NCBI RefSeq assembly: GCF_019733395.1
Contig: NZ_JAIHOO010000001.1
Coordinates: forward strand, 2,914,501-2,978,500
From: Lysobacter sp. BMK333-48F3
GTDB taxonomy: Bacteria; Pseudomonadota; Gammaproteobacteria; Xanthomonadales; Xanthomonadaceae
DNA length: 64,000 bases
Direction of reading: 5' to 3'
Under the pieces are notes generated by a model, which saw only the letters and a program-made list of their open reading frames with translations, searched no databases and was not told the origin of the DNA. Below, piece by piece: positions 1 to 64,000 of this stretch (positions are counted from its first letter, which is position 1; each line of letters begins with the position of its first letter). A program made the translations under genes and the position numbers.

Positions 1-643
1 GGGTCGCGCCCATGTCGGCGGCCAGCTTGAGGCGGAAGTCGTTGACGTCGGTGACCACCACGTTGCGCGCGCCGATGTGCTTGCAGATGCCGGCGGCGAT
101 GATGCCGATCGGGCCGGCGCCGGTGATCAGCACGTCCTCGCCGACCACGTCGAACTCCAGCGCGCAATGCGCGGCGTTGCCGTAGGGATCGAAGAACGCG
201 GCCAGTTCGCTCGGGATCTGGTCCGGGATCGGCCACAGGTTGCTGGCCGGCATGACGATGTACTCGGCGAAGGCGCCGTTGCGGTTGACGCCGATGCCGG
301 TGGTGTTCGGGCACAGGTGCTGGCGGCCGGCGCGGCAGTTGCGGCAATGGCCGCAGACGATGTGGCCTTCGGCCGAGACGCGTTGGCCCGGACGGTAGCC
401 GGTGACGCCGGGGCCGAGGTCGACGATGCGGCCGACGAACTCGTGGCCGATCACCAGGCCCGGCTTGATCGTGCGCTGGCTCCAGTCGTCCCACAGGTAG
501 ATGTGCAGGTCGGTGCCGCAGATCGCGGTTTTCTCGAGCTTGATCAGCACCTCGTTCGGACCCGGCACCGGTACCGGCACGTCTTCCATCCAGATGCCCT
601 TGCCGGCTTCGCGCTTGACCAGTGCCTTCATCGTTTGCGTCAT
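1..643 (-). CDS. tdh: L-threonine 3-dehydrogenase, 5' part (runs off the window)
   Basis: Zinc-dependent medium-chain dehydrogenase that oxidises L-threonine to 2-amino-3-ketobutyrate with NAD+, the first step of threonine breakdown to glycine. Reading the minus strand from 643 gives [19 protein letters not shown], then [10 protein letters not shown] (catalytic-zinc cysteine), GHEFVG, a structural-zinc cluster [15 protein letters not shown], and the start of the NAD-binding domain at GAGPIGI. About 214 residues are present, and the C-terminal part lies beyond position 1. The ATG at 643 was chosen because AGGTAA lies about 8-11 bases upstream. The E. coli-like start MKAL (631) is the alternative. 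No partner gene (kbl) is visible. Confidence 0.93.
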
Positions 644-790
644 GGGGGTCGTTACCTGAGAGCCGCGGCGGCGCCGCGCGGGAAAGAAGCGCGAATTATA
701 CGCCGCCGCCCGGGGCGGGGCCGGGCCCGGGTTTGCCGGGGTCGGCCGGCTTGGCCTATCGTCGCGGCTTCGTAATGTTCCGGAACGACC

Positions 791-2944
791 ATGCGCCCCC
801 GTGTGTTAGCCCTGTCCCTGGCCTTGTGCGCCACCGCCGCCCAGGCCGATGAAGGCATGTGGATGCCCTCGCAGCTGCCCGATATCGCGCCCCAGCTGCG
901 CGCCGCCGGTTTCCAGGGCGACCCCGCCGGCCTGGCCGAGCTGACCCGCGCGCCGATGAACGCGGTGGTCAAGGTCGGCGGCGCCACCGGCGCCTTCGTT
1001 TCCGCCGACGGCCTGGTGCTGACCAACCACCACGTCGCCTTCGGCGTGATCCAGTACAACGCCAAGCCGGAGCGCGACCTGATCCACGACGGCTACGTCG
1101 CCGCCGACCGCGCCGCCGAGCTGCCGGCCAACCCGGACTTCCGCGTGCTGGTCACCACCGGCTTCGACAAGGTCACCGAGCGCGTGCTGAAGGATGCGCG
1201 CGGCAAGCGCGGCCGCGCCTACTACGACGCGGTCGACGCGGCGACCAAGTCGCTGGTCGCCGAATGCGAACGCGAGGCCGGTTACCGCTGCAGCGTCGCC
1301 AACATGTACTACGGCACCGACTTCTACCTGATCCGCCAGCTCGAGTTGCGCGACGTGCGCCTGGTGTACGCGCCGCCGGACAGCATCGGCAACTACGGCG
1401 ACGAGGTCGACAACTTCGTCTGGCCGCGCCACAGCGGCGATTTCACCCTGCTGCGCGCCTACGTCGGCCGCGACGGCAAGCCGGCCGACTATTCGCCCGA
1501 CAACGTGCCCTACGCGCCGCCGGGGCATCTGCAGATCGCCACCGACCCGGTGCGCGAAGGCGACTACGCCATGCTCGCCGGCTACCCGGGCGTGACCTTC
1601 CGCCACCGCATGGCCTCCGAGTTCGTCCAGCAGATCGAATGGCAGCTGCCGTCGCGGGTGGCGCTGTACGCCGGCATGATCAAGACCATCGAAGCCGCCG
1701 CCGCGGGCGACGCCGAGGCCAAGGTGCGCTACGCCGCCCAGGTCGCCGGCTTCAAGAACACCCTCAAGCGCGCCCAGGGCGAGCTCGACGGTCTGCGCCG
1801 CAGCGATGCGGTGCGGGTGCGCCGCGAGGACGAGGCGGCGATGCTGGCCTGGCTGGGCAAGCAGGCCGACGCGCGCGCGACCCGCGCCGACATCGACGCG
1901 ACCCAGAAGGTGCTCGACGCCGGCGCGGCCACCCGCGAGCGCGACCAGTTGCTGAGCGCGATCCGCAGCCAGGCGCAATTGCTCGGCGCCGCGCTGACCG
2001 TGCAGCGCCTGGCGCTGGAGCGGGCCAAGCCCGACGCCGAGCGCGAATCGGGCTACCAGCAGCGCGACGAGACCCTGATCGCCGGGCGCCTGAAGCAGGT
2101 CCAGCGGCGCTACTGGGCGCCGGTCGAGAAAGACCTGCTGCGCTACCTGCTGCTGCAGTACAAGGCGCTGCCGAAGACTCTGCGGGTGGCCGAAATCGAC
2201 CGCGTGTTCGAGGGCGAGGACGAGGCCGCGCTCAAGCGCAGCATCGACGCGGCGTACGCGCACACCGGTTTCGGCGAAGAGACCGCGCGCTTGCAGGCGA
2301 TGAAGAGCGACGCCAAGGCCTTACAGGCCGCGGAAGACTCGCTGTTGCGCGCCGCCGCGGCGCTGACGCCCGCGTTCGTGCGCATCGAGGAGGAGGGCAA
2401 GGCGCGCGAGGGCGAGCTGTTGCGCCTGCGCCCGGCCTACATGCGCGCCCTGATCGCCTACCGCCATTCGCAGGGCCGCGCGGTCTATCCCGACGCCAAC
2501 TCCACCTTGCGGGTCAGCTACGGCAAGGTCAGCACGATGGACCCGCGCGACGGGGTGAGCTATCGCGCCCTGACCACGGTCCAGGGCATCGTCGAGAAAC
2601 ACACCGGCAGCGCGCCGTTCGACGCGCCCAAGCCCTTGCGCGAGGCGATCGCCAAGGGCGATTTCGGCAGCACCGCCGATCCGCAGCTCAAGACCCAGAC
2701 GGTCGATTTCCTGACCAACCTGGACACCACCGGCGGCAACTCCGGCTCGCCGGTGCTGGACGCCCACGGCCGCCTGATCGGGCTGAACTTCGACAGCAAC
2801 TGGGAAGCGGTCAGCGCCAGCTGGATGTACGACCCGCGCTACAAGCGCGCGATCCACGTCGACATGCGCTACCTGCGCTGGCTGCTGGCCAAGGTGTATC
2901 CGGCGCCGCATCTGCTGAAGGAAATGCGGCTGCCGGCGGAGTGA
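791..2944 (+). CDS. S46 family dipeptidyl-peptidase, DPP11-like (Ser at the specificity position)
   Basis: Secreted or periplasmic serine exopeptidase that removes dipeptides from the N-terminus of oligopeptides. It has 717 residues, the usual S46 length, with a signal peptide of about 19 residues ending AAQA. The chymotrypsin-like half shows the catalytic-His motif TNHHVAFG (about 78-85), WPRHSGDF, and the nucleophile in [10 protein letters not shown] (Ser651). Eighteen residues later, in FDSNWE, position 669 is Ser. In this family Gly at that site marks DPP7 (hydrophobic P1) and Arg or Ser marks DPP11 (Asp/Glu P1), so an acidic preference is inferred. Unlike the next two paralogues, it has no Cys before the catalytic His (NHHV instead of NHHC). 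It is the first of three tandem paralogues on the same strand. Confidence 0.92.
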
Positions 2945-3085
2945 GGCGGGCGAGGAGATCGCGGACCGGAGCCGGGAGTCAGCGGGGTCATGCTTTCTGA
3001 TCTCCTGTCTCCCAAGCGCTATCTCCTTGATTCCATGGCAAGTTAAACTCGCAATCCAATTCTTTTGTCCATCAGGGGTATACGC

Positions 3086-5269
3086 ATGCGCTACACGACA
3101 TTGGCCGCGGCCGTCGCGGCAGGGACGCTGGGCTTGGGCCTGGCCACGACGGCCGGCGCCGTCGAAGGCATGTGGGTGCCGCAGCAGCTGCCGGAGATTT
3201 CCGCGCCGCTGAAGAAGGCCGGGCTCAAGCTCGACGCCAAGCAACTGGCCAACCTCACCGGCGACCCGATGGGCGCGGTGGTTTCGCTCGGCGGCTGCAC
3301 CGCCAGCTTCGTCTCCCCGCGCGGCCTGGTGGTGACCAACCACCACTGCGCCTACGGCGCGATCCAGCTCAACTCGACCGCGCAGAAGAACCTGATGCGC
3401 GACGGCTTCAACGCCGCCACGCCGGGCGAGGAAGTCTCCGCCGGCCCGGCCTCGCGCATCTACGTGCTCGACTCGATCCAGGACGTGACCGCGCAGATCA
3501 AGTCGGCGATCGACGAAGCGGTCGAGCCGATCGACCGCACTCACGCGCTGGAGACGGTGCAAAAGCGCCTGGTCGCCCAGTGCGAAGCCGAGCCGGGCTA
3601 CGGCTGCGAGGTCTACAGCTTCTTCGGCGGCAGCACCTACCGCCTGTTCCGCCGCATCGAGATCAAGGACGTGCGCCTGGTCTACGCGCCGCCCGGCAGC
3701 GTCGGCAACTACGGCGGCGAAGTCGACAACTGGATGTGGCCGCGCCACACCGGCGACTTCTCCTTCTACCGCGCCTACGTCGGCAAGGACGGCAAGCCGG
3801 CCGCGTACGCGAAGGACAACGTTCCCTACCAGCCCAAGCACTACCTGAAGATCGCCGACAAGCCGCTGGGCGAGGGCGATTTCGTCATGGTCGCCGGCTA
3901 CCCGGGCCGCACCAACCGCTACGCCCTGGCGGCCGAGTTCGACGCCACCGAGGACTGGACCTATCCGACCCTGTCCCAGCACTACAAGAACCTGGTCGCC
4001 CTGGTCGGCGAAACCGCGAAGAAGGACCCCGAGATCGGGGTCAAGTACGCCAGCACCGTGCGCGGCTGGCAGAACACGCTGAAGAACTACGACGGCCAGC
4101 TGGAAGGCTTCGGCCGCGTCGGCGTGGCCAAGAAGAAGCACGCCGACGAAGAGGCGGTGCTGGCCTGGTTGAACAAGCGCGGCAAGGCCGGCGCGCCGGC
4201 GCTGGCCGGCCACGCCAAGCTGGTCGAGCAGATCGAAGCCGCCAACGCCCACCGCGACCGCGACCTGGTGTTCTCGCAGCTGCGACGGTTCGGCGTGATC
4301 GCCGCTTCGGGTACCCTGTACCGGCTCGCGGTCGAGCGCGCCAAGCCCGACGCCGAGCGCGAGCCCGGCTACCAGCAGCGCGATCTGCCGTCGATCAAGG
4401 CCGCGCTGGAGCAGATGGAGCGCCGCTACGATCCGCGCATGGACCGCGAGCTGCAGGCCTATTGGCTGCGCGAGTACGTCAAGCTGCCGGCCGGCGAGCG
4501 CATCGCCGAACTCGACCGTTGGCTCGGCGGCAGCGACGAGAAGGCGATCAAGCGCGGCCTGGACAAGCTGGCCAAGACCAAGCTGGGCGGCACCAAGGAG
4601 CGCCTGGCGCTGATCGACGACGACCGCGCCGCGATGGACAAGAGCCGCGATCCGGCGATCCAGCTGGCCAAGGCGCTGTACCCGGCGGTGCTGCGCCTGG
4701 AGCAGGAGAGCAAGGCCCGCGAAGGCGAGGCGCTGGTCGCGCGCCCGGCCTACCTGCAGGGCGTGATCGACTACCGCAAGAGCAAGAAGCAGGCGGTCTA
4801 CCCCGACGCCAACTCGACCCTGCGCATCACCTTCGGCAACGTCAAGGCCTACACCAAGCTCGACGGCAGCAAGCAGGCCGCGTTCACCAAGCTCGAGGAA
4901 GTCGCGGCCAAGGCCACCGGCGAGGAGCCCTTCGACGCGCCGCAGAGCCTGCTCGACGCGATCGCCGGCAAGCAGTACGGCGGCCTGGCCGACAAGCGCC
5001 TGAAGACGGTGCCGGTGAACTTCCTCTCCGACCTGGACATCACCGGCGGCAACTCCGGCTCGCCGGTGCTCGACGGCGAGGGCAAGCTGGTCGGCCTGGC
5101 CTTCGACGGCAACTGGGAATCGGTGAGCTCGAACTGGCTGTTCGACCCGACCATGACCCGGATGATCTCGGTCGACCAGCGCTACATGCGCTGGATCATG
5201 CAGGAGGTCTACCCGGCGCCGCAGCTGCTGACCGAGCTGGGCGTGCCGGCGCAGAAGCCGAAGAAGTAA
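3086..5269 (+). CDS. S46 family dipeptidyl-peptidase, DPP7-like (Gly at the specificity position)
   Basis: Secreted S46 serine dipeptidyl-peptidase of 727 residues. The ATG at 3086 (MRYTTLAAAVAAG) was chosen because AGGGG lies 8-10 bases upstream and a clean signal peptide follows (cut after TAGA). The in-frame TTG at 3065 would only add a non-signal-like extension. Motifs are GGCTASF, TNHHCAYG, WPRHTGDF and [10 protein letters not shown] (Ser657). The specificity residue, 18 further on, is Gly675 in FDGNWE, the DPP7 signature for bulky hydrophobic P1 residues. Two Cys before and at the catalytic-His loop (GGC, NHHC) may form a disulfide. A Rho-independent terminator follows at about 5299-5329. 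Confidence 0.93.
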   Translation: MRYTTLAAAVAAGTLGLGLATTAGAVEGMWVPQQLPEISAPLKKAGLKLDAKQLANLTGDPMGAVVSLGGCTASFVSPRGLVVTNHHCAYGAIQLNSTAQKNLMRDGFNAATPGEEVSAGPASRIYVLDSIQDVTAQIKSAIDEAVEPIDRTHALETVQKRLVAQCEAEPGYGCEVYSFFGGSTYRLFRRIEIKDVRLVYAPPGSVGNYGGEVDNWMWPRHTGDFSFYRAYVGKDGKPAAYAKDNVPYQPKHYLKIADKPLGEGDFVMVAGYPGRTNRYALAAEFDATEDWTYPTLSQHYKNLVALVGETAKKDPEIGVKYASTVRGWQNTLKNYDGQLEGFGRVGVAKKKHADEEAVLAWLNKRGKAGAPALAGHAKLVEQIEAANAHRDRDLVFSQLRRFGVIAASGTLYRLAVERAKPDAEREPGYQQRDLPSIKAALEQMERRYDPRMDRELQAYWLREYVKLPAGERIAELDRWLGGSDEKAIKRGLDKLAKTKLGGTKERLALIDDDRAAMDKSRDPAIQLAKALYPAVLRLEQESKAREGEALVARPAYLQGVIDYRKSKKQAVYPDANSTLRITFGNVKAYTKLDGSKQAAFTKLEEVAAKATGEEPFDAPQSLLDAIAGKQYGGLADKRLKTVPVNFLSDLDITGGNSGSPVLDGEGKLVGLAFDGNWESVSSNWLFDPTMTRMISVDQRYMRWIMQEVYPAPQLLTELGVPAQKPKK

Positions 5270-5298
5270 CGCGCGCTTCCTCGCTGCGTTCGATGCAG

Positions 5299-5329
5299 AA
5301 ACGCCGGCTGCCTAGCGGCCGGCGTTTTT
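5299..5329 (+). terminator. Rho-independent terminator after the DPP7-like gene
   Basis: Stem AACGCCGGC (5300-5308) pairs with GCCGGCGTT (5318-5326) around a 9-base loop and is followed by TTTTTCTTT. It lies 30 bases after the stop codon of the second S46 gene, so the third S46 gene probably has its own promoter. Confidence 0.8.
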
Positions 5330-5358
5330 CTTTGCGCGGCTGGCCAAGTGCGGCTTTC

Positions 5359-5506
5359 GTAGGAGCGGCGTGAGCCGCGACATCCGAAGCGGTGTACGCA
5401 AGCGCCGCCGGGCTGCGGACGCCAGGCGCACGCGGTACCGTGCGAGGTTTCGGTTGACGACGTGGTATTTCACCGCGTCGGATGTCGCGGCTCACGCCGC
5501 TCCTAC
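5359..5506. repeat. Dispersed extragenic palindrome, copy A
   Basis: The left arm starts TAGGAGCGGCGTGAGCCG (5360 on) and its reverse complement ends the element at 5484-5506. The arms continue inward with ATCCGAAGCGGTG against CACCGCGTCGGAT (one mismatch), giving a potential stem of about 36 bp around a loop of about 75 bases. Three further copies are in the window (7952, 42261, 49559), all outside genes. It resembles the REP-type palindromes common in xanthomonads and pseudomonads. It has no coding content. Confidence 0.85.
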
Positions 5507-5555
5507 AGAGACAGGTTTCGGGAGGACTCGGAAAGAGTCCATGCTTTTGCTTTTG

Positions 5556-5586
5556 CCAATCCCCAATCCCCAATCCCCAATCCCGG
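5556..5586 (-). repeat. G-tract heptad repeat (GGGGATT)n
   Basis: Four CCCC/CCC tracts separated by AAT on the plus strand, so the minus strand reads (GGGGATT)n. Related G-tract repeats occur at about 34617-34637 and 58657-58685, each also downstream of a gene end. Four runs of three or more G could form a quadruplex. The function is unknown. Confidence 0.6.
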
Positions 5587-5745
5587 CATTAACGGAAATT
5601 TAGCTTCCGCGTTCGCGCAACCTGAGCGTTCGGTAAAGCCGCGCTTCGGCCCGCTGCCGCTCGATCGCCGCCGGCCGCATCCGGCATGGCCTTGGCCGAA
5701 ACAGCCGAGCTAGACTCGTCCTCCCTCGGTCGATCGGACGTCTGG

Positions 5746-7941
5746 ATGCGATACACGGTGCTGGCCCGCGCGGTGGCTCTGGCAGGAGGCTTGTTCGGCT
5801 TGGCGGCCTGGAACGGCCCCGCGCACGCGGTCGAGGGCTTGTGGACGCCGTCGCAATGGCCCGAACTGGCGCCGCAGCTCAAGCAGGCCGGGCTGCGCGC
5901 CGCGCCCAAGCAACTGGCGCAATGGGCCGACCCCAAGGGCGATCCGCTCGGCGCGGTGGTGCCGCTGGGCAGTTGCACCGCCAGCTTCGTCTCGCCCAAG
6001 GGCCTGCTGCTGACCAACCATCACTGCGCGCTCGGCGCGATCGCGCTCAACTCCACCGCGCAGAAGAACCTGCGCCGCGACGGCTTGCGCACCGGCACCA
6101 ACAACGACGAGGTGTCGGCCGGGCCGAACGCGCGCATCTTCGTGCTCGACGCGGTGCAGGACGTGACCGAGCGGGTGCGCAGCGCGCTGGGCGCCGCGGC
6201 CGATCCGCTGGCGCGGATCGCCGCGCTCGACGCGCTGGAGCGGCAGTTGATCGACGAGTGCCAATCCGAGCCCGGTTATGCCTGCCGTCTGTACAGCTAC
6301 AGCGGCGGCAATCGCTACCAGCTCCAGCGCAACATCGAAATCCGCGACCTGCGCCTGGTCTACGCGCCGCCGGACAGCATCGGCAACTTCGGCGGCGAGA
6401 ACGACAACTGGATGTGGCCGCGCCACACCGGCGACTTCGCCTTCTACCGCGCCTACGTCGGCCAGGACGGCAAGCCGGCGGCGTTCGCGATCGACAACGT
6501 GCCCTATCAGCCCAAGCGTTGGCTCAAGATCGCCGACAAGCCGCTGGGCGCCGGCGATTTCGTCGCCGTGGCCGGCTTCCCCAGCCTGACCAACCGCTAT
6601 GCGATGGCCGACGATTTCGCCGCCAATGCCGAGTGGACCTATCCGACCGTGGCCGGGCATTACCGCCGCCTGGCCGCGTTGGTCGAAGCCGAGACGCGCA
6701 AGAACCCCGAGATCGCCGCCAAGTACGCCTCGACCGTGCGCGGCTGGCAAGGCGCGGCGATCAACTACGACCGCCAGGTCGAAGGCTTGCGCCGCGCCGG
6801 CGCGGCCCAGGCCAAGCGCGAGGAGGAAACCGCGCTGCTGGCCTGGCTGCGCAAGCAGGGCGCGGCCGGCGAGCCGGCGTTGGCCGCGCACGCGCGCCTG
6901 CTCGAACTCGGCGCGCAATCGCGCGCGGTGCGCGAGCGCGAGCTGATCCTGAGCCAGTTGTTCGCTACCGGCTCGCTCGGCGCGGCGACCCAGCTTTACC
7001 GCGCTTCGATCGAACGCGCCAAGCCCGATGCGCAACGCGAGTCGGGCTATCGCGAGCGCGATGCGGCCGGCTTCGAGAACGGCCTGCGCCAGGCCGACCG
7101 CCGCTCCGATCCGCGCGTGGACCGGGCGCTGTACGACTATTGGCTGCGCGAATACCTCAAACTGGCCAAGGAACAGCGCGTCGCCGCGCTCGACCAATGG
7201 CTGGAAGGCGAGGACGACAAGGCGGTCAAGCGCGCGCTCGACCGGCTGGGCAAGTCGCGCCTGGGCACGCCGGAGCTGCGCGCCAACTGGCTCAAGGCCG
7301 ACCGCGCGGCGTTCGAGAAGAGCAAGGACGGCGCGATCCAGTTCGCGATCGCGGCGATGCCGACCCTGCTGCAGTCCGAGCGCGAGATCCGCAACCGCGC
7401 CGGCGAGACCCTCGGCGTGCGGCCGGCCTACCTCAAGGCGCTGGCCGATTACCGCAAGAGCCAGGGCCGCGTCGCCTATCCCGACGCCAACGGTTCTCTG
7501 CGGTTGAGCTATGGCAGCGTGACCGCCTACACCAAGGACAGCGGCGCCAAGCAATTGCCGTTCACCCGGGTCGAGGAGATCGCCGCGCGCCACACCGGCA
7601 GCGAGCCGTTCAAGGCGCCACCGGTGCTGCTGGAGGGCATCCGCACCAAGCGTTACGGCGCGTTGGCCGACAAGCGCCTGGGCTCGTTGCCGGTGAACTT
7701 CCTGTCCGACCTGGACATCAGCGGCGGCAATTCCGGCTCGCCGGTGCTGGACGCGCAGGGCAAGCTGGCCGGGCTGGTGTTCGACAGCAATCTGGAATCG
7801 GTGAGCGCGAGCTGGGCGTTCGACCCGGCGACGACGCGGACGATTTCGGTCGACCAGCGCTACCTGCGCTGGATCATGCAGGAAGTGTTCCCGGCGCCGC
7901 GCCTGCTGGCCGAAATGGGCGTCCCCGCCGGCGGCAAATAA
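5746..7941 (+). CDS. S46 family dipeptidyl-peptidase, DPP11-like (Ser at the specificity position)
   Basis: Third tandem S46 peptidase, 731 residues from the ATG at 5746 (MRYTVLARAVALAGG), which gives a signal peptide ending at AHA. The longer in-frame start at 5686 adds 20 residues unlike a signal peptide. Family motifs are GSCTASF, TNHHCALG, WPRHTGDF and [10 protein letters not shown] (Ser663). The specificity position, 18 residues later, is Ser681 (FDSNLE), so DPP11-like cleavage after acidic residues is inferred. The Trp that follows in both paralogues (NWE) is Leu here (NLE), so substrate preference may differ again. It aligns end to end with the second copy, indicating gene duplication. 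Confidence 0.92.
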   Translation: MRYTVLARAVALAGGLFGLAAWNGPAHAVEGLWTPSQWPELAPQLKQAGLRAAPKQLAQWADPKGDPLGAVVPLGSCTASFVSPKGLLLTNHHCALGAIALNSTAQKNLRRDGLRTGTNNDEVSAGPNARIFVLDAVQDVTERVRSALGAAADPLARIAALDALERQLIDECQSEPGYACRLYSYSGGNRYQLQRNIEIRDLRLVYAPPDSIGNFGGENDNWMWPRHTGDFAFYRAYVGQDGKPAAFAIDNVPYQPKRWLKIADKPLGAGDFVAVAGFPSLTNRYAMADDFAANAEWTYPTVAGHYRRLAALVEAETRKNPEIAAKYASTVRGWQGAAINYDRQVEGLRRAGAAQAKREEETALLAWLRKQGAAGEPALAAHARLLELGAQSRAVRERELILSQLFATGSLGAATQLYRASIERAKPDAQRESGYRERDAAGFENGLRQADRRSDPRVDRALYDYWLREYLKLAKEQRVAALDQWLEGEDDKAVKRALDRLGKSRLGTPELRANWLKADRAAFEKSKDGAIQFAIAAMPTLLQSEREIRNRAGETLGVRPAYLKALADYRKSQGRVAYPDANGSLRLSYGSVTAYTKDSGAKQLPFTRVEEIAARHTGSEPFKAPPVLLEGIRTKRYGALADKRLGSLPVNFLSDLDISGGNSGSPVLDAQGKLAGLVFDSNLESVSASWAFDPATTRTISVDQRYLRWIMQEVFPAPRLLAEMGVPAGGK

Positions 7942-7951
7942 CGCCGCTTCT

Positions 7952-8115
7952 TGTAGGAGCGGCGTGAGCCGCGACCAACCGAAGCGACGCGATACCACAC
8001 TTCCGGCCGAAGCCGCGTCGCGACAAGACCGATTGCCTTTGCAGGGTCGGTCCTGGCTTCGGAAGTCCCGCTCGCGCACCTCGCTCCGGCTGTCGCGGCT
8101 CACGCCGCTCCTACA
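7952..8115. repeat. Dispersed extragenic palindrome, copy B
   Basis: Same element as copy A. The left arm TAGGAGCGGCGTGAGCCG begins at 7954 and its reverse complement ends at 8115. It lies between the convergent ends of the third S46 gene and the small secreted-protein gene on the minus strand, starting 10 bases after the S46 stop codon. Confidence 0.85.
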
Positions 8116-8175
8116 GGTGGATTACGCCGCTTTCAGGCGAACGAGCGCGTGCGGCACATACGGCGGCCCCAACGA

Positions 8176-8202
8176 CGAAGGGCCGGCGAGGCCGGCCCTT
8201 CG
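8176..8202. terminator. Convergent-end hairpin
   Basis: Perfect 12-bp stem CGAAGGGCCGGC / GCCGGCCCTTCG with loop GAG, 23 bases past the stop codon of the minus-strand gene at 8226. On the minus strand it is followed by TCGTCGTT, a poor U-tract. It is a probable terminator or mRNA-end stabiliser. Confidence 0.6.
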
Positions 8203-8225
8203 ATACATCGAACGCGCGCGGCGAA

Positions 8226-8453
8226 TCAACGCGGATTGCAGACCAGGTGGCCGACGCTGTACTTCGAGGTGCGGACGCCGGATTCGGTCAGCACGCCTTC
8301 GCAGCTCATCTGGGCCTGGCCGACGACGTTGCCGCTGGCGTCGAAGTAGACGTAGAACTCGCCGATTTCGTCCGGACCCGGCGGGCGGGCGAGGGTGGTG
8401 GTGGCGACCAGGGCGGCGACCAGGCCGAGACCGAGGGCAAACGACTTACGCAT
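8226..8453 (-). CDS. Small secreted protein, DUF6289-like, paralogue 1
   Basis: A 75-residue protein. The start at 8453 (MRKSFALGLGLVAALVATT) gives a typical signal peptide, whereas the longer open frame to 8561 adds an unlikely arginine-rich leader. The mature part holds the GEFYVYFDASGNVVGQ motif and two cysteines (MSC and HLVC), probably a disulfide. It is paralogous to the next gene upstream, with the same order: signal peptide, proline/glycine-rich hinge, aromatic-FDA/YDANG turn, two Cys. The match to DUF6289-type small exported proteins is from memory of the family pattern. The function is unknown. Confidence 0.75.
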   Translation of the reverse strand: MRKSFALGLGLVAALVATTTLARPPGPDEIGEFYVYFDASGNVVGQAQMSCEGVLTESGVRTSKYSVGHLVCNPR

Positions 8454-8716
8454 GGCGAACTCCTTATCGTGCAGTGGCGTTGCTAGGAAGATCCGGCGCG
8501 AGGGCCGGAGGTTGGCGATGTCTGCGCACGCGCGGGACGGCTCGCGCCAAGCGTCGCTCACGCTCGGCGGCGTGCGTACGCCGCATGCTGCACAGACCGG
8601 TGACTCGAGTACGGTAACGACGATGCGTCCGCGAGGCTGCGACGCGCGCGGTCCGGATGTTGGCGGCTTCCCGATCCCGGACGCGGCTTGCGCGCAACGC
8701 GCGAGCGCTCATGCGA

Positions 8717-8947
8717 TCAGTTCGGATCCGGATCGCAGATGAAATAGCCGTCGCTGTAGTTCTTGGTGAACGTGCCCCACGACGAGCGGGTGTTGTCGCA
8801 GTTGATGGCCTGGTAGCCGACCACGCTGCCGTTGGCGTCGTAGTAGTAATAGAACTGGCCCGGACCGGTGGGACCGATCGCGGCGACCGCGGCGCCGACC
8901 GCGGCGAGCGCCGCGAAGCCGAGCGTCAGAGCGAGTTTCTTGCGCAT
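8717..8947 (-). CDS. Small secreted protein, DUF6289-like, paralogue 2
   Basis: A 76-residue protein starting at 8947 (MRKKLALTLGFAALAAVGAA), preceded by AGAGAG about 7 bases upstream. The longer open frame to 9145 is not signal-like. The mature part begins IGPTGPGQFYYYYDANGSVVG and carries two Cys (INCDN, FICDPDPN). The turn motif YYDANGSVVG and the Cys spacing match the downstream paralogue FDASGNVVG, so the pair arose by tandem duplication. It is probably an exported, disulfide-bonded small protein. The role is unknown. Confidence 0.75.
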   Translation of the reverse strand: MRKKLALTLGFAALAAVGAAVAAIGPTGPGQFYYYYDANGSVVGYQAINCDNTRSSWGTFTKNYSDGYFICDPDPN

Positions 8948-9347
8948 GGCGTTCTCTCTTCGGATGCCGGCACGGTGCCGGCGCGAAGACGCTAGGACGG
9001 CAGTCGCGATTCCACAATGTGCCGTTGTGCTCGCAATCGTATCTTTGTGACGCGGGTCCACGGCGCCATCGAAAATTGCTTGTCGCTGCACACAAGCGCT
9101 GGTGTTCGCCGCCGCCGCGCGCGGCCGGCGCCTGCGCACTTGCATGCGCGCGCGCGCTGACTTAGGCTGCGCGGGCAGTCGCGGATTCCCATGCCAGCCG
9201 GCCCCGTCTCCCGACCCGTGTTCGATGCCGCCCCGCGCGGCGCCGCCGTCGGCGGCATCGCGGCCCGCCGTTCAGGGCCCGAGATCTTTCCGTAGTGCCG
9301 GCTCGCATTCGCTCCGTCGTCTGTCCCCACACGACCTGGAGCTTGCG
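8948..9347. other. Divergent intergenic region, 400 bp
   Basis: This region separates the small secreted-protein gene (minus strand) from serA (plus strand) and must hold both promoters. The only structure I see is an imperfect inverted repeat CACAA...TTGTG at 9013-9029, about 70 bases upstream of the minus-strand start, and a GC hairpin next to that start. No further gene, repeat or recognisable riboswitch was found. Confidence 0.5.
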
Positions 9348-10910
9348 ATGAAAGTACTGGCCTGCGATGGCATTCATGAAGACGGTCTGGCCCTGTTCCG
9401 CGAAGCGGGCTGGGACGTCGTCGTATCCGACCCGATCAAGGATCCCGCCGCGCTGGCCCAGGCGCTGCACGGGGTCGACGCCGTGCTGGTGCGTTCGGCG
9501 ACCAAGGTGCCGGCCGAGGCGCTGGCCGATGCGGCGCAACTGCGGGTGATCGGCCGCGCCGGCGCCGGCGTGGACACCATCGACGTCGATGCCGCCACCG
9601 AGCGCGGCATCGCGGTGATGAACGCGCCCGACGGCAACACCCTGGCCGCGGCCGAGCACGCGATCTCGCTGCTGTTCGCCCTGGCCCGCCACATTCCGCG
9701 CGCCGACGCCGGCATGAAGGCCGGCGAATGGCCCAAGGCCGGCCTCACCGGCTTCGAACTGGAAGGCAAGAAGCTCGGCGTGATCGGCCTGGGCCGCATC
9801 GGCGGCACGGTCGCGCGCAAGGCCCAGGGCATCGGCATGGAAGTCGCCGCGCACGATCCCTTCCTGCCCGCGTCCGCGGCCGGCAAGGGCAGCGTGCCGC
9901 TGAAGACCCTGGACGAGCTGCTGGCCTGGGCCGACGTGGTCACCCTGCACATCCCGCGCACCAAGGAAACCACCAACCTGCTCTCGGAAGCGCGCATGCG
10001 CGCGATGAAGAAGGGCGCCTACCTGATCAACGCCGCGCGCGGCGGCCTGGTCGACGAAGCCGCGTTGCTGGCGCTGATCGAGGAAGGCCACATCGCCGGC
10101 GCCGCGCTCGACACCTTCGTCACCGAACCGCTGCCGGCCGATTCGCCGCTGCGCGCCAATCCCAAGCTGATCCTGACCCCGCACCTGGGCGCCTCGACCA
10201 GCGAAGCGCAACAGGCGGTCAGCACCATCCTGGCGCGACAGATCATCGATTTCGCCGCCACCGGCGCGGTCGCCGGCTGCGTCAACCTGCCGCCGCTGAC
10301 CGCCGAGGCGGCGCGCGAAGTCGGCCCATGGATGCCGCTGATGTCCTCGCTCGGCCGCCTCGCCGCGCGCCTGATCCCGGCGCCGACCCGGCTGGAGATC
10401 ACCTACGCCGGCCGCACCGACGCGCTCGACACGCGCCCGCTGACCCGGCTGCTGGTCGCCGCGCTGCTCGGCACCGCCTCGGGCCGGGTGACCCCGGTCA
10501 ACGCGCTGCAGGAAGCCGCCGCGCGCGGCCTGACCGTGGCCGAAACCCTGGGCGGCGACGGCGACGGTTTCGACCGCCTGCTCAAGCTGCGCGTGGTCGG
10601 CGAACAGCGCACCCGCGAGATCGAAGCGACCTTGCACCGCGGCCCACGCGTAGTCCGCCTGGACGGCGTCGAAATCGAATTCGATCCGCAGGCGCACGTG
10701 CTGCTGCTGCGCAACGAGGACCGCCCGGGCATGATCGGCGCGGTCGGCTCCAAGCTCGGCGCGGCCGGCGTCAACATCGTCAACTTCGCCCTCGGCGCGG
10801 CCGGCGACGGCCAGGCGCGCGCGGCGATCACTGTCGATCGCCCGGTCGACGACGAACAGCTCGCCGCGTTGCGCGCGACCCCCGGCATCCTCTCTCTGGC
10901 GCAGGTCTGA
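9348..10910 (+). CDS. serA: D-3-phosphoglycerate dehydrogenase, long form
   Basis: First enzyme of phosphorylated serine biosynthesis: 3-phosphoglycerate + NAD+ to 3-phosphohydroxypyruvate. It has 520 residues, the long class. The order is substrate-binding segment, NAD-binding Rossmann core with GLGRIGG (147-153), catalytic Arg region NAARGGLVDE (about 225-235), LTPHLGAS catalytic His, then an intervening domain and a C-terminal ACT domain (LLLRNEDRPGMIGAVGSKL) that usually mediates serine feedback. The start at 9348 has TGGAG upstream. The open frame extends further 5' but not in a protein-like way. The next gene starts 2 bases after the stop codon. Confidence 0.96.
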   Translation: MKVLACDGIHEDGLALFREAGWDVVVSDPIKDPAALAQALHGVDAVLVRSATKVPAEALADAAQLRVIGRAGAGVDTIDVDAATERGIAVMNAPDGNTLAAAEHAISLLFALARHIPRADAGMKAGEWPKAGLTGFELEGKKLGVIGLGRIGGTVARKAQGIGMEVAAHDPFLPASAAGKGSVPLKTLDELLAWADVVTLHIPRTKETTNLLSEARMRAMKKGAYLINAARGGLVDEAALLALIEEGHIAGAALDTFVTEPLPADSPLRANPKLILTPHLGASTSEAQQAVSTILARQIIDFAATGAVAGCVNLPPLTAEAAREVGPWMPLMSSLGRLAARLIPAPTRLEITYAGRTDALDTRPLTRLLVAALLGTASGRVTPVNALQEAAARGLTVAETLGGDGDGFDRLLKLRVVGEQRTREIEATLHRGPRVVRLDGVEIEFDPQAHVLLLRNEDRPGMIGAVGSKLGAAGVNIVNFALGAAGDGQARAAITVDRPVDDEQLAALRATPGILSLAQV

Positions 10911-10912
10911 TC

Positions 10913-11557
10913 ATGCGGATATTGCTTGCCCGCCACGGCGAAACGCCGTGGAACGCCGAAGGCCGCTACCAGGGCCAGGAAGACATCGCCTTGTCGCCGG
11001 TCGGCGAAACCCAGGCCAAGGCGCTGGGCGCGCGCCTGCGCGAGGTGTCGATCACCCGCGCGGTGGCCTCGCCGCTGAGCCGCGCGCGCTACACCGCCGA
11101 ACTCGCCCTGGGCGAGGAGCGCGCCTCGATGCTCAAGCTCGATCCGGGCCTGATGGAGATCGCCCACGGCACGTGGGAAGGCCTGCTCGCCAGCGAGATC
11201 CGCGAGCGCGACGGCGACCGCCTGCGCGCCTGGCGCGAGACCCCGCACGAGGTGCTGATGCCCGGCGGCGAGTCGATCGGCCACGTGCTCGACCGCGCCT
11301 GGCCCGCGTTCGCGCGCGCCTGCGAGGGCCTGGGCGACGACGACACCTTGCTGCTGGTCGCTCACGACGCGGTCAACCGGGTGCTGCTGTGCAAGGTGCT
11401 CGGCATTCCGCTGGCCAAGCTGTGGACCTTCCGCCAGGCCCCGACCACGCTCAACCTGCTCGAAGGCGACAGCGTCGACCGGCTCGACGTGGTGCGGCTG
11501 AACGACTGCAGCCACCACACCGCGCTGTTCGGCGAGGCGGTGCACCGGGCCCTGTAA
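10913..11557 (+). CDS. Histidine phosphatase family protein (phosphoglycerate-mutase-like)
   Basis: A 214-residue branch-1 histidine phosphatase. The phospho-accepting motif is RHGE (7-10), followed by SPLSRARYTAE (second Arg), E in MEIAHGTWEG, and the second catalytic His in VAHDAVN. The start codon lies 2 bases after the serA stop, so the two genes are almost certainly co-transcribed and translationally coupled. Cobalamin-phosphate phosphatases, cofactor-dependent mutases and the metal-independent phosphoserine phosphatases of Hydrogenobacter all share this fold. Linkage to serA makes a phosphoserine phosphatase role plausible, but this is inference only. Confidence 0.88.
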   Translation: MRILLARHGETPWNAEGRYQGQEDIALSPVGETQAKALGARLREVSITRAVASPLSRARYTAELALGEERASMLKLDPGLMEIAHGTWEGLLASEIRERDGDRLRAWRETPHEVLMPGGESIGHVLDRAWPAFARACEGLGDDDTLLLVAHDAVNRVLLCKVLGIPLAKLWTFRQAPTTLNLLEGDSVDRLDVVRLNDCSHHTALFGEAVHRAL

Positions 11558-11568
11558 CCCGTCGCGGC

Positions 11569-11594
11569 CGCGGGTCCGGGAGGCCGGACCCGCG
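11569..11594. terminator. GC-rich hairpin after the serA operon
   Basis: Perfect 11-bp stem CGCGGGTCCGG / CCGGACCCGCG with a 4-base loop, 12 bases after the histidine-phosphatase stop. No U-tract follows, so it may stabilise the mRNA end or help Rho-dependent termination. Confidence 0.45.
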
Positions 11595-11687
11595 CTGCGC
11601 GCTTCCCGGGGCCACGGCGGCGCGGCGGCCGGCCGTCGCCGGGTGCGGTCGCGCCAACGCGGCCGCCGCATCTGCGAAAATGCGCCG

Positions 11688-12968
11688 ATGAACCGCACCC
11701 TCGCCGACTGGCTCTCCCACATCGAACGCATCCACCCCAAGTCCATCGACATGGGCCTGGAGCGCATCCGCGAGGTCGCCCAGCGCCTGGGCCTGGGCCG
11801 GCCCGGGCGCCGGGTGATCACCGTTGGCGGCACCAACGGCAAGGGCTCGACCGTGGCCTTCATCGAGGCGATGGCCCGTGCCGCCGGCTGGAAGGTCGGC
11901 GCTTACACCTCGCCGCACCTGCTGGCCTACAACGAACGCATCCGCATCGACGGGCGCGACGCCGCCGATGCCGACATCGTCGCCGCGTTCGAGGCCATCG
12001 AGGCCGCGCGCGGCGAGACCGCGCTGACCTATTTCGAATACGGCACCCTGGCCGCGCTGTGGCTGTTCGAGCGCGCCGGGCTGGACCTGGCGATCCTGGA
12101 AGTCGGCCTGGGCGGGCGCCTGGACGCGACCAACCTGGTCGACGCCGACGTCGCCGTGATCACCACCGTCGACCTCGACCACCAGGACTACCTCGGCGAC
12201 GACCGCGAGAGCATCGGTTTCGAGAAGGCCGGCATCGCCCGCGCCTGGAAGCCGCTGGTGCTGGGCGACGACGACCCGCCGTCGAGCGTGCTGCGCCATG
12301 CCTATGTCATCGGCGCTTCGGCGGTGCGGGCCGGCTGCGACTTCTTCTTCGCCGCCAGCCCGGCCCAGCCCGATCAGCCGCCGCAGTGGCGCTGGCGCGA
12401 GGTCGGCTTCGGCGTCGACCTGCCGCTGCCGGCGCTGGCCGCGCCGGTGCAGATGCGCAATGCGGCGGTCGCGATCGCCGCGCTGCGCGCGCTGGGCAAG
12501 GCGCCGAACCGGCAGCAACTGGCCGCCGGCGTGGCCGCGGCGCAGGTGCCGGGGCGCCTGCAGCGCTTCCAGCGCGGCGCGGTCGAGATCGTGGTCGACG
12601 TCGGCCACAACCCGCAGGCGGCGCGCGAACTGGCCGCCTGGCTGGCGGCCCAGCCGGCCGCCGGCCGCACCCTGGCGGTGTTCGCCGCGCTGGCCGACAA
12701 GGACGCGCCTGGGGTGGTCGCGGCCCTGGCCGAGCGCATCGACGCCTGGCACCTGGCCGGGCTGGACGATGCCGGCGCGCGCGGCCAGAGCGCACAGGCC
12801 CTGGCCGAGCGCCTGCACGGCAGCGCCGCCGCGGCCGGCACGCCGCACCCGGACGTGGCGACGGCGCTGGCCGCAGCGCGCGCCCAGGCCGGCGACGGCG
12901 ACCGCATCCTGGTGCTGGGCTCGTTCCACACCGCCGCCGCGGCACTGGCCTGGCTCGCCGCGCACTGA
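11688..12968 (+). CDS. folC: Bifunctional dihydrofolate synthase / folylpolyglutamate synthase
   Basis: ATP-dependent Mur-ligase-family enzyme that adds glutamate to dihydropteroate and then to tetrahydrofolates. It has 426 residues. P-loop GTNGKGST at 48-55, SPHL and YNERIRIDG folate-binding segment, GLGGRLDATN, DHQDYLGD, and the C-terminal Mur-ligase domain with DVGHNPQA. The start at 11688 keeps the family N-terminus (TLADWLSHIERIHPKSIDMG). It begins the gammaproteobacterial block folC-dedD-cvpA-purF, all on the plus strand. Confidence 0.95.
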   Translation: MNRTLADWLSHIERIHPKSIDMGLERIREVAQRLGLGRPGRRVITVGGTNGKGSTVAFIEAMARAAGWKVGAYTSPHLLAYNERIRIDGRDAADADIVAAFEAIEAARGETALTYFEYGTLAALWLFERAGLDLAILEVGLGGRLDATNLVDADVAVITTVDLDHQDYLGDDRESIGFEKAGIARAWKPLVLGDDDPPSSVLRHAYVIGASAVRAGCDFFFAASPAQPDQPPQWRWREVGFGVDLPLPALAAPVQMRNAAVAIAALRALGKAPNRQQLAAGVAAAQVPGRLQRFQRGAVEIVVDVGHNPQAARELAAWLAAQPAAGRTLAVFAALADKDAPGVVAALAERIDAWHLAGLDDAGARGQSAQALAERLHGSAAAAGTPHPDVATALAAARAQAGDGDRILVLGSFHTAAAALAWLAAH

Positions 12969-13073
12969 GCCGCCCAGCGAACCCGAGCCGGCGCGCGGCC
13001 GTGCCGAGTCGGGCGTTTCTGAATGCATTGCGCTTGGGCGCGATCCGACCCCGGCCGTCGCCGCCGACGGGGG

Positions 13074-13079
13074 TATAAT
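13074..13079 (+). promoter_or_regulatory. Likely -10 element for the SPOR-cvpA-purF block
   Basis: A perfect TATAAT, rare in this GC-rich sequence, 37 bases upstream of the SPOR-protein start. No convincing -35 is seen at the usual distance, so the call rests on the -10 match and position. Confidence 0.5.
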
Positions 13080-13115
13080 TCGCGCCGGTAACCGGTCCGC
13101 GAGCATCCCATAGCG

Positions 13116-14219
13116 ATGGAACCTGCCCTGAAACAGCGATTGATCGGTGCGATGGTATTGGTCGCACTGGCGGTGATCTTCCTGCCCATGCTGATCAAGG
13201 GGCCCGCGCCGGAAAGCGGCGCGTCCGACGTTCCGCTGACCCTGCCCGATGCGCCCAAGGGCGAGACCGAAACCCGCGAACTGCCGCTGGTGACGCCGGG
13301 CGACGCGCCGCAGGGCGGGGTGGTCGGCCTGGACGGCGCCGCGCCGGCCGGCGACGGCCAAACCCTGCCGACGGTCGATACCGCGGCGCAAAGCCAGGGC
13401 ATGCATCCGGCCGCGACCGCCGGCGGCAACTACGCGGTCAGCTTCGGCAGCTACGCCAGCGCCGGCGACGCCGACAAGGTGATCGCCGCGCTGCGCGCCG
13501 CGCGCCTGCCGGGCTACCAGGAAACCGCGCTGGGCGCCGGCGGGCGCACCGTGCACCGGGTCCGGATCGGCCCGTTCGCGACCCAGGCCGACGCCGAGGC
13601 CGCGCGCCTGGGCTCGACCAAGGTCCGCAACGACATCAACGCCAAGGTGGTGGTGCTGGACGCCGACGCCGCCGAACCGGCCGCGAGCACCGCCGCGGCC
13701 GCGGCCGCGCCGGCGGTGAGCGCGCCGCAGCCGCTGGCCGAGAGCGCGCCGGCCAAGCCGGCGCCGCTGCCGGCCGAGACCGCCAAGCCCGCCGCCAAGC
13801 CCGTCGAGCCGGCCAAGCCGGTGGCGAGCAAGCCTGCTGAAACCAAGCCCGCTGAAACCAAGCCCGCCGCCAAGCCGGCCGAGACCAAGCCCGTCGCCGC
13901 GACCAAGCCCGCCGAGGCCAAGCCGGCGCCGGCCAAGCCGGTCGAGGCCGCCAAGCCCGCGCCCAAGCCGGCCGCGGCCGGCACCGGCTTCGCGGTCCAG
14001 CTCGGCGCCTTCGGCAATCTTGAGGAAGCCAACAAGCTGCGCGACCGTGCGCGCGCGGCCGGGTTCAGCGCCTTCGTCGAACAGGTCCGTACCGACAAGG
14101 GCACGCTCAACCGCGTGCGCCTGGGTCCGGTGGTCAATCGCGCCGATGCCGACAAGCTCAAGGCCCAGGTCGCCGGCAAGCTCGGCGTCGGCGACGCGCT
14201 GGTCAAGCCGCACCCGTAA
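13116..14219 (+). CDS. DedD-like inner-membrane protein with two SPOR domains
   Basis: A 367-residue bitopic membrane protein with a short cytoplasmic N-terminus, one transmembrane helix (about 9-27), and a long periplasmic part. Two SPOR domains, which bind denuded septal peptidoglycan, are at about 105-180 (YAVSFGSYASAGDADKVIAAL) and 290-367 (FAVQLGAFGNLEEANKLRD). Between them is an Ala/Pro/Lys-rich linker with repeated KPAETKPA units. Its place between folC and cvpA is that of E. coli dedD, which has a single SPOR domain, so the doubled domain is the oddity. A cell-division or septal role is inferred from the domain. Confidence 0.85.
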   Translation: MEPALKQRLIGAMVLVALAVIFLPMLIKGPAPESGASDVPLTLPDAPKGETETRELPLVTPGDAPQGGVVGLDGAAPAGDGQTLPTVDTAAQSQGMHPAATAGGNYAVSFGSYASAGDADKVIAALRAARLPGYQETALGAGGRTVHRVRIGPFATQADAEAARLGSTKVRNDINAKVVVLDADAAEPAASTAAAAAAPAVSAPQPLAESAPAKPAPLPAETAKPAAKPVEPAKPVASKPAETKPAETKPAAKPAETKPVAATKPAEAKPAPAKPVEAAKPAPKPAAAGTGFAVQLGAFGNLEEANKLRDRARAAGFSAFVEQVRTDKGTLNRVRLGPVVNRADADKLKAQVAGKLGVGDALVKPHP

Positions 14220-14345
14220 GGGAACCGCGGCGGCAGTCTATCGACCGGCGCAGGGCGCGCCGGTGCAACGCGCATCGCGGACGCGCTTCGAGGCGGAGAT
14301 CGCCATGGTCGAGGTGGCGCCGGTGCGCAGAGGGAGCGTCACGCT

Positions 14346-15143
14346 ATGACGGCATTGGATTGGGGTTTGGCGGTGATCGTCGGTTTGTCGGCCCTGCTCG
14401 GCATGGCCCGCGGACTGATCGGCGTGGCGGCCTCGCTGGCGGCCTGGCTGCTGGCGGGCGTGGCCGCGGTCGTGTTCGGCGGCGATGTCGGCCGCAGCCT
14501 CGGCGACGGCCAGGTCGGCTGGGGCGAGTACCTCGGCGGCTATGCGCTGTGTTTCGTCGTGGTCTGGGTCGGCGTGGGGCTGATCGGCTGGGTGATCCGC
14601 CGGGTCGCGCATTCCTACGGTCTGTCGGAGATGGACCGGTTGCTGGGACTGGGGCTGGGCGCGGTGCGCGGGGTGATCTTCGCCTGCGCGCTGCTGGTGT
14701 TCCTGGGCATGACCACGCTGCCGCGCGAACCCGCCTGGCGCGAGTCGGGCCTGGCGGCGGTGCTGATGCCCGGCGCGAAGCTGATGCGCAGCGCCTTGCC
14801 GGATGCGATGGCGGGCAAGGTCGACCTGGAAGGGCGCGGCACCTCCTTGCAGGCCTCGGTGCAGCAACAGGCCAAGAGCCTGGAGCATGAACTGGGCGGC
14901 CGCCTGCCCAAGGCGCTGCCGGACGTGCTCGGCGAGCCGGCCGCGGCCGGCCAGCCGCAGGGCGGGGCGCTGCCGCAGGCCCTGCCGGACAACCTGGGCG
15001 GTTTGACGGACGCCTTGCCTGAGGCGATGCGCGACCTCATACCGGGGTCGAGCCGCGGCGCGGGACGCGCGCAAGGGGCGCGGGTCGAAGGCGACCCGGC
15101 CCAGGTCGGTGCGCAGAAGCGCGACGACAAGCAGGTGCAGTAA
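14346..15143 (+). CDS. cvpA: CvpA family inner-membrane protein
   Basis: A 265-residue protein with about four transmembrane helices in the first 125 residues and CvpA features ([20 protein letters not shown] near the start, then [15 protein letters not shown]). The last 130 residues are soluble, rich in Pro, Ala and Gln, with repeated LPxALPDxLG segments, longer than the E. coli protein (about 160 residues). AGGGAG precedes the ATG. CvpA is needed for colicin V export and for envelope homeostasis. The order SPOR-cvpA-purF is conserved. Confidence 0.9.
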
Positions 15144-15375
15144 CGGCCGCGCGCATCGGCGCGGCGGCCGGCGGACGCGGACCGGGATCGAATACCAGGC
15201 AACACGGCGGATGGGCGCGCGACGGCGCCGGGCGGATCGCCAACGGCGCGCCGCGAACCGCGCCGGGGACGGCCCCGGCGCACGGCAACACGCGTACGAC
15301 CACACTTTCTTCAGCGCGGCGGCGTCATCGACCGGCGCCGCGCAGCCACCAGACTCTCAGCAGGATTCAAGCGCT

Positions 15376-16845
15376 ATGTGCGGCATTCTCGGAATCGTCG
15401 GCAACACGGATGTCGCCGCCCAGCTCTACGACGGCCTGACGGTGCTGCAGCACCGCGGCCAGGACGCGGCCGGCATCGCCACCGCCGACGGCAGCCGCCT
15501 GCGCGTGCACAAGGGCAACGGCCTGGTCAGCGACGTGTTCGACGAAGCCTCGATGCGCCTGCTGCAAGGCCGGGTCGGCATCGGCCACTGCCGCTACCCG
15601 ACCGCCGGCAGCGAAGGCTCCGACGAGGCGCAGCCGTTCTACGTCAATTCGCCGTTCGGCATCGCCCTGGCCCACAACGGCAACCTGATCAACACCGACA
15701 CCCTGCGCCGCGAGGTGTTCGAACAGGACCGCCGCAACGTCAACACCGAGTCCGACTCGGAAGTGCTGCTGAACGTGTTCGCCCACGAACTCGACCGCCA
15801 GCGCGCGCTGACCGCCGAGGCGGCCTTCGCCGCGATCGAGGGCGTGCACCGCCGCTGCGTCGGCGGCTATGCGGTGGTCGCCACCGTGCTCGGCCTGGGC
15901 CTGGTCGCGTTCCGCGATCCGCACGGGATCCGCCCGCTGGTGCTGGGCAAGCGCAATCTCGGCGGCCAGGATGAATACGCGGTGGCCTCCGAATCGGTCG
16001 CGCTCGACCTGCTCGGTTTCGAGCGCGTGCGCGACGTGCGCCCGGGCGAGGGCATCGTGGTGACCCCGCGCGGCGAACTGTTCGCCCACCAGTGCGCGGC
16101 GCCGCGCAAGCACACGCCGTGCATCTTCGAATACGTGTACTTCGCCCGTCCGGACTCGATGATGGATGACGTCTCGGTGCACAAGGCGCGCATGCGCATG
16201 GGCCAGACCCTGGGCGAGAAGATCCTGCGCCTGCGTCCGGACCACGACATCGACGTGGTCATCCCGATTCCCGACACCTCGCGCGATTCGGCGCTGGAAA
16301 TCGCCAACACCCTCGGGGTGAAGTACCGCGAGGGCTTCATCAAGAACCGCTACGTCGGCCGCACCTTCATCATGCCGGGGCAGGGCGAGCGGGCGAAATC
16401 GGTGCGGCGCAAGCTCAATCCGATTCCGCTGGAATTCCGCAACCGGGTCGTGCTGCTGGTCGACGACTCGATCGTGCGCGGCACCACCTCGCGCCAGATC
16501 GTGCAGATGGCGCGCGACGCCGGCGCGCGCAAGGTCTACCTGGCCTCCGCCGCGCCGCCGGTGCGCTATCCCAACGTCTACGGCATCGACATGCCCTCGG
16601 CCGAGGAACTGGTGGCGCACGGCCGCAGCGACGAGGAAGTGCAGACCCTGCTCGGCTGCGACTGGCTGATCTACCAGGACCTCAGCGACCTGGAGCAGGC
16701 CGTGTCCGGGCCCAAGCACCGGATCGAGAACTTCGATTCGTCCTGCTTCAACGGCGATTACGTCACCGGCATCGAGCCGGGCTATTTCGAACGCATCCAG
16801 CAACTGCGCTCGGACGAGGCCAAGAACACCCGCCGCGCTTCCTGA
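15376..16845 (+). CDS. purF: Amidophosphoribosyltransferase
   Basis: First committed enzyme of de novo purine synthesis: PRPP + glutamine to 5-phosphoribosylamine. It has 489 residues and starts MCGILGIVG. After Met removal Cys becomes the N-terminal nucleophile of the glutaminase domain ([16 protein letters not shown] follow). The C-terminal PRTase domain has the PRPP loop [16 protein letters not shown] and [13 protein letters not shown]. The start at 15376 is fixed by the need for Cys at position 2. A 232-bp gap upstream after cvpA is GC-rich with short hairpins and no other gene. Confidence 0.97.
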
Positions 16846-16867
16846 GCGCGGCCTGGACCGACCCGGC

Positions 16868-17671
16868 ATGAACCTGTTCGACGCCGCCCGCGCCTGCCTC
16901 GACGCGGACACGCCCGAGGCCAAGGTCGAGCTGAGCTTCGCTCATGCCGCGGCGTTCGAACGCGGCGAACTGGCGATCGCCGACGACGCGCCGCCGCCGC
17001 AGCCGATCCGCATGCCGGGCCGGCCGCCGCGGCCGGCGCTGGTGCACCCGCGCGAGTTGCCCAAGCGCGGCTTCGGCACCGCCGAAGGCCGCGCCGCCTT
17101 CATCCATGCCATCGCCCATATCGAGTTCAACGCCATCGACCTGGGCTGGGACGCGGTCTACCGTTTTCGCGGCCTGCCGCGGCAGTTCTACGCCGACTGG
17201 GTCGGCGTGGCCCAGGACGAGGCGCGCCACTTCGGCCTGCTGCGCGCGCGCCTGCGCGAGCTGGGCTACGACTACGGCGATTTCGACGCCCACAACGGGC
17301 TGTGGGAAATGGCCGAAAAGACAGCCCACGACGGCCTGGCGCGGATGGCGCTGGTGCCGCGGGTGCTGGAAGCGCGCGGGCTCGACGTCACCCCGGGCAT
17401 GATCGTCAAGCTGCGCTCGCTCGGCGACACGCCCACGGTCGCGATCCTGGAAACCATCCTGCGCGAGGAAGTCGCCCACGTCGCCGCCGGCTCGCGCTGG
17501 TTCCGCTGGTACTGCGAGCGCGCCGGGGTCGATCCCAATCCGCGCTTCCGCGAGCTGCTGGCCGAGTACGCCCGCGCCGTCCTGTACGGGCCGTTCAATC
17601 TGGAAGCGCGCAGCGCCGCCGGCTTCGACGAGGAAGAGCTGCGCATGCTCGAGGCCTTCGTCGAACGCTGA
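16868..17671 (+). CDS. Ferritin-like protein, DUF455 family
   Basis: A 267-residue protein of the DUF455 group, predicted to adopt a ferritin-like four-helix bundle. Possible di-metal ligands are in HIEFNAIDLGWDAVYRF, DEARHFGLLRARL and LREEVAHVAAGSRWF, giving the paired Glu/His pattern of diiron proteins. It begins 22 bases after purF on the same strand and may be co-transcribed. The biochemical role is not established. Some ferritin-like relatives are tRNA hydroxylases (MiaE), but that activity cannot be read from this sequence. Confidence 0.8.
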   Translation: MNLFDAARACLDADTPEAKVELSFAHAAAFERGELAIADDAPPPQPIRMPGRPPRPALVHPRELPKRGFGTAEGRAAFIHAIAHIEFNAIDLGWDAVYRFRGLPRQFYADWVGVAQDEARHFGLLRARLRELGYDYGDFDAHNGLWEMAEKTAHDGLARMALVPRVLEARGLDVTPGMIVKLRSLGDTPTVAILETILREEVAHVAAGSRWFRWYCERAGVDPNPRFRELLAEYARAVLYGPFNLEARSAAGFDEEELRMLEAFVER

Positions 17672-17767
17672 CCCGCGCTGCGCCGCAGCAGCCGGCGGGC
17701 AGGCATGGACAAGCGAACCGCCCGACGATGTGCCATCGTCGCGGTTCCGCACCAGGGAGGGGTAGGG

Positions 17768-20212
17768 ATGAAGCGATGCATCGCACTGGCCGCGCTGTGG
17801 GCGGCGACCTCGGCCGCCGCGCCGCCGGCGCTGACCGGCGCCGACTACGCCCGCGCCGAAAAACTGCTCGACTACCGCCTGCGGGGCACGATCAAGAACG
17901 CCCGCATCGAGCCGCAATGGCTGGCCGACGGCCGCTTCTGGTACCGCCGCGACGGCGAGCGAGGGCCGGAGTACGTGCTGGTCGACCCGGCCGCGCGCAG
18001 CCGCCAGGCGCTGTTCGACCCGTCGCGCCTGCACGCGGCGATGCGCGCCGTCGTGCCCGCGGCCGCGGCGCCGCAGCCGCTGGCGGTCGCCGGCGACGGC
18101 GCGGGCCTGCGCCTGCGTCTGCGCGGCGACGGCGAGCGCGAACTGAGCTGCGAACTGCGCGACTATCGTTGCCAAGCCTTGCCGGCGCGCAGCGATCCGC
18201 TGGCCCTGGTCTCGCCCGACGGCGCCCGTGCGGTGTTCGTGCGCGAACACAACCTGTGGCTGCGCGACCTGCGCAGCGGCGCCGAGCGCGCGCTGACCCG
18301 CGACGGCGAGGCGCACTACGGCTACGGCACGCTGCCCGATTTCGCCTTGCGCGCCGTGCCCAGCCAACAGGGCCGCTGGCGCGCGCCGCCGTTCGCGTTG
18401 CGCTGGTCGCCGGACGGCCGGCGCCTGTTCGGCACCCGCTTCGACGAACGCCGCGTCCAGCCCTATCCGATGGTGGCGATGGCCCCGGCCGACGGCTTCC
18501 GGCCCAAGGTCTTTGAGGTGCGCCTGAGCCTGCTCGGCGACGCCGAGAGCGTGCGCGACGAGTGGTATGCGGTCGATGTGGACAGCGCCGCGGCCGATGG
18601 CGCCGCGGTGCGGCGGATCGCGATCCCGGCGGGCTGGAACAACGTCGCCGAAGCCGATGTGCTCGGCTGGTCCGGCGACGGCCGCCGCGCCTATGCGGCG
18701 ATCGCCCGCTACGACCGGCCGGCGCGGATGCGCCTGGTCGAGGTCGACCTCGAGCGCGGCGCGTTGCGCGAAGTGCTGGAAGAACGTTCCGACACCCGCA
18801 TCCAACTCAACGACTATCTCTACAGCCGTCCGGCGGTACGCATCCTCGCCGCGCGCAACCAGGCGGTGTGGTTCTCCGAACGCGACGGCTGGGGCCACCT
18901 GTACCTGGTCGATCTCGCCGACGGCCGCGTGCTGCGCCGGCTGACCCGCGGCGATTGGTTGGTGCGCGACCTGGTCGGCGTCGACGAGACGCGCGGCGAG
19001 CTGTACTTCAGCGCAGGCGGACGCGAGCCGGGCGACCCCTACCAACGCCGCCTGTACCGAGCGAGCCTGGACGGCGGCGAGCCGGTGCTGCTGACTCCGG
19101 AACCGGCCGACCACGCGGTCGATCCCGGCGCCAGCGCGATCCTCGGCGGCGCGCCGAAGCAATGGCTGTCGCCGAACGGCGACTACGTGGTCGACAGCTA
19201 TTCGACCCTGGACGCGCCGCCGCGCACGGTGTTGCGCTCGACTCGCGACGGCGCGGTGCTCATGGAGCTCGAACGCGCCGACGCTTCGGTCGCCTACGCC
19301 GCCGGCTGGCGCCCGCCGCAACGCGTGCGACTGAAAGCGGCGGACGGGCGCAGCGACATCTACGCGACCGTGTTCCTGCCGCCGGGCTATTCGGCCGACG
19401 ACGCGCGGCCGAAGCAGTATCCGATCATCGACGGCTTCTACGGCGGCCCGCAGATCACCAACGCGCCGGTCGCGCTGGCCGATGCGGTCGCGGCGACCAA
19501 TCCGGTCTCGCGCGCCAGCCTTGCAGCGCTCGGCTTCGTCGTCGTCACCATCGACGCGCGCGGCACGCCGGGGCGCTCGCAGGCCTTCCACGACGCCAGC
19601 TTCGGCCCGTTCGCCGATCCGCAGATCGACGACCACGTCGCCGCGATCCGCCAGTTAGCCGAGCGCTACCCCGGCGTGGACCTCGACCGGGTCGGCGTCT
19701 ACGGCCATTCCTTCGGTGGCTACACCTCGACCCGCGCGATCCTGCGCCGGCCCGAGTTCTACCGGGTCGCGGTGTCCTCGGCCGGCAGCCACAACTACCA
19801 GGGCATGTACGGCGGCGGCGTGCACGGCCTGGAGCGCCTGCTCGCCGGCCCGCCGGCGTACGGCGAGTCCGGCCCGCGCCGGCCCGCACCCGATGCGGTG
19901 CCCGACAACTACCGCGCGCTCGACAACGCCAGCCTGGCCGACCGGCTGCGCGGCAAGCTGATGCTGGTCTACGGCGACCTGGACGAGAACGCGCTGCCGG
20001 CGACCACCGTGCAACTGACGTCCGCGCTGATCCGCGCCGACAAGGACTTCGACCTGCTCTACCTGCCGAACCAGGACCACGAACTGTTCCGCAACGACGC
20101 CTACTACACCCGGCGCATGTGGGACTACTTCGTCCGCCACCTGATGGGCGCGCAACCGCCGCAGGACTATCGGCTGCAACCGCCGGCGAAGGCGGGCGGG
20201 GCGGGGTACTGA
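17768..20212 (+). CDS. Secreted S9 family (DPP IV-like) serine peptidase
   Basis: An 814-residue prolyl-oligopeptidase-family exopeptidase. The start at 17768 (MKRCIALAALWAATSAAA) follows GGGAGGGG and gives a signal peptide; the upstream in-frame start at 17705 does not. Residues about 30-520 look like the DPP IV-type beta-propeller domain. The C-terminal alpha/beta-hydrolase domain shows GHSFGGY (Ser), GDLDENALP (Asp) and NQDHELF (His), a complete triad. It likely removes X-Pro dipeptides from peptides in the periplasm or outside. With the S46 trio it makes a broad dipeptide-releasing set. A TonB receptor follows about 290 bases downstream on the same strand. Confidence 0.92.
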   Translation: MKRCIALAALWAATSAAAPPALTGADYARAEKLLDYRLRGTIKNARIEPQWLADGRFWYRRDGERGPEYVLVDPAARSRQALFDPSRLHAAMRAVVPAAAAPQPLAVAGDGAGLRLRLRGDGERELSCELRDYRCQALPARSDPLALVSPDGARAVFVREHNLWLRDLRSGAERALTRDGEAHYGYGTLPDFALRAVPSQQGRWRAPPFALRWSPDGRRLFGTRFDERRVQPYPMVAMAPADGFRPKVFEVRLSLLGDAESVRDEWYAVDVDSAAADGAAVRRIAIPAGWNNVAEADVLGWSGDGRRAYAAIARYDRPARMRLVEVDLERGALREVLEERSDTRIQLNDYLYSRPAVRILAARNQAVWFSERDGWGHLYLVDLADGRVLRRLTRGDWLVRDLVGVDETRGELYFSAGGREPGDPYQRRLYRASLDGGEPVLLTPEPADHAVDPGASAILGGAPKQWLSPNGDYVVDSYSTLDAPPRTVLRSTRDGAVLMELERADASVAYAAGWRPPQRVRLKAADGRSDIYATVFLPPGYSADDARPKQYPIIDGFYGGPQITNAPVALADAVAATNPVSRASLAALGFVVVTIDARGTPGRSQAFHDASFGPFADPQIDDHVAAIRQLAERYPGVDLDRVGVYGHSFGGYTSTRAILRRPEFYRVAVSSAGSHNYQGMYGGGVHGLERLLAGPPAYGESGPRRPAPDAVPDNYRALDNASLADRLRGKLMLVYGDLDENALPATTVQLTSALIRADKDFDLLYLPNQDHELFRNDAYYTRRMWDYFVRHLMGAQPPQDYRLQPPAKAGGAGY

Positions 20213-20247
20213 GCGGACGCTGCGCGGGCATGCCGGTGGCGAGCGAT

Positions 20248-20274
20248 ATCGCCGTCGTGATTCGCGACGGCGAT
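20248..20274. terminator. Hairpin after the S9 peptidase gene
   Basis: Stem ATCGCCGTCG / CGACGGCGAT with a 7-base loop, 35 bases after the stop codon, followed by GTCTTCGTT, a weak U-tract. It is a probable terminator between the peptidase and TonB-receptor genes. Confidence 0.5.
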
Positions 20275-20499
20275 GTCTTCGTTCGACGATGGCGAATGTC
20301 ATGAACTCGCGATCGTCGTGAGCGCGCAGCCATTCCATCGGCCATCCCCGCACATCCAAACCGCCGACTCGATCAACTGACGCGGATCTGAAATACCCCG
20401 TTCACACCGAGTCGACAGACTTCCGGGCTTCGCTCTGACGCCGCCCAAGAGCGGACTGCGCATCGCGCGGCGGCCACTTTGATCTGGAAGTCCCCTGAA

Positions 20500-22767
20500 A
20501 TGACGACGACGAAGACGACGCTCCTCGCCGCCTCGATTTTGCTGTGCCTGTACGCCGGCCGCGGCCAGGCCGCCGAAGCCGCTCCCTTGCCCGCAGCGGC
20601 CGCCGACAGCGGCGCCGCCGCGGCCCCGGCCGACGACGCGACCACGCTGGACGCGGTGTCGGTGGTCGGCACCGGCCAGACCCGCCAGGTGCAGGCGTTG
20701 GGCCGCGCCGAACTGCAGCGCGAAGCCGCCGGCACCAGCCCGCTGAAGGTCATGGCCAAGCTGCCGGGCGTGCACTTCCAGAGCTCCGATCCCTGGGGCA
20801 ACTACGAGTGGTCGAGCAAGCTCAATATCCGCGGCTTCTCGCAGCAGCAGCTCGGCTTCACCCTCGACGGCGTGCCGCTGGGCGACATGAGCTACGGCAA
20901 CCACAACGGCCTGCACATCGGCCGCGCGATCAGCAGCGAGAACCTGTCCGGCGCCGAGCTGTCGCAGGGCAGCGGCGCGATCGACACCGCTTCTTCGGGC
21001 AACCTCGGCGGCACGCTGCGTTTCTTCAGCTCCGACCCCTCGGCCGAATTCGGCGTGCGCCTGGCCCAGACCGTCGGCAGCGACGCCACCAGCCGCACCT
21101 ATGCGCGCCTGGATACCGGCGACCACGGCGGCTTCAGCGCCTACCTCAGCGGCATGTTCCACACTACCGACAAGTGGAAGGGCGAGGGCCCGCAGCGCAA
21201 CTCGCAGTTCAACGGCAAGTTCGTGTTCTCCGGCGAAGACTTCCGCGTCAGCGGCTATGCCGATTCCTCGCGCCGGCGCGAGACCGACTACGCCGACCTG
21301 TCGCTGGAATCGGCCAAGCGTCTGGGCATGGACTGGGACAACTACGCCAAGGACTGGCAGCGCGCGATCGACGCCGCACAGGGCCGCTTCCGCGGCGGCG
21401 TGACCAGCCTGGACGATGCCTACTACATCGCCCGCGGCGTGCGCGACGACGACCTGGCCTATATCAGCGCCGACTGGAACGTCAATCCGGACGTGGTGCT
21501 GGCGGCGACCGCCTACTACCACCGCAACGAGGGCCAGGGCCACTGGGCCACGCCGTACTCGACCTCGCCGACCGTGCCGCTGCGCATGCGCACCACCGAG
21601 TACGACATCGAGCGCACCGGCTTCATGCCCAGCCTGAGCTGGCAGATCGGCAACCACCGCCTGCAGGCCGGCCTGTGGCTGGAGAAGAACGACCACGGCG
21701 TGCAGCGCAACTTCTACGACCTCAACCGCAACGAGGCGCCGGACGAGATCTTCTTCTACCGCAATCCGGACCAGCGCGTGTTCCGCCAGCGCTTCGACAC
21801 CGATACGCGGATGTACTACGTGCTCGACCACATGGAGTTCGCCGACGGCCGCCTGGCGGTCGACGCCGGCTTCAAGGGCCTGCGCGTGGAGACCGACGGC
21901 AAGACCCTGATCGGCGGCGGCAGCCGCGCCAGCGGCAAGCTGGTCTCGGAGGACAATTTCCTGCCGCAGATCGGCGCGCGCTGGCAGTTCAGCGAGCACG
22001 AGGAAATCTTCGGCTCGTACAGCGAGAACCTGTCGGCGTTCCGCACCGGCGTCAACGGCCCGCATTCGACCTCGCAGGCCGCCTTCAACGCCGCGGTGGC
22101 GACCCTGGAACCGGAAAGCTCGAAGACCTTCGAGGCCGGCCTGCGCACCAGCCGCGACGCGATCGAGGCCTCGGTCGCGGTGTACCGGGTGAACTTCGAG
22201 AACCGCCTGCTGGCGATCGCGCGTTGCGCCGGCATCGTCGGCTGCGCCTCCAGCTTCGCCAACGTCGGCGACGTCGAGAGCCGCGGCGCGGAAGTGACCG
22301 TGCTGTGGAAGCCGCTGGCGGGCTTCAGCTGGTACCACTCGCTGGCCTTCAACGACTCGCAGTACGAGTCCGACTACCTGGACGGCGCCACCCTGGTGCG
22401 CACCCGCGGCAAGCAGGTGGTCGACGCGCCCAAGCGCCTGTACGCCACCGAGGTCCGCTGGGAGCGCGACGGCCTGCAGCTGCAGCTCGGCGCCAAGTAC
22501 ACCGACAAGCGCTATCTGACCTACCTCAACGATTCCAAGGTCGATGCGTTCTGGGTGTTCGACGCCGCCGCCTCGTACGAGTGGAAGGACCTGTCCTGGG
22601 CCGATGCGTTCAAGCTGCAGTTGAACGTGACCAACCTGTTCGACAAGGAATACTTCGGCAGCATCGGCACCAACGGTTTCGTCGCCTCCGATCCGCGCGG
22701 CTTGAACTACACCGTGCAGTCGGGCGCGCCGCGGCAGGTCTTCCTGACCGGCGAACTGAAGTTCTGA
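20500..22767 (+). CDS. TonB-dependent outer-membrane receptor
   Basis: A 755-residue outer-membrane active transporter. The start at 20500 (MTTTKTTLLAASILLCLYAG) has GGAAG about 10 bases upstream and yields a signal peptide cut near GQAAEA. The plug domain spans about 50-185 (LNIRGFSQQQLGFTLDGVPLGDM, SGNLGGTLRFFS), followed by a 22-strand barrel ending with the aromatic terminus TGELKF. The substrate is unknown. No Fur or Zur box is visible upstream. The gene lies after a secreted S9 peptidase, so peptide or metallophore uptake are both possible. Confidence 0.93.
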   Translation: MTTTKTTLLAASILLCLYAGRGQAAEAAPLPAAAADSGAAAAPADDATTLDAVSVVGTGQTRQVQALGRAELQREAAGTSPLKVMAKLPGVHFQSSDPWGNYEWSSKLNIRGFSQQQLGFTLDGVPLGDMSYGNHNGLHIGRAISSENLSGAELSQGSGAIDTASSGNLGGTLRFFSSDPSAEFGVRLAQTVGSDATSRTYARLDTGDHGGFSAYLSGMFHTTDKWKGEGPQRNSQFNGKFVFSGEDFRVSGYADSSRRRETDYADLSLESAKRLGMDWDNYAKDWQRAIDAAQGRFRGGVTSLDDAYYIARGVRDDDLAYISADWNVNPDVVLAATAYYHRNEGQGHWATPYSTSPTVPLRMRTTEYDIERTGFMPSLSWQIGNHRLQAGLWLEKNDHGVQRNFYDLNRNEAPDEIFFYRNPDQRVFRQRFDTDTRMYYVLDHMEFADGRLAVDAGFKGLRVETDGKTLIGGGSRASGKLVSEDNFLPQIGARWQFSEHEEIFGSYSENLSAFRTGVNGPHSTSQAAFNAAVATLEPESSKTFEAGLRTSRDAIEASVAVYRVNFENRLLAIARCAGIVGCASSFANVGDVESRGAEVTVLWKPLAGFSWYHSLAFNDSQYESDYLDGATLVRTRGKQVVDAPKRLYATEVRWERDGLQLQLGAKYTDKRYLTYLNDSKVDAFWVFDAAASYEWKDLSWADAFKLQLNVTNLFDKEYFGSIGTNGFVASDPRGLNYTVQSGAPRQVFLTGELKF

Positions 22768-22823
22768 TCGGCGATGAAGGATCGCGGCGGCGTTGCGGCG
22801 CCGTCGCGGTCGAGTCATAGCGC

Positions 22824-22855
22824 ACGCCGGCCCTCGCGGGCCGGCGTCGTCGTTT
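22824..22855. terminator. Bidirectional terminator between convergent genes
   Basis: Perfect 10-bp stem ACGCCGGCCC / GGGCCGGCGT with loop TCGC, followed by CGTCGTTT on the plus strand. It lies between the stop codons of the TonB receptor (plus) and the LprI-like gene (minus). Confidence 0.7.
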
Positions 22856-22896
22856 CTGGCGCCTGCCCGATCGGCCGGAAGCAACCGCCGCAGGGA

Positions 22897-24063
22897 TCAG
22901 TCGGCGGCGGCGACCTGCACCACCGCGGTCGGCGCGCCGAATTCCTCCGGCCACGCCGCCCAGGACACATCGGTCGGGCCGAGGTCGAATTGCACGACCT
23001 TCCAGGCGCCGCCGCGCTTGGCCAGCAGGGCATAGGTGCCGTCGCCGTCGAGCAGGCCGTCGCGTTGGCGCTCGGCGTAGCGGGTGCGCAGGAAGTCGAT
23101 CGGCTGGCCGTCGGCGGTGCGCGGACGCACCGAGGCGAAGGCCCAGCCGCCTTGTTCGCGCAGCAGATCCACGCGCAGGGTTACCGGCTGGCCGAGGTCC
23201 TTGGCCAGCACGGCCTTGAGCGCGGCGAGCAGGGGCGCGCGGCGCGGATCGCCGACGCCGACCTCGATCGGCGCGGTCGCGGCGGACGGCGCTGCGCCTG
23301 GGCTCACCTTGCGCAACCGCTTGAGCACCCATTCGCCGCGCGCGGCCTGTTCGACCACGCCGTCGACGCTGCAACCGGCGGCGCAGGCGGCGAGCAGGCG
23401 CTTGCCCTCGGCGCTGCGCGCCTCGACCTGCAGGCTCATGATCGAACCGGCGGCGCGTTCGACCTTGGGGTCGTCGCGGCCGGCGACCTGGATCACCCGT
23501 TCGTTGTCCATCGCCAGATCGACCGCGTTGAAACGCAGTTCGATCCAGTCCGCGCCGGCGCCGACCGATTCGACCAGGAAGCGGCCGTCGAGGCGGTGCG
23601 CGGCGTCGCCGTCGGGTTGCAGCGCGATCTCTCGCAATGCCTTCAGGCGCTGGTCGTAGGCCGAACCGACGCAGGCCGGTGCGGTGCAGGCGTCGCGCTC
23701 GCCGCGCCAGCGGCGTTGCGCCTGGCGCACTTCGGCGTCGAGCAGGCCGCGCTCGGACAACTCGCGCCAGGCCTCGGCCAGGTCGCGGTCCTTGGCGGCG
23801 AGCGCGGCGTCGGCGCAGACAGTGGTTTCGCCGTAGCTGCGCGCGGCGGCGCAGTCGAAGCTGGCGCGGATCGGGCCGGATCCGGCGGCATCGGCCGCAG
23901 GCGCGGAGGCCGGACTCGCTGTGGACGGCGCAGGCGCCGTACCGGCGGCCGAATCGTTCTTCGCGGCGGCTTGCTCGGCATCGGCCGCCGGTGCGGCGAC
24001 GCGATCGCAGGCCGGCAAGGCAGCGAGCAGGGACAGGCAGAGCAGGGCGGTCGGCAGGCGCAT
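22897..24063 (-). CDS. LprI/DUF1311-like lipoprotein
   Basis: A 388-residue probable lipoprotein. The signal peptide ends in the lipobox LPAC (Cys19), followed by an Ala/Pro/Ser-rich linker to about residue 65. A DUF1311-type (lysozyme inhibitor LprI) module follows: FDCAAARSYGETTVCAD, LAAKDRDLAEAW, WRGERDAC. The C-terminal 230 residues are not recognised; they contain extra Cys (AACAAGC) and may be a separate domain. The start lies 21 bases after lpxH on the same strand, so the pair is likely an operon, although the functional link is unclear. Confidence 0.75.
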   Translation of the reverse strand: MRLPTALLCLSLLAALPACDRVAAPAADAEQAAAKNDSAAGTAPAPSTASPASAPAADAAGSGPIRASFDCAAARSYGETTVCADAALAAKDRDLAEAWRELSERGLLDAEVRQAQRRWRGERDACTAPACVGSAYDQRLKALREIALQPDGDAAHRLDGRFLVESVGAGADWIELRFNAVDLAMDNERVIQVAGRDDPKVERAAGSIMSLQVEARSAEGKRLLAACAAGCSVDGVVEQAARGEWVLKRLRKVSPGAAPSAATAPIEVGVGDPRRAPLLAALKAVLAKDLGQPVTLRVDLLREQGGWAFASVRPRTADGQPIDFLRTRYAERQRDGLLDGDGTYALLAKRGGAWKVVQFDLGPTDVSWAAWPEEFGAPTAVVQVAAAD

Positions 24064-24084
24064 ACGGACTTCCTCGGGGTTCGC

Positions 24085-24819
24085 TCAGCTCAGGCTTTGC
24101 AGGCGCGCGCCGTCGCGGTCGACGCGCAGCACCGAGCCCTGTTCGTACCAGTCGCCGAGCACGATGCGCTCGCAGGCGCGGCCGGCGACTTCCAGCGCGT
24201 GCACCGCCGGACGGTGGGTGTGGCCGTGGACGATCCGGTCGATGCCGTAGCGGGCGAAGGTCTCGGCCACGGTTTGCGGCGAGACATCGGTGATGGTTTC
24301 CATGCGCCCGGCGTCGCGCAGCCCGGCCTGGTGCGCCTTGCTCGCCGCGCGCGCCTGCTGGGCGAAGGCCAGCCGCGCCGCCAAGGGCTGGGCCAGGAAC
24401 TGCGCCTGCCAGGCCGGGTGGCGGGTCTGGGCGCGGAACTGCTGGTAGGCGACATCGTCGGTGCACAGCAGGTCGCCGTGGCCGATCAGGGTCGGGCGGC
24501 CGTACAGCACCACCACCGACGGGTCCGGCAGCAGGCGCATGCCGGCGCGCGCGGCGTAGTCGGTGCCGAGCAGGAAGTCGCGGTTGCCGCGGATGAAGTA
24601 CACCGGCACGCCGCTGTCGGCCAGGGCCTTGAGTTCGGCGGCGACGAAGGCGCCGGTCTCGGCCGGGTCGTCGTCGCCGACCCAGGCCTCGAACAGGTCG
24701 CCGAGGATGTACAGCGCATCGGCGCCGCGCGCCTCGTCGCGGACGAAGCGGCCGAACAGGTCGGTGATCTGCGGCCGCTCTGGGTCCAGGTGCAGGTCGG
24801 AAATGAAAAGGGTGGTCAT
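24085..24819 (-). CDS. lpxH: UDP-2,3-diacylglucosamine diphosphatase
   Basis: Calcineurin-like metallophosphoesterase of lipid A synthesis that hydrolyses UDP-2,3-diacylglucosamine to lipid X and UMP at the inner-membrane surface. It has 244 residues, the normal length. Metal-binding motifs in order: [10 protein letters not shown] (8-10), [11 protein letters not shown] (40-50), RGNRDF (about 79), GHGDLLC, and VHGHTHRP near 197. An LprI-like lipoprotein gene follows directly. Confidence 0.95.
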
Positions 24820-24918
24820 GGGCCTAGTTTAGGCCAGCCCGGCGCCCGCACCGGCATGGCCGCGGACCTCCCGGGGCCGGTTCCGGCGGCCCCGACGGCC
24901 CCGGCCGCGCCCATCCGC

Positions 24919-24924
24919 TAAAAT
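24919..24924 (+). promoter_or_regulatory. Possible -10 element for gltX
   Basis: TAAAAT in an otherwise very GC-rich gap, 33 bases upstream of the gltX ATG. No clear -35 is visible. The call is weak and positional. Confidence 0.35.
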
Positions 24925-24957
24925 AGCCGGTCTTCCCGGATCCGCCCGAGCCCCCGC

Positions 24958-26355
24958 ATGACCCGCACCCGTTTCGCCCCCAGTCCCACCGGCTACCTGC
25001 ACATCGGCGGCGCGCGCACCGCGCTGTATTGCTGGCTGGAAGCGCGCCGCGCGGGCGGGCAGTTCATCCTGCGCATCGAGGACACCGACCAGGAGCGCAG
25101 CACCCAGGCCGCGATCGACGCGATCCTGGAGGCGATGGACTGGCTGGGCCTGGGCTACGACGAGGGCCCGATCTACCAGACCCACCGCCTGGCGCGTTAC
25201 CGCGAGGTCGCCGAGCAGATGGTCGCCGCCGGCACCGCCTACTACGCCTACGAGACCAAGGAAGAGCTGGCCGCGGCGCGCGACGCGGCGATGGCGGCGA
25301 AGGAGAAGCCGCGCTACAGCGGCGCCTACCGCGACCGCGACGAGCCTTACCGCGACGACCCGAACCGGGTGATCCGGTTCAAGAATCCGCTCGGGGGTAC
25401 GGTCGCGTTCGACGATAAGGTCAAGGGCCGGATCGAGATCGCCAACGACGAACTCGACGATCTGGTGATCTTCCGCGCCGACGGCTACCCGACCTACAAC
25501 TTCGCCGTGGTCGTCGACGACTGGGACATGGGCATCACCGACGTGGTGCGCGGCGACGACCACGTCAACAACACCCCGCGCCAGATCAACATCTACCAGG
25601 CGCTGGGCGCGCCGGTGCCGCATTTCTCGCACCTGCCGATGATCCTCGACGAGGAAGGCAACAAGCTGTCCAAGCGCACCGGCGCGGCCGACGTGATGCA
25701 GTACCGCGACGCTGGCTATCTGCCGCATGCGCTGCTCAACTACCTGGTCCGCCTGGGCTGGTCGCACGGCGACCAGGAAATCTTCTCGATCGAGGAGATG
25801 ACCCGTTTGTTCCAGCTCGAGAACGTCAACTCCAAGGCCTCGCGCCTAGACGCGGCCAAGCTGGGCTGGCTCAACCAGCAGTACCTCAAGAGCGACGATC
25901 CGGTCGAAGTCGGCCGGCACCTGGAATGGCATCTGCGCCAGCAGGGCTACGACCTGGCCGCCGGCCCGGCTCCGGCCGACGTGGTGATCGCGCTGCGCGA
26001 CCGGGTGCAGACCCTGAAGGACATGGCCGAACGCGCGGCGGTCTGGTACCGGCCGCTGCAACAGTACGACGATGCGGCGGTGGCCAAGCACCTGACCGCG
26101 GCCGCGCAGGCGCCGCTGAACGAGGCGCGCGCGCGCCTGGCCGCGCTGGCGGCGTGGAGCGCGGAAAGCGTGGCGGCGGCCCTGCACGAGACCGCCGAAG
26201 CGCTGGGCCTGGGCATGGGCAAGATCGCCCAGCCGATGCGGGTGGCGATCACCGGCACCCAGGTCAGCCCGGACATCTCGCACACGGTCTACCTGGCCGG
26301 CCGCGAGCAGGCCTTGCAACGCATCGACGCCGCCCTCACTAAGATTGCGGCATAG
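24958..26355 (+). CDS. gltX: Glutamyl-tRNA synthetase
   Basis: Class I aminoacyl-tRNA synthetase that charges tRNA-Glu. It has 465 residues. HIGH-type motif YLHIGGAR at 13-20, IEDTDQER, the glutamate/ATP pocket [19 protein letters not shown], and the KMSKS-type motif KLSKRTG near 240, followed by the C-terminal anticodon-binding helical domain. Four motif-adjacent Cys of a zinc finger are absent (zinc-free type). zur follows after 45 bases on the same strand. Confidence 0.97.
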
Positions 26356-26400
26356 GTCGAATCGTCCGATCAGGCCCGCGCCGCGACTTCGGAGTCCGCC

Positions 26401-26898
26401 ATGAGCACCCACACCGCCTGCACCGATCCCCAGCACCACGTCCACGACGGCGACGCCTTCGTGCACGAGGTCGAACGGGCCTGCGAGCAGCGCGGCCTGC
26501 GGCTGACCCCGATCCGCGCCCACGCGTTGCGCCTGATCGCCGACGCCGGCCGGCCGATGAAGGCCTACGACCTGCTCGACCGGATGAAGGCGACCCACGA
26601 CGCCGCGGCGCCGCCGACCATCTACCGCGCGCTGGATTTCTTGCTCGAGCACGGCTTCATCCACAAGCTGGCCTCGATCAACGCCTTCGTCGGCTGCCAT
26701 CACCCGGGGGGCGCCCAGCACGCGGTGCCGTTCCTGATCTGCGACAACTGCCAGTCGGCGACCGAACTGGAAGACGAGCGCATCGTCGACCTGCTGGAAG
26801 CCCGCGCGCGCGCGCTGGGCTTCGTGCCGCAGGCGCAGACCCTGGAAGTGCACGGCATGTGCGCGGACTGCGTGCAGGCGAAAGCGGCGCAGGGGTGA
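26401..26898 (+). CDS. zur: Fur-family zinc uptake regulator
   Basis: A 165-residue winged-helix metalloregulator that represses zinc-uptake genes when zinc is replete. N-terminal DNA-binding domain with LTPIRAHALRLI and PTIYRALDFLLEHGFIH, then a dimerisation domain. Structural zinc cysteines are CDNC (114-117) and CADC (154-157). Sensory-site candidates are C99, H100 and H101 and an unusual His-rich N-terminus (QHHVHDGDAFVH). The Cys pairs and the absence of the HHHDH Fur site point to Zur. A matching operator is at 32906-32920, 6 kb away. Confidence 0.93.
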   Translation: MSTHTACTDPQHHVHDGDAFVHEVERACEQRGLRLTPIRAHALRLIADAGRPMKAYDLLDRMKATHDAAAPPTIYRALDFLLEHGFIHKLASINAFVGCHHPGGAQHAVPFLICDNCQSATELEDERIVDLLEARARALGFVPQAQTLEVHGMCADCVQAKAAQG

Positions 26899-27011
26899 GC
26901 GCGGGGGCTATGGCGATGCGCGAAGCAAAGGCGAATCCCCTTTAACCCGTCCGGCCAGCAGGCATAGCCTGCTGGCGTTCGACCGTGCGCGAACCTGCGG
27001 TTCGCAGACGC

Positions 27012-27220
27012 ACGCGCTCCTTTTTTTCAAAGAAGGGAAGAGCGGTGGCGAAGGGGAGGCTGCATGGGTCTTTCTCTCTCGACCTCTCTATCTCTCTCGA
27101 CGGGCGAGGAAGTTCGTCCTTCCGTCGTAGGCCGACAACAAACTCGCCCCCTTTGAAAAAGGGGGCTGCGCCTTGCGCCGTCCGAGGTCGGGTTGGTCCG
27201 GCTGGCGCGGGGGATTTGCT
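27012..27220. mobile_element. MITE-like element, degenerate copy 1
   Basis: This copy has the right terminus (GGGGGATTTGCT, ending 27220), the inner hairpin CCCCCTTTGAAAAAGGGGG near 27140, and a decayed left hairpin (TTTTTTTCAAAGAAGGGAA). Its interior, from AGCGGTGG at 27041, is a diverged direct repeat of the interior of the next copy. It has no coding content. Confidence 0.65.
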
Positions 27221-27247
27221 TTTGCTTTCGGTGTTGCGCGAAGCAAG

Positions 27248-27481
27248 AGCAAATCCCCCCTAGCCCCCCTTTTTCAAAGGGGGGAATTTTTCAAAGGGGG
27301 GAACAGCGGTGGTAAAGGAGAGGCTGCATTGGCTCTCTCTCGACCTCTCTATCTCTCTCGACGGTCCAGGAAGTTCGTCCTTCCGTCGTAGGCCGACAGC
27401 GAACTGGCCCCCTTTGAAAAAGGGGGCTGCGCCTTGCGCCGTCCGAGGTCGGCCTGGTCCGGCTGGCGCGGGGGATTTGCT
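27248..27481. mobile_element. MITE-like element, copy 2
   Basis: The left end AGCAAATCCCCCC plus hairpin CCCCCTTTTTCAAAGGGGG starts at 27248. The right end has CCCCCTTTGAAAAAGGGGG followed by about 45 bases and GGGGGATTTGCT, ending at 27481. The termini are inverted repeats and there is no transposase. It lies between convergent genes (zur and the MFS locus). Its right-hand hairpin is also the breakpoint of the neighbouring duplication. Confidence 0.75.
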
Positions 27482-27518
27482 CTTTTCAAACGGGGCACTG
27501 CAAGATCGGCGAGCGCGA

Positions 27519-27930
27519 CTACGCTTTCGCCGTCGCCAATCCATCCAGCGACGGCCTGGCTTCGCGGATCGGCAGGTTCGCCGCCGCGGCCAGCAGCGCC
27601 AGGACGATGTCGGCGTACCACATCCAGGTGTAGTCGCCGAACTTCGCCATCGCCAGCCCGCCGAGCCAGGCGCCGAAGAAGCCGCCGATCTGGTGCGAGA
27701 GCAGGGTCAGGCCGAACAGCGTGCCCAGGTAGCGCGGGCCGAACAGTTTGCCGACCAGGCCGGCGGTCGGCGGCACCGTGGCCAGCCAGGTCACGCCCAG
27801 GCCGGCAGCGAACAGATAGAAGGTCAATGGCGTCGGCGGCGAGACCAGATAGATCGCGATCAGCGCGGCGCGGCTGGCGTACATGCCCGCCAACAGGTAC
27901 TTCATCCGGTAGCGCTGGCCGAGCCAGCCG
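27519..27930 (-). pseudogene. MFS transporter 3' fragment, direct copy
   Basis: The last 136 codons of the MFS gene at 28486-29724, identical as read, with its stop codon at 27519-27521. Upstream the reading frame runs into the inverted copy, so there is no native start or N-terminal half. It is a by-product of the rearrangement, not a functional gene. The long open frame across the junction (27519-28511) is a chimera. Confidence 0.85.
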
Positions 27931-28282
27931 CGCCGCGCTGATCGCGATCTATCTGGTCTCGCCGCCGACGCCATTGACCTTCTATCTGTTCGCTGCCGGC
28001 CTGGGCGTGACCTGGCTGGCCACGGTGCCGCCGACCGCCGGCCTGGTCGGCAAACTGTTCGGCCCGCGCTACCTGGGCACGCTGTTCGGCCTGACCCTGC
28101 TCTCGCACCAGATCGGCGGCTTCTTCGGCGCCTGGCTCGGCGGGCTGGCGATGGCGAAGTTCGGCGACTACACCTGGATGTGGTACGCCGACATCGTCCT
28201 GGCGCTGCTGGCCGCGGCGGCGAACCTGCCGATCCGCGAAGCCAGGCCGTCGCTGGATGGATTGGCGACGGCGAAAGCGTAG
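27923..28282 (+). pseudogene. MFS transporter 3' fragment, inverted copy
   Basis: The same MFS 3' end in the opposite orientation, ending at the TAG at 28280-28282. It encodes the last roughly 119 residues (RAALIAIYLVSPPTPLTF onward) with no proper start. It is the left arm of the long palindrome. Confidence 0.85.
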
Positions 28283-28319
28283 TCGCGCTCGCCGATCTTG
28301 CAGTGCCCCGTTTGAAAAG

Positions 28320-28448
28320 AGCAAATCCCCCGCGCCAGCCGGACCAGGCCGACCTCGGACGGCGCAAGGCGCAGCCCCCTTTTTCAAAGGGGGCTGCGCC
28401 TTGCGCCGTCCGAGGTCGGCCTGGTCCGGCTGGCGCGGGGGATTTGCT
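28320..28448. mobile_element. Palindromic MITE-end composite at the rearrangement centre
   Basis: Two right ends of the MITE-like element meet head to head at 28384: AGCAAATCCCCC at 28320 and its complement ending at 28448, with CCCCCTTTTTCAAAGGGGG in the middle. It is the symmetry centre of the 460-bp-arm palindrome and was created by the rearrangement, not by a separate insertion. Confidence 0.75.
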
Positions 28449-28485
28449 CTTTTCAAACGGGGCACTGCAAGATCGGCGAGCGCGA

Positions 28486-29724
28486 CTACGCTTTCGCCGT
28501 CGCCAATCCATCCAGCGACGGCCTGGCTTCGCGGATCGGCAGGTTCGCCGCCGCGGCCAGCAGCGCCAGGACGATGTCGGCGTACCACATCCAGGTGTAG
28601 TCGCCGAACTTCGCCATCGCCAGCCCGCCGAGCCAGGCGCCGAAGAAGCCGCCGATCTGGTGCGAGAGCAGGGTCAGGCCGAACAGCGTGCCCAGGTAGC
28701 GCGGGCCGAACAGTTTGCCGACCAGGCCGGCGGTCGGCGGCACCGTGGCCAGCCAGGTCACGCCCAGGCCGGCAGCGAACAGATAGAAGGTCAATGGCGT
28801 CGGCGGCGAGACCAGATAGATCGCGATCAGCGCGGCGCGGCTGGCGTACATGCCCGCCAACAGGTACTTCATCCGGTAGCGCTGGCCGAGCCAGCCGGCG
28901 GCGAGGCTGCCGGCGACGTTGAACAGGCCGATCAGGCCCAGCGCCATCGCCGAGACGTTGTCGGACAAGCCGCACAGCGCGATCTCGCCGGGCAGGTGGG
29001 TGACCAGGAAGGCGATGTGGAAGCCGCAGGTGAAGAAACCCACGTGCAGCATCCAGTAGCTCGGCTCGCGTGCGGCGATGCGCAGTTGTTCGCGCAGGCC
29101 GATGCCGGCCGGCGCCGCGCTCGCCGTCGCCGATGCGGGCGATTCGCGCCGGCGCAGCGGCCAGGCCAGCGGCAGCGTCGCCACCGCGGCCGCGGCCAGG
29201 GTCCACATCGCCGCCATCCAGCCGGCCGCGGCGATCACCGCCTGCACCAGCGGCGCGAACACGAACTGGCCCATCGAGCCGCCGGCGTTGATCACGCCCG
29301 AGGCCATCGAGCGCTTTTCCGCGGGAATGCGCTGCGCGGTGGCGCCGATCAGGATCGAGAAGCTGCCCGCGCCCGCACCGGCCGCGCCGAGCACGCCCAG
29401 GGTCATCAGCAGGCCCCATTGCGAGGACACGAACGGAGTCAGGCCCATGCCGGCGATCAGCAGCACGCCGCCGAACACTAGGACTCGGCCCGGGCCGCGC
29501 TGGTCGGCCAGCGCGCCGAACACCGGCTGCACCGCGCCCCAGACGAACTGGCCGATCGCCAGGGCGAAGCTGATTTCGGCGATGCCCAGGCCGGTGCTGT
29601 GGCCGATCGGTTTGACCAGCAGGCCCTGCGATTGGCGGATGCCCATGGTGATCATCAGCATCGCCGTGGCGGCGAGCAGCAACGGCCAGTAGGACGCGGG
29701 TTTGGCGGAGGACGTGGGAGGCAT
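28486..29724 (-). CDS. MFS transporter, intact copy
   Basis: A 412-residue major-facilitator permease with 12 predicted transmembrane helices: two six-helix halves around a cytoplasmic loop near 195-215 (RRRESPASATASAAP). The N-half has GQFVWGAVQPVFGALADQRG, the MFS motif A region. Overall similarity is to the oxalate/formate antiporter or monocarboxylate-type MFS group, but the substrate is unknown. A MarR regulator lies upstream on the same strand and may control it. The last 136 codons are duplicated twice downstream. Confidence 0.88.
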   Translation of the reverse strand: MPPTSSAKPASYWPLLLAATAMLMITMGIRQSQGLLVKPIGHSTGLGIAEISFALAIGQFVWGAVQPVFGALADQRGPGRVLVFGGVLLIAGMGLTPFVSSQWGLLMTLGVLGAAGAGAGSFSILIGATAQRIPAEKRSMASGVINAGGSMGQFVFAPLVQAVIAAAGWMAAMWTLAAAAVATLPLAWPLRRRESPASATASAAPAGIGLREQLRIAAREPSYWMLHVGFFTCGFHIAFLVTHLPGEIALCGLSDNVSAMALGLIGLFNVAGSLAAGWLGQRYRMKYLLAGMYASRAALIAIYLVSPPTPLTFYLFAAGLGVTWLATVPPTAGLVGKLFGPRYLGTLFGLTLLSHQIGGFFGAWLGGLAMAKFGDYTWMWYADIVLALLAAAANLPIREARPSLDGLATAKA

Positions 29725-29793
29725 GAGGGCGCTCGGCTACGAACGGCGGGGAAGGGGGCTGGCGGCGGTTCGGGCGTTCGCGCAGCGGGAAGC

Positions 29794-30021
29794 GATGTCG
29801 CGGTGAAGCCCTGGATCCCCGCCTGCGCGGGGATGGCGGTAGGGCAGAGACGCTGGCGTGGTGTGGTCGGTCGCTACGAGTCGTTGCGCCTGCAAGGTCG
29901 GGCGGCTCCCGCGGAATCGACTCCGGCGAAATTGGATTGCGCTTCCGCTTCGGCGCAGCCGGGCATCCACGAACTTCGGAGCCACGTCGCGATGAAGCCC
30001 TGGATCCCCGCTTTCGCGAGG
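29794..30021. repeat. Two direct copies of a GGATCCCCGC-type repeat
   Basis: The 341-bp gap between the MFS and MarR genes holds two copies of a repeat: GAAGCCCTGGATCCCCGCC (within 29794-29832) and GAAGCCCTGGATCCCCGCT (within 29983-30021), each followed by CGCG and a G-run that folds back on CCCCGC. This motif type is widespread between genes in xanthomonads. Nothing else was recognised in the gap. Confidence 0.6.
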
Positions 30022-30065
30022 ACGACAGCGAGTGGCTAGCGTCCAAGTTGCGGCCTCGGCAGCGT

Positions 30066-30506
30066 TCATGCGCCATCGCCCTGCAACTGCGCGATCGCGC
30101 GGTCCAGTTGCGCGTGCAGGGCGGCGACGCCGTCGGCGCCGAGGCCGCGGTCGATTTCGTCCTGGGCCATGCGCCACAGCGGCTGCGCGCGTTCGATCGT
30201 GCGGCGGCCGGACGCGGTCAGGCGCAGGCGGCGTTGGCGCGCGTCCTCGCCCGGCACCGATTCGATCCAGCCGGCCTCGACCAGCGGCTTGAGGTCGCGG
30301 CTGAGGGTGCTGCGGTCCATGCCCAGTTCGCGGGCGATCTCGCCGAGCGGGCGGCCCTGGCCGCCGGTGCGGCGCAGGATCGAGTACTGGTTGAGGTTGA
30401 GGCCGGCCGGCGCCAGTGCCTGGTCGTAGCGCTGGCTCATCAGCCGCGACAGCTTGCGCATGCGGAAGCAGGTGCAGACGCTCGGGGTGGCGGGAGGTGC
30501 GATCAT
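30066..30506 (-). CDS. MarR family transcriptional regulator
   Basis: A 146-residue winged-helix regulator. Recognition segment LGEIARELGMDRSTLSRDL, then wing ESVPGEDARQRRLRLTASG, and a C-terminal dimerisation helix. The ATG at 30506 is used; a GTG at 30521 in frame is an alternative, and neither has a good Shine-Dalgarno sequence. A perfect palindrome TGTATATACA overlaps this start region, suggesting autoregulation. The MFS transporter lies 341 bases downstream on the same strand and is the likeliest target. Confidence 0.88.
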   Translation of the reverse strand: MIAPPATPSVCTCFRMRKLSRLMSQRYDQALAPAGLNLNQYSILRRTGGQGRPLGEIARELGMDRSTLSRDLKPLVEAGWIESVPGEDARQRRLRLTASGRRTIERAQPLWRMAQDEIDRGLGADGVAALHAQLDRAIAQLQGDGA

Positions 30507-30510
30507 TGAG

Positions 30511-30520
30511 TGTATATACA
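30511..30520. promoter_or_regulatory. Candidate MarR operator
   Basis: Perfect 10-bp palindrome TGTATATACA, extended to GTGTATATACAC, 4 bases before the MarR ATG. MarR proteins usually bind such AT-rich palindromes over their own promoters. Position and symmetry are seen; binding is inferred. Confidence 0.5.
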
Positions 30521-30540
30521 CCTAATTCGGCGACCGACGC

Positions 30541-30565
30541 AAACGCCGGCGGGAGCCGGCGTTCG
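30541..30565 (-). terminator. Hairpin between the TonB-receptor and MarR genes
   Basis: Stem AACGCCGGC (30542-30550) / GCCGGCGTT (30555-30563), loop GGGA. On the minus strand it continues TTGCG. A second GC hairpin lies closer to the receptor gene at 30651-30672. Together they would end transcription from the TonB-receptor gene before marR. Confidence 0.55.
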
Positions 30566-30697
30566 AGCGGCAGATGCCTAGGGCAGGGAGCCGGGCCCGG
30601 GAGGAGCGCGGCGACGGTCGCAGCGCCGCCGAGCCGGAAGAGGCGGGAATGCGGGCGGCGTCGGCCGCCCGCTCCTTGCCGCCGTTGCCGGCGGCGG

Positions 30698-32869
30698 TCA
30701 GAAGAACATCCGTACCCCGAACGCGACTCCGCGGCCGGGCAGCGGCGCCACGTCCTTGAGGAAGGAGGTGTGCGCGCGCGCTTCCTTGTCGAGCAGGTTG
30801 CTGCCGTCGAGGAACACTTCCCAGGCGTTGCCGGCGGCGGTGTCGGCGTGCCAGGCGAGGTGCGCGTCGACCAGGGTGTAGCCCGGCGTTTCGCTCTCGA
30901 ACTCGGCGACCCGGTCCTGGCGCGCGTAACGCACCGCGCCCAGCGAGGCGCGCAGCGGGCCGCGCGCCCAGCGCAGTTCGCCGCCGACGCGCCAGGGCGC
31001 GATCCGCGGCAGGTTGCCGCCCCGGGCCAGGTCGGCGGTGTAGTCGTGGCTGTGGTCGCCGTGCGGCACCGAGAACGCGACCTCGCGGGTGCCGCTGCCG
31101 TCGAGCTTGCCGCGCACCACGTCGCCGAACACGCGCAGGCCCCAGGTGCCGGTGTCGTTGTCGAGGAAAGTCCAGTCGGCTTCGGCTTCGGCGCCGCTGA
31201 AGCGCGCATCGCCCTGGGTCCACAGCCGCACCGGGCCGTCGTGCTCTTCCACGCCGGTGTCGGCCAGGTAGATGAAATCGCTGTAGCGCACGTGGTACAG
31301 CGAGGCGCTCAGCTTGAGCGGGCCGTTGTGCCAGTGCAGGCCGATTTCGGCGCGATTGGCGGTTTCCACGTCCAGCTCCGGGTTGCCCAGCTCGACGCTC
31401 GCGGTCGCCACGTGCAGGCCGTTGGAGTACAGCTCCTCCGCGGTCGGCGAACGCTGCGCGCGGTCCAGGCCGAAGGACAGGTGGAAGTCCTCGCTCAGGT
31501 TCCAGCGCGCCGAGGCCGACAGGCTGGTGGTGTCGAAGTCGCGGTCGGCGCCGATCGCGTCTTCGGCGACGTCGATCTTGTTGCGGTCGTGGCGCGCGCC
31601 CAGTTCCAGCTTGACCGGGCCGAACTCGCGCTCGCCGATCCAGAACAGTCCGCCGTCGCGCGACTGCGAGGGCGGTACGAAGGCCTCTTCGCCGATCGCG
31701 CGGAAATCGCGCTTGGCGAACTGCAGGCCGAACGCGCCGTTCCAGCCGCCCCAGGGGCGGTGCACCAGTTCCAGCCGGCCCTCGGTGCTGGTGTTGTCGA
31801 ACACGGTGCCGACCTCGGCGCCTTCGTACTCGGTGTGGGTGTATTCGGTGCGCGCCAGCTTGGCCCGGATCGAGGCGAACGGGCCGACCTCGTTGAGGCC
31901 GCCGCGCACTTCGGTGCGGCGCTGGTCCATCTCGATCTGCACCGGGCCTTCCTCGCCCTCGGCGTCGCCGCCGTGGTCGTGGCCGTCGTCGCCGTGCTCG
32001 TGCTCGTGGCCGGGCACGCCGTAGCGGGTGTTGAACAGGCTGTAGCTGGCGCCGAGGAAGCCGCGTTCGCCGACCCAGGAAATGCCGAGCGCGCCGGCAT
32101 CGGTGCGCACCGCGCTGTTGCGCAGCACGCCGCGGTCGGCCGGGTCGGCTTCCTCGCCGGCTTCGGCGCGATGGGCCGCGCTTTCGGCATAGCCGGGAAT
32201 GTCGTAGTCGCCGGTCTCGCGGTGCAGGGCGTCGAAGTGGAACACGACGTGACCGGAGGCCGAGGTGCCGTCGAGGCGGACCATGCCGGTCTTCTCGTCG
32301 TTGACCGTGCCGCCGCGCAGTTCGGCGCGTCCCTGCAAGGGCTGCTCGGTGGCGCGCTCGGGGATGCGGCCGTCGATGACGTTGACCGCGCCGCCGATCG
32401 CGCCGCTGCCGTAGAGCAGGGTGGCCGGACCCTTCAGCACTTCGATCTGATCGGCGAGGAAGGGCTCGATGCTGACCGCGTGGTCGACGCTGACCGTGGA
32501 CACGTCGCCGGAGCCCAGGCCGTCGCTGAGCACCTGCACCCGCGCGCCGTCGAAGCCGCGCACGATCGGCCGGCCGACGCCGGGGCCGAAGTACGAGCTC
32601 TGCACGCCCGGCAGCTTGGCCACGGTTTCGCCGAGCGAGTTGGCCTTGGCGCGGTCGAGCTGCTCGCCGGCCAGCACGTCGACCGGACGGGTCAGGTCTT
32701 CGGCGGTACCCGGCAGCGGCGTGGCCTTGACCTCGATGCCGCTCAGGTCGGTGGGCTGGTGGTGGTCGGTCGGCGCAGTGCCGGCCTCCTGGGCCTGGGC
32801 GATCAATGGAACAGCCAGTTGCAGGGCCAGGGCGAGCGGCAGCAGCCGCGGAAGGGGACGTCGGGGCAT
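30698..32869 (-). CDS. Zinc-type TonB-dependent receptor (ZnuD-like)
   Basis: A 723-residue outer-membrane receptor. The start at 32869 (MPRRPLPRLLPLALALQLA) gives a signal peptide ending near AQAQ. Plug domain about 55-165 with VGRPIVRGFDGARVQVLSDG and ATLLYGSGAIGGAVNVID. Barrel ends GVAFGVRMFF. An extracellular-loop-like stretch is extremely His/Asp/Glu-rich (GHEHEHGDDGHDHGGD), and HGDHSHD occurs in another loop, as in the ZnuD zinc receptors. A perfect Zur-type operator lies 37 bases upstream, between this gene and a divergent MerC-like gene. Zinc import under Zur control is strongly suggested. Confidence 0.92.
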   Translation of the reverse strand: MPRRPLPRLLPLALALQLAVPLIAQAQEAGTAPTDHHQPTDLSGIEVKATPLPGTAEDLTRPVDVLAGEQLDRAKANSLGETVAKLPGVQSSYFGPGVGRPIVRGFDGARVQVLSDGLGSGDVSTVSVDHAVSIEPFLADQIEVLKGPATLLYGSGAIGGAVNVIDGRIPERATEQPLQGRAELRGGTVNDEKTGMVRLDGTSASGHVVFHFDALHRETGDYDIPGYAESAAHRAEAGEEADPADRGVLRNSAVRTDAGALGISWVGERGFLGASYSLFNTRYGVPGHEHEHGDDGHDHGGDAEGEEGPVQIEMDQRRTEVRGGLNEVGPFASIRAKLARTEYTHTEYEGAEVGTVFDNTSTEGRLELVHRPWGGWNGAFGLQFAKRDFRAIGEEAFVPPSQSRDGGLFWIGEREFGPVKLELGARHDRNKIDVAEDAIGADRDFDTTSLSASARWNLSEDFHLSFGLDRAQRSPTAEELYSNGLHVATASVELGNPELDVETANRAEIGLHWHNGPLKLSASLYHVRYSDFIYLADTGVEEHDGPVRLWTQGDARFSGAEAEADWTFLDNDTGTWGLRVFGDVVRGKLDGSGTREVAFSVPHGDHSHDYTADLARGGNLPRIAPWRVGGELRWARGPLRASLGAVRYARQDRVAEFESETPGYTLVDAHLAWHADTAAGNAWEVFLDGSNLLDKEARAHTSFLKDVAPLPGRGVAFGVRMFF

Positions 32870-32905
32870 GGGTTCAGGTAAAGTGCTGGAAGCGACAGGT
32901 CGCAA

Positions 32906-32920
32906 TGTTATATTATAACA
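32906..32920. promoter_or_regulatory. Zur operator
   Basis: Perfect 15-base palindrome TGTTATATTATAACA, set in CGCAA...ACGCG. It matches the proteobacterial Zur consensus (ATGTTATANTATAACAT-type core). It sits between the divergent zinc-type TonB receptor (37 bases away) and the MerC-like gene (49 bases away), so one site can repress both. AT-rich DNA of this kind is exceptional in this window. Confidence 0.88.
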
Positions 32921-32969
32921 ACGCGAGTTGTCCCCTCCCCCAAAAGTCATCATTAACGATCCGTAATCC

Positions 32970-33380
32970 ATGTCCGACCTGCGTCCCCGCAGCCTGATCG
33001 ACCGCATCGGCGCCTTCGGCTCGCTGCTGTGCGCCGTGCACTGCGCCCTGCTGCCGCTGGCGATCGCGCTGCTGCCGTCGCTGGGCGTGGCCGGCTGGTT
33101 CGACGGCCGCTTCGAATTGGCGTTCGTGATCTTCGCCACCTTGCTAGGCAGTTTCAGCGTCGCCTGGGGCTATCGCCGCCATCGCGCCGTACGCGCCCTG
33201 GTGCTGCTGCTGCCCGGCGTGCTGGTGCTGTGGCTGGGCCTGTTGTACCCGCCGCTGCACCACTCGCTGCTGCCGCACGCGGTGGTGATGACCCTCGGCG
33301 GCACCCTGGTCGGGCTGGCCCACCTGGCCAATCTGCGACTGAACCACGTTCACGTCCACGACGCCCACTGCGCCCATTGA
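32970..33380 (+). CDS. MerC-domain inner-membrane protein
   Basis: A 136-residue protein with four predicted transmembrane helices. It has the MerC metal motif CAVHC (21-25) in the first helix, and its C-terminus is His-rich (NHVHVHDAHCAH). MerC proteins carry mercury across the inner membrane. Here the shared Zur operator with a zinc receptor suggests a zinc-related inner-membrane role. That metal assignment is inference from context. Confidence 0.87.
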   Translation: MSDLRPRSLIDRIGAFGSLLCAVHCALLPLAIALLPSLGVAGWFDGRFELAFVIFATLLGSFSVAWGYRRHRAVRALVLLLPGVLVLWLGLLYPPLHHSLLPHAVVMTLGGTLVGLAHLANLRLNHVHVHDAHCAH

Positions 33381-33543
33381 GCCCGCCGCGGGCCTGGAAC
33401 CGACGCTTGTGCTAGGCTTCGCAGCCTCGCGCGCGCCGTGTGGCTGCCGGCACCGGTCCTGCGGACCTGCCCGGCGGCCCCGCCTGCCGCCAGCGCGAAC
33501 ACCATTCGATCCAACGCACAACGTCTTAATTAGGAGCACGACC

Positions 33544-33726
33544 ATGGGTAAGGGCGACCGCAAGACCGCCAAGGGCAAGCGCTACAACTCCAGCTACGGC
33601 AACGCCCGCAAGGCCGTGACCAAGGCCACCGGCACCGCCGCGGCGCCGGCGGCTAAGAAGACCGCCAAGAGCGCGGCCAAGGCGCCGGCCAAGAAGGTCG
33701 TGGCGAAGAAGGCCACCAAGGAATAA
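33544..33726 (+). CDS. 30S ribosomal protein THX with Ala/Lys-rich tail
   Basis: A 60-residue basic protein. The N-terminal part MGKGDRKTAKGKRYNSSYG matches the Thx family, a small 30S-subunit peptide first known from Thermus. Residues 25-60 are an added Ala/Lys/Pro tail with AAKKTAKSAAKAPAKK-type repeats resembling histone H1 tails. TAGGAG precedes the ATG by about 8 bases. A strong terminator follows, so the gene is probably monocistronic and well expressed. Confidence 0.88.
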   Translation: MGKGDRKTAKGKRYNSSYGNARKAVTKATGTAAAPAAKKTAKSAAKAPAKKVVAKKATKE

Positions 33727-33764
33727 GCCGGCCTGCCGGGCCTTGCGGCCCGCAAGCTCGCAAC

Positions 33765-33796
33765 AAAGCCCCGCGCCAGCGGGGCTTTTGTTTTTT
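33765..33796 (+). terminator. Rho-independent terminator after the THX gene
   Basis: Stem AAAGCCCCGC / GCGGGGCTTT with loop GCCA, followed by TGTTTTTT. It is a textbook terminator about 40 bases after the stop codon. Confidence 0.92.
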
Positions 33797-33916
33797 GGGG
33801 CGCGGTTCTGCGGGTGGGCGGCGCGATACACGCAGACAGGATGTAATTTTTTCATTAAGATGCGCGCCGTTCCCGAGGATGGGAACTTCATCACCAATCA
33901 AGGAACAAGGGGATTT

Positions 33917-34555
33917 ATGAAGAAGCAACTCGCGCTGGGCCTGGCCCTGGCCCTGGCGTCGACCGCCGCAGCTGCGGAAGGTCTGAGCTACACCCACATC
34001 GAAGCCGGCTACTCGGTGCAGCAGTACGAAGTGCGCAGCCTGACCCCGGGTCTGAGCGTGCAGGATCCGAAGGCCGACGGCGGCTACATCGATGGCTCGG
34101 TCGCGTTCGGCGAAGCGCCGTTCTACGCGTTCGGCAGCTACCGCAAGGGCGAAGACGACAACGTCGGCGTGCGTTTCAACAATATCGCCCTGGGCGACAT
34201 CGACGTCGATGCCGACCAGCTCAAGATCGGCGTGGGCTACCACCACACCCTGTCCGAGCGCGTCGACTGGGTCGGCGAGCTGAGCTACATCCGCACCGAA
34301 CTCGATTCCAGCCTGCTGCAGGACGAGATCGACGGCGACGACTTCCGCGGTTCGGTCGGTCTGCGCGGCAACCTGGCCAAGAACTTCGAAGGCTGGGCCA
34401 AGCTGAACTACACCGACGGCGACATGTACGACAGCGAGTTCAGCGGCACCCTCGGCGCCCTGGTCAAGTTCAACCAGACCTGGGGCATCGTCGGCGAAGC
34501 CGAATTCGGCGAGCACGCCAAGCAGTACAGCATCGGCATCCGCGCCAGCTTCTGA
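33917..34555 (+). CDS. Ax21 family outer-membrane beta-barrel protein
   Basis: A 212-residue protein whose start at 33917 (MKKQLALGLALALASTAAAA) follows AAGGGG and gives a clear signal peptide. The mature part, GLSYTHIEAGY onward, is alternating amphipathic strands, with a C-terminal aromatic residue (SIGIRASF) typical of outer-membrane barrels. It resembles the xanthomonad Ax21/Omp family (EGxSYxYVEGGY start, FEGWAKLNYTDGD and GALVKFNQTWG strands). Ax21 has been discussed in biofilm and host sensing, but its role is disputed, so only the structural call is firm. Confidence 0.8.
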   Translation: MKKQLALGLALALASTAAAAEGLSYTHIEAGYSVQQYEVRSLTPGLSVQDPKADGGYIDGSVAFGEAPFYAFGSYRKGEDDNVGVRFNNIALGDIDVDADQLKIGVGYHHTLSERVDWVGELSYIRTELDSSLLQDEIDGDDFRGSVGLRGNLAKNFEGWAKLNYTDGDMYDSEFSGTLGALVKFNQTWGIVGEAEFGEHAKQYSIGIRASF

Positions 34556-34578
34556 TCCGCGCTTGCACGATGGTCGAA

Positions 34579-34609
34579 GAAAGCCCGGCTCGCGCCGGGC
34601 TTTTCTTTT
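34579..34609 (+). terminator. Rho-independent terminator after the Ax21-type gene
   Basis: Stem AAGCCCGGC / GCCGGGCTT, loop TCGC, followed by TTCTTTT. It lies 24 bases past the stop codon. A GGGATTC triplet repeat follows at 34617-34637. Confidence 0.9.
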
Positions 34610-34616
34610 GACGGTC

Positions 34617-34637
34617 GGGATTCGGGATTCGGGATTC
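34617..34637 (+). repeat. G-tract heptad repeat (GGGATTC)3
   Basis: Three exact tandem GGGATTC units just after the Ax21 terminator, at the convergent junction with the next minus-strand gene. It is related to the repeats at 5556 and 58657. Confidence 0.65.
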
Positions 34638-34754
34638 GCTTAAGTGCCGGATCGCTTGGTTTCCCTCGCGAGGTGCGCTGTGCGAATTAGACGACGGCTG
34701 GCTGGGCTGGCATGAGCGCCGGTTCCGCTTCGGCTTGCACCGCCGCGGACGGGC

Positions 34755-35609
34755 TCAGCCCGGCGCGTCCTGCACGATCACGTACTGCTTGCGGAATTCC
34801 AGCCCTTGCCCGGCCGCGCTCGGCCAGGTCGCGGCATAGGCGTTCAGGCTGTCCAGGCCCGGCGACCAGTCTTCGCCGTTGACCCGGCAATCGGCCTGGC
34901 ATTCGCCGTCGCGGTGATCGCGCGAGGCGAACAGGCGCAGCGCGAACACGCCCTCGGCCTGCAGCAGCGGGCGGAACGCGTCCAGCGACTGGGTGAAAAG
35001 ACAGCAGGGGCAATAGCCGTGCTCGCAGGCTTCCGCGTCCTCGCCCGCGTCCGCACTCGCGGCCTGCTCGGCCGGCGCCTGGCCGAAGTGCGCCACCGGC
35101 CCGAACACGACCCGTCGCTGCCGCGCTTGCGCTCCGTCCTCGCCATCGAAGTCCATGCGCATGCTCATGCAGGCTTCGGGTTCGACCCGCGTCGCATCGA
35201 GCAGGGCGATCAGGTCGGTGCGCGCCCATTGGCCGAAACCGCGCCGCACGGCGTCGTCGAAGCCCTCGCCGGTGGCGTGCTGGTACTCGAACAGGCCCTG
35301 CGGGAAGCAGCGCGGGTGGTTGCACTGGATGGTGCTGGCGGTACGGATGACGCCGTTGTCGAGCTCGGTGAATTCCACCAACTGCGGGAACGCGAACAGG
35401 CCGTCGTCGCCGATCTCGATCCAGCCGTTGTCGTAGGCGTGCGCGCGATGGCCGCCGTCGGCCAGCACCTCGGCCAGGGTCTGGACCAGGTCGAACGGTT
35501 CCAGGAACTCCTCGCCGTGTTCGTCCTGGAAGCGCAGGTGGCCGTCGGGCGAACCGCCGGGGTTGGCTTCGAGCAGGTCGAACTCCGGGCCGGCTGCGGT
35601 GGCGCTCAT
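34755..35609 (-). CDS. Uncharacterised protein, DUF6348-like
   Basis: A 284-residue soluble protein. No signal peptide. Segments seen: acidic N-terminus (EFDLLEANPGGSPDG), VQTLAEVLADGGHRAHAYDNGWIEIGDDG, IQCNHPRCFPQGLFEYQHATG, and a Cys-rich stretch CEHGYCPCCLF followed by GECQADCRVNGEDW. The middle resembles DUF6348-type proteins, but I rate that match as tentative. Its ATG overlaps the stop of the upstream dipeptidase gene by 4 bases (ATGA), so the two are translationally coupled. Confidence 0.7.
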   Translation of the reverse strand: MSATAAGPEFDLLEANPGGSPDGHLRFQDEHGEEFLEPFDLVQTLAEVLADGGHRAHAYDNGWIEIGDDGLFAFPQLVEFTELDNGVIRTASTIQCNHPRCFPQGLFEYQHATGEGFDDAVRRGFGQWARTDLIALLDATRVEPEACMSMRMDFDGEDGAQARQRRVVFGPVAHFGQAPAEQAASADAGEDAEACEHGYCPCCLFTQSLDAFRPLLQAEGVFALRLFASRDHRDGECQADCRVNGEDWSPGLDSLNAYAATWPSAAGQGLEFRKQYVIVQDAPG

Positions 35610-36811
35610 CGACCCACCGCCTGCGCCTCGACCGCGCGCCACACCCGCAGCAGGTTGCCGCCGAGGATCTTGCGCACGGTGTCGTCGGAATGGCCGCGGC
35701 GCTTCAGGCCTTCGATCAGGTTGGGATAGTCGGCGACCGACTTGAGGCCTTCCGGCAGCGCGCCGGACACGCCGTCGAAGTCCGAGCCGATGCCGACGTG
35801 ATCGGCGCCGAGCAGCTTCACCCCGTAGTCGATCTGATCGAGCACGGCGTCGATCGGCACCTTGCGCGGCGGATGGGCCTTTTCCCAGGCGGCGTCGTAA
35901 TCGGCCTGGCTGCGCACCGGTTCGCCGCGTTCGCGCGCGGCGGCCTGTTCGCGCTCGAACTTGGCGCTGTCGACGAAGTAGGCCTGGGTGTCGGCGGCCG
36001 AGGCCGGGTCGACGAAGGCGTTGCCGAACACGATCTGGACCACGCCGCCCTTGGCCGCGACCGCCTTGGCCAGTTCGTCGCTGAGGTTGCGCTCGAAGCC
36101 CGGGGTGAAGTGGCGCAGGCCGGAATGGCTGGCGATCACCGGCGCCTTGCTGCGCGCGAGCACGTCGCGCACCGCGTCGTCGGACAGGTGCGAGACGTCG
36201 ACCATGATGCCGAGCCGGTTCATTTCGTCGACGACCTTCTCGCCGAACGGGCTCAGCCCTTGCCAGCTGCGCTTGGTGCTGTAGGACGAGTCGCTGATCC
36301 GGTTGTCCTCGCTGTGGGCGAGGGTGATGTAACGCACGCCGCGGGCATGGAACTGCGCCAGCCGGGCCAGGTCGTCGCCGATCGGCGCGCCGTTTTCCAT
36401 GCCCAGGGCCAACAGCACGCGCTGGCCGCGGGCGTGCAGGCGTTCGAAATCGGCCGGCGAACGCAGCAGGGCGAATTGCTGCGGGTGGCGGCCGATCATC
36501 GCCTCGACCGCGTCGATCTGGGTGTGCGCGGTCTGGGTCGCGCTGCCGGCGCGGTCTTCGCCGGGCGAGGTGTAGATCGACATGAAGGCCACGTCCAGGC
36601 CGCCCTGGCGCGCGCGCGGATAGTCGAACTCGACTTTCGGCGTGTCCACGCCGAGGTCGGCCCAGTGGCGCAGCAGCAGGCTGGGCGCATCGATGTGGGT
36701 GTCGACGATGATCGCGTCCTGGGCGAAGCGCTGGCCGGCGCTCAAGGGTTGGTCGGCCTGCGCGGCTGGACTGGACAGGGCAAGGGCTAAGGCGAGAGCG
36801 GCGATCCGCAC
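35606..36811 (-). CDS. Secreted membrane-dipeptidase family (M19) peptidase
   Basis: A 401-residue zinc dipeptidase of the renal-dipeptidase family that hydrolyses dipeptides, often with D-residue tolerance. The GTG start at 36811 is chosen because GGAGGATCC precedes it and a signal peptide follows (VRIAALALALALSSPAAQA). The longer frame to 36943 is not signal-like. Zinc motifs: DTHIDAP (HxD), E of LALGMENGAPIG, ITLAHSEDN, IASHSG, and GIGSDFDG. It overlaps the next gene by 4 bases and lies downstream of hutI on the same strand. Confidence 0.92.
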   Translation of the reverse strand: MRIAALALALALSSPAAQADQPLSAGQRFAQDAIIVDTHIDAPSLLLRHWADLGVDTPKVEFDYPRARQGGLDVAFMSIYTSPGEDRAGSATQTAHTQIDAVEAMIGRHPQQFALLRSPADFERLHARGQRVLLALGMENGAPIGDDLARLAQFHARGVRYITLAHSEDNRISDSSYSTKRSWQGLSPFGEKVVDEMNRLGIMVDVSHLSDDAVRDVLARSKAPVIASHSGLRHFTPGFERNLSDELAKAVAAKGGVVQIVFGNAFVDPASAADTQAYFVDSAKFEREQAAARERGEPVRSQADYDAAWEKAHPPRKVPIDAVLDQIDYGVKLLGADHVGIGSDFDGVSGALPEGLKSVADYPNLIEGLKRRGHSDDTVRKILGGNLLRVWRAVEAQAVGR

Positions 36812-36986
36812 GGATCCTCCGGTGGGCTGCGCGCCGCGGCGCGCGGGAGGACTGAGCGTACAGCAAGCCGCGGCGAGGGCATGCCGCGGCGCAGCGATGC
36901 ATCGCTGTCGATGCCGATGCTGATGCGGCCGCGGGGCGATCATGGTTCACGCCGCGTCGGCCGCTGCCGGCGCGTTCGCCCGCGCC

Positions 36987-38237
36987 TCAGGCGTCGCCGG
37001 CCACCTGCAGGCCGCCGGCGTAGACGCGCCGCGCCAGCCGGCCGCCGAGCCAATAGCACAGCTCGGACGGGTGGCCAATGTCCCATTGCACGAAATCGGC
37101 CTGCGCGCCGACCCGCAGCACGCCGCGGTCGGCGTAGCCGAGCGCGCGCGCGGCGTGCACGGTGGCGCCGCGCAAGGCCTCTTCCGGGGTCAGGCGGAAA
37201 TGCGTGCAGGCCAGCTGCATCGCCTGGCGCAGCGACAGCAACGGCGAGGTGCCGGGATTGCAGTCGGTGGCCACCGCCATCGCCACGCCGTGTTCGCGGA
37301 ACGCGTCCAGCGGCGGCAGCTTGGTTTCGCGCAGTACGTGGAACGCGCCCGGCAGCAGCACCGCGACGGTGCCGCGTTCGGCCATCGCCCGCACGCTGTC
37401 CAGCGAGGTGTGTTCGACGTGATCGGCCGACAGGCCGTCGAACGCGGCGGCGAGGCCGCCGCCGCCGAGGTCGCTGAGCTGGTCGGCGTGCAGCTTGACC
37501 GGCAGGCCGAGTTCGCGCGCGGTCTCGAACACGCGCCGGGTCTGTTCCGGCGAGAAGCCGATGCCTTCGCAGAACGCGTCGACCGCGTCGATCAGGCCTT
37601 CCTCGTGCAGGCGCGGCATCCAGGCGCAGACCGCGTCGATGTAGTCGCCGCTGCGGCCGGCGTACTCCGGCGGCAGGGCGTGCGCGGCCAGGTAGGTGGT
37701 GCGCACCCCGAGGCCGAGCTCGCGGCCGATCGCGCGCGCGGTGCGCAGCATCTTGCGCTCGTTCTCCAGGTCCAGGCCGTAGCCGGACTTGATCTCCACG
37801 GTGGTGGCGCCGTCCTCGAGCAGGGCGCGCGCGCGCGGCAGCGACTGGCGCAGCAGTTCGCCGTCGCTGGCCTCGCGGGTGGCGCGCACGCTGGAGACGA
37901 TGCCGCCGCCGGCGCGGGCGATCTCCTCGTAGCTGGCGCCCTGCAGGCGCAGCTCGAACTCGCGCGCGCGGTCGCCGGCGAACACCAGGTGGGTGTGGCA
38001 GTCGACCAGGCCGGGGGTGATCCAGCCGCGGGCCTGGATCACTTTGGCGGCCAGCGACTGCGGCGCGCCGGGCAGGCCGGAGCGCGCGCCGACATAGGCC
38101 AGGCGGCCGTCGCGCCAGGCCAGCGCGGCGTCGGCGATCTCGCCGTAGCCGCGGTCGCCGTCGAGGGTGGCCAGGGTGGCGCCGAGCACGAGGCCGTCGT
38201 ACAGGGCGCCGTCGGAACGGGGGGAAAGGGCGGTCAT
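36987..38237 (-). CDS. hutI: Imidazolonepropionase
   Basis: Third enzyme of histidine degradation: 4-imidazolone-5-propanoate to N-formimidoyl-L-glutamate. A 416-residue amidohydrolase with metal ligands in [13 protein letters not shown], the EIKSGYGLD segment, [16 protein letters not shown] and [10 protein letters not shown]. It is divergent from hutF with 79 bases between the starts, so the two share a promoter region. Confidence 0.96.
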
Positions 38238-38316
38238 GACGGGATTTTAGCCGTTGGCGCCGGTCGTGACCCGGCCGGCGGTCGCGTCGCGGGCGCGTGC
38301 AGGCGAGAATGCGGGC

Positions 38317-39627
38317 ATGACCACGCCCCCTCCCTATATCGACTGGACCCCGGCCGGCTGGCGGCGCCCCGCGGCCGTACCAGCCGGTACGCCGCTGCGC
38401 CGCCGCGTGCCCGGCATCGCCAACCTGCATTCGCACGCCTTCCAGCGCGCCATGGCCGGCATGGCCGAGCGCCAGACCAACCCGGCCGACAGCTTCTGGA
38501 CCTGGCGCGAGACCATGTACCGCTTCGCGGAGCGGTTCACGCCCGAAACGCTGTACGCGGTCGCCTGCCAGTTGTATGTGGAGATGCTGGAGGCCGGCTA
38601 CACCAGCGTGTGCGAGTTCCACTATCTGCACCGTCCACCCGAAGGCCATCGCTTGGCTGCCGTCGCGGACGCGATGTCATGGTCGTTGATCGGTGCCGCG
38701 GCGGAAGTAGGCATTCGAATGACCCTGCTGCCGGTGTTGTACATGACTGGTGGATTCGACGAGCGCCCGCTCAGCGAACGCCAGCGTCGTTTCGGCCATG
38801 ACGTCGATTCCTATTTGCGATTGCTCGAAAAGTTGCGCGCTCATAGCTACGACATGCTGCGCGTCGGCTGCTGCCTGCACAGCCTGCGCGCGGTGCCGCC
38901 GGCGCCGATGCGCGAGGTGCTGGCGGCGATCCCCGGCGACAGCCGCGTGCACATCCATATCGCCGAACAGACCGCCGAGGTCGAGGATTGCGTGGCGCTG
39001 CGCGGCGCGCGTCCGGTGCGCTGGCTGCTCGACAACGCCGACGTCGACGAGCGTTGGACCCTGGTCCATGCCACCCATCTCGACGAGAGCGAAGTGCGCG
39101 GCATCGCCGACAGCGGCGCGACCGTGGCGATCTGCACCACCACCGAGGCCAATCTCGGCGACGGCCTGTTCCCGCTGCGCGACTACCTCGACGCCGGCGG
39201 CGCCTGGGGCGTGGGTTCGGACTCGCACATCTCGGTCTCGCCGGTCGAGGAACTGCGCTGGCTGGAGTACGGCCAGCGCCTGATCACCCGTCGGCGCAAC
39301 ATCGCGGTCGGCCGCGGCGACGCGGCGCATGCGGCCAGCGTCGGCGAAACCTTGCTGCGCGGGGTGGCGGCCAGCGCGGCGGCCTCGACCGGTTTCGGCG
39401 CCGACGTCCTGGCCGGCGATCGGCTGACCCTGGATCCGAACGCGCCGATCCTGGCCGGCGCCAGCGACGAGGACTGCATCGACCGCTGGTTGTTCAGCGG
39501 CAACCGTAATGTCATCGACACGGTCGAAGTCGGCGGCCGGGTGGTCGTCTCCGGTGGACGACACCCCAAGCGCGACGAGATCGCCGCGGGTTATGCGGAT
39601 GCGATGCGGTTGTTGATGGCGGATTGA
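38317..39627 (+). CDS. hutF: Formimidoylglutamate deiminase
   Basis: Converts N-formimidoyl-L-glutamate to N-formyl-L-glutamate and ammonia, the fourth step of the five-step hut pathway (a hutG deformylase would follow but is not in the window). It has 436 residues from the ATG at 38317; the upstream frame to 38254 overlaps the hutI promoter. Zinc ligands: NLHSHAFQRAM, HIHIAEQTAEVEDC, VHATHLDESEV and VGSDSHISVSPVEELRWLEYGQRL. Codons from about 38653 to 38856 are less GC-biased than the rest of the gene (TTG, CGA, GTA, ATT, GGA). Confidence 0.95.
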   Translation: MTTPPPYIDWTPAGWRRPAAVPAGTPLRRRVPGIANLHSHAFQRAMAGMAERQTNPADSFWTWRETMYRFAERFTPETLYAVACQLYVEMLEAGYTSVCEFHYLHRPPEGHRLAAVADAMSWSLIGAAAEVGIRMTLLPVLYMTGGFDERPLSERQRRFGHDVDSYLRLLEKLRAHSYDMLRVGCCLHSLRAVPPAPMREVLAAIPGDSRVHIHIAEQTAEVEDCVALRGARPVRWLLDNADVDERWTLVHATHLDESEVRGIADSGATVAICTTTEANLGDGLFPLRDYLDAGGAWGVGSDSHISVSPVEELRWLEYGQRLITRRRNIAVGRGDAAHAASVGETLLRGVAASAAASTGFGADVLAGDRLTLDPNAPILAGASDEDCIDRWLFSGNRNVIDTVEVGGRVVVSGGRHPKRDEIAAGYADAMRLLMAD

Positions 39628-39660
39628 GTGGCTGGGGGAATGGCGTCGGCGGCACAGCTA

Positions 39661-39682
39661 GAGCAACAGCAGCAACAGCAAC
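39661..39682. repeat. Short AGCAAC tandem repeat next to the MITE-like element
   Basis: Several AGCAAC/AGCAGCAAC units run directly into the left end of the MITE-like element. The same hexamer array occurs at the same side of the copy at 56308. Confidence 0.7.
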
Positions 39683-39885
39683 AGCAAATCCCCCCTGGCC
39701 CCCCTTTTTCAAAGGGGGGAAAGGCAGGGCACCGTTGCCTGGGTTCTCACCTCTGACGCGCTGCCGCGCTGTTCCCCTCCCTTTGAAAAAGGGGGGAAGG
39801 CAGGGCACCGTTGCCTGGGCTCTCATCTCTGACGCGCTGCCGTGCTGTTCCCCCCTTTGAAAAAGGGGGGTAGGGGGGATTTGCT
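39683..39885. mobile_element. MITE-like element, copy 3
   Basis: Left end AGCAAATCCCCCC then CCCCCTTTTTCAAAGGGGG; right end CCCCCTTTGAAAAAGGGGG then GGGGGGATTTGCT. The inverted termini are about 38 bp. The interior is a tandem duplication of about 75 bp (GGCAGGGCACCGTTGCCTGG...), the first copy ending in a third hairpin. No coding capacity. It fills most of the gap between the convergent hutF and ogt genes. Confidence 0.8.
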
Positions 39886-39942
39886 CTGGCGTTTGCTCCT
39901 GCCCTGCTTGCGCTTACCTGGATCCGCCCCGCGCACGAAACC

Positions 39943-40464
39943 TCAACGCGGCGCGAACAAATCCCCGATCGGCACCGCCTCGACCGCCGGCAGCGCGCCT
40001 TCCAGGGTCAGCAGGAACTGCTTGGTCGGCAGGCCGCCGCCGAAACCGGTCAGGCTGCCGTCGGAGCCGATCACTCGATGGCAGGGCAGCACGATCGGCA
40101 GCGGATTGCGGCCGTTGGCGGCGCCGACCGCGCGGGTCGCGGTCGGCCGGCCGATGCGCTGCGCCATCTGCGCATAGCTCCAGGTTTCGCCCCAGGGGAT
40201 CTGCGCCAGGGTGCGCCAGCACTGCAGCTGGAACGGCGTGCCGTGCGGCGCCAGCGGCAGGTCGAACTCGCGCAGGCGGCCGGCGAAGTAATCGTCGAGC
40301 TGATTGCGCGTGCGCTGCAGCACTTCGTCGTCGCCTTCGCGCCAATCGGCGCCGCGCTTGTACGGATGCCAGGGGTGCTCGAATTCGATCAGGCGCAAAC
40401 CGTCGGCGGCGCTGGCCAGCAACAGCGCGCCGACCGGGCTGTCGATGCTCTGGTAGGTGATCAT
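39943..40464 (-). CDS. ogt: Methylated-DNA--[protein]-cysteine S-methyltransferase
   Basis: Suicidal repair protein that takes the alkyl group from O6-alkylguanine onto its own cysteine. 173 residues. Acceptor motif PCHRV at 127-131 (Cys128), preceded by the DNA-binding helix GRPTATRAVGAANGRNPLP. Its ATG overlaps the stop of the upstream Ada/AlkA gene by 4 bases (ATGA, 40461-40464), so the two repair proteins are made together. Confidence 0.95.
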   Translation of the reverse strand: MITYQSIDSPVGALLLASAADGLRLIEFEHPWHPYKRGADWREGDDEVLQRTRNQLDDYFAGRLREFDLPLAPHGTPFQLQCWRTLAQIPWGETWSYAQMAQRIGRPTATRAVGAANGRNPLPIVLPCHRVIGSDGSLTGFGGGLPTKQFLLTLEGALPAVEAVPIGDLFAPR

Positions 40465-42074
40465 GCCGCCGCGCCCTCGTTGCGCGCCGATCCGGTATCG
40501 GCGGCGTGATCGGCGACGGCGCGACGGCGCTTCGGCGCGGGCTTCGCCGTCGCGGCGGGCTTGGCCGCCGGCACCGGCATGCTGTCGCGCCAGACCTGGA
40601 TCACCGCATAGGCGCGCCACGGCCGCCAGGCTTCGGCGCGCGCATTGAGCGCCTTGGCGGTCATGCGCACGCCGTCTTCCGGCACGGCCTTCTGCAGCAC
40701 CAGGTCGTCGGCCGGAAAGGCGTCGGGATGGCCGAGCGCGCGCAAGGCGACGTAATGCGCGGTCCACGGACCGATGCCGGGCAGGGCGACCCAGCGTGCG
40801 ACGAAATCGTCCAGGGTGCGTTCGGCTCGGAAATCGACCCGGCCGTCGAGCAGGGCGCGGGCGACCGTGCGCACGGTGTCGGCGCGCGCACGGGTCACCC
40901 CGATCGAAACCAGGTCGGCATCGGCCAAGGCGTCCGGCGTCGGGAACAGGTGCTCCAGTCCGGGCGCGAACGGTTTCGGCAGCGCCTGGCCGTAACGCTG
41001 CGCCAGACGCGAGGCCAGGGTGCGCGCGGCGGCGACGCTGACCTGCTGGCCGAGGATCGCGCGCACCGCGATTTCGAACCCGTCCCAGCCGCTGGGCAGG
41101 CGCAGGCCGGGGCGCCGTTCGACCAGCGCTTTCAAGCGTGGATCCACCGACAGCGCGGCGCCGATCGCGTTCGGGTCGGCATCGAGATCGAACATGCGCC
41201 GCAAGCGGTTGATGATGTCGAGCAGCCGCGCCGGCGCCGGGCCGTGCAGTTCCAGGCGCAGCGCGTGCTCGGGCTCGCCCTTGCGCGACGGCCAGGCGCT
41301 GACCCGCAGCCAGCCCGGCGCTTCGATCGGGCCGATCACCCGGCTGTAGCTGTGCTCGTCGACCAGCTCGACCCCGGGCAGGGCGCGGCCGCGCAGGAAA
41401 TCCAGCATCGCGGCGAAGTCGTACGGCGGCCGGTAGCCCAGGCGCAGGCTCAGGGTTTCGCCGCTGCTGTCGAGGCTTTCGTTCGGCCGCCGGCGCAGCT
41501 CGCGCGGCGCCATCCGGTAGGCCTCCTGGAAGGTCGCGTTGAAGCGGCGCAGGCTGCCGAATCCGGCGGCCATCGCGACCTCGGTGATCGGCAAACGGGT
41601 TTCGGTCAGCAATTGCTTGGCGAACAGCAGTCGGCGGGTGCCGTGCACGCCGATCGGCGGCGCGCCGAGGCGGTCGACGAACAATCGCCGCAACTGGCGT
41701 TCGCCGACGCCGACGCGCGCGGCGAGCTCGGCCAGGGGTTGTTCGGCCAGCAGGCCCTGGTCGATCAGCTTCAGCGCGCGCGCAACCGCAGCATCGCCGC
41801 GCCGCCAGGCGCCGTCGCCGGGCGACAGCTCCGGCCGGCAGCGCAGGCAGGGACGGAAACCGGCGGCTTCGGCCGCGGCGGCGTGGCCGTAGTACACGAC
41901 GTTCTCGCGCTTGGCCGCCGGCGCCGGACACACCGGGCGGCAATAGATGCGGGTGCTGGTCACGGCGGTGAAGAACAGGCCGTCGAAACGCGGATCGCGG
42001 CTCAGCCGGGCTTGTTCGCAGACGCGCCAATGCGGCAGGGAGGCGGCCGGCGCGGGAGTGGGGGTGGCTTCCAT
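40461..42074 (-). CDS. Ada-AlkA fusion: alkylation sensor/regulator and 3-methyladenine glycosylase
   Basis: A 537-residue multidomain protein. Residues 16-82 are the Ada zinc/methyl-acceptor domain with Cys45, 49, 76 and 79 (IYCRPVCPAP, CLRC). Residues about 95-175 are an AraC-type helix-turn-helix pair (VGERQLRRLFVDRLG, ITEVAMAAGFGSLRRFNATF). Residues 190-300 are the AlkA N-terminal domain, and 310-480 the HhH-GPD glycosylase with LPGIGPWTAHYVALRAL and the catalytic Asp in PADDL. The tail is Ala/Lys/Arg-rich. The start at 42074 fits the Ada domain; 42125 is an upstream alternative. With ogt it forms a compact adaptive-response operon. Confidence 0.93.
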   Translation of the reverse strand: MEATPTPAPAASLPHWRVCEQARLSRDPRFDGLFFTAVTSTRIYCRPVCPAPAAKRENVVYYGHAAAAEAAGFRPCLRCRPELSPGDGAWRRGDAAVARALKLIDQGLLAEQPLAELAARVGVGERQLRRLFVDRLGAPPIGVHGTRRLLFAKQLLTETRLPITEVAMAAGFGSLRRFNATFQEAYRMAPRELRRRPNESLDSSGETLSLRLGYRPPYDFAAMLDFLRGRALPGVELVDEHSYSRVIGPIEAPGWLRVSAWPSRKGEPEHALRLELHGPAPARLLDIINRLRRMFDLDADPNAIGAALSVDPRLKALVERRPGLRLPSGWDGFEIAVRAILGQQVSVAAARTLASRLAQRYGQALPKPFAPGLEHLFPTPDALADADLVSIGVTRARADTVRTVARALLDGRVDFRAERTLDDFVARWVALPGIGPWTAHYVALRALGHPDAFPADDLVLQKAVPEDGVRMTAKALNARAEAWRPWRAYAVIQVWRDSMPVPAAKPAATAKPAPKRRRAVADHAADTGSARNEGAAA

Positions 42075-42260
42075 GCGGGGCAGCCTAGCACCGGGGCAGG
42101 GCGCCGACTCGCCGGATTCGGACATGAACGTGGAGGCGCCTGCGAGGGGCTGGCGCGGTGGGTTCACTGGCGCGGTCGCGGCTTGTGACCGGAGGAAATC
42201 CCCGTGGGACGCCGCTCCTACCCTTGAGCGATGCGTCTGGGAACGAGCTGGTCCGGCTTG

Positions 42261-42417
42261 TGTAGGAGCGGCGTCAGCCGCGACAACCGAAGCGGCGAAA
42301 TACCACGCCATCGCCCGAAGTCCGGATGAGGCCGTACGAACAGCCCGGCGGTCCGGGCTGCAGCGGTTGCGCTTGAGTACGTCGCTGCGGTGGGTCGCGG
42401 CTCGCGCCGCTCCTACA
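42261..42417. repeat. Dispersed extragenic palindrome, copy C
   Basis: Arms TAGGAGCGGCGTCAGCCGCG (from 42263) and GTCGCGGCTCGCGCCGCTCC (from 42394). In this copy the middle of the arms is not fully complementary (TCAG against CTCG). A further half-arm (GCCGCTCCTAC) lies at about 42211-42221. It fills the 369-bp gap between the Ada-AlkA start and the next gene's stop. Confidence 0.8.
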
Positions 42418-42443
42418 GGGGCGATGCAACGCGCTAGGACGAT

Positions 42444-43685
42444 TCAGGGCTCGCGCAGCGCCGGCAGCAGCGGGGCGATGTGGCCGTCGTTCGGCGCCGG
42501 GGCGATGCCGATCAGGCGCGCCAGCAGCGGATAGACATCGACGTTGTCGATCGGGGCGAGAGTCGCGCCGCGTTTGAACGCTGGACCGCGGGCGACGAAG
42601 ATCGCGCGCATCGACGGCAGCGCCGGGTCGTAGCCGTGCGAACCGCGGGTGCCGGGGTTGGGGTATTCGCGCAGCTTGCTGGCTTCGATCGCGTCCCAGC
42701 CTTCGCGCATCTGGCACACGATCGGCGGCACCCGCGGGTGGCGGCCGTAATGCCAGCGCGCCGGCAGGTCGCCCTTGCGCCAGCAGTCGTAGTGGGGATG
42801 CGCGCCGAGCAGGCGCCGCTCGACTTCGGCCTCGCGGCCGCGCAGCGGGACGATGCCGATCGATTGGCCGACCGAGGTCACCACGGCCTGGTCCGGAGCG
42901 ACCATGTCCTCCACCGCGATGCGCTGGCCCGGCGCGACCTCGGCCATGCCGTGGTCGGAAACCAGCACCAGGTTGACCCGCTGGCTCAGGCCGCGCGCCT
43001 CCAGGCCGTCGATCAGGCGGCCGATCGCCGCGTCGATGCGGACCAGGGCGGCGCGCGCCTGCGCCGAATTCGGGCCGTGGTCGTGGCCTTCGTGATCGAG
43101 CGCATCGAAATACAGGGTGGCCACGTGCGGCCGGGTCGTCGCCGGTTCGCCGAGCCAGCCCAGGACTTCGTCGACCCGCGCGTTCTCGTCGATCGAGGCA
43201 TCGAACGGGCGCCAGCGGTTCGGGCGCAAGCCGCGGATCGGCGCTTCGCTGCCGGGCCAGAACAGGGTCGCGCTGCGCAGGCCGGCCTTCTGCGCGCCGA
43301 TCCAGATCGGCTCGCCGCCGTTCCACCAGCGGGTGTCGCCGACCGCGTCGCGGTCGGCGACGCGGAAACGGCCGAGCGCATCGTCGCTCATGCTGTTGTG
43401 GACCACGCCGTGATGGTCGGGGCGCAAGCCGGTGACCAGGGTGTAGTGGTTGGGAAAGGTCAGCGAGGGGTAGGACGGGGTCATCCACTGCGCGCGCACG
43501 CCGTCGGCAGCCAGGCGCTCGATGTTCGGGGTCAGGCCCAGATCGAAATAGCCTGCGCGGAAGCCGTCGATCGAGATCAGCAGCAGCGGCGTGTCGGCGG
43601 GCGGCGTCTCGCGGGTCGGCGCGGCGCAGGCGGCGAGGACGGACAGGAGCAGGGCGGCCCAGGCCGCGGACAAGATCGAACGCAT
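42444..43685 (-). CDS. Lipid-anchored nucleotide pyrophosphatase/phosphodiesterase (NPP-like, alkaline phosphatase superfamily)
   Basis: A 413-residue protein. The signal peptide ends in the lipobox LAAC (Cys20). Metal and nucleophile motifs of the NPP family: LISIDGF (Asp40), PSLTFPNHYTLVTG (Thr76 nucleophile), YFDALDHEGHDHGP, LVSDHGMAEV and SHGYDP near the C-terminus. Xanthomonas NPP is the structural model for this group and hydrolyses nucleotide phosphodiesters. The exact substrate here is unknown. It probably acts in the periplasm or on the outer surface. Confidence 0.9.
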   Translation of the reverse strand: MRSILSAAWAALLLSVLAACAAPTRETPPADTPLLLISIDGFRAGYFDLGLTPNIERLAADGVRAQWMTPSYPSLTFPNHYTLVTGLRPDHHGVVHNSMSDDALGRFRVADRDAVGDTRWWNGGEPIWIGAQKAGLRSATLFWPGSEAPIRGLRPNRWRPFDASIDENARVDEVLGWLGEPATTRPHVATLYFDALDHEGHDHGPNSAQARAALVRIDAAIGRLIDGLEARGLSQRVNLVLVSDHGMAEVAPGQRIAVEDMVAPDQAVVTSVGQSIGIVPLRGREAEVERRLLGAHPHYDCWRKGDLPARWHYGRHPRVPPIVCQMREGWDAIEASKLREYPNPGTRGSHGYDPALPSMRAIFVARGPAFKRGATLAPIDNVDVYPLLARLIGIAPAPNDGHIAPLLPALREP

Positions 43686-43829
43686 CCGCGCATGATAGCG
43701 GCCCGGGATGGCAGGCCGGTGTCGGCCGCCGGGAGCGCGACGGGCGGCCAGATTCGGCATGACTTCCGTCGCTGGCGCCGTTGGCGGGGCCTGCCGATAG
43801 TGGCCGCAACGCCCGTCGAGTTTCCGTCC

Positions 43830-44399
43830 ATGCGCATTCTCGTCCGCATCGCCTGCCTGGCCGTCGCGCCGTGGTCGCTCGCCGTCGCCCAGAGCGCATC
43901 CGCGCCGGCGGCGCCGGCCGCCGCAGCGCAGGCGCCGGCAGTGAGGCTGGATGCGGACGAATGCGCAGTGTGGGCGCGCGAACTGAGCTTCGCCCGTTCG
44001 GTCGCCGAACACGACGCCCAGGCTTTCGCCGAGCACCTGCATCCGCAGGCCGCGTTCGGCGCCGGCCGCCCGCAGCCGACCCGCGGCCGCGAGCGGATCG
44101 CCCAGGATTGGACCGGGCTGATCGAAGGCAAGCAGACCCTGCTGCGCTGGTATCCGACCCGGGTCACCATCGCCGGCGCCCGCGACGTCGCCTGGTCCAC
44201 CGGCCCGGCGCTGTACCAGCGCGTGCAGCCCGGCGCGCAGCCGCGCTATGCGCTGGGCGCGTTCCAGTCGGTCTGGCACCGCGGCGCGGACGGGGTGTGG
44301 CGGGTGTTGTTCGACGACGGACAGGCGCCGCGCCCGGCCACCGAAGCCGAGGCGATGGCGTTCCACAGCGGCCGCCGCGAGGCCTGTCCGCAACGCTGA
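43830..44399 (+). CDS. Secreted NTF2-like/SnoaL-type protein
   Basis: A 189-residue protein with a signal peptide (MRILVRIACLAVAPWSLAVA) and an Ala/Pro linker. It then has an NTF2-fold domain of the DUF4440/SnoaL type: ELSFARSVAEHDAQAFAEHLHPQAAFG, TRGRERIAQDWTGLI, and the beta-sheet segment VWHRGADGVWRVLFDDG. Such domains bind small ligands or act as isomerases; a specific role is not apparent. The start at 43830 was chosen for the signal peptide. Confidence 0.8.
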   Translation: MRILVRIACLAVAPWSLAVAQSASAPAAPAAAAQAPAVRLDADECAVWARELSFARSVAEHDAQAFAEHLHPQAAFGAGRPQPTRGRERIAQDWTGLIEGKQTLLRWYPTRVTIAGARDVAWSTGPALYQRVQPGAQPRYALGAFQSVWHRGADGVWRVLFDDGQAPRPATEAEAMAFHSGRREACPQR

Positions 44400-44499
44400 C
44401 AGAAACCTAAACGACGATCGCCCTAACGGCACCGCGTCCGGAGCGCGGGCGTATCGTGGATGGGACCGCTTCATCCCTGTCGATCACAGGAGGCGTTCC

Positions 44500-44826
44500 A
44501 TGAAATCCGCAATGTTCGCCGCCATGCTGTGCGCATGCGCGTTCGCCGCCGGCGCGCAGACTCCGACCGCCGCCGATCCCGCCGTCGCCCAAGACGCCCG
44601 GCTCGGCGCAGACGCCGGCCGCGCCGCCAAGCAGGACGCCCAGGCGGCCGCGACGCCGCGCGCCGACGACCGCTATTGCCTGCGCCAGACCGGCTCGCGG
44701 ATCCAGTCGCGGGCCAAGCAGGACTGCACCGCCTACGGCCGCCGTTACGATCGCGACGAACTGCAGCGCACCGGCGAAGTCGACGTCGCCAGCGCGCTGC
44801 GCAAGCTCGATCCCTCGGTACGCTGA
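44500..44826 (+). CDS. Small secreted protein of unknown function
   Basis: A 108-residue protein with a strong ribosome-binding site (AGGAGG, 6 bases upstream of the ATG at 44500) and signal peptide MKSAMFAAMLCACAFAAGA. The mature protein is polar and Ala/Asp/Arg-rich, with two Cys (YCLRQTGSR, QDCTAYGRRYDRDEL) that may form a disulfide. I do not recognise the family. It is followed by a good terminator and lies alone between two other exported proteins. Confidence 0.75.
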   Translation: MKSAMFAAMLCACAFAAGAQTPTAADPAVAQDARLGADAGRAAKQDAQAAATPRADDRYCLRQTGSRIQSRAKQDCTAYGRRYDRDELQRTGEVDVASALRKLDPSVR

Positions 44827-44901
44827 GGCGCGCCGCCGTTTCGTCGGCCGCGGCGCCTCGCGCGCGGCCGTTCCGGTTCCGATCCCTTCTGGATCGATCG
44901 A

Positions 44902-44929
44902 ACGCCCGGCTCGTGCCGGGCGTATTTTT
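44902..44929. terminator. Rho-independent terminator
   Basis: Stem ACGCCCGGC / GCCGGGCGT, loop TCGT, then ATTTTTC. It ends the small secreted-protein gene and lies 16 bases from the stop of the convergent minus-strand protease-like gene, which it could also serve. Confidence 0.9.
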
Positions 44930-44944
44930 CGCCCGCGTCCCGCG

Positions 44945-45943
44945 TCAGCGTTCGAACGTGGCGGTCGCCGACGGATAGTCGACGCTGATCTTCAAGTCGG
45001 CGAAGGCGTTGCCGCCGATCGCGCCGTCGACGCGCTGGTCCATCCACTTCGACATGTAGTCGTGGAAGTTGCGGTCGCGGCGTTCGGCGAACCACACCGG
45101 ACCGACCCGATAGCCGCCGACTTCCAGTTCCGGCACTTCGATCAGCCGCCCGCTGTCGTTGCGGTCGGCGTGTTCGATCACCCGCCAGTGCGGATGCCGT
45201 TCGCGCCAGCGTTGCAGCACGCTGGCGGCGATGAAGCTGCCGGCGCGATCGGCCGGGCCGCCGCCGAGTTCGCGCACGCCCTGTTCGGTCAGCATCAGGC
45301 TCGCGCCGGTGTCGAACAGCAGTTGCAGGGTTTCGCCGTCGATGCGCACCGCGATGCGCGGGAAGTGGGTGGTCGGGCGCCCGTCGTCGCCCTTCTGCAG
45401 GCCCAGGGCGACCCGGTGCGCGGCCTCGACCCGTGGCAGGGCGCCGTCGGGCAACAGGCGCAAGCGGCCGCGCGGATAGTCGAACTCCCAGCTGCGTCCG
45501 CCGAACCAGGCCGCGCCGAGCATGCCGTCGCCGATCCGGCGCTCCTGATCGGGCGGCGCGGCCAGCGTAGGCACGCCGCGCTGCGCGTCGCGCGGCGGCG
45601 GAATCCAGGCGCGCGGGTCGAACTGCGGCCAGGCCAGCAACTGCGGCGGCGCATCGGCGGCCTGCGCCTTGGGCGTAACGCCCATGGCGCGCGCGCCGGT
45701 GTGGGTGAACAGCAACCCGCCGCCGGTGTCGGAGAACAGACGCAGCTTGCGCCCGTCGCGCAACTGCGGCTGGAGGAAGAACCGTCCGGCTTCCAGCGTC
45801 GCCGGCAAGGTCATCGGCAGCTTCGACGCGACCGGCTCGGTGGGGGCGGCCGGCGCCTGCGCGCGCAGCGGCGACCAGGCCGCGAGCCCCAGCAGGGCCG
45901 CGGCCAGGGGAAGACGGAACAGCGGCGAAGACAGGTGCGTCAT
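44945..45943 (-). CDS. Secreted aspartic-protease-fold protein
   Basis: A 332-residue protein. The start at 45943 (MTHLSSPLFRLPLAAALLGLAA) gives a signal peptide; the frame to 46018 is longer without reason. Two aspartic-protease-like active-site motifs are seen: LFSDTGGG (Asp72) and LLFDTGASLML (about 215-225), each followed by a hydrophobic-Gly motif (GMLGAAWFGG, DGAIGGNAFADLKISVDY). One chain with two DTG halves suggests a pepsin-like pseudodimer or two retropepsin-like lobes. Activity is inferred from motifs only. Confidence 0.75.
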   Translation of the reverse strand: MTHLSSPLFRLPLAAALLGLAAWSPLRAQAPAAPTEPVASKLPMTLPATLEAGRFFLQPQLRDGRKLRLFSDTGGGLLFTHTGARAMGVTPKAQAADAPPQLLAWPQFDPRAWIPPPRDAQRGVPTLAAPPDQERRIGDGMLGAAWFGGRSWEFDYPRGRLRLLPDGALPRVEAAHRVALGLQKGDDGRPTTHFPRIAVRIDGETLQLLFDTGASLMLTEQGVRELGGGPADRAGSFIAASVLQRWRERHPHWRVIEHADRNDSGRLIEVPELEVGGYRVGPVWFAERRDRNFHDYMSKWMDQRVDGAIGGNAFADLKISVDYPSATATFER

Positions 45944-46052
45944 GGCGGACTCGCTGCGCAGTGAGGACAGCATCCAGCTTCGCTGCAACCGCGCCGGCGG
46001 GTCAGTGCAGGAGGTCAACCAACTTTCGGCAGTCCGCCCCGACGCTGACGGT

Positions 46053-46910
46053 TCAGTCCATGTACGCCGGGAATTTCGGCAGCGCGGCGAAATCCTCCGG
46101 CGCGTGCTGCACCACCACCTGGCCGGGGTGGGTCGCGAGCAGGCGCCTGACCCGTTCGAACGAGGCCAGGGTGTCGGCGCGGTTGTGGTTGAACGCCGGC
46201 ACCCGCGATTGCTCGTAGTTGGCCCGGGTGTGCCAGAGGTCGCCGGACAGCACCAGCGGGCCGAAGTTGGCCAGGCGCAGCATCAGCACGCGATGCCCCG
46301 GCGTGTGGCCGGGCGCGCGCAGGATGCGCACGCTGCCGTCGCCGAACAGATCGTCGTCGTCGTTGCCGTCGCGCAGCTTGGCCTGGCGCCAACCGGCGAA
46401 CAGCCTGGGGTCGACGCCGATCGGCGTCGGCGTAGCAGAAGCCCATTCCAGTTCGCTGCGATTGAGCACCCAGGTCGCCTTGGGGAACAGGCCGAGGTTG
46501 CCGCTGTGATCGGCGTGCAGGTGCGACAGAGCGACATAGTCGATGTCGGCCGGGCGCAGCTTGAGTTCGGCCAGTTGTTCGACCAGGGTGCGCTGGACCG
46601 TGAAGCGGATGCCCATGCCCGGCAGCGGCACGCCCTCGGGCTTGGCCGCGATCGCGTCGCCCAGTCCGGTGTCCCACAGCAACCGGCCCTTGGGATGCTC
46701 GATCAGGAAACAGGGCGCAGCCATGGTGCCGGACTGGCCGGCGTACTCGTCGGCGTCGGAGAACATGCCCATGTCCTGCAGGTCGATGCGTCCGCAGTCC
46801 AGGGCGTAGACGCGCAGCGAGGACGGCTGGGCGGCGGGCGGCGCCGCCTGCACGGAAGCGGCGAACAGCGTCCAGCTCAGTGCGGCGGCGAGAAAACGGG
46901 AGTGGCGCAT
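46053..46910 (-). CDS. Exported metallo-beta-lactamase-fold hydrolase, N-acyl-homoserine-lactonase-like
   Basis: A 285-residue protein with a signal peptide ending at VQA (about residue 22). Metal motif SHLHADHSG (His130, His132, Asp134, His135), third ligand GHTPGH, Asp in LSGDLWH, and a late His (VVVQHAPEDF). The overall layout resembles the AiiA/AhlS-type lactonases (MAAPCFLIEHPKGRLLWDTG). A quorum-quenching lactonase role is possible but other MBL hydrolases share these features. A TetR gene lies 163 bases upstream on the same strand. Confidence 0.87.
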   Translation of the reverse strand: MRHSRFLAAALSWTLFAASVQAAPPAAQPSSLRVYALDCGRIDLQDMGMFSDADEYAGQSGTMAAPCFLIEHPKGRLLWDTGLGDAIAAKPEGVPLPGMGIRFTVQRTLVEQLAELKLRPADIDYVALSHLHADHSGNLGLFPKATWVLNRSELEWASATPTPIGVDPRLFAGWRQAKLRDGNDDDDLFGDGSVRILRAPGHTPGHRVLMLRLANFGPLVLSGDLWHTRANYEQSRVPAFNHNRADTLASFERVRRLLATHPGQVVVQHAPEDFAALPKFPAYMD

Positions 46911-47035
46911 GGCGCGTGCTCGGCGATGGGGAGGACGCGGATTATCGCCAAGCCCCGCGGCCGCGGCTGTGCCGGACAGCGGAATATCGTGCCGGACTGT
47001 CGGGCCGGAATGGCCGCTCGCCGTCGCGTCTCCGG

Positions 47036-47081
47036 CGCGCGCGCTTCGATCGCGCGCTTCAATCCGCGCGCTTCAATCGTT
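47036..47081. repeat. Tandem GCGCGCTTCAATC repeat at the TetR 3' end
   Basis: Three near-identical units (GCGCTTCGATC, GCGCTTCAATC, GCGCTTCAATC) spaced 13-14 bases apart, overlapping the last codons of the TetR gene. No function is apparent. Confidence 0.55.
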
Positions 47082-47657
47082 CAACAGTCCGTGCAGCAAG
47101 CGGTCCAGCGAGGCGTCGTAGAAGGCGCGGAATTCGGCTTCGCCGTAACTGAAGCGGCCGGCGCGGTACAACGCGATCAGGCCGTGGGTGTGTCCCCACA
47201 ACGTCATCGCCAAGTCCCAGGCGTCGCCCTCGCGCAGCCGGCCGGCGCGTTGCGCTTCGGCGACCAGGTCGGCGACCACGTTCAAGGTCGGCGACAGGCG
47301 GGCGCGGAAGTCCTCGGGGAAGCGCCGCGCGCGTTCGCGCCGCATCGAGAAGGCGTGATCGAACAGGTGCGGATGGACCAGTGCGTAATCGAGGTAGATG
47401 CGCTGGGTCGCGAGCAGGCGCGCGATCACGTCGCCGCCGGCGCTGCGCGCGCTCCAATGGCGGGCGATCTGCTCGAAGCTGTCGTCGCAGATGCGCTGCA
47501 GCAGCGCTTCGCGATTGCGGAAGTGGCGGTAAATGGCCATCGGCGTGATCCCGACCGCCTCGCCGATGCGGCGCATGGTCACCGCTTGCGCGCCGCCGCG
47601 CTCGAACAAGGCCCGGGCGGCGCGCAGGATCCGGTCGGCGGTGGCGGGGGCGCTCAT
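47073..47657 (-). CDS. TetR family transcriptional regulator
   Basis: A 194-residue repressor. N-terminal helix-turn-helix [45 protein letters not shown], then a ligand-binding helical domain. The start at 47657 lies inside a perfect operator palindrome (47656-47674), a strong sign of autorepression. The divergent gene is hutU (start 146 bases away) and the gene downstream is the lactonase-like hydrolase; either could be the target. It is not the GntR-type HutC usually found with hut genes. Confidence 0.9.
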
Positions 47658-47674
47658 GTATACAGCGTATACAT
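47656..47674. promoter_or_regulatory. TetR operator overlapping its own start codon
   Basis: ATGTATACAGCGTATACAT: two 8-bp arms around 3 bases. On the minus strand the last ATG of the palindrome is the TetR start codon, so repressor binding would block initiation of transcription and cover the translation start. It also faces the hutU promoter region. Confidence 0.8.
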
Positions 47675-47802
47675 CGGCGGCATCCGAGGGCAAATTCGCG
47701 GCCTTCGTGCGCCTATACGGGCGCTTCCGGCGGCATCGGCGCTGGCGGCGGCGAAGAACGCGGCGCGATAATTTCGCCATCCCACACCGCCGGAACATCG
47801 CC

Positions 47803-49473
47803 ATGTCCGCAGGCACCCGCCTCGATCCCGCCCGTGTCGTCCGCGCCCCGCGCGGCAGCGAAAAGAGCTGCAAGTCCTGGCTCAGCGAAGCCGCTTTCCG
47901 CATGCTGCAGAACAATCTCGACCCCGAGGTGGCGGAGAACCCGACCGCGCTGGTGGTCTACGGCGGCATCGGCCGCGCCGCGCGCGACTGGGAAAGCTTC
48001 GACGCGATCCTCAAGTCGCTGCGCGAGCTGGAAGACAACGAGACCCTGCTGATCCAGTCCGGCAAGCCGGTCGGCGTGTTCCCGACCCATGCCGACGCGC
48101 CGCGCGTGCTGCTGGCCAACTCCAACCTGGTGCCGCACTGGGCCAACTGGGAGCACTTCAACGAGCTCGATAAGAAGGGCCTGATGATGTACGGCCAGAT
48201 GACGGCCGGCTCGTGGATCTACATCGGCTCGCAGGGCATCGTCCAGGGCACCTTTGAAACCTTCGTTGAAATGGGCCGCCAGCACTACGGCGGCGATCTC
48301 AAGGGCAAGTGGATCCTCACCGCCGGCCTCGGCGGCATGGGCGGCGCGCAGCCGCTGGCCGCGTCGCTGGCCGGCGCCAGCTCGCTGACCATCGAATGCC
48401 GCCAGGCCAGCATCGATTTCCGCCTGCGCACCCGCTACGTCGACGAGCAGGCCCACGACCTCGACGACGCCCTGGCGCGGATCGCCAAGTACACCGCCGC
48501 CGGCGAAGCCAAGTCGATCGCCCTGCTCGGCAACGCCGCCGACATCCTGCCCGAGCTGGTGCGCCGCGGCGTGCGTCCGGACTGCGTCACCGACCAGACC
48601 TCGGCGCACGATCCGGTGCACGGTTACCTGCCGATCGGCTGGACCGTGGAGCAATGGCTGGAAGCGCAGAACAGCGACCCGGCCCGGGTCCGCGACGAAG
48701 CCAAGAAGTCGATGCGCGTCCACGTCGAAGCCATGCTGGCCTTCCACGCCCAGGGCATCCCGACCGTCGATTACGGCAACAACATCCGCCAGATGGCCAA
48801 GGACGAGGGCTGCGCCAACGCCTTCGATTTCCCGGGCTTCGTTCCGGCCTATGTGCGTCCGCTGTTCTGCCGCGGCGTCGGCCCGTTCCGCTGGGTCGCG
48901 CTCAGCGGCGATCCGGAAGACATCTACAAGACCGACGCCAAGGTCAAGGAAATCATCGCCGACGATCCGCATCTGCATCGCTGGCTGGACATGGCGCGCG
49001 AGCGGATCAGCTTCCAGGGCCTGCCGGCGCGGATCTGCTGGGTCGGCCTGGGCCTGCGCCACAAGCTCGGCCTGGCGTTCAACGAAATGGTCCGCAACGG
49101 CGAGCTGAAGGCGCCGGTGGTGATCGGCCGCGACCACCTCGACAGCGGCTCGGTGGCCTCGCCGAACCGCGAGACCGAGGCGATGCGCGACGGCAGCGAC
49201 GCGGTCAGCGACTGGCCGCTGCTCAACGCCATGCTCAACGTCGCCGGCGGCGCGACCTGGGTCTCGCTGCACCACGGCGGCGGCGTCGGCATGGGCTATT
49301 CGCAGCACTCTGGCGTGGTCATCGTCTGCGACGGCAGCGAAGAAGCCGACAAGCGCATCGCCCGGGTGCTGTGGAACGACCCCGGCACCGGCGTCATGCG
49401 CCACGCCGACGCCGGCTATGAGATCGCGCGCGATTGCGCCAGGGAGCAGGGGCTGAAGCTGCCGATGCTCTGA
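47803..49473 (+). CDS. hutU: Urocanate hydratase
   Basis: Second enzyme of histidine degradation: urocanate to 4-imidazolone-5-propanoate using tightly bound NAD+. It has 556 residues, the normal length. Diagnostic segments: [48 protein letters not shown] (NAD site), [14 protein letters not shown], and the C-terminal [24 protein letters not shown] -10-like GATAAT lies at 47767-47772. hutI and hutF are about 8 kb upstream, separated by unrelated genes. Confidence 0.97.
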
Positions 49474-49500
49474 GCCTCGCCGCCAGTCCACAGTCCGCCA

Positions 49501-49530
49501 CGACGGCCCGCATTCGCGGGCCGTCGTCGT
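49501..49530 (+). terminator. Terminator after hutU
   Basis: Perfect 11-bp stem CGACGGCCCGC / GCGGGCCGTCG with loop ATTC, followed by TCGTTTCG. It lies 28 bases after the hutU stop. Confidence 0.7.
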
Positions 49531-49558
49531 TTCGAAGCGCAAACCGCGGCGCTGCCCC

Positions 49559-49691
49559 TGTAGGAGCGGCGTAAGCCGCGACAGCCGCAGCGGTGTCATT
49601 CCACGCGAGCGGCCGAAGTCCGGATGTCCGGGCTTCGGCCGCCGCGCTTGCGTACGTCGCTGCGATGGTCGCGGCTTACGCCGCTCCTACA
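49559..49691. repeat. Dispersed extragenic palindrome, copy D
   Basis: Arms TAGGAGCGGCGTAAGCCGCG (from 49561) and the exact complement GTCGCGGCTTACGCCGCTCC (from 49668). Relative to copy A, the change TGAG to TAAG on one arm is matched by CTCA to CTTA on the other, preserving pairing. It lies between the convergent hutU and SRPBCC genes. Confidence 0.85.
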
Positions 49692-49706
49692 GGGGACGCC
49701 TCGGGC

Positions 49707-50150
49707 TCAGCCCGGAATCGTCGGCTCGACCAGGCGTTCGAGCAGGGTCAGCGATTCCTGCCAGCCGAGGTGGCACTGCTCGGCCGGGATCACGTCCGGA
49801 ATGCCTTCCTGCACCACCTCCACTTCGGTACCGCAGGACACGGCGCGGAAAGTGATGGTGGTCATGATGGTGCCGGGCAGGTTGGGGTCGTCGAAGCGGT
49901 CGTCGTGGACGATGCGTTCGCCGGGCACCAGCTCCAGATAGGTGCCGCCGAAGCTGTGGCTGCCGCCGCTGCCGAAATTGGTGAAGCTCATCCGGTAGCG
50001 GCCGCCGACCTTGGCCTCCAGTTCGTGCACGGTGCAGGTGAAGCCGTCCGGCGGCAACCACTTGCACAGGGCGGCGGGGTCGAGGAAGGCGCGGTAGACG
50101 CGTTCCGGCGGGGCGGTGAAGACGCGCAGCAGGCGAACGGTGTTGCTCAT
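49707..50150 (-). CDS. SRPBCC/AHSA1 family protein
   Basis: A 147-residue protein of the START-like fold (VRLLRVFTAPPERVYRAFLDPAALCKWLPPDGFTCTVHEL start, then TFRAVSCGTEVEVVQEG and a C-terminal helix GWQESLTLLERLVE). GGAG precedes the ATG at 50150. This fold binds hydrophobic ligands or acts as an Hsp90 co-chaperone relative; the ligand here is not known. Confidence 0.88.
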   Translation of the reverse strand: MSNTVRLLRVFTAPPERVYRAFLDPAALCKWLPPDGFTCTVHELEAKVGGRYRMSFTNFGSGGSHSFGGTYLELVPGERIVHDDRFDDPNLPGTIMTTITFRAVSCGTEVEVVQEGIPDVIPAEQCHLGWQESLTLLERLVEPTIPG

Positions 50151-50420
50151 GGGTGATCTCCGATAGAGAGGTGTAGCCCTCATTCATGGCGACGAACGGG
50201 CAGGGCCGGAATCGACATCCGCGGCGAACGCCGATTTTGGCTGGCGCGTTCTGGCCGGCGCGCTCGGGACGGCACGCGCCGCGGGACGCGGTTCAGGTTG
50301 TAACCCAGACCGCGGCCGGTCCGAAACGCGAAATCGCCCCCGATTCATCGGACGGTTGTCACTAGCCAAGCCGCGCCGCGTCCCTATCATCGGGCGGTGC
50401 CTCCCCGCATGGAGCCTGCG

Positions 50421-51845
50421 ATGACTCAGGATCTCTCGGCCGTCGAGACGGCCGCCGCACCGCCTTCGCTGTGGCGCGAACTGCGCGACGCGGTGCGCGG
50501 CACCGACGCCGATTACACCAAGATTCCGTTGCGCCGCGCCGTGTTCCTGCTCGCAGTGCCGATGGTGCTGGAACTGGTACTGGAATCCACCTTCGCGGTG
50601 GTCGACATCTTCTTCGTCGCCAAGCTCGGCCCCTCGGCGGTGGCCACGGTCGGCCTGACCGAGAGCTATCTGTTCCTGCTGTACGCGGTGGCGATGGGCC
50701 TGGCGATGGCGGTGACCGCGGTGGTCGCGCGCCGGATCGGCGAGGGCAAGCGCGAGGAAGCCGGGATCACCGCGGTGCAGGCGATCTTCATCGCCGTGCT
50801 GGTGTCGGTGCTGCCGGCGGTGGCCGGGATTGTTTATGCCCAGGACCTGCTGCGGCTGATGGGCGCCGACGCCTGGAGCATCGAACACGGCTACCGCTAT
50901 ACCCAATGGATGCTCGGCGGCAACGCGGTGATCATGTTGCTGTTCGTGATCAACGCGATCTTCCGCGGCGCCGGCGACGCCGCCATCGCGATGCGGGTGC
51001 TGTGGCTGTCCAACGGCCTCAACATCCTGCTGTGCCCGATCCTGATCTTCGGCCTCGGGCCGGCGCCCGAGCTCGGCATCGAAGGTGCCGCCATCGCCAC
51101 CAACATCGGCCGCGGCATCGGCGTGGCCTACCAGCTGTGGGTGCTGTTCCGCGGCGGCAAGCACATCCGGGTGACGATGGCGCAGTTGGCCTGGCGCGGG
51201 GCGATGCTGTGGAACATCGTCCGCACCTCGCTCGGCGGGATCGGCCAGATGATCGTGGCGATGACTGCGTGGATCTTCCTGATGCGCATCCTGGCCGCGA
51301 TCGGCAGCGAGGCGGTGGCCGGCGCGACCATCGCCATCCGCCTGATGATGTTCACGATGATGCCGGCCTGGGGCATGTCCAACGCCGCCGCGACCCTGGT
51401 CGGGCAGAACCTCGGCGCCGGCCACCCCGAACGCGCCGAGGCCTCGGTGTGGCGGATCGGCTGGTACAACATGGCCTATCTGATCGCGGTCTCGGTGCTG
51501 TTCTTCGCCCTGCCGCAGCAACTGGTCGGCATCTTCACCGCCGATCCCGAGGTGGTGAGGATCGGCGCCGAGTGGCTGCGGATCCTGTCGTACTCGTTCT
51601 TCATCTACGGCTGGTGGATGGTGACCGTGCAGGCCTTCAACGGCGCCGGCGACACCATGACCCCGACCAAGATCAACGTGGTGTTTTTCTGGCTGATCCA
51701 GATCCCGTTGTCCTACGTCCTGGCGATCTCGCTGGGCTGGGCCCATTCGGGCGTGTTCTGGGGCGTGTTCGTGTCCGAAACCGCGGTCGGCGTGTTCACC
51801 CTGTGGCTGTTCACGCGCGGAAAGTGGAAGCAGGCGCAGGTGTAG
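50421..51845 (+). CDS. MATE family multidrug/toxin efflux transporter
   Basis: A 474-residue inner-membrane antiporter with 12 predicted transmembrane helices in two pseudo-symmetric bundles (AVFLLAVPMVLELVLESTFAVVDIFFVAKLG opens the first). Repeat features include VGLTESYLFLLYAVAMGLAMAVTAVVARRIGEG and NAAATLVGQNLGAGHPERAE, with FNGAGDTMTPTKIN late. It exports cationic drugs or natural products against Na+ or H+. The ATG at 50421 has GGAG 6 bases upstream; the ATG at 50409 is the alternative. Confidence 0.92.
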   Translation: MTQDLSAVETAAAPPSLWRELRDAVRGTDADYTKIPLRRAVFLLAVPMVLELVLESTFAVVDIFFVAKLGPSAVATVGLTESYLFLLYAVAMGLAMAVTAVVARRIGEGKREEAGITAVQAIFIAVLVSVLPAVAGIVYAQDLLRLMGADAWSIEHGYRYTQWMLGGNAVIMLLFVINAIFRGAGDAAIAMRVLWLSNGLNILLCPILIFGLGPAPELGIEGAAIATNIGRGIGVAYQLWVLFRGGKHIRVTMAQLAWRGAMLWNIVRTSLGGIGQMIVAMTAWIFLMRILAAIGSEAVAGATIAIRLMMFTMMPAWGMSNAAATLVGQNLGAGHPERAEASVWRIGWYNMAYLIAVSVLFFALPQQLVGIFTADPEVVRIGAEWLRILSYSFFIYGWWMVTVQAFNGAGDTMTPTKINVVFFWLIQIPLSYVLAISLGWAHSGVFWGVFVSETAVGVFTLWLFTRGKWKQAQV

Positions 51846-51884
51846 CGGCCGTCGACGAGCGGCTTGCCCGCACGGGCGGGCCGC

Positions 51885-52121
51885 TCATCCCGGCGAATCC
51901 AGATAGCGGTAGGCGGCGAACGCCGCGACCGCGAAGCCGATCCAGACCGCCAGCCCGACCAGCGCGCACGGCGTGTCGCCGGGCTCTTTCTTGCCGTAGA
52001 ACGGCTTCAGGACGACCCGGCCGGTGCCGTGCAGCAGCAGTTCGACCACGCCTTCCAGCAACAGGCGCCCGACCAGCCTCAGGGCGCCGCCGAGCAGTTC
52101 GCCTACCGCGTCCAATGCCAT
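51885..52121 (-). CDS. Small inner-membrane protein of unknown function
   Basis: A 78-residue protein. The N-terminal 35 residues form an amphipathic Leu-rich segment (ALDAVGELLGGALRLVGRLLLEGVVELLL). Residues about 52-72 form a transmembrane helix (CALVGLAVWIGFAVAAFAAYRYL). It is third in a minus-strand group after the hydrolase and VOC genes, and convergent with MATE (40 bases between stops). No family recognised. Confidence 0.65.
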   Translation of the reverse strand: MALDAVGELLGGALRLVGRLLLEGVVELLLHGTGRVVLKPFYGKKEPGDTPCALVGLAVWIGFAVAAFAAYRYLDSPG

Positions 52122-52190
52122 CGTCTCTCTCCGCTGCCGCCGCCGCGCCGGCCGTAGCTTAGCCGGTGCATGGCGGCCCGGAGCGGCGAC

Positions 52191-52541
52191 TCAGCGGTCC
52201 GACCACACCGCCAGTTCGTAGCCGTTGGGGTCGACGAAGTGGAAGCGGCGACCGCCGGGGAACTCGTGCTCGGCGACGATCGGCGCGCCGGCGGCCTCGA
52301 CCCGGCGCCGCGCGTCGGCGAGATCGTCGGCGTAGATCACCACCAGCGCGCCGCCCGGCTTGGGCGCGGCGTGGGCGTTGAAGCCGCCCTTCATGCGGCC
52401 GTCGTCGAACTCGCAGTAGTCCGGGCCGTAGTCGGTGAAGCTCCAGCCGAACGCGGCGCCGTAGAAGGCCTTGGCGGCGGCGATGTCGGCGACGGCGAAT
52501 TCGAGGTAGTCCAGGCGCAGGTTGCGGTCGGAGGCGGTCAT
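52191..52541 (-). CDS. VOC (glyoxalase/bleomycin-resistance fold) protein
   Basis: A 116-residue single-domain VOC protein: LDYLEFAVADIAAAKAFYGAAFGW, FDDGRMKGGFN, VVIYADDLADARRRVEAAGA, and HFVDPNGYELAVWS. The family uses paired beta-alpha-beta modules for metal-dependent chemistry or drug sequestration. The substrate is unknown. Its start lies 25 bases after the hydrolase stop on the same strand, suggesting an operon. Confidence 0.9.
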   Translation of the reverse strand: MTASDRNLRLDYLEFAVADIAAAKAFYGAAFGWSFTDYGPDYCEFDDGRMKGGFNAHAAPKPGGALVVIYADDLADARRRVEAAGAPIVAEHEFPGGRRFHFVDPNGYELAVWSDR

Positions 52542-52565
52542 GGCGGTCCTGTTAGGGGCGGTGGG

Positions 52566-53441
52566 TCAACCGGCCGTGCGCGGGGCGACGGCTTCGGCGA
52601 GGAAGGCGCTCAGCGCCTGGCGGAATTCGGGCGAATCGGCGGCGTTGACGTGATTGCGCGCGGGCACGATCAGCAGGCGCTTGCGTCCCTCAGGCAGCGG
52701 CGTGGCCCGATACAGGGCTTCGGCGAAGCGCGGCGGGGTGGCGACGTCGTTTTCGCCGGCGACGAACAGCACCGGTTCGTCCAGGGCTTCGACGACCTGC
52801 TGGTTGCCCTGGCCGGCCAGGGCGCCGGCCGGGGCGACGCGCCGCACCAGCATCCGCGCCCATAGCTTCTGTCGCGAACGCATGTGCGCGCCCCAGTCTT
52901 CGAAACTGGTCACCGAGCTTTCCAGGATCAGGCCGTCGAGCCGCCGGCTCGCCGCGACCCGCCCGGCCATGAAGCTGCCCAGCGAATGGCCGTGCACGAT
53001 CAGCGGCAGGCCGGACAGCTCCGGGTCTTGCCGCAAGCGGTCGTAGACCGTGCCTGCGTCGCTCAGCAAAGCGTCCAGCGACGCCGTGCCGGTGCTGGCG
53101 CCGTAGCCTCGGTGATCGACCAGGACGAAATTGACCGGCGCGTCGGCATAGGCCTTGGCGCTGGTCGCGGCCTGCCTGGCCACGGTGTAGCCGTTGCCGC
53201 CGAAGTACAGGACCGTGGCGACCGCGTCGCGGCGCAGGAAGCGCAGCGCGTACAGCTGCGCGCCGTCGGCGTCGATGCGGCTTTCTTCGATCCGGTAGGC
53301 CGGCAGTTGCGCGCGCAACGCGGCCAGGTCGGCGGCCGGCGCGGGTCGCGCGATCACGATGTTGTCCTCGCGCACGTGCCAGGTGCAGGCGGACAGGGCG
53401 GTAGCGAGCAGCAACGAACACAGAACGCGGGCTGGCTTCAT
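52566..53441 (-). CDS. Lipid-anchored alpha/beta hydrolase
   Basis: A 291-residue protein. GGAGG lies directly upstream of the ATG at 53441, and the signal peptide ends in the lipobox LSAC (Cys19). Hydrolase fold: LYFGGNGY (oxyanion strand), LVDHRGYGAST, nucleophile elbow GHSLGS (about 150), Asp in FVAGENDVATPP, His in PARNHVN. It resembles the DUF/YfhR-type bacterial hydrolases (serine aminopeptidase S33-like). The substrate is unknown. Confidence 0.88.
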   Translation of the reverse strand: MKPARVLCSLLLATALSACTWHVREDNIVIARPAPAADLAALRAQLPAYRIEESRIDADGAQLYALRFLRRDAVATVLYFGGNGYTVARQAATSAKAYADAPVNFVLVDHRGYGASTGTASLDALLSDAGTVYDRLRQDPELSGLPLIVHGHSLGSFMAGRVAASRRLDGLILESSVTSFEDWGAHMRSRQKLWARMLVRRVAPAGALAGQGNQQVVEALDEPVLFVAGENDVATPPRFAEALYRATPLPEGRKRLLIVPARNHVNAADSPEFRQALSAFLAEAVAPRTAG

Positions 53442-53560
53442 GGATCCTCCTTGACGACGTTGTTGCGTGGCCGCGGTCTTGCCGTACCCGCGAAAGGCGT
53501 CATGTATCGCCGTTCGCGCGCCGAAAGGGAAGCCGGAGCGGACGGCTGCCGCAACGCGGA

Positions 53561-53592
53561 CACGAAAAAGGCCGCCGGTCGCCCGGCGGCCT
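53561..53592 (-). terminator. Rho-independent terminator after the CsgG-like gene
   Basis: On the minus strand: stem AGGCCGCCGG / CCGGCGGCCT with a 4-base loop followed by TTTTTCG. It lies about 40 bases after the stop codon of the CsgG-like gene. Confidence 0.88.
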
Positions 53593-53629
53593 GGCTTCGC
53601 GCAATCAACGCGCCGCGATGGGCTGCGGT

Positions 53630-54595
53630 TTACTTGGACAGTTCCAGCGCCAGCGAGGACACCCAGCCCTTGTTGCCGAGCTCGTCCTCGACTTCCCACA
53701 TCGCGCCCTGCTTGTTGCCGGTCGGGTACAGCATCATGCCCGGGTCGAGCGGACGCACGACCTTGCCGCTGCCCGAGGAGTTGGCGAACAGGCGCGCGGC
53801 CTTGACCACGGTCACCGCCTGCTGCGAGTTCGAGGCCGAGGCGTTGCCGGACAGGCCGCCGAGCTCGGTGACCAGGTTGGTGTAGGCCTGCAGGTAGGCC
53901 ATGGTGATGACCTGGCCGATCTCGGTGTTGGCGTAGCCGGACACGCCGGCGCCGCCCAGGCCGCTGCCGCCCCACAGGGCGCCGCCGGCGCCGAAGCCGA
54001 TGTCGGTCTTCTTGGCGCTGCCTTCGGCCATCGCGACCTGCTCGGACGAACGCACGTCGGTCACGGTCAGGACCACGTCGGCGGTCTTCTTGCTGAAGTT
54101 GAGGTTGCCGGCGACCGCGCCGGCCTTGCCGCCGATCAGGCCGCCGAGCAGGCCGCCGATGGCGTTGCCGCCGGCGTTGCTGTTCTTGGCGATCAGGTCC
54201 GGCACCAGGACGTAGTCGGCGGCGCGGATCTGGCCCTTGCCGATGTTGGACTTGTTGCGCAGCTGGCCGCTGGAGGCCAGGTCGCGCTCGCGCATCGCCA
54301 TGTCCATGCCGGCGCCGCGGTCGACCAGGGTGAAGCAGCGCGACTTCTGCACGAACACCTTGATCAGCTTGCTCGGGGCCGGCAGCTGCTGGCCGCTCCA
54401 CCAGTTGACGCCGTCCTCCGGCTCGATCACCGAGATCGCGCCGAGGTTCTTGGAGCAGGTGGGGATCTCGGTCATCTTCTGGGCGCGGATGTCCTGCGCG
54501 CTCTTGCGCTGGGCCCAGGTCGGCGCGGCGCTCAGCGCCAGGCCCACTCCGAGCACGCATGCCACCACTTGAATGCCCCTGCTTGCGGTTTTCAT
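53630..54595 (-). CDS. CsgG/HfaB-like secreted protein
   Basis: A 321-residue protein with a signal peptide ending APTWAQ (about residue 29). The body resembles the CsgG family: FVQKSRCFTLVDRGAGMDMAMRERDL, YVLVPDLIAKN, VVLTVTDVRSSEQVAMAEGSAKK, and a Gly-rich hairpin region GGLLGGLIGGKAGAVAGN (about 148-165). The last 45 residues (MMLYPTGNKQGAMWEVEDELGNKGWVSS) look like a small SH3-type domain that CsgG itself lacks. CsgG forms the curli secretion pore; no csgA, csgB, csgE or csgF gene is near. Lipobox cysteine absent. Confidence 0.8.
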   Translation of the reverse strand: MKTASRGIQVVACVLGVGLALSAAPTWAQRKSAQDIRAQKMTEIPTCSKNLGAISVIEPEDGVNWWSGQQLPAPSKLIKVFVQKSRCFTLVDRGAGMDMAMRERDLASSGQLRNKSNIGKGQIRAADYVLVPDLIAKNSNAGGNAIGGLLGGLIGGKAGAVAGNLNFSKKTADVVLTVTDVRSSEQVAMAEGSAKKTDIGFGAGGALWGGSGLGGAGVSGYANTEIGQVITMAYLQAYTNLVTELGGLSGNASASNSQQAVTVVKAARLFANSSGSGKVVRPLDPGMMLYPTGNKQGAMWEVEDELGNKGWVSSLALELSK

Positions 54596-55069
54596 CGTCT
54601 AGTCCTTGAAACGGACGCCTGCGGCGACCGTGCGTTCCTGAAAGAGCCGCGGTCTGCGCCGCGGTGCCTGCGCCACCCCATCGTCCCTCTCGCAGGCCAT
54701 CGCTGCGTTGCAGCGGGAGGTCGGCCGGAGTCCCCAGAACGAAGGCCGCGGCGGCGGGCGCCGCGGTGGTGGTACGCCCGGCAATGATAACGGCATCACA
54801 CTAGTTTTCAGGCCAGGCGGCCCCCGTCGACTTTGACAGGTGGCTGCCGGCGGCCGATTCGCGGCTGGCCCGCTGGCCCGGACCCGCGGCAAGGCCGTCG
54901 GCGCGGGACCTGGCCGGGGCGGGATCGACCCGGGCTGGACAGCCCGGTGCGTCTCGCCGGCTGCGAACAGCGCGGGCGATACTGCCTGGCCTGCGGCCCG
55001 CGCGGCCGTCCGTTCATTGCCGGGCGCAGCCGCATTGCGGCCACGCCGGCCCGTTCCGGCGCCCGATCC
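54596..55069. other. Intergenic region, 474 bp
   Basis: It separates the divergent CsgG-like and AAA ATPase genes. An open frame runs into the ATPase from 54833, but its translation is Arg/Gly/Pro-rich shadow sequence with no start signal or domain. The only AT-rich spot is GTTATCATTG on the minus strand near 54785, a possible promoter for the CsgG-like gene. No repeat or RNA was recognised. Confidence 0.5.
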
Positions 55070-56230
55070 ATGCTGCATACCCTGGCCATCGCCAACTACC
55101 GCTCGCTGCGCGAACTCGTGCTGCCGATGGGGCGGCTGAACGTGGTCACCGGCGCCAACGGCAGCGGCAAGTCCAACCTCTACCGCGCCCTGCGCCTGCT
55201 GGCCGAAACCGCGCAGGGCGGGGTGGTGCCGGCGTTGGCCGCCGAGGGCGGCCTGGGTTCGACCCTGTGGGCGGGGCCGGAGACGATCTCGCCGCGCATG
55301 CGCCGCGGCGAGGTGCCGGTGCAGGGCACCTCGCGGCAGGCGCCGGTGGCGCTGCGGCTGGGCTTCGCCGGCGACGACTACGGTTATGCGATCGACCTGG
55401 GCCTGCCGGCGCCGAGCCGCTCGCGTTTCGCCCACGACCCGGAGATCAAGCGCGAGGCGATCTGGGCCGGGCCGTTCCTGCGCCCGGCCAACCTGCTGGT
55501 CGACCGCCGCGGCGGTTTGGCGCGGGTGCGCGAGGGTCGCGGCTGGCGGGTCGCGGCCGAGGGCCTGAACCCGTTCGACAGCCTGTTCGGCCAGCTCGCC
55601 GATCCGCAGGCCGCGCCGGAAGTGCTGAGTCTGCGCGAGACCATCCGCGGCTGGCGTTTCTACGACCATTTCCGCAGCGACGCGCAGGCGCCGTCGCGGC
55701 AGCCGCAGCTGGGCACGCGCACGCCGGTGCTGAGCCACGACGGCCGCGATCTGGCCGCGGCCTGGCAGACCATCCTCGAGATCGGCGACGAGCGCGCGCT
55801 GGAGGCAGCGGTGAACGACGCGTTTCCCGGCGCCCGGGTCGCGGTCGCCGGGCGCGAGGCGCTGTTCGCTTTGGAGTTCCATCAGCACGGCCTGCTGCGG
55901 CCTTTGTCGGCGGCCGAGCTGTCCGACGGCACGCTGCGTTATCTGCTGTGGATCGCCGCCCTGCACACGCCGCGGCCGCCGCCGCTGATGGTGCTCAACG
56001 AGCCGGAGACCAGCCTGCATCCGGACTTGCTGCCGGCGCTGGCGCGGTTGATCGCGCATGCCTCGCGGCGCACCCAGGTGTGGGTGGTCTCGCACGCGGC
56101 GCGGCTGATCGCGGCGCTGGAGGAAGAGGCCGATTGCAACAGCATCCGGCTGGAGAAGCAGTTCAGCCAGACCGGGGTCGTGGGGCAGGGGATGCTGGAT
56201 GCGCCGGCGTGGTATTGGCCGGAGCGGTGA
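55070..56230 (+). CDS. AAA-type ATPase of the RecF/SMC-like group, stand-alone
   Basis: A 386-residue ABC-type ATPase without membrane segments. Walker A GANGSGKSN (28-36), signature-like LSDGTLRYLLW (about 290-300), Walker B with catalytic Glu in LMVLNEPETSLHPD, and a H-loop-like VVSHAARL. The start at 55070 (MLHTLAIANYRSLRELVLPMG) matches the family N-terminus. Related ATPases work in DNA repair or, with a nuclease partner, in defence systems (OLD-like, AAA_21). No nuclease domain or partner gene is adjacent. Role unknown. Confidence 0.88.
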   Translation: MLHTLAIANYRSLRELVLPMGRLNVVTGANGSGKSNLYRALRLLAETAQGGVVPALAAEGGLGSTLWAGPETISPRMRRGEVPVQGTSRQAPVALRLGFAGDDYGYAIDLGLPAPSRSRFAHDPEIKREAIWAGPFLRPANLLVDRRGGLARVREGRGWRVAAEGLNPFDSLFGQLADPQAAPEVLSLRETIRGWRFYDHFRSDAQAPSRQPQLGTRTPVLSHDGRDLAAAWQTILEIGDERALEAAVNDAFPGARVAVAGREALFALEFHQHGLLRPLSAAELSDGTLRYLLWIAALHTPRPPPLMVLNEPETSLHPDLLPALARLIAHASRRTQVWVVSHAARLIAALEEEADCNSIRLEKQFSQTGVVGQGMLDAPAWYWPER

Positions 56231-56251
56231 GGTTGCGGTGGGGCGGGGGCT

Positions 56252-56524
<273 letters not shown>

Positions 56525-56541
56525 CCTAAGCTCCTAAGCCC

Positions 56542-57498
56542 CTAGCCGCCAACTCCCGCCCCGCACACCGCATTGCGGTCGCTGCGATCCCACGCCACCA
56601 GGTCCGGAATCCGCTCCACCAGCAGGTCGATCGCCGCGCGCGTGCGCAGCGGCAGGTAGTGGGTGCGCGGCCACAGCGCGTGGATGCTGGTGCCGACCAC
56701 GCGGTCGGCGTGCATCACCAACTGCAGTTCGCCGGCGCGGATATGCCGCGACAGCATCCAGCACGGCAGCATGGCCAGGCCGGCGCCGGCCACCGCGGCG
56801 TCGGCGATCGCCTGCAGATCGTCGAAGCGCAGGCGCGCGTTGACCGGCGGCTCGCGCACCTGGCCGTCGTCGTCGCGCAGTTGCCAGGCGACGTTCTGGC
56901 CGTTGCGGCCGTAGACGATCGCGTCGTGGCCGGCGAAGCCGTCGATGTCGCGCGGCAGTCCGCGCTGCGCCAGGTACGAGGGCGCCGCGCAGATGCCCAA
57001 CCCTTCTTCGGTCAGCCGGCGCGCCGCCAGGGTCGCGCTGTCGGGCAGGCGGCCGACCCGGATCGACAGGTCGTAGCCTTCCTCGACCAGGTCGACATAG
57101 CGGTCGTTGAACGACAGGTCGATTTCCAGCCGCGGATGCCGGCGCGCCAGCTCCAGCATCACCGGCGCCACGCAATGGCGGCCGAACTGCACCGGCGCGC
57201 TGACCCGCAGCCGGCCGCTGGGCTCGCGCCGGCCGCTGTCGAGCGCGGCCTCGGCGGCATCGAGTTCGGCCAGCGCTTTCACGCAGCGCTCGTAATAGGC
57301 CTGGCCGTCGTCGGTCAGGCTCTGCCGGCGCGTGCTGCGATGGAACAGGCGCACGCCGAGCTGCTGCTCCAGGCGTGCGATGCGCTTGCCGATCGCCGAG
57401 CGGGTCACGCCCAGGCGCTCGGCGGCGGTGGCGAAGCCGCCGGCTTCGGCGGACTGGACGAAGGCGACGATGCCGAGGAGTCGGTCGTTGACGGCCAT
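56542..57498 (-). CDS. LysR family transcriptional regulator
   Basis: A 318-residue regulator. N-terminal winged helix: AFVQSAEAGGFATAAERLGVTRSAIGKRIARLEQQLGVRLFHRSTR. Substrate-binding domain follows (GRLRVSAPVQFGRHCVAP, AVAGAGLAMLPCWML). It is divergent from an MDR oxidoreductase gene with 143 bases between starts, the usual arrangement of a LysR regulator and its target. ATATCGG repeats in the gap are candidate binding sites. Confidence 0.93.
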   Translation of the reverse strand: MAVNDRLLGIVAFVQSAEAGGFATAAERLGVTRSAIGKRIARLEQQLGVRLFHRSTRRQSLTDDGQAYYERCVKALAELDAAEAALDSGRREPSGRLRVSAPVQFGRHCVAPVMLELARRHPRLEIDLSFNDRYVDLVEEGYDLSIRVGRLPDSATLAARRLTEEGLGICAAPSYLAQRGLPRDIDGFAGHDAIVYGRNGQNVAWQLRDDDGQVREPPVNARLRFDDLQAIADAAVAGAGLAMLPCWMLSRHIRAGELQLVMHADRVVGTSIHALWPRTHYLPLRTRAAIDLLVERIPDLVAWDRSDRNAVCGAGVGG

Positions 57499-57520
57499 AT
57501 TGGTTCCTATGGGGATACAA

Positions 57521-57567
57521 ATATCGGAACGAAACTAACCACTGGTGCGATATCGGAAGCGATATCG
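57521..57567. promoter_or_regulatory. ATATCG repeat cluster, candidate LysR-binding region
   Basis: ATATCGGAAC at 57521, then GCGATATCGGAAG at 57547 and GCGATATCGTAC at 57559: three copies of ATATCG, the last two 12 bases apart. CGATATCG is itself palindromic. They sit between the divergent LysR and oxidoreductase genes in DNA that is AT-richer than its surroundings. Confidence 0.45.
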
Positions 57568-57641
57568 TACCCGCACTCGGTCGCTGCCGCATCGCCACGA
57601 TGCCTCGGCGCACCGCGTCCCCCATTCCCATCGAGACAGAC

Positions 57642-58652
57642 ATGAAGGCTTATCGCATCCGCGCCGGCGCCGGCATCGGCGCTCTGGAATCGTTCGAACG
57701 CGCATCCGCTCCGCTCAGCGGCAATCAGGTCCGGGTCCGGGTCCGCGCCGTATCCCTGAACTACCGCGACCTGATGGTCGCCAGCGGCCACTACCCGGTG
57801 TCGACCGACGCGCCGCTGGTGCCGGGCTCCGACGCGGTCGGCGAGATCGTCGAAGTCGGCCCCCAGGCCAGCCGCTGGAAAGTCGGCGATCGCGTCGCAA
57901 CCAGCTTCTTCCCGCATTGGCACGACGGCGCGCCGACTCCGCACGCGACCCGCGACGCCTTCGGCGGCGGCGCCGAAGGCGTGCTGGCCGAAGAGCTGGT
58001 GACCAGCGAGCTGTCGCTGTTCGCGGTGCCGGCGCACCTGAGCGACGCGCAGGCCGCGACCTTGAGCTGCGCCGGCGTAACCGCCTGGAACGCGCTGTTC
58101 GTCGAATCGCGGCTGACCCCCGGCGGCAGCGTGCTGCTGCTCGGCACCGGCGGCGTGTCGATCTGGGGACTGCAGTTGGCCAAGGCCGCCGGCCTGCAGG
58201 CCTTCGTGACCTCCTCCAGCGACGAAAAGCTGGCCCGCGCCCAGGCGTTGGGCGCAGACGGCACGGTCAACTACCGCAGCAATCCGGAATGGCAGCGCAC
58301 GGTGCTGGACCTGACCGGCGGCCGCGGCGTCGACGCGGTGCTGGAAGTCGGCGGCAAGGGCACCCTGCAGCGCTCGATCGATGCGGCGACGATGGGCGGC
58401 ACCATCGCCGTGATCGGCGGCGTCAGCGGCTTCGCCGGCGAATTCGATCCGTTCTCGGTGATCGCCGGCGCCAAGCGCCTGGCCGGCATCTACGTCGGCA
58501 GCCGGGCGATGGGCGAGGACCTGGGGCGCTTCGTCGGCGTCAACCAGATCGCGCCCGCGGTCGACCGCGTATTCGGTTTCGACCAGGCCAATGAGGCCTA
58601 TGCCTATCTGCGCGACGGGGCGCATTTCGGCAAGGTGGTGATTGGGGTTTGA
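57642..58652 (+). CDS. Medium-chain NAD(P)H oxidoreductase, zinc-less type
   Basis: A 336-residue MDR-superfamily enzyme. N-terminal catalytic-type domain (VSLNYRDLMVASGHYP) and a Rossmann fold with LLGTGGVSIWGLQLAKAAGL. The catalytic-zinc Cys (GICGTD in dehydrogenases) is replaced by NYRD, and the four-Cys structural zinc lobe is absent, so it is a quinone-oxidoreductase or reductase-like member rather than an alcohol dehydrogenase. The start at 57642 keeps MKAYRI. Likely controlled by the divergent LysR protein. Confidence 0.9.
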   Translation: MKAYRIRAGAGIGALESFERASAPLSGNQVRVRVRAVSLNYRDLMVASGHYPVSTDAPLVPGSDAVGEIVEVGPQASRWKVGDRVATSFFPHWHDGAPTPHATRDAFGGGAEGVLAEELVTSELSLFAVPAHLSDAQAATLSCAGVTAWNALFVESRLTPGGSVLLLGTGGVSIWGLQLAKAAGLQAFVTSSSDEKLARAQALGADGTVNYRSNPEWQRTVLDLTGGRGVDAVLEVGGKGTLQRSIDAATMGGTIAVIGGVSGFAGEFDPFSVIAGAKRLAGIYVGSRAMGEDLGRFVGVNQIAPAVDRVFGFDQANEAYAYLRDGAHFGKVVIGV

Positions 58653-58656
58653 GGCT

Positions 58657-58685
58657 GGGAATCGGGAGTCGGGAATAGGGAATAG
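58657..58685 (+). repeat. G-tract heptad repeat
   Basis: GGGAATC/GGGAGTC/GGGAATA/GGGAATA: four imperfect heptads 5 bases after the oxidoreductase stop. Same type as at 5556 and 34617. Confidence 0.6.
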
Positions 58686-58734
58686 CAGAAGCGGCTTTCG
58701 TTCCCTCGATGACCTGCACAGCGGCGGTCGTGCA

Positions 58735-58762
58735 AGGCGCCGGGCTTGCCCGGCGTTTTGCT
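58735..58762 (+). terminator. Rho-independent terminator after the oxidoreductase gene
   Basis: Stem CGCCGGGC / GCCCGGCG with loop TT, followed by TTTTGCTT. It separates the oxidoreductase from the GNAT pair. Confidence 0.82.
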
Positions 58763-58858
58763 TCAGGCGTCGATAGCGGCGGTTGCGACTTTTCGCCGAT
58801 GCCTCAGGCGGCGGCTTCGTGCGATCTTCGGCGGATCGTCCCGACGTTGCCTAACCCG

Positions 58859-59410
58859 ATGACTTCCGCCCCGCCCGAACACGACGCCGTGCGCATCCGC
58901 CGCGCCGGCGCCGACGATGCCGCCGCGCTGGCCCTGGCCGGCGCGGCGACCTTTCTGGAAACCTTCGCCGGCATCCTCGACGGGCCCGACATCGTCGCCC
59001 ATTGCCGCAACCAGCACGCGGTCGAACTCTACGACGGCTGGCTGGCCGATCCGCAGTGCGTGGCCTGGCTGGCCGAAACCGTACACGGCGCGGCGCCGGT
59101 CGGCTACGCGCTGATCGCGCCGCCGAAGCTGCCGCTGGCCGATCTGCGCGCCGACGATCTGGAACTCAAGCGGATCTACCTGTTGTCGCGTTTCCACGGC
59201 GGCGGCGTCGGCCGCGAGCTGATGCGCCATGCAGTGGAACAGGCGCGCGAACGCGGTGCCGGCCGGCTGCTGCTCGGCGTGTACGCCGGCAACGCGCGCG
59301 CGCTGGCCTTCTATGCCCGCAACGGTTTCGGACAGGTCGGCGAGCGCCGCTTCCAGGTCGGCGCCAACGTCTACCAGGACGCGATCCTGGCGCTGGAGCT
59401 GGGCGCATGA
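58859..59410 (+). CDS. GNAT family N-acetyltransferase
   Basis: A 183-residue acetyltransferase. Acetyl-CoA-binding segment LSRFHGGGVGRELMRHAVEQARERGAGRLLLGVYAGNARALAFYARNGF covers motifs A and B. The start at 58859 (MTSAPPEHDAVRIRRAGADD) is chosen; a longer open frame is not protein-like. Its stop overlaps the next gene's ATG (ATGA), so the two acetyltransferases are translated together. The substrate is unknown. Confidence 0.88.
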   Translation: MTSAPPEHDAVRIRRAGADDAAALALAGAATFLETFAGILDGPDIVAHCRNQHAVELYDGWLADPQCVAWLAETVHGAAPVGYALIAPPKLPLADLRADDLELKRIYLLSRFHGGGVGRELMRHAVEQARERGAGRLLLGVYAGNARALAFYARNGFGQVGERRFQVGANVYQDAILALELGA

Positions 59411-59973
59411 GCCTGAGCATCGTCGCATTGACGCCGGCCCTGGCCGCGGCGGCGTTCGCCTTCGATTCCAGCTTCGCGGTCGATTCGCGCCTGCGCCTGC
59501 GCAGCGAGGGCGATGCGATCGCGTACGAAATCGAGCCGTTGCCGGCCTACCGCAAGCGCTACGGCGACGAGCCCGGCGACGAGGACCTGGACGAGCATTT
59601 CGAAGGAGAGCAGGCCGCCGGTTTTGTCGCGCTGCACGACAGCGCGGTGATCGGCCGCGTGCTGGTGTCGATAGCCTGGAACGGCCTGGCCCTGATCGAC
59701 GACATCGCGGTCGATGCCGGCCAGCGCCGCAGCGGCGCCGGTGCGGCCTTGCTGCAGCGGGCGATCGACTGGGCGCGCGAGCGCGGCCTGCCGGGGGTGG
59801 TGCTGGAGACCCAGGACCGCAACGTCGCTGCCTGCCGCTTCTACGCCCGCCACGGCTTCGTGCTCGGCGGCTACGACCGCCTGCATTACGCGCACGACCC
59901 GGCATTGCGCGGCGAGGCCGCGCTGTTCTGGTATCTGGACCTCGGCGGGCTCGGCCTGGACGCCCCCGTCTAA
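59407..59973 (+). CDS. GNAT family N-acetyltransferase, streptothricin-acetyltransferase-like
   Basis: A 188-residue acetyltransferase. The motif A region ALIDDIAVDAGQRRSGAGAALLQRAIDWARERG, followed by GVVLETQDRNVAACRFYARHGF and GGYDRLHY, closely follows the layout of SatA/Sat4 streptothricin acetyltransferases (IEDIAVD...GLPGMMLETQ...ACKFYEKCGF). Streptothricin itself need not be the substrate. It overlaps the first GNAT gene by 4 bases and converges on the methyltransferase gene (11 bases between stops). Confidence 0.85.
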   Translation: MSLSIVALTPALAAAAFAFDSSFAVDSRLRLRSEGDAIAYEIEPLPAYRKRYGDEPGDEDLDEHFEGEQAAGFVALHDSAVIGRVLVSIAWNGLALIDDIAVDAGQRRSGAGAALLQRAIDWARERGLPGVVLETQDRNVAACRFYARHGFVLGGYDRLHYAHDPALRGEAALFWYLDLGGLGLDAPV

Positions 59974-59984
59974 GCGCGACCGTT

Positions 59985-61070
59985 TCAGCCGTCGCGTTGC
60001 GGCGGCACCGGCGCCAGCGACGCATGGCGGCTGGCCAGGCCCAGGTCCAGCCGCACCAGGCGGCCGAGCCGGTCGCGGCGTTGCGCGCGCAGGTACCAGT
60101 GCGCGGCCCAGGGCTCCAGCCGCAACGGCGGGCGCACCGGCTCGCCCCACAGGCTCAGTTCGTAGTGGCGCTCGTGCAGCCAATAGAGCAGCCGGTCCAG
60201 CGCCGCGGGATCGCCGTCGTCGAGCAGCAGGTCGGCGTCGGCCGGCGGCCGCTTCAGCCCGTCGCCGCCGTGCGCCAGCCAGTGGGCGAAGCTGCCGTGC
60301 AGGCGATACCCGAAACCGGCCGCGCGCATCGCCTGCAATTCGTCGCGGGTGCTCTGCAGGCAGATCGTTTCCGGCTGTTTCTGGAATACCAGCGCGTACT
60401 CGTGGCTGCGGTCGCTGCGCGCATCGCCGGGCGCGCGCGGCTGCGGCTCGCGCCGGTAGCACAGCAGGCGTTCCTCGCGCGCCACGAACAGGCCGCCGAG
60501 CACCCGGCCGAGGTCCCAGGCCAACGGCAGCATGCGCCCGTCGATGACCAGGTTCTCGGCCATGGCGATGCAATAGCCGCCCTGCGGCAGCGCCTCGCGC
60601 ACGGCGTGGAAGATGTCGCGCAGGCGTTCCAGGTAGGCGGCGTAGTCGCGCTCCAGGTACAGCTGGCCGGCGTCGTCGCGGCCGGGCCAGCGGCAGCCGA
60701 AATAGGGCACGTTGGTCAGGCACAGCGAATACGCCTGCGGCGCGGACGTGCCGGGCAGGCTGCCGGTCGCGATCGGCGCTTCGACGCCGTGCCGCGCCAG
60801 CCGCTCGCGACCCAGCGCGGCGCGCTCGGGATCGATCTCCATGCCGCAGCCGCGCCGGCCTTCGAGCGCGGCGGCGAGCAGGGTGGTGGCGAAGCCGCAG
60901 AACGGATCGAACACGGTCTCGCCGGGGCGGCTGAAGTGGCGCACGAACGGGCGCATCTGCGCGACCCAGCCGCAGTCGCGGCCGTCCAGGCCGTCGCGGG
61001 CGCGCAGGTCGTCGGGCAGGCGGTGTTCGGGCGGGTCGGGGTCCAGCAATAGCCAACTACGGCTGTCCAT
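59985..61070 (-). CDS. Methyltransferase fused to a nucleotidyltransferase-like domain
   Basis: A 361-residue protein. Residues about 30-235 are an amino-methyltransferase-type Rossmann domain: VFDPFCGFATTLLAA (SAM site, 55-63), MEIDPERA, and a TNVPYF motif (119-124) in the place of the NPPY catalytic loop, with SAM motif first and NPPY-like second. Residues about 245-345 resemble a nucleotidyltransferase fold: LHGSFAHWLAHGGDG (GS 259-260) then PPADADLLL (Asp278, Asp280) and a later acidic residue in VRLDL. The upstream radical-SAM gene overlaps by 14 bases. The substrate is unknown. Confidence 0.7.
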   Translation of the reverse strand: MDSRSWLLLDPDPPEHRLPDDLRARDGLDGRDCGWVAQMRPFVRHFSRPGETVFDPFCGFATTLLAAALEGRRGCGMEIDPERAALGRERLARHGVEAPIATGSLPGTSAPQAYSLCLTNVPYFGCRWPGRDDAGQLYLERDYAAYLERLRDIFHAVREALPQGGYCIAMAENLVIDGRMLPLAWDLGRVLGGLFVAREERLLCYRREPQPRAPGDARSDRSHEYALVFQKQPETICLQSTRDELQAMRAAGFGYRLHGSFAHWLAHGGDGLKRPPADADLLLDDGDPAALDRLLYWLHERHYELSLWGEPVRPPLRLEPWAAHWYLRAQRRDRLGRLVRLDLGLASRHASLAPVPPQRDG

Positions 61071-62202
61071 GCGGCGCCTCCCACAGGATGTCGCGATCCG
61101 GCTGCCAGCCGGCGCAAAGCCGGCCGTTGCCGTGGTAGACCAGCTTGTACACGTCGCCGCTGGCGTGGCGGCGGTGCATCGCGGCGTAGTCGGAGGATTC
61201 GAACACCACCTCCAGGCCGCTGCGCGGATCGTGCAGGCGCAGGTTCCAGAAGTAATAGCCTTCGGTGATCCGGCGCGGCTGCAGCCGCGACCACCACGGC
61301 GCGTCCATGCATGCGGCCAGCACCTGTTCGATCGGCACGCGTTCGGCCTCGATATAGCGGCGGGTGGCGTTGTCGCGATAGCCCGCGTCCAGGCGCGAGA
61401 ACTCGCGGAAGATCACCGTGCCGGCGCCGCAGGCGCGGGCCCAGTCCAGATAGGCGGCGACGCCGTCGGCGTCGTCGATGCCGCCGCGCTGCAGGATGCA
61501 GACCTGGCGCAGCGGCAGCGCCGCGGCCAGGCGCCGCGCCACCGTTTCGAAGCGGGCGCCGTCGGCGATGGCCTCGCCGTCGCGGAAGCGCATGATGCGC
61601 TGGTTGCGGGCCGCATCGTAGTGATGGCGGGAAAGCTCCAGCCACGACAGGCCGAACGCCTGCAACGCGGCGATCAGCTCCTCGCCGCGGCCGCGGGCGA
61701 AGCCGGCGCCGTTGCTGTACAGCACGCGTTCCTCGACCGCCACGCCGTCGCGCTCGGCCGCGCCGAGGGTGTCCAGCAGGCGCAGGAACCAGTCCTCGTC
61801 GTCGCTGGATTCCAGGCCCGACAGCGACCACGACAGCGGCAGCCCGCGCAGTTGCGCCAGCGCTGCGCCGAGGCCCTGGAAATAGTCCGGCCCGGGACGC
61901 AGCGTCTGCGCCATCGCGCCGGCGCCGGCAGGGCGCAGGTTTTCCGAGCAGAACAGGCAACGCGCCGAACACGGCCGCGCCGCGGCGTAGGGGGTGAAGG
62001 TGACCGGTTGGGCGATGCGGTAGCGACGCGCGCCGATGCGCTGCTCGCGCCAGCGCGCGGCATCGTGTTCGCCCGGCGCGCGCCGGGCCAGCTGCGGCGT
62101 GGTCGCGCGCAGGCGTTGGAACAGGGAAGAGGCCGCGCTGAGCGGGAGCGTGCCCGGATCGGCGGTCGCTAGCCCTTCGAGTGGGGCCGGCATGGGAGGC
62201 AT
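61057..62202 (-). CDS. Radical SAM protein of unknown function
   Basis: A 381-residue protein. The iron-sulfur motif is PCSARCLFCSEN with Cys78, 82 and 85 (CX3CX2C, canonical radical-SAM spacing), followed by a TIM-barrel-like body (SWSLSGLESSDDEDWFLRLLDTL, VCILQRGGIDDADGVAAYLDWA, TVIFREFSRLD) and a C-terminal domain (ITEGYYFWNLRLHDPRSGLEVVFESSDY). No SPASM-type Cys cluster is seen. It overlaps the methyltransferase/nucleotidyltransferase gene by 14 bases, so the two form one transcriptional unit. I cannot assign a known pathway. Confidence 0.8.
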   Translation of the reverse strand: MPPMPAPLEGLATADPGTLPLSAASSLFQRLRATTPQLARRAPGEHDAARWREQRIGARRYRIAQPVTFTPYAAARPCSARCLFCSENLRPAGAGAMAQTLRPGPDYFQGLGAALAQLRGLPLSWSLSGLESSDDEDWFLRLLDTLGAAERDGVAVEERVLYSNGAGFARGRGEELIAALQAFGLSWLELSRHHYDAARNQRIMRFRDGEAIADGARFETVARRLAAALPLRQVCILQRGGIDDADGVAAYLDWARACGAGTVIFREFSRLDAGYRDNATRRYIEAERVPIEQVLAACMDAPWWSRLQPRRITEGYYFWNLRLHDPRSGLEVVFESSDYAAMHRRHASGDVYKLVYHGNGRLCAGWQPDRDILWEAPHGQP

Positions 62203-62248
62203 CCTGGAATCGGTGGTGGCGAGGAGCGGGTTGCCCTCAGCCTGGCCC

Positions 62249-62402
62249 TCTCCCGCAGGCGGGGTGAGGGAACCCTACGGCGCGATCTGAAAGCAGTGAC
62301 GAGGCCTTCCGAGCCCCTCCTGCCATCGGCAGAAGAATCCTGCGTTTCGGTCCGAAAGCGGCGAAGCTTCCGAGCCCCTCTCCCGCTTGCGGGAGAGGGG
62401 CT
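62249..62402. repeat. GGGAGAGGGGCTGGGGTGAGGG-type dispersed repeat, partial and full copy
   Basis: A partial copy (CCCTCTCCCGC then GCGGGGTGAGGG) at about 62246-62270 and a full copy whose 14-bp perfect stem AGCCCCTCTCCCGC / GCGGGAGAGGGGCT occupies 62373-62402. This repeat type is common between genes across proteobacteria. It fills the gap after nadV and could act as its transcript end. Confidence 0.7.
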
Positions 62403-62417
62403 GGGGTGAGGGCCGCC

Positions 62418-63842
62418 TCAAAGCCGGGTCGCATCCGCCAGCTCGCGCACCTGGGCGAAGCTCCAGTCGGCGAGCAAACGGCCGTCCTCCCACACCGTCG
62501 TCATCGCATCCTCGTAGCCCAGCGGCGGCGTCGCCTCGGCCACCGACGGCGCGTCCTGCGGCACCGGCACGGTCTTGAAATGGCCGTACTCGCGGTGCCG
62601 CACCAGGGTCATGCGGCCGCGCTTGCTCGACTTGCCCTTGTCGGTGACCGGATCCTTGTAGACGTCGATCCATTCGCCGTCGATCCGCGCCGCCGAGCAC
62701 TTCAGCGCGAACTTCTGCGTGTCCCGGTCCAGCCGCTGCAACAGCGCGCCGCCCATGCCGAAGGCGAGGTTGTCGGTGGCGTAGCCGTAGCTGGTGATGC
62801 GCTCCAGGATCGCGCGGATGCTGGTCGGGTTGATGCCGTCGCCCTGGATCACCCGCACGTGGTTGAGCACCTTGTAGCCCTTGCCGTTGACGGTGTGGCC
62901 GAAGGCCTCGTCGAGCAGGGTCAGGCATTGGTGGACCACGTCGACCGGGTCGCCGGAGTCCGGCCGCACCACCAGGGTCGCGCCGGAGGCGATCACCTGC
63001 TCGCGCAGGGTCTTGCCCCAGTGCTCGCGGATGGCGTGGAAGATGTCGTAGCTGTCGGAGACCACCGCGACGATCGCGCCGGGCTTGGCGAACTGGGTCA
63101 GCATGTTGCGGTAGGCGTCGACCTCGCGTTCGCGGCCCCAGCTGGTGATGGTGCTGTGCTCGGCGGCCGGGATCGAATAGCCGGCCATCGGCTCGTGGTA
63201 ATAGCGCCGCGCCAGCAACAGGCCGGAGACGGTGTCGGTGCCGAGGAAGTTGACCAGGTGCGCGGCGCCGCCGAGCGCGGCCGATTCGGTGCTGGACACG
63301 CCGCGCGCGCCGAAGTCGTGCAGCTTGAACGGCAACTGCCCGGCCGGGTCGTCGCTGGTGCGTTCCAGGAACTGGCGGATGGTCTGCTTGGCGTGCCAGC
63401 TGATCGTCGCCACCGTCACCGGGTACCACAGCCGCAGCAGCAGGGTTTCCAGGTAGGACGGCACCCAGTAGGCATTGGGATCGGTGGACTCGATCGTCAC
63501 CAGGGCCTGGTGGGTCGGCACCACCGTGCCTTCGGGCACGGCGCGCACGCGGATCGGCAACAGGCCGCCGTGGCGGTCGACGATGTCGCGCCAGCCGGCT
63601 TCGTTGAACGGCTCGCCGTGCGCCGCGTACAGCTCGCGCGCTTCGTCGATGTCGGCGTGGGTGACCGGCTTGCTGAGGTACTCCTTGAGGATCGCCTGCA
63701 GGCCGAAGAACACCGTGCGGTCGTGCACGCCGCCGCGCGATTCGACGTAGAAGAAGGTGGCGTCGGTGCCGGGCGGGTACTGCAGCCAGTGGCTGGCCTT
63801 GTAGCTGTCGGTGTTGAGCAGCAGGTTGTCGAGGCATTGCAT
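62418..63842 (-). CDS. nadV: Nicotinamide phosphoribosyltransferase
   Basis: Converts nicotinamide + PRPP to NMN, a one-step NAD salvage route. 474 residues. AAGGAG precedes the ATG at 63842 (MQCLDNLLLNTDSYKASHW); the frame to 63893 is an unlikely extension. Family motifs: DSYKASH, YVESRGG, HDFGARGVSS, SVPAAEHST-type region IPAAEHSTITSWGRE, DSYDIFHA, RPDSGDP and IQGDGINPTSIRAIL. It lies upstream of the radical-SAM gene (215 bases). The partial gene upstream of it may be another NAD-salvage enzyme. Confidence 0.95.
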   Translation of the reverse strand: MQCLDNLLLNTDSYKASHWLQYPPGTDATFFYVESRGGVHDRTVFFGLQAILKEYLSKPVTHADIDEARELYAAHGEPFNEAGWRDIVDRHGGLLPIRVRAVPEGTVVPTHQALVTIESTDPNAYWVPSYLETLLLRLWYPVTVATISWHAKQTIRQFLERTSDDPAGQLPFKLHDFGARGVSSTESAALGGAAHLVNFLGTDTVSGLLLARRYYHEPMAGYSIPAAEHSTITSWGREREVDAYRNMLTQFAKPGAIVAVVSDSYDIFHAIREHWGKTLREQVIASGATLVVRPDSGDPVDVVHQCLTLLDEAFGHTVNGKGYKVLNHVRVIQGDGINPTSIRAILERITSYGYATDNLAFGMGGALLQRLDRDTQKFALKCSAARIDGEWIDVYKDPVTDKGKSSKRGRMTLVRHREYGHFKTVPVPQDAPSVAEATPPLGYEDAMTTVWEDGRLLADWSFAQVRELADATRL

Positions 63843-63914
63843 GACGGAAGCTCCTTCGCGTCTGGGAGAAGCCGGCGGTCTGTCCACCGGCATGGGGCCG
63901 GGCGGTCCTTTGGA

Positions 63915-64000
63915 TCAGCCGTGGCCGAGGAAGTATTCGAGGATGTGCAGGTGGTCTTCGTACAGCTGCGGGCTCATTTCCAGCGCTTCGCTGACCGGAA
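63915..64000 (-). CDS. Partial gene (C-terminal 27-28 residues)
   Basis: Only the end is present: PVSEALEMSPQLYEDHLHIL, then EYFLGHG and a TGA stop (63915-63917). It is 72 bases upstream of nadV on the same strand, so co-transcription is likely. The ending resembles the C-termini I recall for bifunctional NMN-adenylyltransferase/Nudix proteins (FEDH-HII-FL pattern), which would fit nadV, but so short a piece cannot settle it. Confidence 0.4.
   Translation of the reverse strand, partial: PVSEALEMSPQLYEDHLHILEYFLGHG

Follow-up and report, generated by a model that had tools for sequence, protein, structure and literature searches.

The last part of an MFS transporter gene in Lysobacter sp. BMK333-48F3 is present in three copies arranged in the order direct-inverted-direct (D1 - I - D2) between unique flanks, and the perfect 460-bp palindrome that this arrangement creates cannot be a chance product. 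The structure lies in the window, i.e., the 64,000-nucleotide stretch of the chromosome that was analysed. The explanation that we put first, though tentatively, is that it is a real chromosomal scar, a small inverted triplication or tandem inversion duplication, which would persist in a host with no recognisable SbcCD. From the sequence and its comparison with relatives we infer that living cells contain the structure, in which order and direction the template switches ran, and that it persists for lack of SbcCD.

Architecture of the triplicated gene end and its two turns

The triplicated unit consists of the last 412 bp of the MFS gene and the 100 bp downstream of it, and the gene itself (28486-29724, minus strand, PF07690) is unbroken despite the triplication. 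The direct copies 27419-27930 and 28386-28897 are identical in 512/512 bases at an offset of 967, and the arms 27923-28382 and 28386-28845 are exact reverse complements of each other (460/460 bases, 0 mismatches) around a centre at 28383-28385. A further perfect inverted pair, 27407-27878 and 27923-28394, has arms of 472 bp and a spacer of 44 bp. An earlier note, made from the letters of this DNA, had described a palindrome with 460-bp arms and a 3-base centre, an exact direct repeat, and a triplication of the MFS 3′ end; all three descriptions proved correct to the base, and the PF07690 gene was found intact. The features are as follows.

26401-26898, plus strand: FUR-family gene, convergent neighbour (domain match; relatives' loci)
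27073-27484, no strand: REP-like intergenic block, with two 151-bp direct copies 261 bp apart (95%)
27408-27426, no strand: outer-flank copy of the centre hairpin, loop GAA (sequence)
27419-27930, plus strand: outer direct copy D1, 512 bp, a shortened MFS 3′ end with 100 bp downstream (0/512 differences from 28386-28897)
27923-27930, no strand: 8-bp overlap GCCAGCCG at the junction of D1 and I, turn 1 (junction overlap)
27923-28394, minus strand: inverted copy I, pairing with 27407-27878 (472 bp, 44-bp spacer) and, as far as 28382, with 28386-28845 (460 bp, 3-bp spacer)
28375-28393, no strand: palindrome centre, turn 2, a REP-like hairpin CCCCCTTT-TTC-AAAGGGGG, whose 37-nt core folds as a single 17-bp stem (-22.8 kcal/mol)
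28386-28897, plus strand: inner direct copy D2, which runs into the intact MFS gene (sequence identity)
28486-29724, minus strand: intact MFS transporter gene, 412 aa (PF07690, E 7.3e-40)
28838-28845, no strand: left arm CGGCTGGC of the inverted pair at turn 1 (sequence)
28890-28897, no strand: right arm GCCAGCCG of the same pair, 44 bp from the left arm

At both turns the sequence offers a short reverse-complementary homology with a short spacer, of 8 bp with a 44-bp spacer at the first and of 9 bp with a 3-bp spacer at the second. The 8-bp microhomology claimed for one junction is present as the overlap GCCAGCCG at 27923-27930, and the short hairpin claimed for the other could be specified as a 9-bp overlap (AAAGGGGGC) inside the centre hairpin, where the loop of three bases is TTC, as against GAA in the outer copy of the hairpin. 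Random points in the window fell at a turn of this kind (stem of at least 8, spacer of at most 44) in 9/400 cases. The pattern of the centre hairpin, CCCCCTTTNNNAAAGGGGG, has 196 exact matches in the genome and its reversed-pattern control has 0, which marks the hairpin as a REP-like dispersed element. Clusters of such hairpins also occur at 39699-39890 and 56289-56525 of the window. The REP-like hairpin is not supported as a sufficient cause of the palindrome, since the loci of about 3 kb around 30 other such hairpins (the first 30 of the 196 in genome order, several of them overlapping) contain no such palindrome; the hairpin alone is therefore insufficient. Elsewhere in the window, at 791-7941, lie three paralogous ORFs in tandem (717, 734 and 751 aa), of which the first is a full-length match to Peptidase_S46 (PF10459).

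The MFS gene region was matched in 20/20 genomes of the genus, the own genome included, and the best named match of the MFS protein is that of Lysobacter antibioticus HS124 (95%). In both of the relatives' loci that were read, those of HS124 and of the genome labelled G008, the MFS stop abuts the stop of the FUR-family gene and there is no triplication; the longest inverted arm in the scanned loci, mostly the MFS loci of relatives, was 47 bp. The check in related strains that had been proposed earlier thus returned a single segment in two relatives, from which it follows that the structure in the window is derived.

The structure was probably made by fold-back template switching, with the turns at inverted repeats that already existed. 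A growing strand would copy the MFS 3′ end, switch templates at the 8-bp pair CGGCTGGC/GCCAGCCG, to either the opposite strand or itself, copy back about 460 bp as far as the REP-like hairpin, fold back there, and copy forward again through the segment into the MFS gene; D1, I and D2 would be made in this way and the MFS gene would be left whole. The product would then persist in a host that has no recognisable SbcCD with which to cleave the hairpin. Compared with the outer hairpin, the centre has its loop in the opposite orientation. This fits a rightward-moving strand that turned first at the 8-bp pair, copied back through the hairpin and folded on the copy that it had just made; it also fits a leftward-moving one that invaded the opposite template. 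The reading of the segment order as two template switches, put forward in the earlier note, fits the anatomy well and agrees with the derived state of the structure, but the premise that had been linked to it, the destruction of the palindrome by SbcCD, probably does not hold in this host.

SbcCD in the host and similar structures elsewhere in its chromosome

Long palindromes are unstable because SbcCD cuts them, and it had been supposed that this one should have been destroyed. No match to SbcC or SbcD over the family cut-off was found in the 20 genus genomes, the cut-off for SbcC being a strict one. For SbcD (TIGR00619) the own genome has no match and the genus one in 20, below the cut-off, compared with 13/14 in the control; the SbcD C-terminal domain (PF12320) is found in 0/20 genus genomes, own included (control 6/14), and in 1/149 genomes of the family (control 4/14). 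For SbcC (TIGR00618), 0/20 genus genomes lie over the strict cut-off, which 1/14 controls pass, and 20/20 have weak partial matches (21.8 bits in the own genome). The host may have a divergent Mre11-type nuclease. Literature searches gave no paper treating SbcCD together with Lysobacter, and nothing that bears on the absence of SbcCD or palindromes in Xanthomonas. Plasmid-borne small inverted triplications are reported to be lost in wild-type E. coli and to be maintained when sbcC, sbcD or rep is mutated (PMC13334657), and the absence of SbcCD could allow persistence here. Loss of the 5′-nuclease of PolA is not supported as a FEN1-like cause, PolA being full length in 20/20 genomes, own included; no cause was therefore found.

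A sample of the own chromosome, 58 roughly evenly spaced 20-kb stretches (1.16 Mb of the 5.22-Mb contig), was scanned for inverted arms that match perfectly over 120 bp or more and are separated by at most 70; 6/58 stretches contain such arms. The locus L140 (arms 284/293) is a plain direct-inverted-direct structure adjoining a PALP-family gene, which we take to be cysM-like, and L147 (1650-2790) is an array of hairpin units of about 160 bp, some direct and some inverted, that includes a perfect 396-bp palindrome. At the other four loci, the base pairs that lie between the flank matches in the alignment with the relatives G008 and G007 have given way to copies of the flanks in inverted and direct orientation (L234, 114 bp; L149, 219; L238, 103; L244, 30). 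L234 (arms 174/612) lies upstream of cytidylate kinase. L149 (10466-11455, arms 242/360) is a fold-back between two TPM-domain genes in which the 219 bp of G008 are missing; the second TPM domain is without its first part (match from profile position 20/125), and the end of the preceding TPM-domain gene has apparently been lost as well. In L238 (8799-9546, after a subtilase gene, arms 183/161), the inverted piece consists of two flank copies fused with a 14-bp overlap, which come from the ends of the subtilase gene and of an OmpA-family gene; the latter has no in-frame ATG, GTG or TTG before the TTG at 9396, and so has probably lost its start. L244 (1074-3035, arms 126) is in rho, where G007 and G008 have 30 nt and the patch adds 237 nt, i.e., 79 codons, in frame and without a stop; it is built of inverted and direct copies of rho's own coding sequence and lies in the 5′ part, ahead of the conserved Rho domains. 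Among the 158 relatives' loci searched, none contained an ortholog of the genes at L238 or L149.

The measurable junction overlaps are of 6, 8, 9, 14 and 18 bp, and the other turns have spacers of 0-70 bp instead. Single-base differences between copies occur at 4/7 loci: L140 has a 1-base indel, L234 a substitution, L147 1 mismatch in 122 bp, and L238 1 in 196 bp if the arms are traced across its 70-bp spacer. The copies in the window and in L149 show no differences, and the pieces found in L244 are all exact.

With the same scan routine, no arms of this kind were found in 60 stretches (1.2 Mb) of nine congeners, or in 20 stretches of the one family genome of 149 that has the SbcD C-terminal domain (G148). 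The scans of relatives took arms from 40 bp and spacers up to 300, and their smaller matches were of 59 bp with 4 mismatches, 41 bp with 0 (19-bp spacer) and 43 bp with 2; further ones were of 99 bp with 9 mismatches and 68 bp with 6 (spacers 156 and 160). None of these matches reaches the limits set for the own chromosome. The one-sided P that all events fall in the own genome is 0.014 for six events and 0.06 for four. The congeners, too, are without a recognisable SbcD and yet without such structures in the sample, which means that something else differs in this genome or that the structures are not real.

Genes were all kept at 4/6 scored loci (the window; L140; L234, where no broken frame was seen; and L244, where the rho frame is kept) and damaged at the other two, L149 (TPM-domain) and, apparently, L238 (OmpA-family); L147 was left out of the six as an array without a clear ancestral state. 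The P of sparing genes in at least 4/6 loci is 0.044 if sites are random and 0.27 if they are anchored at hairpins, values that rest on a crude GC-position gene caller (80% coding) applied to 57/58 own stretches, one partly masked stretch being omitted, and on a chance of 0.45, within an assumed range of 0.3-0.6, that an in-frame patch stays open. By the same crude gene calls, hairpins are intergenic in 54% of cases, and sparing therefore cannot tell a real event from an artefact; as proof of selection it was rejected on the P of 0.27.

Scaled up, 6/58 stretches would correspond to some 25 recent small inverted triplications or fold-back patches in the chromosome of a bacterium without a recognisable SbcCD, the 79-codon rho patch among them. 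It is possible, though we are inclined to doubt it, that these are a natural bacterial counterpart of the mutator state in which yeast FEN1 mutants form small inverted triplications (SIT), with near-perfect palindromes of about 300-1,230 bp being tolerated.

A chromosomal scar or an artefact

The concern that the palindrome may be an artefact, raised from the start, is justified, and an artefact must now account for several loci, for overlaps of 6-18 bp and for single-base differences at 4/7 of the loci. Its sources would be fold-back chimeras formed during amplification or library preparation, or local re-assembly or gap filling, at spots rich in hairpins and GC, all within one genome project, and the true locus would have a single MFS 3′ end. 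We regard this as a serious possibility, at nearly even odds with a real scar, and would neither adopt nor dismiss it. The strongest point in its favour is that the structures occur only in this assembly among the ten Lysobacter-group genomes sampled: with 0/60 stretches in congeners that are likewise without SbcD over the cut-off, the excess seems peculiar to this genome, a pattern to be expected of an artefact. The arms are nearly identical throughout, free of mutations in the window and with few elsewhere; the inserted pieces all come from nearby, and at four loci 30-219 bp of the relatives' sequence have no counterpart, their place being taken by flank copies from a distance of no more than about 650 bp. 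The truncated TPM-domain genes of L149 and the apparently startless OmpA-family gene of L238 point the same way, as do a gene sparing no better than a P of 0.27 for hairpin-anchored sites and the two tiny extra contigs in the assembly (2,388 and 351 bp). Usual assembler overlap lengths exceed 6-18 bp, and chimeric reads would presumably have had to outcompete the true path at several junctions of each locus. Together with the short overlaps, the single-base differences between copies at 4/7 loci and the kept frame of the rho patch make the strongest case against an artefact, and re-traversal by the assembler without chimeric molecules is disfavoured by the overlaps and these differences. The single 5.22-Mb contig suggests, moreover, that long reads spanned the 1 kb in question. 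The literature search identified nothing on the sequencing method of this genome; fold-back artefacts are reported to occur in long-read data (PMC12870357).

Two further explanations would account for the structure in other ways. The insertion of a mobile element that had captured the MFS 3′ end agrees with the REP-like repeats that border the locus, but it is very unlikely, given that the extra 967 bp consist only of copies of the adjacent 512 bp and the hairpin, which leaves no room for a transposase, and that the other matches in the own genome (40/436 candidates scored) are almost all of at most about 80 bp and fall on the repeat element. Least probable of all is a functional inverted element, which might, for example, act on the MFS gene through a long antisense or hairpin RNA, or serve the two convergent genes as a terminator: its position 3′ of the MFS gene would suit such a role, and read-through transcripts would be expected to self-fold, yet it is not conserved in the relatives' MFS loci that were scanned or read, the identity of its arms indicates youth and not constraint, and similar structures adjoin the unrelated cytidylate kinase, PALP-family, rho and TPM genes.

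If the template-switch scar is real, a family in which SbcD is found in 1/149 genomes would be a natural test bed for the making, keeping and removal of inverted triplications, and could show, through cases such as the rho patch, whether fold-back triplications feed coding novelty. If it is not, the assembly, and perhaps others made likewise, holds false palindromes by the tens, and inverted-repeat surveys that include them would be misled.

Comparison with known systems

The tandem inversion duplication of Salmonella was reportedly described by Kugelberg et al. in 2010 as a direct-inverted-direct structure at short inverted repeats, arising under selection for lac amplification. The window shows the same order at short inverted repeats, but no selected gene is evident in it. 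ODIRA requires a replication origin inside the unit. The product of ODIRA, as it is described in PMC4689423, is likewise an interstitial inverted triplication.

For the inverted triplications of starving E. coli, PMC3161906 presents an MMBIR/template-switch model with two inverted switches at microhomologies of 3-30 bp. There, 22/90 junctions are reported to lie at REP, to which the REP-like centre of the palindrome in the window may be compared, whereas the embedded inverted duplications are given as 5.2-42.6 kb, beyond the reach of one fork (PMC3161906). The unit in the window is smaller than 1 kb, and a single fork could therefore suffice.

The small inverted triplications of yeast rad27/FEN1 mutants and of cancers, reported as DUP/INV/DUP structures (PMC13334657), share their order with the window, and also the two short spacers (44 and 3 here, a median of 30 in the SIT data given there) and the short reverse-complementary junctions (8 and 9 here, a peak at 6 in SIT). 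The window differs in the length of its copies, 512/460 compared with reported SIT medians of 148/160 (PMC13334657), and in its setting, a bacterial chromosome for which no FEN1-type defect is known. Provided that it is present in cells, the unit in the window belongs to the known kind of inverted triplications.
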